DNA of 33,491 nt from Oscillospiraceae bacterium (GTDB taxonomy: Bacteria; Bacillota; Clostridia; Oscillospirales; Oscillospiraceae). The stretch lies in assembly GCA_017621795.1 (NCBI GenBank), contig JAGASJ010000054.1, positions 1-33,491 of the forward strand. The letters run 5' to 3'. Each line of letters opens with the position of its first letter. The stretch's first letter is position 1. This document shows, piece after piece, positions 1 to 33,491 of this stretch. The notes under the pieces were generated by a model, which did no database searches, was not told the DNA's origin, and was given only the letters and a program-made list of their open reading frames with translations. A program made the translations under genes and the position numbers.

Positions 1-33
1 ATGCTGCCATGAACCTGAAAAAGCTGGCAAATT

Positions 34-55
34 GGAGTTGGAATAACTCCTTTTT
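34..55 (+). terminator. Rho-independent terminator of an upstream feature
   Basis: A 6-bp stem (GGAGTT at 34-39, AACTCC at 45-50) with a 5-nt loop is followed directly by TTTTT at 51-55. It reads rightward, so it should end a gene or RNA that begins left of the window. The 33 bases before it contain no recognisable coding end, so what is terminated cannot be named. Confidence 0.6.
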
Positions 56-94
56 CTCGCAAATATTACTTATATTTACACCCAAATACACCAA

Positions 95-130
95 AACCCC
101 TGTTTTCACCTAACGAAAACAGGGGTTCTT
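95..130. terminator. Strong hairpin, possible bidirectional terminator
   Basis: A 13-bp perfect stem (95-107 with 115-127) encloses a 7-nt loop. Thymines follow on both strands (TTCTTT rightward, TTTTGG leftward). It lies 53 bases past the asd stop, so it is the best candidate for ending the leftward hom-lysC-asd transcript. Confidence 0.55.
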
Positions 131-141
131 TGACAGACTGA

Positions 142-180
142 GGCGCGGTGCTTCATTAGAAGCACCGCGCCGTTTTATTT
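142..180 (+). terminator. Hairpin with T-tract overlapping the asd stop
   Basis: A perfect 12-bp GC-rich stem (142-153 with 160-171) and 6-nt loop are followed rightward by GTTTTATTTT. Read leftward, no T-run follows, so it is mainly a rightward terminator or a transcript-end stabiliser for asd. It is the third hairpin within 140 bases. Confidence 0.55.
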
Positions 181-1184
181 TATTCTTGGATGAGCAGCTC
201 TGCGATCTGCACGCAATTGGTGGCGGCACCCTTACGCACCTGATCGCCACAGCACCACAGGGTGAGGCCGCAGTCATCGGTCAGGTCGGGACGGATGCGT
301 CCCACAAACACCAGGTCCTGATCGGTGGTGTCCAAAGGCATGGGATACTGCTTCTTGCTCAGATCGTCCACCAGCTTACAGCCGGGGGCGTTGGCAATGG
401 CCTGACGGGCCTGCTCCACCGTTACCGGCACATCAAAGTGCAGGCTGACAGAGATGGAGTGACTGCGTACCACAGGCACACGGACGCAGGTACAGGCTAC
501 CTTCATTTCAGGCAGGTGCATGATCTTGCGGCCTTCGTTTTGCAGCTTCATTTCCTCGCTGGTGTAGCCATCGACCTGCTCGCCGCCGATTTGGGGGATC
601 AGGTTGTAGGCGATCTGATAGGGGAAAATTTTAGGCTCATAGGTGGTGCCGGCACCCAGTGCCTCCACTTCCTTCATCAGCTCCACAGGACCGCCTGCAC
701 CTGCACCGGATACGGCCTGATAGGTGGATGCGGTCATCGCCTTGATGGGGGAGATGGCGTTGAGCGCGTTCACGGCAGTGACGGTGATAATGGTGGAGCA
801 GTTGGGGTTGGAGATGATGCCCTTGTGATTCTTCACGTCCTGTGCGTTCACTTCCGGCACGATCAGAGGCACATCCGGGTCTAAGCGGAAGGCGGAGGAA
901 TTATCCACAAATACCGCACCGGCCTTAACGATGGCAGGGGCAAATTGCTTTGCAATGTCGTTTTCCGCCGCACCCAGCACAATATCTACACCCTCAAAGG
1001 CCTGCTCGCAGGCCAGACCGATGGTCACATCCTCGCCCTTAAAGCGCAGGGTCTTTCCTGCACTGCGGGCACTGGCCAAGGGAACCAGCTTTCCCACAGG
1101 GAAGTTCCGTTCCTCCAAAATTTTGATCATTTCCTGTCCCACAGCGCCGGTGGCACCCAGGACTGCAACCGTATACATTTTCAT
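180..1184 (-). CDS. asd: Aspartate-semialdehyde dehydrogenase
   Basis: This enzyme reduces aspartyl-phosphate to aspartate semialdehyde with NADPH, the branch point to lysine/diaminopimelate and to threonine and methionine. The 334-residue protein has the usual length. The Rossmann motif GATGAVG is at residues 10-16, and the catalytic cysteine sits in SNPNCST (Cys129). AGAGG lies 7-8 bases before the first ATG (1184); a second ATG two codons on (1178) is possible but less well spaced. The gene is last in a leftward hom-lysC-asd operon, 14 bases after the lysC stop. Cytosolic. Identity is certain at family level. Confidence 0.97.
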   Translation of the reverse strand: MKMYTVAVLGATGAVGQEMIKILEERNFPVGKLVPLASARSAGKTLRFKGEDVTIGLACEQAFEGVDIVLGAAENDIAKQFAPAIVKAGAVFVDNSSAFRLDPDVPLIVPEVNAQDVKNHKGIISNPNCSTIITVTAVNALNAISPIKAMTASTYQAVSGAGAGGPVELMKEVEALGAGTTYEPKIFPYQIAYNLIPQIGGEQVDGYTSEEMKLQNEGRKIMHLPEMKVACTCVRVPVVRSHSISVSLHFDVPVTVEQARQAIANAPGCKLVDDLSKKQYPMPLDTTDQDLVFVGRIRPDLTDDCGLTLWCCGDQVRKGAATNCVQIAELLIQE

Positions 1185-1198
1185 AGCTTTAACCTCTT

Positions 1199-2515
1199 TT
1201 ACTTTGTGAAACTATCGTACAGCACCCGAATAGCGCCGGCGAAATCTTTATTATCCACGCCCAGGATGATGTTCAGCTCATCGGGGCCCTGGTTGATCAT
1301 ACGGATATTGATGCCTGCTTCGCCCAGTGCGGCAAACAGCCGGCCGGAGATACCGGGACGGGAGGCCATACGACGGCCAACGGCGGCAACCACAGCGATT
1401 TGATCGTGAACCACCAGGGAGCTGGGCTTCAGTTCTTCCTGAATTTCTGCCAAAACCTGATACAAACAGGGGGCGATGGACTCGGTGGAGACCACCACAG
1501 AAACGTTATCAATGCCGTTGGGGCAGTAATCGATGGAGATGTTGTGCCGCTCCAAAATGGTGAGCATCCGCCACAAAACACCTACTTCGTTGCTCATACC
1601 CCGCTTGGACATGGAGATGATGGTAAAGTCCTTTTTACCGGTAACACCGGTGATGAAGCGATTGGGATCTGCGTTGGTATCAAAGGAATCGCGGATAATG
1701 GTGCCGGGATTATCCGGCTCATTGGTGTTGCGGATATTCAGGGGAATATTCTTTTCGCTGACGGGCAGGATTGTGCCTTCGTGAAGCACCTGGGCACCGG
1801 AATAGCTCAGCTCCCGCAGCTCCTCGTAGGTGACCTCGGGAATGGCCTGCGGATTATCCACAATGCGGGGATCGGCCATCAAAATACCGGAAACGTCGGT
1901 CCAGTTCTCGTAAATATCCGCATCCAGTGCGGCGGCGGCCAAAGCGCCGGTGATGTCACTGCCGCCCCGGGTAAAGGTGCGGATGTGCCCGTCGGGCATC
2001 AGGCCGTAGAAGCCGGGGGTGACGATGCCTTCGCCCAGGTCGATGGCCTGCAGTGCGGCGTAGGTGGCTTCCTTGTCTACCGAGCCGTCAATTTTAAATT
2101 TCACCCACTGGGTGGCATCCACGAAACGGAAGCCCAAATAGGCGGCCATCAGCTTTGCGGAAAAATACTCACCGCGGCTGGCCAGCTCATCGGAGGTGAC
2201 GTCCTTGCGGTCCAGGCGCTTTTTCAGGGCGGCAAAATCGGATTCCAGATCCACCGGCAGATTCAGTTCGTCCCGAATCTCCATATAACGCGCAGCGATC
2301 TGTTCAAAAATCGGGTTGCAGTCCACGCCGTACTGGGTGTGGGCGTGGCACAGGTACAACAGGTCGGTGATTTTGTGGTCATCTTTATTCCGCTTGCCGG
2401 CGGCAGAGACAACCACTACCTTGCGGGCGGGGTCAGAAAGAATGATGTTTTTGATCTTTCCGTATTGCACGGCGTCCGCCATAGACGAGCCGCCGAATTT
2501 TGTTACTTTAAGCAT
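1199..2515 (-). CDS. lysC: Aspartate kinase (monofunctional, ACT-regulated)
   Basis: It phosphorylates aspartate with ATP, the first step of the aspartate family pathway. The 438-residue protein opens with the amino-acid-kinase signature KFGGSS (residues 6-11), and the C-terminal third carries two ACT-like stretches (around the ISMSKRGM segment and the final 70 residues), so allosteric feedback by an end product is expected. The reading frame runs upstream to a GTG at 2536, but that extension covers the Shine-Dalgarno AGAAGGG itself; the ATG at 2515 is placed 9 bases after it and is the likely start. It follows hom by 21 bases and precedes asd. Whether lysine or threonine inhibits it cannot be read from sequence. 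Confidence 0.95.
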   Translation of the reverse strand: MLKVTKFGGSSMADAVQYGKIKNIILSDPARKVVVVSAAGKRNKDDHKITDLLYLCHAHTQYGVDCNPIFEQIAARYMEIRDELNLPVDLESDFAALKKRLDRKDVTSDELASRGEYFSAKLMAAYLGFRFVDATQWVKFKIDGSVDKEATYAALQAIDLGEGIVTPGFYGLMPDGHIRTFTRGGSDITGALAAAALDADIYENWTDVSGILMADPRIVDNPQAIPEVTYEELRELSYSGAQVLHEGTILPVSEKNIPLNIRNTNEPDNPGTIIRDSFDTNADPNRFITGVTGKKDFTIISMSKRGMSNEVGVLWRMLTILERHNISIDYCPNGIDNVSVVVSTESIAPCLYQVLAEIQEELKPSSLVVHDQIAVVAAVGRRMASRPGISGRLFAALGEAGINIRMINQGPDELNIILGVDNKDFAGAIRVLYDSFTK

Positions 2516-2536
2516 AGCTGGTTTCCCTTCTTTCAC

Positions 2537-3664
2537 TTACTCTTCTACAGGCAGTGCCGCGATAAAGGCACCGGGATGGGCATCCAGCCACTGGTGCATC
2601 CAGTGAATGGACACAGGCCGAGTTACGACAGCGTCGCCCCAATTGAGTGCCTTTCGTTCCTCCAGGGCGTCGTCGGTGGCGCCGCTGACATAGTAGGAAA
2701 GCTTCAATTTATTGATGACGGTTACCTTTTTGCCGTAGCTGCAGTAGAAGCCGCGACCACGGAGACAGTCGATGCAGTCTTGCACTACATTATATGCAGT
2801 GGGGTAGCGGCCTGCGCCCTGACCGTAGAAGCTCTGACGGCCGGAGGTGTTGCCGGAGAGGGTAATGAGGTTGTAGTTGGTGGGCACAGAGGCCTCCAGT
2901 GTGCCTGCGGGGCAGAGGGTAGGCTGTACATAAGCGCTGTAGCTGCCGTCCTGCTGCTTGGCGGTGGAAAGAAGCTTACAGACCATACCGTGGGCTTTGA
3001 AATTTTCAATATCGGAGGCTTGAATGTTGCGGATGCCTGCCACAGGCACGCTGTTGAGATCCAGGCTGACGCCAAAGCCCACATTTGCGGAGATGATCAG
3101 CTTGTGCCAGGTGTCGATGCCGTCTACGTCGGTGGAGGGGTCTGCCTCTGCGTAGCCCAGTGCCTGAGCCTGGGCAAGGGCGGCCTTATAGTCCATACCG
3201 GTACGGTGCATAGAATCCAAAATAAAGTTGCAGGTGCCGTTCATAATACCGCCCACGTGGCTGACGGTTTCAATACGGCGTACCCGTTCCAGCTCGCTGA
3301 GCCAGCCAATACCGCCGCCGACGGATGCGGTGCAGCGGAAGTGCACACCCATACGCTGGGCAAGGGGCAGCAATTCGTCATAGTAAACTGCCACCATTGC
3401 CTTGTTGGCGGTGACCACATTTTTACCGTGTTCCATAGCCGCAATAACGTATTCCCGGGCAGGATGCAGTCCGCCGATGGCTTCCACCACGGTGTCGATG
3501 GTGGGATCGTTTAAAATATCATCAAAATTGTGAGTGACCGCGGCGTCGTCCAGTTCCAAATCCCGACGGCAGAGCACACGGACAACCTGCATATCGGCAC
3601 GCGGGGCGACCAATTTATATACGCCCTTTCCCACCGTACCAAAACCAAGCAGACCGATTCGCAT
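2537..3664 (-). CDS. hom: Homoserine dehydrogenase, short form without ACT domain
   Basis: It reduces aspartate semialdehyde to homoserine, the precursor of threonine and methionine. The N-terminal Rossmann motif GFGTVG is at residues 7-12; the central catalytic domain has the conserved NGTCNFIL and YAEADPSTDVDG segments. At 375 residues it ends soon after the catalytic domain, whereas many bacterial Hom proteins are above 400 because of a C-terminal ACT domain, so feedback control probably rests on the kinase. The frame can be extended to a TTG at 3679, but that overlaps a GGAGG sited 8 bases before ATG 3664, which I take as the start. First gene of the leftward operon. Confidence 0.94.
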   Translation of the reverse strand: MRIGLLGFGTVGKGVYKLVAPRADMQVVRVLCRRDLELDDAAVTHNFDDILNDPTIDTVVEAIGGLHPAREYVIAAMEHGKNVVTANKAMVAVYYDELLPLAQRMGVHFRCTASVGGGIGWLSELERVRRIETVSHVGGIMNGTCNFILDSMHRTGMDYKAALAQAQALGYAEADPSTDVDGIDTWHKLIISANVGFGVSLDLNSVPVAGIRNIQASDIENFKAHGMVCKLLSTAKQQDGSYSAYVQPTLCPAGTLEASVPTNYNLITLSGNTSGRQSFYGQGAGRYPTAYNVVQDCIDCLRGRGFYCSYGKKVTVINKLKLSYYVSGATDDALEERKALNWGDAVVTRPVSIHWMHQWLDAHPGAFIAALPVEE

Positions 3665-3703
3665 AATAGCATCCTCCAAATTCTGTTTTCAGGTCAGAAA
3701 CCC

Positions 3704-3732
3704 TTGCAATTTAAGTGAAAACAGTATATCAT
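3704..3732 (+). promoter_or_regulatory. Sigma-A promoter of thrC-thrB
   Basis: -35 TTGCAA (3704-3709) and -10 TATCAT (3727-3732) are separated by 17 bases; the start point would be near 3739, about 30 bases before thrC. The 9-mer TTGCAATTT at 3704-3712 is repeated as its exact reverse complement at 3743-3751, so this box and the hom -35 are the arms of one inverted repeat. Confidence 0.75.
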
Positions 3733-3751
3733 AAGGAAAATGAAATTGCAA
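3723..3751 (-). promoter_or_regulatory. Sigma-A promoter of hom-lysC-asd
   Basis: Read leftward, -35 TTGCAA (3746-3751) and -10 TATACT (3723-3728) are 17 bases apart. The -10 overlaps by two bases the -10 of the opposite thrC promoter, so both cannot be occupied at once. The start point would be near 3716, giving a leader of roughly 50 bases, too short for a T-box or lysine riboswitch. Confidence 0.75.
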
Positions 3752-3767
3752 TAGCGAGGGAACGTTT

Positions 3768-5219
3768 ATGAATTATCATTCTACAAGAAATCATCTGCAA
3801 ATTACCGACAGTGCTCAGGCGGTGCTGAATGGTCTTGCGCCGGACGGGGGGCTGTATGTACCGCAGACATTACCCAAGCTGGATGTGCAGGCTGTTTTGA
3901 AGATGGACGTGTACGCAATGGCCGCCGCCATCATTGGGAGCTTTCTGCCGGATATTCCAAATATGGAGCTTTTGGTGGAGAAGGCCTACAGAGGAAAATT
4001 CACCGCCCCCGACCTGACGCCCACGGTGCAGGCAGGGGATCTGACGGTGCTGGAGCTGTTCCACGGTCCTACATCTGCTTTTAAGGATGTGGCCCTTTGC
4101 ATGCTTCCCCAGCTGCTGACCGCCGCGAAGACCCAAAAGGGAATGCAGGAGGACATCTTGATCCTGACTGCCACTTCCGGCGACACCGGTAAGGCCGCCT
4201 TGGAGGGCTTTAAGGATGTGGACGGCATTAAGATCTGCGTGTTTTATCCCCACGGCGGCGTATCTGCGGTGCAGCGCAAGCAGATGGCCACCCAGGAGGG
4301 GAAGAACGTAACGGTTTTGGCCGTAGAGGGCAATTTTGACGATGCCCAAACCGGCGTAAAGAATATTTTTGCCACGGTGCAGGATGGCCTGACCCAGGGG
4401 GGCTGCCGTTTGTCTACCGCCAATTCCATCAATATTGGACGCCTTGCACCCCAGGTGACTTATTATTTCAAGGCCTATGCGGACCTGCTGCAAAGAGGCG
4501 CGATCCAAATGGGGGACGAAGTGAATTTCTGCGTTCCCACCGGCAACTTCGGAGACATTTTGGCAGGTTATTTGGCAAAGAAGCTGGGTCTGCCTGTGGG
4601 CAGATTGGTATGCGCCTCCAATGCCAATAATGTTCTGACAGATTTTATCAGAACCGGCCTTTATGACCGCCGCAGACCCTTACACAAGACCATTTCCCCC
4701 TCGATGGACATTTTGGTGTCCTCTAATTTGGAGCGTTTGCTGTATCTGATGAGTGAGGATGCGCCCATGGTTGCCGGGCTGATGCAAAAGCTGAACAAAG
4801 AGGGCTTCTATCAGGTGCCCGAGAAGCTGCTATGTCAGATCCAGGCAGAATTTTGGGGCGGCTGCTGTGACGATGCGGGCGCAAAGAAGACCATCGGCAA
4901 GGCGTTCAGGGAAACCGGATATCTGTGTGACACCCATACCGCAACCGGTTGGGCAGTGGCAGAGGACTATCGGGCACAGACCGGAGATAACCGTCCGATG
5001 GTGGTGCTCTCTACCGCTTCTCCCTATAAATTCCCTGCGGCGGTGCTTTCCGCATTGGAGGAAAACGGGGAAACCGATGAGTTTGAGAAGATGAACCGTC
5101 TGAATGTGCTGACAGGGGTACAGATCCCCGCAAACTTAGCCTCTGTTCGCTACAAGAAGGATCTGCATACCGATGTGATCTCCAAGGAAGAGATGCTTCT
5201 ACGGGTGCAACAGCTTTAA
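3768..5219 (+). CDS. thrC: Threonine synthase
   Basis: A PLP enzyme that converts O-phosphohomoserine to threonine. The 483-residue length and the N-terminal TRN segment are typical of the long-form bacterial enzyme. The PLP lysine lies in SAFKD (Lys106), and a phosphate-binding glycine-rich turn follows in TATSGDTGKA. GAGGG precedes the ATG by about 7 bases. It starts the rightward operon and is followed by thrB after 31 bases, so the last two threonine steps are co-expressed, opposite to the hom operon that feeds them. Confidence 0.97.
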   Translation: MNYHSTRNHLQITDSAQAVLNGLAPDGGLYVPQTLPKLDVQAVLKMDVYAMAAAIIGSFLPDIPNMELLVEKAYRGKFTAPDLTPTVQAGDLTVLELFHGPTSAFKDVALCMLPQLLTAAKTQKGMQEDILILTATSGDTGKAALEGFKDVDGIKICVFYPHGGVSAVQRKQMATQEGKNVTVLAVEGNFDDAQTGVKNIFATVQDGLTQGGCRLSTANSINIGRLAPQVTYYFKAYADLLQRGAIQMGDEVNFCVPTGNFGDILAGYLAKKLGLPVGRLVCASNANNVLTDFIRTGLYDRRRPLHKTISPSMDILVSSNLERLLYLMSEDAPMVAGLMQKLNKEGFYQVPEKLLCQIQAEFWGGCCDDAGAKKTIGKAFRETGYLCDTHTATGWAVAEDYRAQTGDNRPMVVLSTASPYKFPAAVLSALEENGETDEFEKMNRLNVLTGVQIPANLASVRYKKDLHTDVISKEEMLLRVQQL

Positions 5220-5250
5220 TGACGCAAGCCGAGGAAGAGAAGGAGAAAAT

Positions 5251-6141
5251 ATGAAAAAAGTAACTGTACGGGTGCCGGCAACCACCGCCAATTTAGGACC
5301 GGGCTTTGATGCCTTCGGCTGTGCGCTGAGCCTTTATACGGATGTCACCTTCGAGGAGACAGAGGCGGGTTTGGAGATCACCGGCTGTGACGAAGCCTTT
5401 ACCGGACCGGATAATTTGGCATATACCTCTTATTGCGCGGTGCTGGCCTCTTTGAGCGAGGAAGTGCGGGGCGTGAAGATCCACATTGACGCGCAAATTC
5501 CCATTGGACGGGGCTTGGGCTCTTCCGCCGCCCTGCTGGTGGCAGGTGCCATCGGTGCCAATGTGCTGCGGGGCAACAAGCTGTCCACCCAGGGACTTCT
5601 GAACATCACCAATGCGATGGAAGGCCATCCCGACAACTTGGCACCTGCCTTTTTCGGCGGTCTGACGGCGTCCATGGTGGATAACGGTCTGCCGGTGACG
5701 GTAAACTTCCCCCTTCATCCCGACTGGTGTATTTTGGCACTGATTCCCGATTATGAGATCTCCACCAATTATGCTCGTAGCGTACTTCCTACGCAGCTGC
5801 CCCGTGCCGACGCGGTGTACAACATCTCCCACGGCGCAATGGTGCTCAAGGCGCTGGAAATGGGAGACGAGAAGCTTCTGCGGCACGCGATGCAGGATCG
5901 TCTTCATCAGCCCTACCGCAAAGGCTTGATCGGGGATTTTGAGGCGATCGAGAGCTTGGTGCGTACCACCGGTGCCGCCTTCTGCGTCAGCGGTGCAGGC
6001 CCTACACTACTATGCTTTACACTGGATGAGACCTTGGAAGAAAAGCTGGCAAAAAAACTGCCGGCAATCACCAAGGCGCAGTGGGAAATCCTGCCCCTGC
6101 ACGTGGAATTTGAAGGCGCAAAAGTGCTTTATCAGGAATAA
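5251..6141 (+). CDS. thrB: Homoserine kinase (GHMP family)
   Basis: It phosphorylates homoserine with ATP to O-phosphohomoserine, the substrate of the enzyme encoded just upstream. The GHMP ATP-binding motif PIGRGLGSSAA is at residues 84-94, the N-terminal substrate segment VPATTANLGPGFD at 8-20, and the C-terminal GHMP glycine motif appears as SGAGPTLL. At 296 residues the length is normal. AAGGAG sits 5-6 bases before the ATG. The gene order thrC-thrB is the reverse of the pathway order. Confidence 0.97.
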   Translation: MKKVTVRVPATTANLGPGFDAFGCALSLYTDVTFEETEAGLEITGCDEAFTGPDNLAYTSYCAVLASLSEEVRGVKIHIDAQIPIGRGLGSSAALLVAGAIGANVLRGNKLSTQGLLNITNAMEGHPDNLAPAFFGGLTASMVDNGLPVTVNFPLHPDWCILALIPDYEISTNYARSVLPTQLPRADAVYNISHGAMVLKALEMGDEKLLRHAMQDRLHQPYRKGLIGDFEAIESLVRTTGAAFCVSGAGPTLLCFTLDETLEEKLAKKLPAITKAQWEILPLHVEFEGAKVLYQE

Positions 6142-6146
6142 AACGA

Positions 6147-6192
6147 CGGGGGTGTCTCAAAATGAATGAGACACCCCCGAAATGTATTTTTA
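6147..6192 (+). terminator. Terminator after thrB
   Basis: A perfect 13-bp stem (6147-6159 with 6167-6179) with a 7-nt loop begins five bases after the thrB stop. The T-run (ATTTTTATT) is about six bases downstream, so termination may be imperfect; a second hairpin follows. Confidence 0.7.
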
Positions 6193-6197
6193 TTAAA

Positions 6198-6230
6198 CAG
6201 TGCACCGCCCAAGGGCAGTGCACTGCTTTT
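6198..6230. terminator. Bidirectional terminator between convergent operons
   Basis: CAGTGCAC (6198-6205) pairs with GTGCACTG (6218-6225), with an inner GCCC/GGGC helix. CTTTTGTT follows rightward, and a T-rich TTTAATAAAAAT follows leftward. It is two bases past the stop of the leftward formyltransferase gene, so it probably serves both thrB and that gene. Confidence 0.65.
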
Positions 6231-6231
6231 G

Positions 6232-7170
6232 TTAAACAAACAGATCTACGCCTGCGGTTTTACCGGCGGCATACTCTGCGGCCCAGCATTCCGGGGCATT
6301 TCCCGGTTTTACACGGCACACACGAATAATGTATCCGTCTCCGCATACAACGTCTACACAACCGTTCTTCATAGAAACGATGGTACCGACAGGCAATTGG
6401 GAACGTGTATGGGTATTTTCAGAGGAAAGCACATAAAGGCGTTTGCTGCCATTTAGCACAAAAGCGCCGGGATAGGGGGTGGTTTGCGCACGGATAAAAT
6501 TGTGCAGCTGCTCAGCGGGCAGATCGAATGTGAATACCCCGTCAGCAGGCGTTCTCCGCTTATAATAAGTGCTCTTGCTGTCATCCTGCTCGATAGGGGA
6601 AAAACAGCCTTCCGTCCAGCGGTCAATTTCCCGCACCACAATATCCGCAGAGGTTTTTGCTACTTTGTCATAGACGGTTTTTACATTGTCGTACTCTTCA
6701 ATGTTGAAGAAGCCCTGTGCCAGCAAATGTCCCTTGTCGTATTCCGCAACCATTTCAAAGAAGGAATCGCCCCACTCTTTTTCACCGGTCAGAATTGCCC
6801 AGTTTACACAGGCGGCGCCGCGACCCTTGGGAAGGGGGGCGGGATGTTCACCGATGCATCCGTACTTTGGAATGGAGAGCAGCTTGCTCCCAAATTTTTG
6901 AGACCAGCCGGTCTGAATGATCACATCAGGCTTTTTATCGGCGATCCAGGAAAGGGTGCATTCATCGTTGACGCTGTTGCAGTAGTGGATGGGAATGTTG
7001 TACATCTGTGCTATATCCGCATAGGTGCGGTAATTGGCTTTGGAAGCGCCTTGCTGAATGTTTAAATCCACAATACCGCAAATCTTGCTCTGAATACCCT
7101 CCGTATTCATCATTGCGTGGATCATACTCTCGCCGACGTTTGTACAGGCAACAAACAAAACAGAACCCAT
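6232..7170 (-). CDS. Formyltransferase-fold protein, probable sugar N-formyltransferase
   Basis: The 312-residue protein has the folate-dependent formyltransferase fold: an N-terminal Rossmann-like half, then HPAPLPKGRGAA (109-120) and a conserved acidic site in EYDKG (Asp145), followed by a C-terminal domain like that of methionyl-tRNA formyltransferase. The histidine (His109) and aspartate of the classical Asn-His-Asp set are present, but the Asn position is Gly107. It starts one base after the stop of a PIG-L deacetylase, so the two are translationally linked, and it sits at the edge of a polysaccharide locus. I infer that it formylates an amino sugar freed by the deacetylase; housekeeping Fmt is less likely, since def/fmt neighbours are absent. 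Confidence 0.8.
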   Translation of the reverse strand: MGSVLFVACTNVGESMIHAMMNTEGIQSKICGIVDLNIQQGASKANYRTYADIAQMYNIPIHYCNSVNDECTLSWIADKKPDVIIQTGWSQKFGSKLLSIPKYGCIGEHPAPLPKGRGAACVNWAILTGEKEWGDSFFEMVAEYDKGHLLAQGFFNIEEYDNVKTVYDKVAKTSADIVVREIDRWTEGCFSPIEQDDSKSTYYKRRTPADGVFTFDLPAEQLHNFIRAQTTPYPGAFVLNGSKRLYVLSSENTHTRSQLPVGTIVSMKNGCVDVVCGDGYIIRVCRVKPGNAPECWAAEYAAGKTAGVDLFV

Positions 7171-7171
7171 C

Positions 7172-7807
7172 TTATCTCACCAATCCTTTAATGACACCAA
7201 AGCCTTCAGCGTATTCCACTTCGTTGGAATAGCCCCAAATATGGTTGCGCTCAATGTTGGTTTCAAACAGCTTGGAAAAACGATTGTGTTCCTTGCCGTA
7301 CTGATCCAAGGCCTCTCTTTTTTTATCGATAAAGTCGGAAATATCAAAGAACAGGCTGGGAGCAAATATACGCTCCAGCTGATAAGCGTTGCTTTGGTAT
7401 GTAAAAATGTTTTCGCAGTGACGCGCTGCGGTAAGAGACAGGCGGGAGGCAACAATATGGTCGTTATTCATATCCTCGGGATGGTGAATGAAAACGGTAT
7501 CAATATTGTAGTCGAAAATCAATTTTTCGATTCTTTGCATTACTTCTTTGGAGTATTCCAGCTTGCTGCACTCCAAGGGAGCAAAGTCCAATTCCACAAC
7601 ACCGCCCAAAACAGCGCAGGCCTGTGCGCTTTCGGAGACACTGGTCTCGTTGCGAACAACAATGTTTTTTTGACGGTAATCGGTAACATTGTCGGTCAGT
7701 GTAAGCTTATATACCTTTTTGCCCATGGAAATCAGCTTTGCGGCAGTACCGCCGGCACCCAGCTCGGCATCATCGTAGTGCGCGCCTATGATCAAAACGT
7801 TCTCCAT
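7172..7807 (-). CDS. PIG-L/LmbE-family N-acetyl sugar deacetylase
   Basis: A 211-residue member of the zinc-dependent PIG-L family, which removes N-acetyl groups from GlcNAc-type sugars or their conjugates. The first metal motif reads AHYDDAELG (His10, Asp12 and Asp13), with Tyr in place of the usual Pro; the second is HHPEDMNNDH (108-117). No signal peptide or membrane segment is visible, so it should act in the cytoplasm on nucleotide- or lipid-linked sugar. AGAGGTG precedes the ATG by about 5 bases. It leads a two-gene operon with the formyltransferase. The exact sugar is unknown. Confidence 0.88.
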   Translation of the reverse strand: MENVLIIGAHYDDAELGAGGTAAKLISMGKKVYKLTLTDNVTDYRQKNIVVRNETSVSESAQACAVLGGVVELDFAPLECSKLEYSKEVMQRIEKLIFDYNIDTVFIHHPEDMNNDHIVASRLSLTAARHCENIFTYQSNAYQLERIFAPSLFFDISDFIDKKREALDQYGKEHNRFSKLFETNIERNHIWGYSNEVEYAEGFGVIKGLVR

Positions 7808-7840
7808 AAATACACCTCTAATTTATAAAATCCTCCGTAT

Positions 7841-7869
7841 AGTATAAACAAAACAATCGAAATAGTCAA
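7841..7869 (-). promoter_or_regulatory. Promoter of the deacetylase-formyltransferase operon
   Basis: Leftward -35 TTGACT (7864-7869) and -10 TATACT (7841-7846) have a 17-base spacer. It is back to back with the rightward promoter at 7885-7913, leaving 15 bases between the two -35 boxes. Confidence 0.75.
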
Positions 7870-7884
7870 GGAAAACGAAAAAAC

Positions 7885-7913
7885 TTGACAAGATGGAATG
7901 ATTTTCATACAAT
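7885..7913 (+). promoter_or_regulatory. Promoter of the 7947-11263 glycosyltransferase operon
   Basis: A consensus -35 TTGACA (7885-7890) and -10 TACAAT (7908-7913) are separated by 17 bases. The -35 is inside the palindrome CTTGACAAG (7884-7892). The start point near 7920 leaves a leader of about 27 bases. Confidence 0.8.
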
Positions 7914-7946
7914 TTATGCGGAACAAACGTATAAGGGGGGATCTGC

Positions 7947-9056
7947 GTGAAATTCATTTTGGTTTCACCGAAGAACCGTACATCCTATAATTTCAGAGGG
8001 GATTTGATCAGAGAGATCATCGCCAAAGGCTATGAGGTGGTGGTTACGGGTCCCAATCGGGATCACGTAGAAAAGATCGAGCAATTGGGTGCCCGTTTTG
8101 TAGAAATTCCTATGAAGAAGAACGGGCTGAATCCCTTGGAGGATTTAGCATATCAAAAGGCGCTGAAAAAGCTTTTTTTGGCAGAACAGCCGGACGTGGT
8201 TTTAGGGTATACCTCCAAGCCGGTGATCTACGGCTCGATCGCGGCGAAAAAAGCAAAAGTGCCCCACAAGGCGGCAATGGTCACCGGTGTGGGCTATGCC
8301 TTTACCGCCAACACCAAAAAAGCAAAGCTGGTACGTGCCGTTATGTCGGTGCTGTATAAGCGGGCTTTCCGCTGTGCAGATACAGTTATTTTTCAAAACA
8401 ATGATGACAAGGAACTGTTTTTAAAGCTGAAACTGACAAAGCCGGAAAAAACGGTGGTAGTCAACGGCTCCGGAGTCAATACCGCCCGTTTCCCCGTTGC
8501 GCCCTATCCGGAGCAGATGACCTTCTTTATGCTCTCCCGGGTGATGAATTCCAAGGGCATTCGGGAGTACCTGCAGGCTTGTGAGCTGGTGAAGGCAGAA
8601 TATCCGCAGGTGCGTTGTATGCTGTTGGGCGCATGCGAGGGGATCCAGGATTCCATCTCTCCCGAGGCATTGCAGGAATATGTACAAAGAGGGATTATTG
8701 AGCATTTCGGAGAGACGGAGGACGTGGCGGCCTACTATCGCCAATGCTCTGTATATGTACTGCCATCCTATCGGGAAGGTGTACCCCGCACCGTACAGGA
8801 GGCAATGAGTATGGGCCGTGCAGTGATTACTACCGATGCCCCCGGCTGTCGGGAAACGGTGCAAGATGGCAAAACCGGCTTTTTGGTGCCGGTGAAGGAC
8901 GGGAAGGCTGTGGCGGAAAAAATGATATATTTCATCCGTAACCCGGAGCAGGTGGCTGCTATGGGCGCCGCCTCCAAAGCCTACTGTGATGAAAAATTTG
9001 CCGTAGAAAAAATCAACGAACGTATGCTGCAGTACTTAAAAATGACGAATATGTAA
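7947..9056 (+). CDS. Glycosyltransferase, GT4-type (GT-B fold)
   Basis: A 369-residue cytosolic or membrane-associated transferase that adds a sugar to a lipid-linked intermediate. The N-terminal half matches capsule/N-glycan-type GT4 enzymes (GYTSKPVIYGSIAAKKAKVPHK segment region), and the C-terminal half carries the donor-binding pattern SYREGVPRTVQEAMSMG with the paired glutamates. It resembles the PglA-like group that acts early on undecaprenyl-linked sugars, but donor and acceptor cannot be assigned. The start is GTG 7947, 6 bases after AAGGGGGG. First gene of a three-gene operon. Confidence 0.88.
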   Translation: MKFILVSPKNRTSYNFRGDLIREIIAKGYEVVVTGPNRDHVEKIEQLGARFVEIPMKKNGLNPLEDLAYQKALKKLFLAEQPDVVLGYTSKPVIYGSIAAKKAKVPHKAAMVTGVGYAFTANTKKAKLVRAVMSVLYKRAFRCADTVIFQNNDDKELFLKLKLTKPEKTVVVNGSGVNTARFPVAPYPEQMTFFMLSRVMNSKGIREYLQACELVKAEYPQVRCMLLGACEGIQDSISPEALQEYVQRGIIEHFGETEDVAAYYRQCSVYVLPSYREGVPRTVQEAMSMGRAVITTDAPGCRETVQDGKTGFLVPVKDGKAVAEKMIYFIRNPEQVAAMGAASKAYCDEKFAVEKINERMLQYLKMTNM

Positions 9057-9071
9057 AAGGTGGATATCGCC

Positions 9072-9971
9072 GTGATTGATTTCAGAAAAATTTTCGGACG
9101 CAATCTGCGGGCCAAGATGATGTACGGATTATCTTTTTTGCCGGACAAGCTGTATTTGCGCCTGTTTTATTTTGCAACGACCCGCAAAGCCATACATTTT
9201 AAAGATCCCAAAGGCTACAATGAAAAGCTGCAGTGGCTGAAGGTCAACGACCGCCACTGGGAGTATAGCCGTTTGGTGGACAAGCTGGCCTTGCGGGACC
9301 ATATCAAGGAGCAGCTGGGGGAGGAGTATTTATTCCCCCTGTTGGGATATTGGAAAAGCTTTGACGAAATTGATTTTGAGAAGCTGCCCAATCAGTTTGT
9401 CCTAAAATGCAATCACGATTCCGGCAGCACAAAAGTGATTGCGGACAAATCGGCACTGACCGAAGAGGACATAAAGGCTCTGCGCAAGCATTTTAACAAG
9501 CGTATGAAGCATGATTTCTTCTTTGCCGGACGGGAATATCCCTATAAGGGCTTAGAGCGCTATATTATGGCAGAAGCATTTATGGTAGACGAAAAAGCAC
9601 CGGATCAGAGCATTGAAGATTATAAATTCTTCTGCTTTAACGGCGAGCCGAAGATCATGTTTGTGGCTACCGACCGCAGTACGGATTGCAAATTTGATTT
9701 CTTCGATATGGAGTTTAACCATTTGGATATTTATAATATCCATCCCAATACGGACAAGCCTATACGAAAGCCGGAAAAGTTTGAGCAGATGAAGGAAATT
9801 GCGGCGAAGCTGTCCCAGGGAATGCGGCAGGTCCGTATTGATTTGTATGAGCTGAACGGAAGGATTTACTTCGGAGAGTATACCTTCTTCCACGGCGGCG
9901 GCTTCCAGCTGTTTTATCCCGAGGAATGGGAGCGCCGTTTGGGAGATTGGATCGACATAGAATCAAAATGA
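9072..9971 (+). CDS. TupA-like ATP-grasp protein
   Basis: A protein of 299 residues resembling the TupA-like ATP-grasp family. Family hallmarks are NEKLQWLK near the N-terminus, FVLKCNHDSGS in the middle, and the C-terminal RIDLYELNGRIYFGEYTF metal/ATP segment. ATP-grasp enzymes activate a carboxylate as acyl-phosphate and couple it to an amine. TupA itself is known from teichuronopeptide synthesis, a glutamate/glucuronate polymer, so coupling of an amino acid or amine to a uronic acid is a reasonable inference given the UDP-uronate genes nearby. The frame is open to GTG 9060, but that overlaps the AAGGTGG ribosome site; GTG 9072, 8 bases later, is preferred. It lies between two glycosyltransferases. 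Confidence 0.82.
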   Translation: MIDFRKIFGRNLRAKMMYGLSFLPDKLYLRLFYFATTRKAIHFKDPKGYNEKLQWLKVNDRHWEYSRLVDKLALRDHIKEQLGEEYLFPLLGYWKSFDEIDFEKLPNQFVLKCNHDSGSTKVIADKSALTEEDIKALRKHFNKRMKHDFFFAGREYPYKGLERYIMAEAFMVDEKAPDQSIEDYKFFCFNGEPKIMFVATDRSTDCKFDFFDMEFNHLDIYNIHPNTDKPIRKPEKFEQMKEIAAKLSQGMRQVRIDLYELNGRIYFGEYTFFHGGGFQLFYPEEWERRLGDWIDIESK

Positions 9972-9988
9972 TGTGTTGAGGTATTGAT

Positions 9989-11263
9989 GTGCGTATACTG
10001 TTTATTTCATCCTCGCCTATTTGCGGAGAGATCAGCATCGGAAACACATTTTTAAATCTGTTTTCAGAGATGAAGGATGTGGAATTGGCCAGCATTTACA
10101 CCCGATCGGGAATGCCGGACAGCGCTGTTTCCAAGGCATTTTTAGTGACCGAGAAAATGATCGTCAAAAGCCTTCTGAAAGGGAAGGGCTGTGGGCAGGA
10201 AGTTGAAATTGTACCCCGCCGGGAGCAAGAACGCCTGCCTGAAAAGAAAAGCCGTGTAATGCGCTTCCTGAAAACCACCCGATGGACTGTGTTTTTTTGG
10301 GCACAGGAGGCGGTGTGGAAAACGGGACGGTGGAAGTCCGCGCAGCTCAACAAATTTCTGGAAGAATATAAACCGGATGTGATTTTTACCGTTTTTTCCG
10401 GAACGCCTTTCCTCAACAATTTAGTGCGCTATGTGCAAAAGAAAACCGGCGCGCCGGTGGCGGTGTATGCGTGGGATAATAATTACACCTGGAGAATGGT
10501 ACGTATATCACCCTTGCGGCTGATCCATCATTTTTTTGCACGGCGCAGTATGCGCCGCTTGGCGAAGACGGCTCGGACGATGTATGTGATCAGCAACGTA
10601 CAGAAGCGGGATTATGAAAAAGCATTTAAAAGGGAGTGCAAGCTGCTCACAAAGGGGTATAACTTTGATGAGGAACCTGCTTTTGGGGAAATCGGAAGGA
10701 GTCCATTACAGCTTGTGTTCACCGGCAATATCAATATGAATCGGTGGAAATCCCTGAAAATCATTGCCCAGGCATTGCAGGAGATCAACAAAAAAGGCAC
10801 TGTTGCCGAAATGAAGATCTACACGGCAACACCCATATCCAAAAGAATGGATAGGGCGCTGAATGTGGAGGGCTGTTCCCGGATTATGGGTGCTGTTCCT
10901 TCATCTCAGGTTGCGCAAATCCAAAAAGATGCGGACATTTTGATTCAAACAGAGTCCCATGATTTAAAGAATCGGTTGGCGATGCGGCAGTCCTTTTCAA
11001 CGAAGATTGTGGATTACCTGAAAATGGCCCGTCCGATTCTGGCGGTAGGACCAAAGAGTGTTGCTTCCATTGCCCATTTACTGGAGCATAACTGCGCAGT
11101 GGTGGCAGATAACGCGCAGGAAGTGGTGCGCGCATTACAGGAACTGATCGACGATCCCCAAGAGTTGCGGGAAATTGCCCAACGGGGATACGAGTGCGGT
11201 AAGAAGTACCATAACAAAAAAAGCAACGACGAGATGCTGCGAAAAGACCTATTTAATATCTGA
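9989..11263 (+). CDS. Glycosyltransferase, GT-B fold
   Basis: The 424-residue protein starts with a GT-B N-terminal strand and a donor-binding-like C-terminal half: FTGNINMNRWKSLKIIAQ, then a SFSTKIVDYLKMARPILAVG segment typical of sugar transferases in capsule loci. It carries a basic stretch around residues 170-195 suited to membrane association. The start is GTG 9989 after TGAGGT. It is last in its operon and followed by a strong bidirectional terminator. Substrates unknown; it is more diverged than the other GT4 proteins here. Confidence 0.78.
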   Translation: MRILFISSSPICGEISIGNTFLNLFSEMKDVELASIYTRSGMPDSAVSKAFLVTEKMIVKSLLKGKGCGQEVEIVPRREQERLPEKKSRVMRFLKTTRWTVFFWAQEAVWKTGRWKSAQLNKFLEEYKPDVIFTVFSGTPFLNNLVRYVQKKTGAPVAVYAWDNNYTWRMVRISPLRLIHHFFARRSMRRLAKTARTMYVISNVQKRDYEKAFKRECKLLTKGYNFDEEPAFGEIGRSPLQLVFTGNINMNRWKSLKIIAQALQEINKKGTVAEMKIYTATPISKRMDRALNVEGCSRIMGAVPSSQVAQIQKDADILIQTESHDLKNRLAMRQSFSTKIVDYLKMARPILAVGPKSVASIAHLLEHNCAVVADNAQEVVRALQELIDDPQELREIAQRGYECGKKYHNKKSNDEMLRKDLFNI

Positions 11264-11265
11264 CA

Positions 11266-11299
11266 AAAAATGGCAGACACCATGGTGTCTGCCATTTTT
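11266..11299. terminator. Perfect-palindrome bidirectional terminator
   Basis: Positions 11266-11299 are one 34-base perfect palindrome without an unpaired loop base, with A-runs on one side and T-runs on the other, so either strand gives a stem plus T-tract. It separates the convergent 9989-11263 and 11324-12298 genes and should stop both. Confidence 0.9.
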
Positions 11300-11323
11300 A
11301 TTGCTTCAGAATCGGGGCGCTGT

Positions 11324-12298
11324 TTACAGATTTTCTTTGTACCATTGGATGGCCAGGGCAATGCCGTCTTTAAAGCTGTAATCCGGGTCGTAGCCCAAAA
11401 GCCGGCGTGCTTTGGAAATATCGGCGTTGCTGTGCTTGATGTCTCCTTTGCGGTCAGGTCCAAAGTTGGGCTCGATGCTCACACCCAGGGCCTTGGTCAG
11501 CCCATAGTAGATATCAATGAGATATTCTCTGCCGCCGTATGCAATGTTAAAGGCTTCGCCGGCGGCTTCCGAGGGGGCAAGGCACGCTTTCAGGTTTGCT
11601 TCAATTACATTTTCGATATAAGTAAAATCACGGCTCTGCTTGCCGTCACCGTTGATGGTGGGCGTTTGACCGTTCAGAAGCTGCTTCAGGAATTTGGGGA
11701 TCACGGCGGCGTAAGCACCGTCCGGGTCTTGGCGGCGTCCGAAAACGTTAAAATACCGCATACCGTAGGTGTCTAAGCCGTAAAGCTTCGTATAGAGCTT
11801 TGCCCATTCCTCGTCACACCGCTTGGTCAAGGCATAGGGAGACAGCAGATTGCCCTCCCGGCCTTCTGTTTTTGGCAGATTGGGCTCGTCACCGTATACG
11901 GAAGAGCTGGAGGCGTAGACGAATTTCTTAACACCCTTCTGCCGTGCGGCTTCCAGCATATTAAGCGTGCCTTCAATATTATTGCGGCAGTAGAAAAGGG
12001 GCATCTCAATGGAACGGGGAACAGACCCCCAAGCTGCCTGATTCAGCACATAATCCACGCCCTCACAGGCAGCCATGCAGGTATCCAGGTCTTTAATATC
12101 GCCCTTCATAAACTGATAATTGGGATGATCCAGAAACATATCCACATTTTTCTGCTTGCCGGTGGACAGATCATCCAGTGCCCGTACCTTATAGCCCATA
12201 TTCAGGATGGCTTCGCACAGGTTCGAGCCGATGAAACCGGCTGCACCGGTCACTAAGAACACAGAGTCCTTGGGAAATGTCAAATTACTGTAACCCAT
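11324..12298 (-). CDS. UDP-HexNAc 4-epimerase (WbpP/TviC-like SDR)
   Basis: An extended short-chain dehydrogenase/reductase of 324 residues that interconverts gluco and galacto forms of a UDP-N-acetylhexosamine or its uronic acid through a 4-keto intermediate with NAD. The NAD motif GAAGFIG is at 18-24, the catalytic Ser-Tyr-Lys in SSSVYG and YALTK (Tyr155, Lys159), and QAAWGSVPRS (88-96) resembles the segment found in WbpP-type UDP-GlcNAc/GlcNAcA epimerases. The frame extends to TTG 12316, but GGAGG lies inside that stretch, 7 bases before ATG 12298. It follows the asparagine-synthetase-like gene by 14 bases and works with the dehydrogenase upstream. Confidence 0.9.
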   Translation of the reverse strand: MGYSNLTFPKDSVFLVTGAAGFIGSNLCEAILNMGYKVRALDDLSTGKQKNVDMFLDHPNYQFMKGDIKDLDTCMAACEGVDYVLNQAAWGSVPRSIEMPLFYCRNNIEGTLNMLEAARQKGVKKFVYASSSSVYGDEPNLPKTEGREGNLLSPYALTKRCDEEWAKLYTKLYGLDTYGMRYFNVFGRRQDPDGAYAAVIPKFLKQLLNGQTPTINGDGKQSRDFTYIENVIEANLKACLAPSEAAGEAFNIAYGGREYLIDIYYGLTKALGVSIEPNFGPDRKGDIKHSNADISKARRLLGYDPDYSFKDGIALAIQWYKENL

Positions 12299-12312
12299 TA
12301 CCTTTCCTCCGG

Positions 12313-13887
12313 TCAAAATGGTAGTTTAGAATTGATTGTATAATAGATGTTTACCATTTTCTTACGACGACTTGTTTCGTTCAAATTTACAACCCGAATA
12401 TTCATGTCGTAGAGTTCTGCGTTCATGTGCCTTTTTAGATCCATGTGGTGCTGGTCGGATATGCGTTTGTCTAAGGGTACTCGAAGTAAAAGATCCAGCA
12501 GCTTGCGGTTGTTATAGGGAATTGTAATATCAAAGCAGGACTTCATAACGCCAATGTTCAGGCCGCATTTTCCACCGTGCATCATTTCCCACACAAAGAA
12601 ATCACTCTCGTCATAGTTGAAAAGATGCTCTTTTAATTGGGTGTTTTTGAAATATGCCTTAAAATGCTTGTCCGTATCCCACACCAGCTTGCGGTTCATA
12701 AAAAATATTTTATACAGGCTTGTATAGTTCCGGGCAGTCAAATTTTTTGCAAATTTCTTTCTGCCAAAGTACTTATATGCGTATGCACGGATCGTTTCCG
12801 ATATCCAGGATTTTACCTCTACGTCGCACACATCGTTTTGAATCAAGGTGACTTTTTTACGGGCATCGTCATCCTTGCTTGCTCCTATGCCACCCTGATT
12901 ATAGTCAAAAACGGCCTTGTAAATTTCAAAGTCCGGAATTTGGTCATTGGATTCCGGTACATGGTAGGTCGTGTGTGTCACGCCAAATCGGTCGCTGATT
13001 TGCTTGGCTTTTTCTGCATCTACCGATTCCCGATACATTGAAACATAGCTGAAGGTTTCGTACTCGCTGTAATGTCCGTTGGCGGCGGCGAATGTAGTAT
13101 TGCTGTCCACACCGCCGGTTAGCGAAATAGCGGGACGTTTCCATTTTTGAGGGATCAGCGCCATTGTGTTTTGCAGAATACGGGAAGCTTCGGCAATAAC
13201 CTTACGGTATTCTTCTTCTGTTTGACACATTTGAATGGGACGATTGGGATAAAAACGCCTAACTGTATATGCACCGTTACAAAAAGTCAAACTGGTATTG
13301 GGGATAATTCGTTTTAATTCCTTATAGCAGGTTATATCACCGGGCAAATAATTGCCCATCATAAAGCGATACCATCTGTAATTGATCAGACGTTTTACAT
13401 AAGGATCGGTTTGAAGCTGACAAATATCACCGATCAATCGCATGTGAGAACTGATGTATTGTTTGCCGGCAATTGTTCCGTAGCAACCGCATTGCATACC
13501 GGAGGCGTCCAAGACCAGCTCCAGGGCGTTCCCGTTTACCAAACCTAAAACAAAAATACCGGTCAACTCGTCAATTGTGTTCCAGTAACTGTCCGTTCCG
13601 TATGCCTGAGCGAGATTTTGCAGAATGATGTTCTCGTCTGCCTCCATTGTGTACGGATTATAGGCATGACCGATCAGGAAAAGAGAGCCCTTATCAAAAC
13701 GGTAGGTGTAGAGCTTGGCACCCTTATGAACCCAAAAATGATATGCGCCTATGGACGTGTCTGCCCAGTTGTCATAAAAGGGATATTCCTTAGGGTTGGG
13801 GATGGAAGCATCCGTTATCAGATATCCCTTTTCAAACAAGTGTTTCTGTATTTGCGGTTTGCTGTCCAATAGATTTTTAAGCAACAT
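12313..13887 (-). CDS. Asparagine-synthetase-like amide ligase with degenerate glutaminase domain
   Basis: The C-terminal half is an asparagine synthetase/beta-lactam-synthetase PP-loop domain with SLTGGVDSNTT (about residues 255-265), the AMP-forming carboxylate-activation site. The N-terminal half (about 1-200) still looks like a class II glutaminase fold (DELTGIFVLGLVNG, ASGMQCGCYG, SSHMRLIGD), but the protein does not begin Met-Cys, so it lacks the nucleophile that releases ammonia from glutamine. It may therefore use free ammonia or another amine. Lying between UDP-uronate dehydrogenase and epimerase, it is a candidate to amidate a hexosaminuronic acid, as WbpS-type proteins are proposed to do. 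The start is uncertain: ATG 13887, or GTG 13893 or 13896. About 524 residues. Confidence 0.82.
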   Translation of the reverse strand: MLLKNLLDSKPQIQKHLFEKGYLITDASIPNPKEYPFYDNWADTSIGAYHFWVHKGAKLYTYRFDKGSLFLIGHAYNPYTMEADENIILQNLAQAYGTDSYWNTIDELTGIFVLGLVNGNALELVLDASGMQCGCYGTIAGKQYISSHMRLIGDICQLQTDPYVKRLINYRWYRFMMGNYLPGDITCYKELKRIIPNTSLTFCNGAYTVRRFYPNRPIQMCQTEEEYRKVIAEASRILQNTMALIPQKWKRPAISLTGGVDSNTTFAAANGHYSEYETFSYVSMYRESVDAEKAKQISDRFGVTHTTYHVPESNDQIPDFEIYKAVFDYNQGGIGASKDDDARKKVTLIQNDVCDVEVKSWISETIRAYAYKYFGRKKFAKNLTARNYTSLYKIFFMNRKLVWDTDKHFKAYFKNTQLKEHLFNYDESDFFVWEMMHGGKCGLNIGVMKSCFDITIPYNNRKLLDLLLRVPLDKRISDQHHMDLKRHMNAELYDMNIRVVNLNETSRRKKMVNIYYTINSKLPF

Positions 13888-13904
13888 AATCACCACATCT
13901 TCTA

Positions 13905-15224
13905 TTACAGTCTCCAGTATTTGTAGCCTGCTTCTTCATACTCCTTACGGCACAGCAGACCTTTGATGTCTGCCAGCACCTTGGTGCTGTTGTCGCCGGC
14001 TTTGAACAGCTTTTCAAAGTCCTTCTGCGTGAGCTCACGGAACGCATCGTGGGCAACAGCCAAAATAACGGCGTCGCAGTCGCGGATATCCTGCATATCT
14101 ACAAACTCTACACCGTACAAATGCCGGGCTTCGTCTGCATCGGCGGTAGGATCGGCGATCTGTGCGGTGATGCCGTATTCCTTCAGCTCGTTATAGATGT
14201 CAATGATCTTGGTGTTGCGGGTATCGGGGCAGTTTTCCTTGAAGGTGAAGCCCAGGATTGCCACCTTGGCCTGTTTGATGGTTACATCCGCGCGGATCAG
14301 GTTTTTCACAACACTCTCGGCAACGTATTTACCCATATCGTCGTTGATACGGCGGCCGGAGAGAATGATTTGGCTGTGGTAACCCAGCTGCTCTGCCTTG
14401 TAAGTCAGGTAGTAAGGATCTACGCCGATGCAATGCCCGCCCACCAGGCCGGGGAAGAACTTTAAGAAGTTCCATTTTGTGCCGGCGGCCTTTAATACAG
14501 ATTGGGTATCAATGCCCATCTTATTAAAAATAATGGACAGCTCATTCATAAATGCAATGTTGATATCCCGCTGGCTGTTCTCGATGACCTTTGCGGCCTC
14601 AGCGACCTTGATGGACTCTGCCCGATGCACACCAGCATCTACCACCAGTTCATAGACCTTGGCAACTTCCTCCAAAGTCTCCTCATCCATACCGCTGACG
14701 ATTTTGGTGATAGTTTCCAGACGGTGGACCTTGTCGCCGGGGTTGATGCGTTCGGGGGAGTAGCCCACCTTAAAGTCTACACCGCACTTCAGGCCGGATT
14801 CCTGCTCCAAAATGGGCACGCAAATATCCTCGGTAACACCGGGATATACGGTGGACTCGTAAACCACGATAGAACCCTTTTGCAGGTTGCGGCCGATAAT
14901 CCGGGAAGCACCCTCTACAGGGGTCAAGTCCGGTGTGTGGTCGTCGTTAACAGGGGTGGGGACTGCAACAATGATGAATTTTGCCTCCTGCAGGCGCTTG
15001 GGATCGTCGGTGAAATCCACGGCGCAGGCGCTGATGGCTTCGTTGCCCACCTCGTTGGTGGGGTCGATGCCGCTTTTATAAAGCGCGATTTTTTTGCTGT
15101 TCAAATCAAAGCCGATCACTTGAACCTTCCGGGAAAAAGCAACGGCGATGGGCATACCGACGTAACCCAGGCCTACCAGTGCCAGCTTCTCCTCACCGGA
15201 GACGATCTTAGAATATAAAGACAT
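13905..15224 (-). CDS. UDP-N-acetylhexosamine 6-dehydrogenase (WbpO/TviB-like)
   Basis: This NAD enzyme oxidises C6 of UDP-GlcNAc (or UDP-GalNAc) in two steps to the uronic acid. The 439-residue protein has the Rossmann motif VGLGYVG (17-23), a central dimer domain, the catalytic cysteine in GGHCIGVDPYYL (Cys265) and the C-terminal UDP-binding segment GFTFKENCPDTRNTK. Those features match the TviB/WbpO branch better than UDP-glucose dehydrogenase. AAAGGAG is 8 bases before the ATG. It leads a leftward operon with the amide ligase and epimerase; product predicted UDP-GlcNAcA, then UDP-GalNAcA. Confidence 0.92.
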   Translation of the reverse strand: MSLYSKIVSGEEKLALVGLGYVGMPIAVAFSRKVQVIGFDLNSKKIALYKSGIDPTNEVGNEAISACAVDFTDDPKRLQEAKFIIVAVPTPVNDDHTPDLTPVEGASRIIGRNLQKGSIVVYESTVYPGVTEDICVPILEQESGLKCGVDFKVGYSPERINPGDKVHRLETITKIVSGMDEETLEEVAKVYELVVDAGVHRAESIKVAEAAKVIENSQRDINIAFMNELSIIFNKMGIDTQSVLKAAGTKWNFLKFFPGLVGGHCIGVDPYYLTYKAEQLGYHSQIILSGRRINDDMGKYVAESVVKNLIRADVTIKQAKVAILGFTFKENCPDTRNTKIIDIYNELKEYGITAQIADPTADADEARHLYGVEFVDMQDIRDCDAVILAVAHDAFRELTQKDFEKLFKAGDNSTKVLADIKGLLCRKEYEEAGYKYWRL

Positions 15225-15291
15225 ATTCGGTACTCCTTTACACCAATATATTTATACGGATTGCGTGGGTTTTCATATCTATCCATTGTGA

Positions 15292-15320
15292 AGTATACGC
15301 CTTTTGAAATGACTTGTCAA
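15292..15320 (-). promoter_or_regulatory. Promoter of the UDP-uronate operon
   Basis: Leftward -35 TTGACA (15315-15320, consensus) and -10 TATACT (15292-15297) with a 17-base spacer. The -35 lies inside a 13-base palindrome (15311-15323) that contains CTTGTCAAG, the same word as at the 7885 promoter. The leader would be about 60 bases. Confidence 0.8.
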
Positions 15321-15374
15321 GTCGACGCCGGGGATTTACTTCCGGTGGGGGATGATGTTTTTGCGTGCTATTTG

Positions 15375-15403
15375 TTGACAGAAGTGGTTGATTGGATTAT
15401 AAT
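15375..15403 (+). promoter_or_regulatory. Perfect-consensus sigma-A promoter of the polymerase/export operon
   Basis: -35 TTGACA (15375-15380) and -10 TATAAT (15398-15403) both match consensus fully with the optimal 17-base spacer. The start point near 15411 leaves a leader of about 74 bases. No terminator was seen in the operon until past gtrA, so this may drive the whole 15485-26368 block. Confidence 0.85.
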
Positions 15404-15484
15404 TGTAAAAGCAATATTATGGGCTTATAGCGCTTCTACGTGCTGTGGGGACGGGTTGCAAAAAAGATGGCAGGAGCGCCGCGT

Positions 15485-16555
15485 ATGCATATATTTACCT
15501 GGTTGGCCGTAGTGGCGTTTTTTGCAAGCTACGTGCCAAAGAAAAACGAATTGGGGAAAGTAAGCTATAAAAACTATACCGTTTTTATCTGCCTTATAGC
15601 GGTATTGGTCATGGGCTTGCGGCACCGGCATATCGGTGTGGATACCACCAATTATGTCTACAGATTCCGTATGATGGACAATTATGAATCCTTCGGTGCC
15701 TATTATGAAGAATATTTGGCAGACCGAAAAATCTTATTTTCCGAGACCGGCTACTGGCTATTCTGCTGGGTGCTGCATTGGTTTTCCAGCGATGGGCAGT
15801 TTTTGATTTTGGTCCACGCGGCAGTGGTTACCATTTTAGTGTTCCGCTTTATTTACAAGCACGTGGATAATGTACCCCTCGGGGTGATGAGCTACCTGTG
15901 CCTGGGGCAGTACACTTTCAATATGACCGGTATGCGGCAGGCTATGGCCATGTCGCTGTGTTTAGTTGCGGTAACATTTATCAAAGAACGCAGGTTTAAA
16001 GCCTTTTTGCTGACGGTGCTGGTGGCGATGCAGTTCCACAAAACGGCCATCGCGTTCCTGCCGGCATATTTTCTTCCGTGGGTGATCGAAAAACGGAGCA
16101 GGGTCTTTCTGTTTTTTGGCGGGTTGGTCGGATTTTCCCTTGTGGTTGATCGCTTTATCGATGCGTTTAATGATCTGGTGGATAAGAATTATGCGCTGGA
16201 TAATGCTGCGGACGGCGGCGGCATCAGTGTTCTGCTGATCTATGGACTGGTGATCGCCCTTGCGGTGCTGATCCGCCGTTCCCTGAAGAGAAAGGACAAC
16301 CAACTGGCGCTTTGCGGTGTGTTTGCCGGTCTGACGATGTATATTGCCCGCTATTATTCTAATCAGATCATGGAACGGGTAAGTTATTATTATTTCTATT
16401 TTATTTTGTTGCTTGTGCCCGGGGTGGTAGATACCTTAGAGCCAAGGGAACGGCGTGTAGTAGGGGCAATCTTCTGTATGTTGGCCATTGCGCTGTTGGT
16501 TTACCGGATAGAAACCGGAAACTTTAGACCCTATTACTTCTTTTGGGAGAGATAA
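15485..16555 (+). CDS. EpsG/Wzy-like polysaccharide polymerase, copy 1
   Basis: A 356-residue multi-pass membrane protein (about nine or ten hydrophobic segments) of the EpsG family, which polymerises lipid-linked repeat units outside the membrane. Shared family features are VMGLRHRHIGVDT near residue 37, LFSETGYW, the FNMTGMRQAMAMSLCL segment and AMQFHKTA, with a YYSNQIMERVSYYYFYF stretch near the end. The frame begins at 15440, but AGGAG occurs 8 bases before ATG 15485, giving the same 356-residue length as the next gene. It is followed by a clear paralogue after six bases. Confidence 0.87.
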   Translation: MHIFTWLAVVAFFASYVPKKNELGKVSYKNYTVFICLIAVLVMGLRHRHIGVDTTNYVYRFRMMDNYESFGAYYEEYLADRKILFSETGYWLFCWVLHWFSSDGQFLILVHAAVVTILVFRFIYKHVDNVPLGVMSYLCLGQYTFNMTGMRQAMAMSLCLVAVTFIKERRFKAFLLTVLVAMQFHKTAIAFLPAYFLPWVIEKRSRVFLFFGGLVGFSLVVDRFIDAFNDLVDKNYALDNAADGGGISVLLIYGLVIALAVLIRRSLKRKDNQLALCGVFAGLTMYIARYYSNQIMERVSYYYFYFILLLVPGVVDTLEPRERRVVGAIFCMLAIALLVYRIETGNFRPYYFFWER

Positions 16556-16561
16556 ACATTT

Positions 16562-17632
16562 ATGATGATTATGACTGGCTTGGCGCTGTTTGTGGTCCTA
16601 TTGGGTATGGGTTCCAAGGAAATAGGACTGCAGCGGGATAATTATAAGCCTTATTTGGTGATCACTGGAATTGTAGTGACCCTGGTAATGGGATTGCGCC
16701 ATCAATATGTGGGTACGGACACTTTTGCGTACATCTACAGGCACGAGGATCTGGCGACGATGCCGACCTTTAAGACCTTCTACGATGCAAACTTAGCAGA
16801 TTTGGATTTCTTGTTCTCGGAGACTGGCTATTATTTTTCCAGCTGGCTGTTCGGAAGAGCATTTCCTGACGGTTATGCGTGGATATTTGCCACCTCGGCA
16901 TTTATAACCTATTCCACCTGCCGATTCATCTATAAAAACTCCGGCGATGCGCCCCTGGCGTTATCCATTTATATCCTGCTGGGCCTGTTTACCTTTAATA
17001 TGAGCGGCCTTCGGCAGGCGCTGGCCATGTCCATCTGCCTTTGGGCTTATGAGCACGCCAAGCGGCACCGCTTGATCCCTTTTGTGCTGACGGTGCTGTT
17101 GGCGATGCAGTTTCATAAAACGGCAGTTTGTTTTGCGCCCATTTATTTTTTGCCGTGGCTGAAAAGAGGCTCCACCAATCTGATTATTTACTTTGTGCTG
17201 CTGATCATCTGCCTGTTCTCTGTGGATAAGCTGATTGCAAGCTACAATGCGTTCTCCGGGGAGGAGTATGAATTACAGAACGAGGTGGATGGTGGTGGTC
17301 TGAGCGTTATTTTGATATACCTTTTCTGTATCTTGATGGTGGTGCTTCGCCATCAATGCTTGAATATTCCCCACGTTCGTATGGCGTTTTACGGGGTGGT
17401 AGCAGGCTTTACAGCCTATATTACCCGTTACTTTTCCAACCAAATTTTGGAGCGTATCAGCTATTATTATTTCTACTTCAGCATCCTGCTGCTGCCCAGT
17501 GTGTTTAAGCTGCTTCCGGAAAAGGATCAGCGCTGGCTGCGGATCGTATTTTCTTTTCTCGCACTTTACCTGTTTGTGCACCGCATCAACAAGTCAAGCT
17601 TTGGACATTACAGATTTTTCTTTATGGATTGA
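16562..17632 (+). CDS. EpsG/Wzy-like polysaccharide polymerase, copy 2
   Basis: A second 356-residue EpsG-family membrane protein, co-linear with the preceding gene over its whole length: VMGLRHQYVGTDT, LFSETGYYF, FNMSGLRQALAMS, AMQFHKTA, DGGGLSV and ITRYFSNQILERISYYYFYF all have counterparts in copy 1. This is a tandem duplication that has diverged, most in the extracytoplasmic loops and C-terminus. GGGAGAG lies about 12 bases before the ATG. It may polymerise with a different linkage or repeat unit, or be a redundant copy; sequence alone does not decide. Confidence 0.87.
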   Translation: MMIMTGLALFVVLLGMGSKEIGLQRDNYKPYLVITGIVVTLVMGLRHQYVGTDTFAYIYRHEDLATMPTFKTFYDANLADLDFLFSETGYYFSSWLFGRAFPDGYAWIFATSAFITYSTCRFIYKNSGDAPLALSIYILLGLFTFNMSGLRQALAMSICLWAYEHAKRHRLIPFVLTVLLAMQFHKTAVCFAPIYFLPWLKRGSTNLIIYFVLLIICLFSVDKLIASYNAFSGEEYELQNEVDGGGLSVILIYLFCILMVVLRHQCLNIPHVRMAFYGVVAGFTAYITRYFSNQILERISYYYFYFSILLLPSVFKLLPEKDQRWLRIVFSFLALYLFVHRINKSSFGHYRFFFMD

Positions 17633-17650
17633 TCAAAAGGAGGTTCGCCG

Positions 17651-20038
17651 ATGAAGATCTTGCAGATCAACGCGGTATACAAACGCCTTTCTACCGGTAC
17701 CAATGTGTATGAGATCAACACACTGCTCAATCAGGTGGGGCATCAATGTGTGGCGGCCTTTTCCGAAGGTAAGGTAACAGATCCAACGACGGAATATAAG
17801 ATCGGACGGGCGGGAGGTCAAAAGCTGCACGCCCTGCTGTCCCGCATTACCGGTTTGCAGGGGTATTTCTCCCGTCACGCCACGAAAAAGCTGCTGCGGT
17901 ATATGGATGAATTCCAGCCGGATGTGGTGGTGCTGAACAATCTGCACGCCAATTACATCCATCTGCCGAAATTGCTCACCTATCTGGCGGAAAAGGACAT
18001 TCCCACGGTGGCGGTACTCCACGACTGCTGGTTTTATACCGGAAAGTGCTGCTTTTACACAGCCTCCGACTGCCAAAGATGGAAAGAAGGCTGCGGCAAT
18101 TGCCCGGCTGTCAGAAAGTATAATAAAAGCTGGGTTTTGGACCGGACGAAAAAGATGTTGGCAGATCGAGTCAGACTATTTGGCGCGATACCCCGGTTGG
18201 GTGTTATAGCGGTATCGGACTGGATTATGAATGAGGCGAAGCAGTCGCCGGTTTTTGCCAATGCTAAGCATATTACCCGTGTCCACAATTGGATCGATAC
18301 CGATGTTTTTACGCCTGCAGAAACGGTAGCTCCGGGGGAAAAGTCAAAGGGCAAGAAGCTGATCTTGGGCGTGGCAGCCATTTGGGAGACCCGGAAAGGG
18401 TTGGACACCCTTTTGTGGCTTGCAGAACAGCTGACCGATGAGGCGGATGTGATCCTGGTCGGAAAGCTTCCGGAAAACCGGAAATATCCTGCCAATGTAC
18501 ATATCATTCCTGCAACCTCCAATCAGGCGGCATTGGCAAAAATATATGCTGCGGCAGATGTTTTTGTGCAGCCGTCCTTGGAGGAGACCTTTGGCAAGGT
18601 CACGGCGGAAGCCTTGGCCTGCGGCACACCGGTGGTGTGCTTTGACAGCACAGCAAACCCGGAGCTGGTAGGCGAGGGCTGTGGTGCGATTGTTCGTTCG
18701 GGCGATTGGGAAGCAATGCTGCATCAGGTCAGAAGCATTCTCCAAAACGGAAAAGAAAGCTATACCCTGCAATGCCGGGCATCGGCCCTGGAACGGTTCA
18801 ATAAAGCCAATGCTGCAAAAAATTACGAAGCTTGTTTCGAGCGCCTGCAAGCCCGGGGAAAGAAGATTGTGCAGATCAATGCTACCTGTGGAAATGGCAG
18901 CACAGGCAAGATCGCTTTGTTTGTCGGTCAGCTATTGGACCGAAAGGGGATCGAAAACTATATTTTCTATTCCAGCGGACACAGCGATTACAAAAACGGC
19001 ATACGGTATACTTCAAAGTACTCTGTCAAGGTGCATGCGTTAATCTCCCGGATTCTGGGAAATTACGGATTTGAGAACAAGTGCGCCACAAGAAAACTCA
19101 TCGCCCATTTAAAAAGCATCAAGCCTGACATTATCCATATCCATAATGTCCATTCTCACGACTGTGATTTAAAGATGCTTTTTGACTATATTCGCAGGAA
19201 GAAAATCAAGGTATATTGGACCTTCCACGATTGCTGGGCCTTTACCGGGTATTGCCCTCATTTTGATGCAATCGGCTGTGAACAGTGGAAAACCCAGTGC
19301 CAAAAATGTCCTTTGGCGCATAAATATAGCTGGGTTTTCGATTGCTCTAAAACCAATTTTAACAAAAAGAAGGCGTTGTTCCGGGATGTGGATCTGACGA
19401 TCATTACGCCCTCTCGGTGGCTTGCCGCTCAGGTTCAGCAGTCCTTTTTGAAGGGCACACCGACTCATATTATCAATAACGGAATTGATTTGTCTGTATT
19501 TCAGCCAAGGGAAAGTGATTTCAGACAAAAATACAATTGTGAGGATAAATTCATTCTTTTGGGTGTTGCTTTCGGTTGGAGCGATAAAAAAGGATTGGAT
19601 GTTTTTGTGGAGCTTGCCAAACGACTTGATGCGCAATATCAGATTGTCCTGGTTGGTACAAATGAGATAATCGACAAAAAGCTTCCCTCGAACATCATCT
19701 CAATTCATAGAACGCAAAATCAAAAAGAGCTGGCGCAGATCTATTCTGCGGCAGATCTGATGATCAATCCCACCCGGGAGGACACATACCCCACTGTGAA
19801 TATGGAGGCGATTGCCTGCGGCACACCGGTTCTGACCTTTGATGCCGGCGGCAGCGGAGAGATCCTGGACGAAACCTGCGGGTGCATTGTGCCCAAAAAT
19901 GATATTGACCGTATGCAACGGGAAATTCTGCGTATTTCCAAGGATAGACCGTATTCGCAGGAAAGCTGTCTGAAAAAGGCAAAGCAGTTTAATCAGGAAG
20001 ATAAATTTGTGCAATATGTAGATTTGTACAAGGTTTAA
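17651..20038 (+). CDS. Tandem fused glycosyltransferase (two GT4 proteins in one chain)
   Basis: The 795-residue protein is two complete, related GT4 transferases joined end to end. Half one begins MKILQINAV, half two KKIVQINAT at about residue 404. Both halves have HDCW(F/A)(Y/F)TG followed by a four-cysteine cluster (C-x8-9-C-x6-C-x2-C ending in CP), a donor-binding EETFGKVTAEALACGTP or EDTYPTVNMEAIACGTP motif, and the same length. It could add two sugars in succession. AAGGAGG is 7 bases before ATG 17651. The second half is visibly more AT-rich than the first, and a GGGGAAAG lies just before the junction where a separate start could once have been. Confidence 0.88.
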   Translation: MKILQINAVYKRLSTGTNVYEINTLLNQVGHQCVAAFSEGKVTDPTTEYKIGRAGGQKLHALLSRITGLQGYFSRHATKKLLRYMDEFQPDVVVLNNLHANYIHLPKLLTYLAEKDIPTVAVLHDCWFYTGKCCFYTASDCQRWKEGCGNCPAVRKYNKSWVLDRTKKMLADRVRLFGAIPRLGVIAVSDWIMNEAKQSPVFANAKHITRVHNWIDTDVFTPAETVAPGEKSKGKKLILGVAAIWETRKGLDTLLWLAEQLTDEADVILVGKLPENRKYPANVHIIPATSNQAALAKIYAAADVFVQPSLEETFGKVTAEALACGTPVVCFDSTANPELVGEGCGAIVRSGDWEAMLHQVRSILQNGKESYTLQCRASALERFNKANAAKNYEACFERLQARGKKIVQINATCGNGSTGKIALFVGQLLDRKGIENYIFYSSGHSDYKNGIRYTSKYSVKVHALISRILGNYGFENKCATRKLIAHLKSIKPDIIHIHNVHSHDCDLKMLFDYIRRKKIKVYWTFHDCWAFTGYCPHFDAIGCEQWKTQCQKCPLAHKYSWVFDCSKTNFNKKKALFRDVDLTIITPSRWLAAQVQQSFLKGTPTHIINNGIDLSVFQPRESDFRQKYNCEDKFILLGVAFGWSDKKGLDVFVELAKRLDAQYQIVLVGTNEIIDKKLPSNIISIHRTQNQKELAQIYSAADLMINPTREDTYPTVNMEAIACGTPVLTFDAGGSGEILDETCGCIVPKNDIDRMQREILRISKDRPYSQESCLKKAKQFNQEDKFVQYVDLYKV

Positions 20039-20075
20039 GAACATGGATTTTTTGGGATTGGAGGAATTGGAATTT

Positions 20076-21173
20076 ATGAAAAAAATACTGTTTTTTATAA
20101 ATACACTACACGGCGGCGGCGCGGAAAAAGTGCTGGTTGACCTGGTGAACAATATGGATCCCGAAAAATACCGAATTACTGTGCAGACCTTGATAGATGC
20201 GGGTGCGCACAAAAAGTTGCTCAAAGATCATATCCACTATAAAGCGATTCTGAAAAATGCCAAGCTGTCCAAATGGGTCATCAAGTTGATGCCTGCGAAG
20301 CTGGTCTATAACTTGTTTGTTAAGGACAAGTATGATTATGAGGTCGCTTTTCTGGAAGGGTATCCCACAAGAGTTATTGCAAAATCTACCAACAAAAACG
20401 CCAAAAGGATTGCCTGGCTGCATACGGATCTGTTGCGTTTCCCGGACTCAGAAAATGCCTTTACCCGGTATTTTACAGAAAAAGCGGCTTACCAAAAATT
20501 TGACCGGATCGTGTGCGTATCAAATTCCGTAAAGGAAAGTCTGATAAAAAAATACGATATAGCCGGCTCAAAAATCTCGACGGTGTATAATGTGGTAGAC
20601 GATGAACAGATTCGGGTAAAAGCAAACCAAACAGAGAATATGATAGAACGGCCCGACGGTCCGCTGATCGTGTCCGTGGGACGTTTGATTGCGCAAAAAG
20701 GCTATGACCGTTTGCTTCGCATACATAAAAGTCTGATGGACGACGGACTACAGCATACGCTGTGGATCGTTGGTGAAGGGGAGAAGCGGCCGGAGCTGGA
20801 AGCATACATTCAGGAAAACAACCTCCAAAATGTATTGCTGTTAGGTTTTCAAAATAACCCCTACGTATACATGGCGAAAGCAGATCTGTTTGTGTCCTCG
20901 TCTGTTGCGGAGGGCTTTAGTACAGTAATTACGGAATCTGTTGTTCTGGGCGTGCCGGTGCTCTCCACCAATACGGCAGGTGCCTGTGAGCCTGTCGAAG
21001 CACCCCGATGCGGCATTGTGGTGAATACGGAATCGGAATTGTGTTGTGCAATAAAAAAAGTTTTATCCGACCCTTCTGAGTTTGAAAAGCTAAAAGTTAA
21101 GCTTGCAGACAGCAGAGCGTTTTTCAAGAAGCAGAGACTCGTTAAACAAGCGGAAAAGGTGTTCTCGGATTAA
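20076..21173 (+). CDS. Glycosyltransferase, GT4-type
   Basis: A 365-residue GT-B transferase. The N-terminal acceptor-side motif HGGGAEKVLVDLVN (about 10-23), the central SVGRLIAQKGYDRLL and the C-terminal donor motif SSVAEGFSTVITESVVLGVPVL are typical of GT4 enzymes that build lipid-linked repeat units. The open frame begins at ATG 20043, but GGAGG lies downstream of that and 11 bases before ATG 20076, which is preferred. AT-rich relative to the first genes of the operon. Donor sugar not assignable. Confidence 0.87.
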   Translation: MKKILFFINTLHGGGAEKVLVDLVNNMDPEKYRITVQTLIDAGAHKKLLKDHIHYKAILKNAKLSKWVIKLMPAKLVYNLFVKDKYDYEVAFLEGYPTRVIAKSTNKNAKRIAWLHTDLLRFPDSENAFTRYFTEKAAYQKFDRIVCVSNSVKESLIKKYDIAGSKISTVYNVVDDEQIRVKANQTENMIERPDGPLIVSVGRLIAQKGYDRLLRIHKSLMDDGLQHTLWIVGEGEKRPELEAYIQENNLQNVLLLGFQNNPYVYMAKADLFVSSSVAEGFSTVITESVVLGVPVLSTNTAGACEPVEAPRCGIVVNTESELCCAIKKVLSDPSEFEKLKVKLADSRAFFKKQRLVKQAEKVFSD

Positions 21174-21206
21174 CCAATAAGTTCAATCAAATGGAGTGTC
21201 GATGAA

Positions 21207-22232
21207 ATGATGTGCAGTAAAACAGATGTTCCTGTGGCACTGGTCTTTTTCAACAGACCGGAGCAGTTTCGGAAAGTGTTTGAAACCGTTCAAAGGGCGC
21301 GCCCTTCCAGGCTGTTCCTGATCCAGGATGGACCACGGCAGGGCAATGAAAATGATGCGGTTAATGTGGAAAAGTGCAGGCAGATCGTTGAGGATATTGA
21401 CTGGGAATGTGAGGTCACCACGGATTATTCTGAGGAGAATTTGGGTTGCGGTAAGCGGATATATACGGGCCTTTCCAAGTGCTTTGAATATGTGGACCGA
21501 CTGATTATTTTGGAAGACGACTGCGTGCCGTCCCCGTCCTTTTTCCCGTTTTGTGAAGAACTGCTTGAAAAGTATAAAAATGACGAACGGGTGGGAATGA
21601 TTACCGGAATGAATCACCTCAACACCTTTGATAAAGCAGATGGCGATTACATTTTTTCGGAGGTCGGGTCTATTGCAGGCTGGGCAACATGGCGCCGTTC
21701 GTGGAGCAATGTGAAATTTCAGCTTAATGAGACTGTTGAAGACGAGGAAGCAGTAAGACTGTTAAAAAATATGGGGAAATACTCTGTTAATCGGGGTTTT
21801 ATGATAAAAACCGCAATCAAGAAGAACGAGGAACAGAAAGCAGGGGAAAAACTCTCTTCCTGGTCGACCCAGTTTTCTCTGGAGCAGTTGCTTAATTCCC
21901 GTCTGGTGATTGCACCGAAGGTCAATTTAATGAGCAATATTGGTTTAACAGCGGAGTCTGCAAACAGTGCCAGCAGCATCAAGATGGTGCCCCGAGGTAT
22001 GCGTCCGTTGTATCGGCTCAAGCTTTATGAAATGGAATTTCCCCTAAAACACCCCAAGCATTTAGTCAATGATGTAGAATATGGCGAGCGGGTCAATAAA
22101 ATGATGTACCCCAACAAGGCTGTTTCCCTAATGAGAAAGGTCGAGTCTGTATTTTTGCGCGTAATCCATGGAGATATGAAGAGCATTATAAAAAGCCTGA
22201 AAAGAAGAATGAAGTGCATCTTTAAGCGATAA
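21207..22232 (+). CDS. GT-A fold glycosyltransferase (GT2-like)
   Basis: The 341-residue protein starts with a GT-A nucleotide-sugar domain: VPVALVFFNRPEQFRKVF at the N-terminus, and the metal-binding acidic motif ILEDDCVPSPSFF with EDD at 103-105. GSIAGWATWRRSW (about 160-172) matches a conserved segment of related sugar transferases in capsule loci. Metal-dependent and cytosolic, it would add one sugar to the growing lipid-linked unit. GGAGTG lies 8 bases before ATG 21207 (a second ATG follows directly). The C-terminus is very basic, suggesting membrane contact. Confidence 0.8.
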   Translation: MMCSKTDVPVALVFFNRPEQFRKVFETVQRARPSRLFLIQDGPRQGNENDAVNVEKCRQIVEDIDWECEVTTDYSEENLGCGKRIYTGLSKCFEYVDRLIILEDDCVPSPSFFPFCEELLEKYKNDERVGMITGMNHLNTFDKADGDYIFSEVGSIAGWATWRRSWSNVKFQLNETVEDEEAVRLLKNMGKYSVNRGFMIKTAIKKNEEQKAGEKLSSWSTQFSLEQLLNSRLVIAPKVNLMSNIGLTAESANSASSIKMVPRGMRPLYRLKLYEMEFPLKHPKHLVNDVEYGERVNKMMYPNKAVSLMRKVESVFLRVIHGDMKSIIKSLKRRMKCIFKR

Positions 22233-22245
22233 GGTGAAAATGCAA

Positions 22246-23766
22246 ATGAACAATTCGAAACAAATTAAACTTGGCGCCGCAATATCTTATTTCGCCATCG
22301 CGTTTAATATCATCGCCGGACTGATCTACACGCCGTGGATGATTTCCAAAATCGGAAACAGCAATTACGGCCTGTATACTTTGGCCACCTCGCTGATTAC
22401 CATGCTGATGGTGGATTTCGGTATGAGCGCGGCGGTGTCCCGTTTTGTTTCCAAATATAGGGCAGAAGGGGATCAATTGGCAATCGACCGCTTTTTGGGC
22501 GTGGTCTACAAGCTTTATGGGATCATTGCTGCGCTTGCCTTTGTTGTGCTTGCGGTCCTTTATTTCTTTATAAACAGCATTTACACCAATCTGTCTGCGG
22601 CGGAAATGGAGACGTTCAGAGGCCTTTACGTGATCGTGGGTCTGTATAGTGTGGTGTCTTTTCCGTTTATAACACTCAATGGCATTCTGAATGCCTATGA
22701 GCGCTTTATAGAGCTGAAGCTGGCGGATTTGTTCCACAAGGTGTTTATCATTGCAGCAATGGTTGTTTGCCTGCTGATGGGGCAGGGGGTTTATGCGTTG
22801 GTGCTGGTCAATGCGGTTGCCGGACTGCTGACCATTGCTGTGAAGCTGTATTTTATTAAGAAAAAAACCAAAATCAAGGTGCGGTTTGGCTACCGTGATC
22901 GCAGTATGCTCAAGGAGATCTTTACTTTCTCTGCGTGGATCACGGTCAGCAGTCTGGCGCTCAGACTGATCATCAATATTACGCCGTCTATCATTGTGGC
23001 TGTCTCGGCTACAGGTGCACTGGGGGCTGCGATCTTTGGCGTGGCAACCACTGTTGAGGGGTATGTGTACACTTTTGCCACTGCCATTAACGGGATGTTT
23101 ATGCCCAGAATTGCAAAAATCGTGCATGAAGGAAAAAAGCAGGAGCAGCTGATGCCCCTGATGCAGAAGGTTGGCAGACTGCAGTGTATCCTTTTGGGCG
23201 TTTTAATTGTGGGATTTGCGGCATTTGGTAAATCCTTTATAGCAGATATCTGGAACAAGCCGGATCTGGTAGAGAGCTATATCTGCGCCCTGCTTTTGAT
23301 CATTCCCAGCTTCTTCTTCCTGCCTATGCAGATCGCCAAAACCACGTTGATCGTGGAAAACAAGGTGAAGCTGGAAGCAACGGTGTTTCTCATTGTGGGC
23401 GTGCTGAATGTAGCGCTGTCTGCGGTGCTTTCCCACTATTACGGTGCCATCGGCGCGGCGGCTTCCATTTTCGTGGCCTATATGATCCGCAATGTTTTGA
23501 TGATCGTCATTTACCATCGGGTGCTTCAGCTGAATATGCTGCACTTTTTTAAAGAGGTCTATTTAAAGCTGATGCCGCAGCTGCTTGTTGCGTTGGGGAT
23601 CGGCCTTTTGTGCAGCCGCTTCAATCCCATTTCCAACGTGTACCTGCGGTTTGCGACAAACGGTTGCGTTTTGGTCGGCACATATTTAATAATAATGTGG
23701 TTCTGCGGCTTTAACGCATACGAAAAAGGAATGTTTAAGGCGCTACTGCGCAAATTCAGAAAATAA
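22246..23766 (+). CDS. wzx: Wzx-type polysaccharide flippase (MOP superfamily)
   Basis: A 506-residue integral membrane protein with about twelve to fourteen hydrophobic segments. The N-terminal pattern (AAISYFAIAFNIIAGLIYTPWM, then GNSNYGLYTLATSL) is characteristic of O-antigen/capsule Wzx exporters, which flip undecaprenyl-pyrophosphate repeat units to the outer face for the Wzy-like polymerase. AAGGTG lies 9 bases before ATG 22246; earlier in-frame starts (GTG 22234, ATG 22240) overlap or crowd that site. Its presence with EpsG proteins supports a Wzx/Wzy pathway. Confidence 0.9.
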   Translation: MNNSKQIKLGAAISYFAIAFNIIAGLIYTPWMISKIGNSNYGLYTLATSLITMLMVDFGMSAAVSRFVSKYRAEGDQLAIDRFLGVVYKLYGIIAALAFVVLAVLYFFINSIYTNLSAAEMETFRGLYVIVGLYSVVSFPFITLNGILNAYERFIELKLADLFHKVFIIAAMVVCLLMGQGVYALVLVNAVAGLLTIAVKLYFIKKKTKIKVRFGYRDRSMLKEIFTFSAWITVSSLALRLIINITPSIIVAVSATGALGAAIFGVATTVEGYVYTFATAINGMFMPRIAKIVHEGKKQEQLMPLMQKVGRLQCILLGVLIVGFAAFGKSFIADIWNKPDLVESYICALLLIIPSFFFLPMQIAKTTLIVENKVKLEATVFLIVGVLNVALSAVLSHYYGAIGAAASIFVAYMIRNVLMIVIYHRVLQLNMLHFFKEVYLKLMPQLLVALGIGLLCSRFNPISNVYLRFATNGCVLVGTYLIIMWFCGFNAYEKGMFKALLRKFRK

Positions 23767-23798
23767 AAGCTTAACTCCAAACGGAAGGATCAAGGATC

Positions 23799-24770
23799 AT
23801 GCAGGAAGAAATAGTACAAAAGCCTGTTCGGTACAGGCTTTTTGACAAGAAACATTTTGCCATTGTAAAAGGCATCAGCATTTTGATCGTCATATTTGCC
23901 TATATGGGCAGTCGTTATTTTAATTTCCACTATCTGTCTCCCGCAACAGGCATTGCCACGGCGGTATTTCTGCTGTGCTCCGGCTACGGGCTCAGCGAAG
24001 CCTTTAAGTACCGGGGAAGTCTGCGGCATTTTTGGGAAAGTAAAATCATAAAGGTTTGGGCGCCTTCAATGGTCAAGCTGTTGCTGGTGCACGGCATTTT
24101 GCTGAAGAACTTTTTCGGTTGGATGGATTATTACCCCTTGGCATTGTACGGCTGGTTTTTAAATCTGCTGTTTGCGGAATACTTGGTATTTTGGCTGCTG
24201 TTTAAGTTTGTAGAAGACCGAAAATTGCGTATTTTGGGACTTTTCGGCGTATCTGCGCTGGCTTTTTTGGTTATTCGGGACCTGCCGATCGCGGAGGGAC
24301 TGTTCTGTTTCCCCTTGGGTGTGTTGGCATCCCAGTATCACTGGAAGAACAAGATCCGGGCGCTGAATAATAAGCAAAGAGCGTATCTGTCCGCGGCACT
24401 GCTGGCAGTTGCAGGCTGTGCGTTTGTGTTGCGGAATATGTTTGCGGAGTATTTGCTTTTTAATGCAGTTTGGATGGTGATGAAGGTGTCACTGGCGATC
24501 CTTCTGATCTTAGGGGTCTATTTCCTGAGAAGCTTCCCTCTGCTTATGGCATTCGTACCGGTGGGCACCATATCCTATGCCCTTTATCTGACCTATGTAG
24601 AGGTGCTGGCACTGCTCAGTTACCGCCGTGACTGGAAGGCCGTAGCGGTGGTGTTGGCGATTTTGTTTGTCGTAGCGACGGCCTTTTATTTTGGCTGCCG
24701 CCTGGTAGAATACTGGAACAGAAAAATGCGCGATCGAAACCATGTGCATCTGCGGGGCAGTATGCGCTAA
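23799..24770 (+). CDS. Acyltransferase-3-like membrane protein lacking the usual histidine
   Basis: A 323-residue protein with about nine or ten membrane segments, matching the acyltransferase-3 (OafA/exopolysaccharide O-acetyltransferase) family in the N-terminal KGISILIVIFAY, LLCSGYGLSEAFKYRG and FWESKIIKVWAPS segments. In that family the first membrane helix ends in a conserved histidine needed for acyl transfer; here the same place reads Tyr (TAT, one base from His CAT). AAGGATC directly precedes the ATG. It may be inactive as an O-acyltransferase, use another residue, or have a scaffold role. Confidence 0.75.
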   Translation: MQEEIVQKPVRYRLFDKKHFAIVKGISILIVIFAYMGSRYFNFHYLSPATGIATAVFLLCSGYGLSEAFKYRGSLRHFWESKIIKVWAPSMVKLLLVHGILLKNFFGWMDYYPLALYGWFLNLLFAEYLVFWLLFKFVEDRKLRILGLFGVSALAFLVIRDLPIAEGLFCFPLGVLASQYHWKNKIRALNNKQRAYLSAALLAVAGCAFVLRNMFAEYLLFNAVWMVMKVSLAILLILGVYFLRSFPLLMAFVPVGTISYALYLTYVEVLALLSYRRDWKAVAVVLAILFVVATAFYFGCRLVEYWNRKMRDRNHVHLRGSMR

Positions 24771-24794
24771 AAGACGATAAAGGAGAGAGTCGGG

Positions 24795-25928
24795 ATGCTT
24801 TATTTCGGCGGTTTTGACCACATAACCAATCGACGCAAGGTGAATATGGCCGGGTGCAATAAGGTCAGATATATCAGCCATTTACTTAGTAGCCGGGGCA
24901 TCCCGGTGGAGATCCTGTCCAACAGTGCCACTGCGGCCCAAAAGCTTCCGGCACAAAAGGAGCAGGTGGAGGAGGGTATTGTTGCCTATTACCTGCCTGC
25001 GGCGCCCCGCAGTAAGCATAAACCGCTTCGTGCCCTCCGATATATGAAGCAGCGCATCCAGATTTTTGCGATGCTGATGAAGCGAACCAAAAGGGGAGAG
25101 CCAATGCTGATGTATCACGCCGACGGCTTTTACGGCACAGTGCGGCTGGCAAAATGGATCAAACGGTTCAAGCTGATTTTGGAAGTGGAGGAGCTGTACA
25201 GCGTCATTAAGCGCAAGTCTGAAAGAAAGCACAGGCGGGAAATGAAGTTCATCCAAAAGGCGGATGGCTATTTGTTTGTCTCCCAGCTTTTGGAGCAGCT
25301 TTGCAATAAAAAACACAAGCCTTACGTCATCAGCCACGGGGTTTATGGTGCAGAAAAGCAACTTTGTGCTCCTCGGGAGGACGAGAAAATTCACCTGGTG
25401 TATGCAGGCACCTTTAATCCGGCCAAGGGCGGTCCGTGGGCGGCAGTGCGCGCCGCGGCGTTCCTGCCGGACAAGTATCGGATGCATATACTGGGGGCTG
25501 CATCGGCTAAGCAAATTGCCCATCTGCACAAGCTGATCGACAGCATTTCGGAGGAATCGAAATGCCGGGTGACCTACGATGGCGTATGGCACGGGGAGGA
25601 TTTTGCCCGTGTTTTGCAGTCTTGTCATATCGGCCTGTCTACCCAAAATCCGGCGGGAGCGTATAACGATACCTCTTTCCCCTCAAAGATCCTGACGTAT
25701 TTGGCCAACGGCCTGCGGGTGGTCAGTGTGCGCATACCGGCGGTAGAGCATTCCGATGTGCACGGGCTCATTACATATTATGACGAGCATAAACCGGAAG
25801 AGATTGCCAAAGCCATCCTTTCCGTGGATGTAGAAGCGCCTTATGACAGCAGGGCGGAAATCAAAAAACTGGAAGATCGGCTTGCTTCGGAGCTGACAGA
25901 AATGATCACATCACTTCAAAAGCACTAA
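24795..25928 (+). CDS. Glycosyltransferase, GT4-like
   Basis: A 377-residue GT-B transferase. The N-terminal part has the acceptor-side NMAGCNKVRYISHLLSSRG pattern; the C-terminal part has LVYAGTFNPAKGG and a FPSKILTYLANGLRVVS donor segment typical of sugar transferases in capsule loci. GGAGAG sits about 6 bases before the ATG. It is eighth in the rightward operon. Substrate unknown. Confidence 0.82.
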   Translation: MLYFGGFDHITNRRKVNMAGCNKVRYISHLLSSRGIPVEILSNSATAAQKLPAQKEQVEEGIVAYYLPAAPRSKHKPLRALRYMKQRIQIFAMLMKRTKRGEPMLMYHADGFYGTVRLAKWIKRFKLILEVEELYSVIKRKSERKHRREMKFIQKADGYLFVSQLLEQLCNKKHKPYVISHGVYGAEKQLCAPREDEKIHLVYAGTFNPAKGGPWAAVRAAAFLPDKYRMHILGAASAKQIAHLHKLIDSISEESKCRVTYDGVWHGEDFARVLQSCHIGLSTQNPAGAYNDTSFPSKILTYLANGLRVVSVRIPAVEHSDVHGLITYYDEHKPEEIAKAILSVDVEAPYDSRAEIKKLEDRLASELTEMITSLQKH

Positions 25929-25957
25929 TTTTCCCGAAAAATAAAGGAGATTTTAAG

Positions 25958-26368
25958 ATGGAAAACAACAAGAAAAAAGAACTGATGCGTACCATTAAAT
26001 TTACCCTGTTTTCGCTTAGCGCCGGCATGATTCAGATCGCCCTGTTTGAACTGCTGGACAAGGTGTTTGAGCTTTCCTACTGGCTGGCCTATGCACCGTC
26101 GCTGATCGCATCTGTGGTGTGGAACTTCACCTTTAACCGGAAGTTCACCTTCAAGTCCGCCGCCAACGTACCCACAGCGATGATGAAGGCACTGCTGTTT
26201 TACGTGTGGTTTACCCCCATCACCGTGTGGGGTGGCGACTATCTGGTAGAGGAGATGGGCTGGAATGCGGACCTGATGACCTTTATCAATATGTGCCTGA
26301 ACTTCGTGCTGGAATTTTTGTGGCAGAGATTCTACGTATTCAAAGGCAGCATCGACACCTGCGAATGA
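25958..26368 (+). CDS. GtrA-family membrane protein
   Basis: A 136-residue protein with four hydrophobic segments. TIKFTLFSLSAGMIQIALFELL at the start and WNFTFNRKFTFKS in the middle are GtrA-family hallmarks. GtrA proteins are thought to help move undecaprenyl-phosphate-linked sugars across the membrane, normally with a GtrB-type transferase; no GtrB is present here. AAAGGAG lies 8 bases before the ATG. It is the last gene before the transketolase promoter and may supply a side-branch sugar donor on the outer face. Confidence 0.87.
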   Translation: MENNKKKELMRTIKFTLFSLSAGMIQIALFELLDKVFELSYWLAYAPSLIASVVWNFTFNRKFTFKSAANVPTAMMKALLFYVWFTPITVWGGDYLVEEMGWNADLMTFINMCLNFVLEFLWQRFYVFKGSIDTCE

Positions 26369-26387
26369 TAAAAGCAAATACTGCCCC

Positions 26388-26416
26388 TTGAAAGTGTAGT
26401 TATTTGGTGATAGAAT
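26388..26416 (+). promoter_or_regulatory. Promoter of the transketolase pair
   Basis: -35 TTGAAA (26388-26393), 17-base spacer, -10 TAGAAT (26411-26416). The start would be near 26423, 25 bases before the ATG. No clear terminator separates it from gtrA, so read-through from the polysaccharide operon is possible. Confidence 0.75.
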
Positions 26417-26447
26417 GTAAAAGATTAACATATTAAGGAGGAACAAC

Positions 26448-27293
26448 ATGACTTCCAGCGAAAAGAAAAACCTGCAAATCATGGCCACCAAGGTGCGCAA
26501 GGGTGTAATCGAATCCACCTACGGCGCAAAGGCAGGCCACCCCGGCGGCAGCTTGTCTGCGGCAGAGGTATTTACTTATCTGTACTTTAAGGAAATGAAC
26601 ATTGACCCTGCAAACCCCAAGTGGGAGGACCGCGACCGCTTCGTGCTCAGTAAGGGTCACACCACCCCCGGCCTGTATGCTACTTTGGCAAATCGCGGCT
26701 ACTTCCCCGTGGAAGACCTGCCCACCTTCCGCCACATCGACAGCTACCTGCAGGGTCACCCCAATATGAATACGGTTCCCGGCGTGGATATGTCCACCGG
26801 CTCTTTGGGTCAGGGCATTTCTGCCGCTGTGGGTATGGCGATGGCCGCCAAGTATCAGGGCAAGACCAACCGTGTGTACACCGTGCTGGGTGACGGCGAG
26901 ATCCAGGAGGGTCAGGTTTGGGAGGCCTGTATGGCCGCTGCCCATTACAAGCTGGACAATCTGTGCATCGTTGTGGATAATAACGGTCTGCAGATCGACG
27001 GCAATGTTGCCGACGTCATGAGCCCCTATCCCATCGTGGACAAGCTGCTGGCCTTCGGCTTCAACGTGCACGCAGTGGACGGCCACGACTTTGAGGCACT
27101 GGAAAAGGCATTTAACAATGCAAAGAAAACCAAGGGTCAGCCTACCGCCATCGTTATGTCCACCACCAAGGGCAAGGGTGTTTCCTTTATGGAAAACAAT
27201 GCCGGCTGGCACGGCAAAGCACCCAATGATGCGGAGTACGCCCAGGCAATGAAGGAATTGGACGCTGTACTGGCAGAACTGGAGGGAAAGTAA
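26448..27293 (+). CDS. Transketolase, N-terminal (TPP) subunit
   Basis: One half of a two-gene transketolase that transfers two-carbon units between sugar phosphates in the non-oxidative pentose phosphate pathway. The 281-residue protein carries the TPP-binding GDG...NN motif (148-179), AGHPGGSLSAAE (29-40) and SKGHTTPG (68-75). AGGAGG is 6 bases before the ATG. The partner subunit follows after one base, so the enzyme is an obligate heteromer as in many Clostridia. Cytosolic. Confidence 0.95.
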   Translation: MTSSEKKNLQIMATKVRKGVIESTYGAKAGHPGGSLSAAEVFTYLYFKEMNIDPANPKWEDRDRFVLSKGHTTPGLYATLANRGYFPVEDLPTFRHIDSYLQGHPNMNTVPGVDMSTGSLGQGISAAVGMAMAAKYQGKTNRVYTVLGDGEIQEGQVWEACMAAAHYKLDNLCIVVDNNGLQIDGNVADVMSPYPIVDKLLAFGFNVHAVDGHDFEALEKAFNNAKKTKGQPTAIVMSTTKGKGVSFMENNAGWHGKAPNDAEYAQAMKELDAVLAELEGK

Positions 27294-27294
27294 T

Positions 27295-28230
27295 ATGGAG
27301 ATGAAGAAAGTTGCTACCCGTGACAGCTACGGCAATGCATTGACCGAGCTGGGCGCAGAGGTTTCCGACCTGGTGGTTTTGGATGCAGACCTGGCAGGCG
27401 CAACCAAGACCGGTGTATTTAAGAAGGCATTCCCCGACCGTCACTTCGACTTCGGCATTGCCGAGGGCAATATGATGACTGCCGCCGCAGGTATGGCCGC
27501 CGCAGGCCTGGTGCCGTTCGTATCCAGCTTTGCAATGTTTGCCGCAGGCCGTGCCTTTGAGCAGGCCCGTAACTCCATCGGTTACCCCCACCTGAATGTA
27601 AAGATCGGTGCTACCCACGGCGGTATTTCCGTGGGTGAGGACGGCGCCAGCCACCAGTGCTGTGAGGACTTTGCGCTGATGCGCTCTATCCCCGGTATGA
27701 CGGTGATCTGCCCCGCAGACGATGTAGAAGCAAAGGCTGCTGTGAAAGCCGCTTATGCCCATCAGGGCCCTGTGTACCTGCGTTTTGGCCGTCTGGCAGT
27801 GCCTGTGTTCCACAGTGAGGATTATCAGTTTGTGATCGGCAAGGGTGAAGTGCTGAAGGACGGCACGGATGTTGCCATTATCGCCAACGGTCTGATGGTC
27901 TATGAAGCCATCGTTGCAGGTGAAGAGCTGGCAAAGGCAGGCATCAATGCAATGGTCATCAATATGCCCACCATCAAGCCCTTGGATGAAGAGCTGGTGC
28001 TGGAAGCTGCCAAGAAGTGCGGCAAGGTGATCACCTGTGAAGAGCACTCCATCATCGGCGGCTTGGGTGAAGCAGTCTGTGGCGTGCTGAGCGAGAAGCT
28101 GCCCACCGTTGTGCGCCGCATCGGCGTCAATGACGAGTACGGTCACTCCGGCCCCGCTGTGGCACTTTTGAAGCAGTTTGGCCTGTGCGCTGACCACATT
28201 GTGGAAGTTGCAAAGGACCTGTGCAAATAA
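27295..28230 (+). CDS. Transketolase, C-terminal subunit
   Basis: The second subunit has the pyrimidine-binding domain and the C-terminal domain. Glu57 in FGIAEGNMM is the residue that activates TPP. CPADDVEAKAAVKAA and the GHSGPAVALL segment near the end are typical. GGAGGG at the end of the first gene, 8 bases before ATG 27295, gives tight coupling. 311 residues; a second ATG two codons on is less well placed. A terminator follows within 50 bases. Confidence 0.95.
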   Translation: MEMKKVATRDSYGNALTELGAEVSDLVVLDADLAGATKTGVFKKAFPDRHFDFGIAEGNMMTAAAGMAAAGLVPFVSSFAMFAAGRAFEQARNSIGYPHLNVKIGATHGGISVGEDGASHQCCEDFALMRSIPGMTVICPADDVEAKAAVKAAYAHQGPVYLRFGRLAVPVFHSEDYQFVIGKGEVLKDGTDVAIIANGLMVYEAIVAGEELAKAGINAMVINMPTIKPLDEELVLEAAKKCGKVITCEEHSIIGGLGEAVCGVLSEKLPTVVRRIGVNDEYGHSGPAVALLKQFGLCADHIVEVAKDLCK

Positions 28231-28248
28231 TTAAATTACAATAAATAA

Positions 28249-28280
28249 CGGGAGTGTTGCAAATCATTGCAGCACTCCCG
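28249..28280 (+). terminator. Hairpin terminator after transketolase
   Basis: CGGGAGTG-T-TGCA (28249-28261) pairs with TGCA-G-CACTCCCG (28268-28280), with one G-T wobble and a 6-nt loop. The following sequence is AT-rich but lacks a clean T-run, so it may be a weak or Rho-assisted terminator. Confidence 0.6.
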
Positions 28281-28614
28281 AATACTATATTTCGTGATCT
28301 GAACCGACCGGAAGTCGGGGGTGCCCCGGAATGGCAATGTTATGAAGTCAACGCATCTGCGCCATTTTGAGGAGCCATAGGCGACGTGGGAATCCGTTCT
28401 CCAAGGGGTATTACGGATTGCCACGCACCTTCGGTGCTCCCAATGACATTCTAAACTTCGTCACATTGTCCGGGAGGGGTGTCCCTACGTTTAGGTGTGT
28501 CGTTTGCATTTTTAGGGGAATTTCGTTGTGGTCGGCGACAGGATCATCCACAATATACTGTGGCGTGCCAAAAAACGCAGGCTTTTTTCTTCGAAAATCT
28601 ACCGGCCGTAGCCG
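28281..28614. other. Long intergenic stretch containing a degenerate repeat element
   Basis: No convincing gene is found between the transketolase terminator and the dnaD promoter. The stretch contains an inverted repeat at 28385-28425 and GC-rich, low-coding sequence on both sides. It looks like the dispersed palindromic intergenic elements seen in gut Clostridia, but copy number cannot be tested from one window. Confidence 0.5.
28385..28425. repeat. Inverted repeat, REP-like
   Basis: CGTGGGAATCCG (28385-28396) faces CGGATTGCCACG (28414-28425), a 12-bp stem with one mismatch and a 17-base loop. In translation this kind of element gives arginine/proline-rich nonsense, which argues that it is not coding. 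Confidence 0.65.
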
Positions 28615-28643
28615 TTGCCTGAATGAAAAAGCTGTGTTATAAT
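28615..28643 (+). promoter_or_regulatory. Promoter of the dnaD-dnaI-HAD operon
   Basis: -35 TTGCCT (28615-28620), 17-base spacer and a consensus -10 TATAAT (28638-28643). The start would be about 28650, 26 bases before the proposed TTG start. Confidence 0.7.
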
Positions 28644-28675
28644 CTATTCGACAAAATATGAGAGGAGGGGTTCGG

Positions 28676-29554
28676 TTGCTGTTTGAAGGCTATTCCATGG
28701 ACGCACTGACCGTCCAAAAATTATTATCTGCGGCCAGCGGTGACGGGGCCCTGCTGTACATCTATCTGAAAAGCGGCAATGATCCGGTGAACGCCCAAAA
28801 GGATCTGCTGATGACCGAGGCCCGTTACCAGTGTGCCGCGGCAACCTTGCGGCAGATGGGCTTGTGGCCGGAGGCACAGAGCAAGATCATTCCCATGGGG
28901 GAGCGTCCCCAATATACCGAGCAGGACGTGGTACAGGCCCTCAACAAGGATCGGGAATTTCGCAGCCTGTACGGTGAGATCCAGCGCCTTTTGGGGAAGA
29001 CCCTGAATAACGAGGAGCTGAAGATCATCTTGGGCTTTGTGCGGTATTTGGGCTTGCCTGCGGATGTGATCTGTGTGCTGGTGTGTTACTGCAAGGATCG
29101 GGCGAAGCAAAAGGGCAGCCTGCGCAATCCCTCCCTGCGTACCATCGAAAAAGAGGCATACGCCTGGGCAGAGCAGGGCATCGACACCATTGAGCAGGCC
29201 GGTGCGTTTATTCAGGCGCAAAATCTGCGTCGCAGTCGCCTGCAGGAGCTGATGCGGATCTTGCAGATCCGTAATCGGGAGCTGACCCCCGGAGAGAAGA
29301 ACTATGCCCAAAAATGGCTGGAAATGGGCTTTCACAAGGATGCCATTGCACTGGCGTATGAGCGCACCTGTGTCAATACCGGTGCGATGAACTGGCCCTA
29401 TATGAATAAGATCCTTGCCCGCTGGCACGAAAAAGGCTTCCATACCGCACAGCAGGTGCTGTCCGGGGACAAAAAGCCCATCCCCAAGGGCGCGTCCGGC
29501 GAGCTGGGGCAGGCCGAGTTGGAGGCCATTCAAAAAGCATTGCAGGAGGTTTGA
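28676..29554 (+). CDS. DnaD-domain replication protein
   Basis: A primosome protein of about 292 residues. The N-terminal part looks like a winged helix (GDGALLYIYLKSG onward), and two DnaD C-terminal (DDBH2) units follow: one from about residue 85 and one from about 180 that ends with the signature Y-x3-I-x2-W (YMNKILARW). DnaD binds DNA and helps load the replicative helicase with DnaB and DnaI. The start is inferred as TTG 28676, 5 bases after GAGGAGGGG; ATG 28658 has no ribosome site, and ATG 28697 is a further option. It is followed by a DnaI/DnaC-like loader after three bases, which supports the function. Confidence 0.88.
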   Translation: MLFEGYSMDALTVQKLLSAASGDGALLYIYLKSGNDPVNAQKDLLMTEARYQCAAATLRQMGLWPEAQSKIIPMGERPQYTEQDVVQALNKDREFRSLYGEIQRLLGKTLNNEELKIILGFVRYLGLPADVICVLVCYCKDRAKQKGSLRNPSLRTIEKEAYAWAEQGIDTIEQAGAFIQAQNLRRSRLQELMRILQIRNRELTPGEKNYAQKWLEMGFHKDAIALAYERTCVNTGAMNWPYMNKILARWHEKGFHTAQQVLSGDKKPIPKGASGELGQAELEAIQKALQEV

Positions 29555-29557
29555 TCG

Positions 29558-30541
29558 ATGGCATACAGTGCAGAGGTAGTGCGCCGTGCCCGTCGGCGTT
29601 TAGAGGAACAGAAAGAGCAAAAAAGGGCAGAGACGGCATCAAAATTACAGCAGGTGTATGCCGAATTACCCCATATTCGGGAGCTGGATGCCCAGCTGCG
29701 CAAAACCATGATTTTGGCGGCACAGGCGGTCTTTACCCAAGGGGACGAGGGAAAAGCGGCGATGGAAGAGGCGAAAAAGGCAAATCTTGCCCTCCAAAAG
29801 CAGCGAAAAGCTGCCATTGACGCCCGTTTTGGACCGGAATTTTTGGACGAAAGCGAAATTTGCGACCGTTGTGGCGGCACGGGCTATTTGGGCAGCCAGA
29901 TGTGTAACTGTCTGATGGAGCTGTGCCGACAGGAGCAGAAGAAGGAGCTGAGCCTTCTAAACTGCGGCGAGGGGGATTTTGAACAGTTTAAGCTGGAGTA
30001 TTATCCTGCTCAGACAGACAGCCGTTACGGCGCAAGCCCCCGTACCATTATGCAGAAGAATTTGGAGCTTTCCAAGCGGTTTGTGCGGAATTTCGGCGCA
30101 GGTAATCTGCTGTTTGTAGGCGGCACAGGCTTGGGCAAAACTTATATGTCTGCCTGTATTGCCCGAAGTGTGGCAGACAGCGGGCACAGCGTGGCTTACG
30201 AACCTGCAGGCCGTCTTTTTGCCAAGCTGGAGCGCAATCGGTTTAATCCCAGTGCGGAGACCGAGGAGGAGATGCGCCGCCTGCAGGATTGCGATCTGCT
30301 GATCGTGGACGATTTGGGCACAGAGCTGCCCGGCAATTTTGTGACCGCCGCCCTGTACGGTCTGCTGAACGACCGCCTGCTGGCGGGAAAGCCCATGGTG
30401 ATCTCCACCAACCTGAATATTGATGAGATCGCCCAGCGCTACTCTCCCCAAATTGCCTCCCGTCTGCAAGGGCACTTTAAGGTACTGCCCTTTGTGGGAG
30501 AGGATATTCGTGTAATGAAGAATCGAGGAATTGTATTTTGA
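29558..30541 (+). CDS. DnaC/DnaI-type helicase loader, AAA+ ATPase
   Basis: A 327-residue helicase loader. The N-terminal helical region (1-95) is followed by a zinc-binding cluster Cys102, Cys105, Cys116 and Cys118, as in DnaI, then an AAA+ domain with Walker A GGTGLGKT (188-195) and Walker B LLIVDDLGTE (247-256) and an arginine-rich end. It should deliver the replicative DNA helicase to the origin or restart sites together with the DnaD-like protein. AGGAGG overlaps the end of the upstream gene. DnaI proper is the best match; IstB-type transposition helpers are unlikely because no transposase is adjacent and a zinc finger is present. Confidence 0.9.
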   Translation: MAYSAEVVRRARRRLEEQKEQKRAETASKLQQVYAELPHIRELDAQLRKTMILAAQAVFTQGDEGKAAMEEAKKANLALQKQRKAAIDARFGPEFLDESEICDRCGGTGYLGSQMCNCLMELCRQEQKKELSLLNCGEGDFEQFKLEYYPAQTDSRYGASPRTIMQKNLELSKRFVRNFGAGNLLFVGGTGLGKTYMSACIARSVADSGHSVAYEPAGRLFAKLERNRFNPSAETEEEMRRLQDCDLLIVDDLGTELPGNFVTAALYGLLNDRLLAGKPMVISTNLNIDEIAQRYSPQIASRLQGHFKVLPFVGEDIRVMKNRGIVF

Positions 30542-31185
30542 GAATCGGTGTTTTGTTTGATTTGGACGGCACACTTTTAAATACACTGGAGGATTTGACC
30601 GACAGTGTCAATTATGTTTTAAGAAGCCACGGCTGTCCGGAGCGTACCCAAAAAAATGTGCGGGACTTTATCGGAAACGGTGCACGGCGGCTCATCGAGC
30701 TGTCTCTGCCCGGCACACCGGATGACCCGGATGTGGATACGGCCCTTGCAGAGTACCAGGCATATTATAAAGCCCATAGCCAAGTAAAAACCCGTCCCTA
30801 TGAGGGGGTGGTGGAGGCACTGCAGGAGCTGCAAAAATGCTACCCGGTGGCCATCGTGTCCAATAAGCCGGACGGGGCAACCAAGCTGCTGTGCAAGCAG
30901 TGGTTTGGGGACGTGTATGCAGCAGGAGAGAGCGCCGACTGCCCCCGTAAGCCTGCGCCGGATATGCTGTATAAGGCAATGAAGGCCATCGGCGTGGACC
31001 GCTGTGTGTATGTGGGCGACAGCGATGTGGACGTGATCACGGCCCATAATGCAGGCGCCCGGTGCCTGAGTGTGCTGTGGGGCTTCCGGGATCGGGAAGA
31101 TATTGAAAAGGTTGGGGGCACCCACTTCTGTGAAAATCCCAAGGAGCTACTTCCTTGCTTATTGAGATTGCTGCAAGAGCTGTAG
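30538..31185 (+). CDS. HAD-family phosphatase, phosphoglycolate phosphatase-like
   Basis: A 215-residue hydrolase with the HAD nucleophile motif FDLDGT (Asp8, Asp10), the cap domain, the second motif IVSNKPD and the acidic motif VGDSDVDVITAHNAG. This is the Gph/PpaX-like branch that dephosphorylates phosphoglycolate or similar small phosphates; substrate not certain. The start is TTG 30538, overlapping the upstream TGA stop by three bases (TTGA), with GAGGA about 8 bases before. Translational coupling to the DnaI-like gene is likely, though function seems unrelated. Confidence 0.88.
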   Translation: MRIGVLFDLDGTLLNTLEDLTDSVNYVLRSHGCPERTQKNVRDFIGNGARRLIELSLPGTPDDPDVDTALAEYQAYYKAHSQVKTRPYEGVVEALQELQKCYPVAIVSNKPDGATKLLCKQWFGDVYAAGESADCPRKPAPDMLYKAMKAIGVDRCVYVGDSDVDVITAHNAGARCLSVLWGFRDREDIEKVGGTHFCENPKELLPCLLRLLQEL

Positions 31186-31201
31186 CTTTTTTCCTACAGC
31201 T
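31178..31201 (+). terminator. Weak hairpin at the end of the HAD gene
   Basis: AGCTGTAG (31178-31185, containing the stop codon) pairs with CTACAGCT (31194-31201), with T-rich loop bases. It is followed only by TTCACTT. It probably limits read-through into the tRNA gene. Confidence 0.4.
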
Positions 31202-31206
31202 TTCAC

Positions 31207-31235
31207 TTGACGGATGATGCAAAATATGGTACTAT
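31207..31235 (+). promoter_or_regulatory. Promoter of tRNA-Leu
   Basis: -35 TTGACG (31207-31212), 17-base spacer, -10 TACTAT (31230-31235). The start would be near 31242, giving a 5' leader of about 22 bases removed by RNase P. Confidence 0.65.
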
Positions 31236-31263
31236 CTACCTCGTTGATGGATGTACCATCCAC

Positions 31264-31350
31264 GCCGGTATGGTGGAATAGGTAGACACAAGGGACTTAA
31301 AATCCCTCGCCGTAAAAAGCGTACCGGTTCGAGTCCGGTTACCGGCACCA
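31264..31350 (+). tRNA. tRNA-Leu (anticodon UAA)
   Basis: An 87-base tRNA with encoded CCA (31348-31350). Acceptor arms GCCGGTA (31264-31270) and TACCGGC (31340-31346) pair fully. The anticodon stem AGGGA/TCCCT encloses a 7-base loop with TAA at 31298-31300. A long variable arm and TTCGAGTCC T-loop are present, typical of a class II leucine tRNA. It reads UUA codons. Confidence 0.97.
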
Positions 31351-31403
31351 AAAAAAGACGACCCTTTTGGGGTCGTCTTTTTTTGGTGCCGGTAACCGGA
31401 CTC
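31331..31403. repeat. 34-bp perfect inverted repeat including the tRNA 3' end
   Basis: Positions 31331-31364 (from GAG in the T-arm, through CCA, to the terminator) are the exact reverse complement of 31370-31403, with a 5-base loop. The inner part is a classical terminator stem; the outer 19 base pairs duplicate the tRNA T-arm and acceptor 3' strand in reverse orientation. Confidence 0.9.
31357..31384. terminator. tRNA-Leu terminator
   Basis: GACGACCC (31357-31364) pairs with GGGTCGTC (31370-31377) and is followed by seven T (31378-31384). The A-run before it makes it equally good in the leftward direction. It is the core of the longer inverted repeat. Confidence 0.85.
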
Positions 31404-31575
31404 AGCTATATTCGCCTTCGGCGAGTTATATTGGCGGTGCCAGTTATATTTGCTTCGCAAGTTATATTGCCCTTCGGGCAGTTTTGGAGGCGAATATAAT
31501 ATAACTGAAGCCGTCAGGCTTCAATATAACTTTCACATCGTGAAAATATAACTCCGGCAACGCCGGAATATCACT
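31404..31575. repeat. Micro-hairpin array with conserved 9-nt linkers
   Basis: Eight linkers separate seven short palindromes. Forward linkers AGYTATATT start at 31404, 31424, 31442 and 31460; reverse-complement linkers AATATMACT start at 31498, 31523, 31545 and 31567. The elements between them are all perfect inverted repeats but all different: 31413-31423, 31433-31441, 31451-31459, 31469-31479, 31507-31522, 31532-31544 and 31554-31566. Four have a three-base TTC, ATC or AAC loop within 11-13 bases. A transition segment at 31480-31497 joins the two orientations, and TATATTCGCC (31407-31416) is complementary to 31489-31498. No ORF of credible quality. Function unknown. Confidence 0.85.
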
Positions 31576-31624
31576 TAAAATCGCAGCGAAAAGCCGCACT
31601 TGCAAAAAGAGAGGCTTTCTCGAT

Positions 31625-31837
31625 TTATTCGCCTTTTTGAAATTCCAGAATGTCGCCGGCGTCGCACTTCAGCACATCGCAGATGGCAGCCAGGGTAGAG
31701 AAGCGGATGGCCGTCACCTTGTTGTTTTTGATTTTGGAAAGATTGACATTGGAGATTCCCACACGTTCCGCAAGTTCGTTTAAGGAAATTTTCCGCTCCA
31801 CCATCATTCGATCCAAACGGAGAACGATTTTACCCAT
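31625..31837 (-). CDS. Small XRE-family regulator (YozG-like)
   Basis: A 70-residue DNA-binding protein that is almost entirely a Cro/C1 helix-turn-helix (about residues 8-60, with ISLNELAERVGISNVNLSKIKNNK as helices two and three). It is of the YozG type, usually found beside a DUF2975 membrane protein, as here. AAGGGGG is about 5 bases before ATG 31837. It follows the DUF2975 gene by nine bases and is probably cotranscribed with it. It is likely to bind the direct repeat upstream of its own operon. Confidence 0.9.
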   Translation of the reverse strand: MGKIVLRLDRMMVERKISLNELAERVGISNVNLSKIKNNKVTAIRFSTLAAICDVLKCDAGDILEFQKGE

Positions 31838-31846
31838 AGTGCCCCC

Positions 31847-32404
31847 TTAAACCAATCCGTCAACATCTTTTTCAAGCTTGGCGCCATAGGCAAAAAACTG
31901 TGTAAGACACAAAATAATGATGCCCATAAAAATGCCGCTCATATCAATGCTGATCTCTGCTGTTTCCACACCGGTGACCAGGCGGATAATGGTGCTCATA
32001 ATGAGTCCGATCACGGGCACGGAGATGGAGAAAATGCCGATTTGGCGCATCAGGCGCACATTGTCCTTTTGGAAGGGTGTGGCGTTTTCGGACTTCTTAA
32101 AGATCAGGTGCAGATTGCGAAATACCATCGCCATCACCGCAAGGATGATCACCGCGCCGATGCCAAAGAGGAAAAAAGATACCATATCTGTCTTGTCGTC
32201 CACAACAGGGGCGTTGACTTCAAAGCCGTACACATTGAGCTCTGCCCCACAGCAATCCTTCCCATCAAAGCTGACGAAGCGATTGACCCAATCGGGTGCG
32301 GCAACGGAGCACACGGTAGCGGCCAGCATCAACGCGGCACCCACCCAGTGAAATACCTCTAAGATTTTTGTGATCACTGTTCCAAGCTTGTTAAGACCTT
32401 TCAT
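31847..32404 (-). CDS. DUF2975 family membrane protein (YoaS-like)
   Basis: A 185-residue protein with four predicted membrane helices (about residues 15-38, 72-95, 122-145 and 155-175). A cysteine pair (CC) lies in the loop after helix one, which should be extracytoplasmic. DUF2975 proteins have no settled function; their constant partner is a small XRE regulator, as found immediately downstream. AGGAGG lies 8 bases before ATG 32404. It may act as a membrane sensor or a target for the regulator; that is inference. Confidence 0.88.
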   Translation of the reverse strand: MKGLNKLGTVITKILEVFHWVGAALMLAATVCSVAAPDWVNRFVSFDGKDCCGAELNVYGFEVNAPVVDDKTDMVSFFLFGIGAVIILAVMAMVFRNLHLIFKKSENATPFQKDNVRLMRQIGIFSISVPVIGLIMSTIIRLVTGVETAEISIDMSGIFMGIIILCLTQFFAYGAKLEKDVDGLV

Positions 32405-32435
32405 AATAAGTACCTCCTATGTGTTTGTTGGTATA

Positions 32436-32464
32436 AGCTTAGCACAGATTTTAATGTTTGTCAA
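32436..32464 (-). promoter_or_regulatory. Promoter of the DUF2975-XRE operon
   Basis: Leftward -35 TTGACA (32459-32464) and an extended -10 TGC-TAAGCT (hexamer 32436-32441), spacer 17. The -10 hexamer is weak, which suits a regulated promoter. The -35 overlaps one copy of the direct repeat at 32450-32462. Confidence 0.6.
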
Positions 32465-32483
32465 TGAAAATTTAATGTTTGTC
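32450..32483. promoter_or_regulatory. Two 13-bp direct repeats, likely XRE operator
   Basis: TTTAATGTTTGTC occurs exactly at 32450-32462 and again at 32471-32483, a 21-base period, which is two helical turns, so both copies face the same side of DNA. One copy covers the -35 of the DUF2975-XRE promoter. Autorepression by the XRE protein is the simplest reading. Confidence 0.65.
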
Positions 32484-32645
32484 GTTAAATACGCGCATAC
32501 TCCCTGTTAGGTCCCTACTACCTTGTTAAGCCTAAAATTATACGTCATTGTTGTGAAGGAGCACCACCAACGCCTCCCCTATAAGCTCTTACGGCAGGAA
32601 GAGTTGCCTACGAGGAAGCAGCTTCTTCATCCGTACCGATTTTAT
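32484..32645. other. Intergenic stretch, nothing recognised
   Basis: Between the operator and the rsmE promoter no gene, RNA or clear hairpin is recognised. A frame opening at a TTG (32523) crosses the rsmE start and lacks a ribosome site. Confidence 0.4.
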
Positions 32646-32674
32646 TTGCAATGTACTGATCTTGGTGGTATAAT
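32646..32674 (+). promoter_or_regulatory. Promoter of rsmE
   Basis: -35 TTGCAA (32646-32651), 17-base spacer and consensus -10 TATAAT (32669-32674). The start near 32681 gives a leader of about 44 bases. Confidence 0.7.
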
Positions 32675-32724
32675 GACCTGTAAAGAGCCGCAAGGATCGC
32701 TTGCGGTGGTTACGGGGGATTCAA

Positions 32725-33456
32725 ATGACCAGATTTTTTGTAACGTCCCGGGAGTTAGACGGGGATTTTTTGGTGTTGACCGGTGAAAACGCAGACCACG
32801 CCAAGGTACTGCGCCTGAAAAACGGGGAGCAGGTCTTGGTATGTGACGGTGAGGGCAGAGAGTGTATTTGCACGGTCAGTGATGTCAGCCCCGGGCAAAT
32901 CAGCCTGGTGGTGCTTTCCCGGCAGGAGAGCAAAACGGAGGCTTCCGTCCGTGTGCGGGTCTATATGGCCTTTCCCAAGGGGGACAAGCTGGAGCACGTG
33001 ATTCAAAAGGCAACAGAGCTGGGGGCTTATGAGATCGTGGCATTTCCCTCCAACAGATGTGTTTCCAGACCGGATGAAAAAAGCCTGCAGAAAAAGCTGG
33101 AGCGCTGGCAGAAGATTGCCGCCTCTGCGGCAGAGCAGTCCGGGCGGGGACTTGTGCCCCGTGTGCGGGTACTGAAAAGCTATCAGGAGGCACTGCAGGA
33201 TGGGGCGCAAACAGACCTGCCGATTTTGTTCTACGAAAATGAACGGGCCACCACCTTGCGTATGGCGTTGGAGGAACAGCCGTTCCGGTCTGTTTCCCTG
33301 CTCACCGGACCGGAGGGAGGCTTGGAGGAGCGGGAAGTGGAGCAGGCAAAAAACGCCGGCTTCCGAATTTGCACCTTGGGCAGCCGCATTTTGCGGTGTG
33401 AAACAGCGCCGCTGTGTGCACTGTCGGCAGTGATGTATGCCGCCGGAGAATTTTAA
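32725..33456 (+). CDS. rsmE: 16S rRNA m3U1498 methyltransferase
   Basis: RsmE transfers a methyl group from S-adenosylmethionine to N3 of U1498 in 16S rRNA. The 243-residue protein has the N-terminal PUA-like region and the C-terminal SPOUT (knotted) domain with EQSGR (137-141), LLTGPEGGLEEREV (GPEGG at 195-199) and LGSRILRCETA (218-228). The frame can be opened at TTG 32701, but GGGGG lies in between, 6 bases before ATG 32725, which is preferred. Monocistronic within the window, followed by a hairpin. Confidence 0.95.
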   Translation: MTRFFVTSRELDGDFLVLTGENADHAKVLRLKNGEQVLVCDGEGRECICTVSDVSPGQISLVVLSRQESKTEASVRVRVYMAFPKGDKLEHVIQKATELGAYEIVAFPSNRCVSRPDEKSLQKKLERWQKIAASAAEQSGRGLVPRVRVLKSYQEALQDGAQTDLPILFYENERATTLRMALEEQPFRSVSLLTGPEGGLEEREVEQAKNAGFRICTLGSRILRCETAPLCALSAVMYAAGEF

Positions 33457-33464
33457 AAAATAAG

Positions 33465-33491
33465 GGCTTGTTGCGAATATTGCAACAAGCC
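33465..33491 (+). terminator. Hairpin after rsmE, cut by the window edge
   Basis: GGCTTGTTGC (33465-33474) pairs perfectly with GCAACAAGCC (33482-33491), with a 7-base loop. The window ends at the last stem base, so a T-run cannot be checked. Confidence 0.65.

Follow-up and report, generated by a model that had tools for sequence, protein, structure and literature searches.

The ORF of the IVP/S23p family is not carried by every 23S rRNA IVS, and IVP belongs to the same broad group as Avd, the DGR accessory protein, which is likewise a four-helix bundle. According to an excerpt of PMC4990558, heptamer repeats precede the ORF in the Coxiella IVS, and the IVP of X. campestris is a homopentamer. 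Gut-1, classed as an sRNA in Rfam (RF01706), was published as a candidate RNA restricted to the human gut (excerpt of PMC2864571), and its row there begins with a 'Y' that we take to stand in the RNA column. In the open-licence PMC papers searched, a set that leaves most subscription papers and preprints outside, we found neither a link between Gut-1 and IVP nor a description of the element analyzed here.

A mirror-symmetric array behind a tRNA-Leu gene

The array occupies positions 31404..31575 of the window (the whole 33,491-nt stretch of DNA that was analyzed), and letter-by-letter reading bore out the seven perfect hairpins proposed in the initial annotation, set among eight linkers. The forward half (31404..31479, plus strand) is Gut-1-like and contains hairpins at 31413-31423, 31433-31441, 31451-31459, and 31469-31479, with the linkers AGCTATATT at 31404 and AGTTATATT at 31424, 31442, and 31460. 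The reverse half (31498..31575) is Gut-1-like on the minus strand and contains hairpins at 31507-31522, 31532-31544, and 31554-31566, with the reverse-complement linkers AATATAACT at 31498, 31523, and 31545 and AATATCACT at 31567. The count and order of four forward and four reverse-complement linkers therefore stand as first described, with an exact word in six of the eight and a difference of one base in the two outermost. The mirror axis (31480..31497, no strand) was present where it had been placed. One segment of it, AGGCGAATATA (31488-31498), has 11-nt complementarity to the outer end of the array, TATATTCGCCT (31407-31417), and by eye the same relationship is kept, in different letters, in another copy (C61). 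Both halves matched the whole Gut-1 model (left half: 40.5 bits, plus strand; right half: 26.5 bits, minus strand), under its gathering score of 50 bits. With at most one mismatch, the linker 9-mer occurs 13 times in the window (5.2 expected; 1 of 100 shuffles reached 13). Folded as RNA, the array has a calculated energy of -65.2 kcal/mol (z -6.6; none of 200 shuffles was as good), and three of its four forward hairpins have the loop TTC.

Upstream lies a tRNA-Leu(TAA) gene (31264..31350, plus strand; ARAGORN; Rfam RF00005, 60.1 bits), followed by a terminator-like hairpin (31331..31403, no strand), which is a 34-nt perfect inverted repeat with a 5-nt loop. The second arm of this repeat then repeats the final 20 nt of tRNA-Leu in inverted orientation and abuts the first linker. 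The same arrangement of terminator and inverted tRNA end was found, in other letters, at a second array (C37; L010). Matches to MIR1319, MIR6450, Thr_leader, STnc250, and similar Rfam entries were all below cut-off and are taken to stem from the perfect tRNA/terminator palindrome. There was no Rfam match to rRNA in window positions 28000-33491 and the array follows tRNA-Leu, so it does not lie in a 23S rRNA helix.

To the right of the array, the opposite strand encodes, by eye, an HTH-like protein and then a membrane protein. No IVP gene was found in the window, and its array is a solo copy: it has the layout of the element, a mirror-symmetric linker-hairpin array behind a terminator-like hairpin, and no adjacent IVP. 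By eye, the right flank resembled a relic IVP promoter, a candidate rejected when local alignment did not beat shuffles (scoring as well: 979 of 1000 against C37, 903 against L119, and 176 against C79b); with the flank unlike an IVP promoter, loss of a gene at this copy is an assumption. The initial annotation, supported in part, had noted neither that the array sits behind a tRNA terminator nor that a four-helix-bundle gene goes with many related arrays.

Gut-1 arrays, paired stems, and the IVP gene

The array had been described as fitting no RNA family; Gut-1 is such a family, matching the window below its cut-off and 14 places of the window's genome above it (among 40 matches listed at E<=1). 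Gut-1 matches occurred in 18 of 40 related genomes, above cut-off in 17, and among 14 control genomes E. coli alone was matched at E<=0.001, under cut-off. Similar arrays, which had been expected in other Clostridia, were thus found among relatives and also at further IVP loci from gut and rumen. Within the window's genome, the linker-gap-linker pattern was found 19 times (0 for the reversed pattern), and with a wider linker 38 times (reversed: 1). As a search word, AGTTATATT alone retrieved few relatives (4 of 200 genomes, including the window's own) because the linker word changes between elements; AGTGATATT or AGTGAAATT serves as linker in other arrays there, most of which keep to a single word. 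A further array of the window's genome (L139; contig C95, 377-732) has 11 units with the word AATTCAT and is longer than most. In loci that had mostly been chosen for arrays, our array finder called 92 arrays of at least two units, compared to one in dinucleotide shuffles, which served as the control because hairpins survive reversal and reversed (uncomplemented) sequence is useless for this purpose.

Pairing was assessed using inserts between successive linker words, taken without requiring a stem (246 unique, 242 usable), with the stem register fixed once per linker class and the 3' arms shuffled within class (2000 shuffles). Outer stem positions were paired in 899 of 956 cases (94.0%; shuffled mean 40.6%, maximum 46.2%), and 200 of the 242 inserts were fully paired over the tested positions (at most 38 in shuffles). 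There were 88 distinct outer arms among the 242 units, and all four Watson-Crick pairs were common at each position. These results agree with the proposal that pairing, not sequence, is kept: the array occurs in many copies and its arms change together, as opposed to a single occurrence with no compensatory changes. The hairpins had also been said to share no common sequence, but many copies share a C-G closing pair (206 of 219) and a loop beginning with T (frequently TTC, TGC, TTT, or TAC). On the linker-forward strand, the loop is T-first in 95 of 107 units of the 5' half and, this being the other strand there, in 93 of 112 units of the 3' half; the two halves with their mirror-matched loops therefore present one unit type on opposite strands. 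The TNC loop is the complement of GNA, a very stable class of DNA triloop.

Many related arrays lie directly upstream of a four-helix-bundle gene, and the five proteins tested match PF05635 (23S_rRNA_IVP) and TIGR02436; for one of the five, 2rld was the sole solved structure with a sequence match. The IVP was found in 24 of the 40 relatives, comprising 17 of 18 Gut-1-positive and 7 of 22 Gut-1-negative genomes (Fisher p 6e-5). The positive genome without an IVP match is G234, and of two IVPs in G201 one has no array and the other is too near a contig end to judge. In the window's genome (89% complete), the sole IVP found beside a AGTTATATT array (C37) reads in two frames.

A search of gut and rumen genomes yielded 580 further IVP loci, of which 80 were kept and 76 had at least 300 nt upstream; these loci favour array-linked types because the query consisted of seven IVPs already known to be array-linked. 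Arrays were upstream of the IVP in 61 of the 76 and downstream in 5 (shuffles: 0), and a tRNA or tmRNA gene was upstream on the same strand in 47, with none on the opposite strand or downstream. Four loci overlap earlier ones; the 72 that remain had arrays upstream in 58 and downstream in 5, and tRNA upstream on the same strand in 43 (opposite strand: 0; downstream: 0). Among the 14 of these 72 loci without a detected array, 11 have a tRNA. The elements often run from a tRNA and its terminator through the forward half, the axis, and the reverse half to the IVP.

Linker words differ between elements (GTGAAAT, GATGAAATC, AGCTAAATT, AGTTATATT/AGTGATATT, ATGATATA, GCGATAT, CATGAATTG, GTGATGT, and others), and within one element the linker is largely a single word. 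Linker similarity followed IVP identity in 38 array-IVP pairs (Mantel r 0.574; 0 of 20000 permutations) and in the new set (r 0.685 for 62 pairs; 0.678 for 60 non-overlapping pairs, 0 of 5000 permutations). Where one genome has several elements, the linker belonging to the most similar foreign IVP was closer than that of the other resident element in 29 of 34 comparisons (5 against), hence species history alone does not explain the match. The linker word and the IVP are co-inherited as one element. This points to recognition of the linker by its IVP, although joint descent of array and gene would equally produce the co-inheritance.

Genomic positions, dispersal, and related architectures

In the window's genome, a tRNA 3' end lies within 130 nt of 9 of 24 Gut-1 elements, at a distance of 25-59 nt, and one of the nine is also near a tRNA 5' end; for the other 15, no tRNA 3' end lies that near (130 nt). 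This comparison used 34 of the 40 Gut-1 matches (the 6 weakest were omitted) and 39 tRNAs over cut-off. In a larger set of 83 unique arrays, 42 stand behind a tRNA or tmRNA on the same strand and are separated from it by a hairpin (median arm 16.5), a figure that is biased since the set was partly fetched by tRNA and IVP queries, and 9 of 24 is the fairer estimate.

Copies with sharp ends were found at different sites. Two arrays of the window's genome (C11 and C46) are 96.8% identical over 190 bp, starting at the first linker; the C11 array is beside an IVP that holds one stop and the C46 array is behind tRNA-Gly without an IVP, and their terminators differ. Similarly, two arrays in G200 share 91% identity behind tRNA-Leu and tRNA-Gly, with differing terminators and, by eye, unrelated right flanks. 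The occurrence of near-identical arrays after different terminators shows that the unit spreads. Three GTGATATT arrays of the window's genome (L035, L036, and L037 on C69, C79, and C83) are 86-87% identical over 357-385 bp, flanks included, and this subtype therefore spread or was duplicated with its borders. For the array element, we found no catalytic gene, no duplication of the target site, and no exact pair of filled and empty sites.

Orthologous sites also differ in what they carry. Of 45 tRNA-Cys 3' ends in the genus, 30 were retrieved, of which 28 were readable; by eye, these held a hairpin array or its remnant in 4 cases (the finder called 2), inverted arrays of short words or their remnants in 7 (some with IVP), a third kind of element in 3, and nothing evident in 14. 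In the word-type elements behind tRNA-Cys (L215, L217, and L235), the axis contains, by eye, an inverted copy of the tRNA end plus the start of the terminator. Fold-back synthesis at insertion may explain such inverted tRNA-end copies, both in the word-type axis and in the window and C37. A distinct element of about 200 bp, recognized by eye behind tRNA genes, consists of a terminator, an inverted copy of the 3' end of its own tRNA, and 2-3 hairpins (tRNA-Leu: L064, L067-L070, L072, L076, L080, L083, and L089; tRNA-Cys: L219, L220, and L238). Its inverted copy varies with the host tRNA, and in several loci the hairpins are followed by a second copy of that 3' end in direct orientation.

IVP genes that have neither a detected hairpin array nor a tRNA nearby are often bordered by short-word inverted arrays, which exceeded all 30 shuffles at 16 of 20 such genes, compared to 3 of 36 array-linked IVPs and 0 of 12 with a tRNA and no array. 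By eye, the IVP has such borders on a Monoglobus plasmid and on a Treponema plasmid as well. Four-helix-bundle genes between inverted short words (e.g., GAGAGTGGAGAGTTG and AATTATGCATTATG) were seen at L093, L095-L098, L186, L196, L197, L323, and L324, loci that include plasmids and, by eye, a spirochaete; at L323, the IVP match lies between hsdS and hsdR. The IVP was also found in 2 of 50,697 phage records. These two (L321, MT835590.1; L322, MT835815.1) are unannotated, were filed as human-faecal phage, and both contain an array and an IVP. By eye, they resemble bacterial chromosome, with a tRNA-Arg in L322 and what we take to be an SRP-protein-like tail, and they were given no weight as a sign of transfer by phage.

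A candidate selfish element and its closest relatives

We consider it probable that a mirror-symmetric linker-hairpin array and an IVP gene (PF05635/TIGR02436) together form a selfish element that disperses, and that the window array is one of its gene-less copies. In such an element, an IVP oligomer would recognize its own linker word together with the C-TNC-G hairpins (C-GNA-G on the other strand), in DNA that is extruded or single-stranded. Because its two halves are inverted, the element would present one binding array on either strand, making the action strand-independent. At the base of terminator hairpins, frequently of tRNA genes, insertion would do little harm, and the IVP-array complex might steer the element to such landing sites. 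Stems would turn over by changes that rewrite both arms, with pairing surviving as the sequence drifts, and a cognate IVP might act in trans on gene-less arrays such as the window copy.

Action as DNA is favoured by the scarcity of G·T wobble together with the mirror-symmetric C-TNC-G loops; stems maintained as RNA usually tolerate G·U. Among stems with 60% or more pairing, G·T or T·G accounted for 13 of 2218 pairs (tRNA acceptor stems of the same loci: 76 of 1407) and C·A or A·C for 39 of 2218 (acceptor stems: 4 of 1407), in a count that included 109 other mismatches and is inflated by loop ends. A stricter count, limited to isolated internal mismatches, found 5 G·T and 16 C·A at 1379 positions. 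The mismatch asymmetry was not used as proof of which strand folds. Calculated hairpin energies favour the linker-reverse strand with DNA parameters (130 to 33, 154 ties) and with RNA parameters (119 to 43, 155 ties), and do not separate DNA from RNA. By a strict test, 16 of 62 loci, and no more, have a consensus promoter in the interval that separates the array from the IVP, and 1 of 62 has one in a stretch inside the array (2.6% of shuffles). The terminator-like hairpin before the array, and the promoter after it in part of the loci, suggest that the array normally lies outside any message.

These observations bear directly on the reading of Gut-1 as a noncoding RNA or an IVS-like RNA segment, whose read-through transcripts would fold and be cut (e.g., by RNase III) or bound by IVP as RNA, much like the excision of IVS from 23S rRNA. 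Its sRNA type in Rfam, the presumed RNA column in the excerpt of PMC2864571, and the strong RNA fold of the window array (z -6.6) speak for this, as does the Coxiella IVS, which has S23p and is cut by RNase III (excerpt of PMC4990558). However, a terminator-like hairpin precedes the array and an IVP promoter follows it at some loci, G·T pairs are scarce in the stems, loop and linker orientation follows the mirror and not a single transcript strand, and no promoter of the array's own was seen, so that we regard this reading as rather unlikely. A boundary useful to the host at the end of tRNA operons (a bidirectional terminator, a protector of RNA 3' ends, or a topology site), as proposed for REP, would account for mirror symmetry serving both directions and for the 9 of 24 elements after a tRNA 3' end, with 1 near a tRNA 5' end. 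It has difficulty with the 15 that are not behind a tRNA, with a linker word that varies with the IVP clade, with a presence that is patchy in the genus and tracks IVP genes, and with the remnants seen by eye at orthologous sites, and we judge it clearly improbable.

Still less credible, in our estimate, is the idea that fold-back DNA synthesis (quasi-palindrome correction) keeps making perfect palindromes as a neutral by-product, without any protein. Paired stems with 88 distinct arms and the inverted tRNA-end copies (in the window and C37, and by eye inside word-type elements) are what such a process would leave, but it does not explain identical linkers within an array and their match to the IVP clade, or the regular two-half layout with its constant loop type; the same synthesis may nonetheless be the mutational motor of the element. 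Movement as a REP/REPIN by a RAYT (Y1, HUH) transposase would fit the inverted palindrome pairs, the many dispersed copies, and the logic of single-stranded DNA hairpins (abstracts of PMC3116915 and PMC8266576), yet we give it almost no weight. Y1_Tnp matches were found in 8 of 17 Gut-1-positive and 6 of 13 negative genomes (the positive G234 was left out), and this lack of enrichment shows no link between Y1 and Gut-1. The 9 positives without a match include G000 (the window's genome, 89% complete), G200, G224, and G232, each with 29-34 Gut-1 matches. Membership in REP/REPIN-RAYT was rejected on the absence of a Y1 match from these 9 genomes and its lack of enrichment in positives, and the palindrome sequence is likewise unconserved (88 arms in 242 units).

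The selfish element with its IVP gene remains the preferred reading. More tentatively, and as a possibility that we would not yet back, Gut-1 would be no RNA gene but half of a DNA element of a new mobile or selfish class in bacteria, in which IVP, a four-helix bundle not known to be catalytic, reads its own linker in single-stranded hairpin arrays, hairpins are selected solely for shape and loop, the two strands show one and the same array, and insertion is steered to terminator hairpins, often at tRNA genes, perhaps with fold-back copying of the target. If true, this would provide the first function for the 23S-rRNA-IVP family and join two orphans, the Rfam motif Gut-1 and the protein family IVP/S23p (TIGR02436), neither of which has an assigned function. 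The pairing of linker word and IVP clade is directly testable, and the natural variants suit swaps. The array would also represent a natural case of selection on base pairing with scarce wobble, a possible discriminator of DNA from RNA hairpins in genome scans.

Compared to known systems, the element shares with Gut-1 the three consensus hairpins on a repeated GUGAAAU linker, and each half of the window array matches the whole model. In contrast to the Rfam entry, which models one half and is filed as sRNA, that half here belongs to a mirror element with many linker words and ties to IVP. Like the 23S rRNA IVS (e.g., Coxiella; excerpt of PMC4990558), it is associated with the IVP/S23p family, selfish in character, hairpin-forming, and located in or beside stable RNA genes, but it lies outside 23S rRNA, often behind a tRNA terminator, carries an array of variable hairpins, and in part of the loci has a consensus promoter for its own IVP. 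It resembles REPIN/REP-RAYT systems (abstracts of PMC3116915 and PMC8266576) in its inverted palindromes, many scattered non-autonomous copies, and co-evolving cognate protein, and differs from them in having no link to Y1, no conserved palindrome sequence, and a four-helix bundle as partner. Judged by these comparisons, the element is most likely REPIN-like with a different protein and a gene akin to that of the 23S rRNA IVS, and by the tests applied here it belongs to neither.
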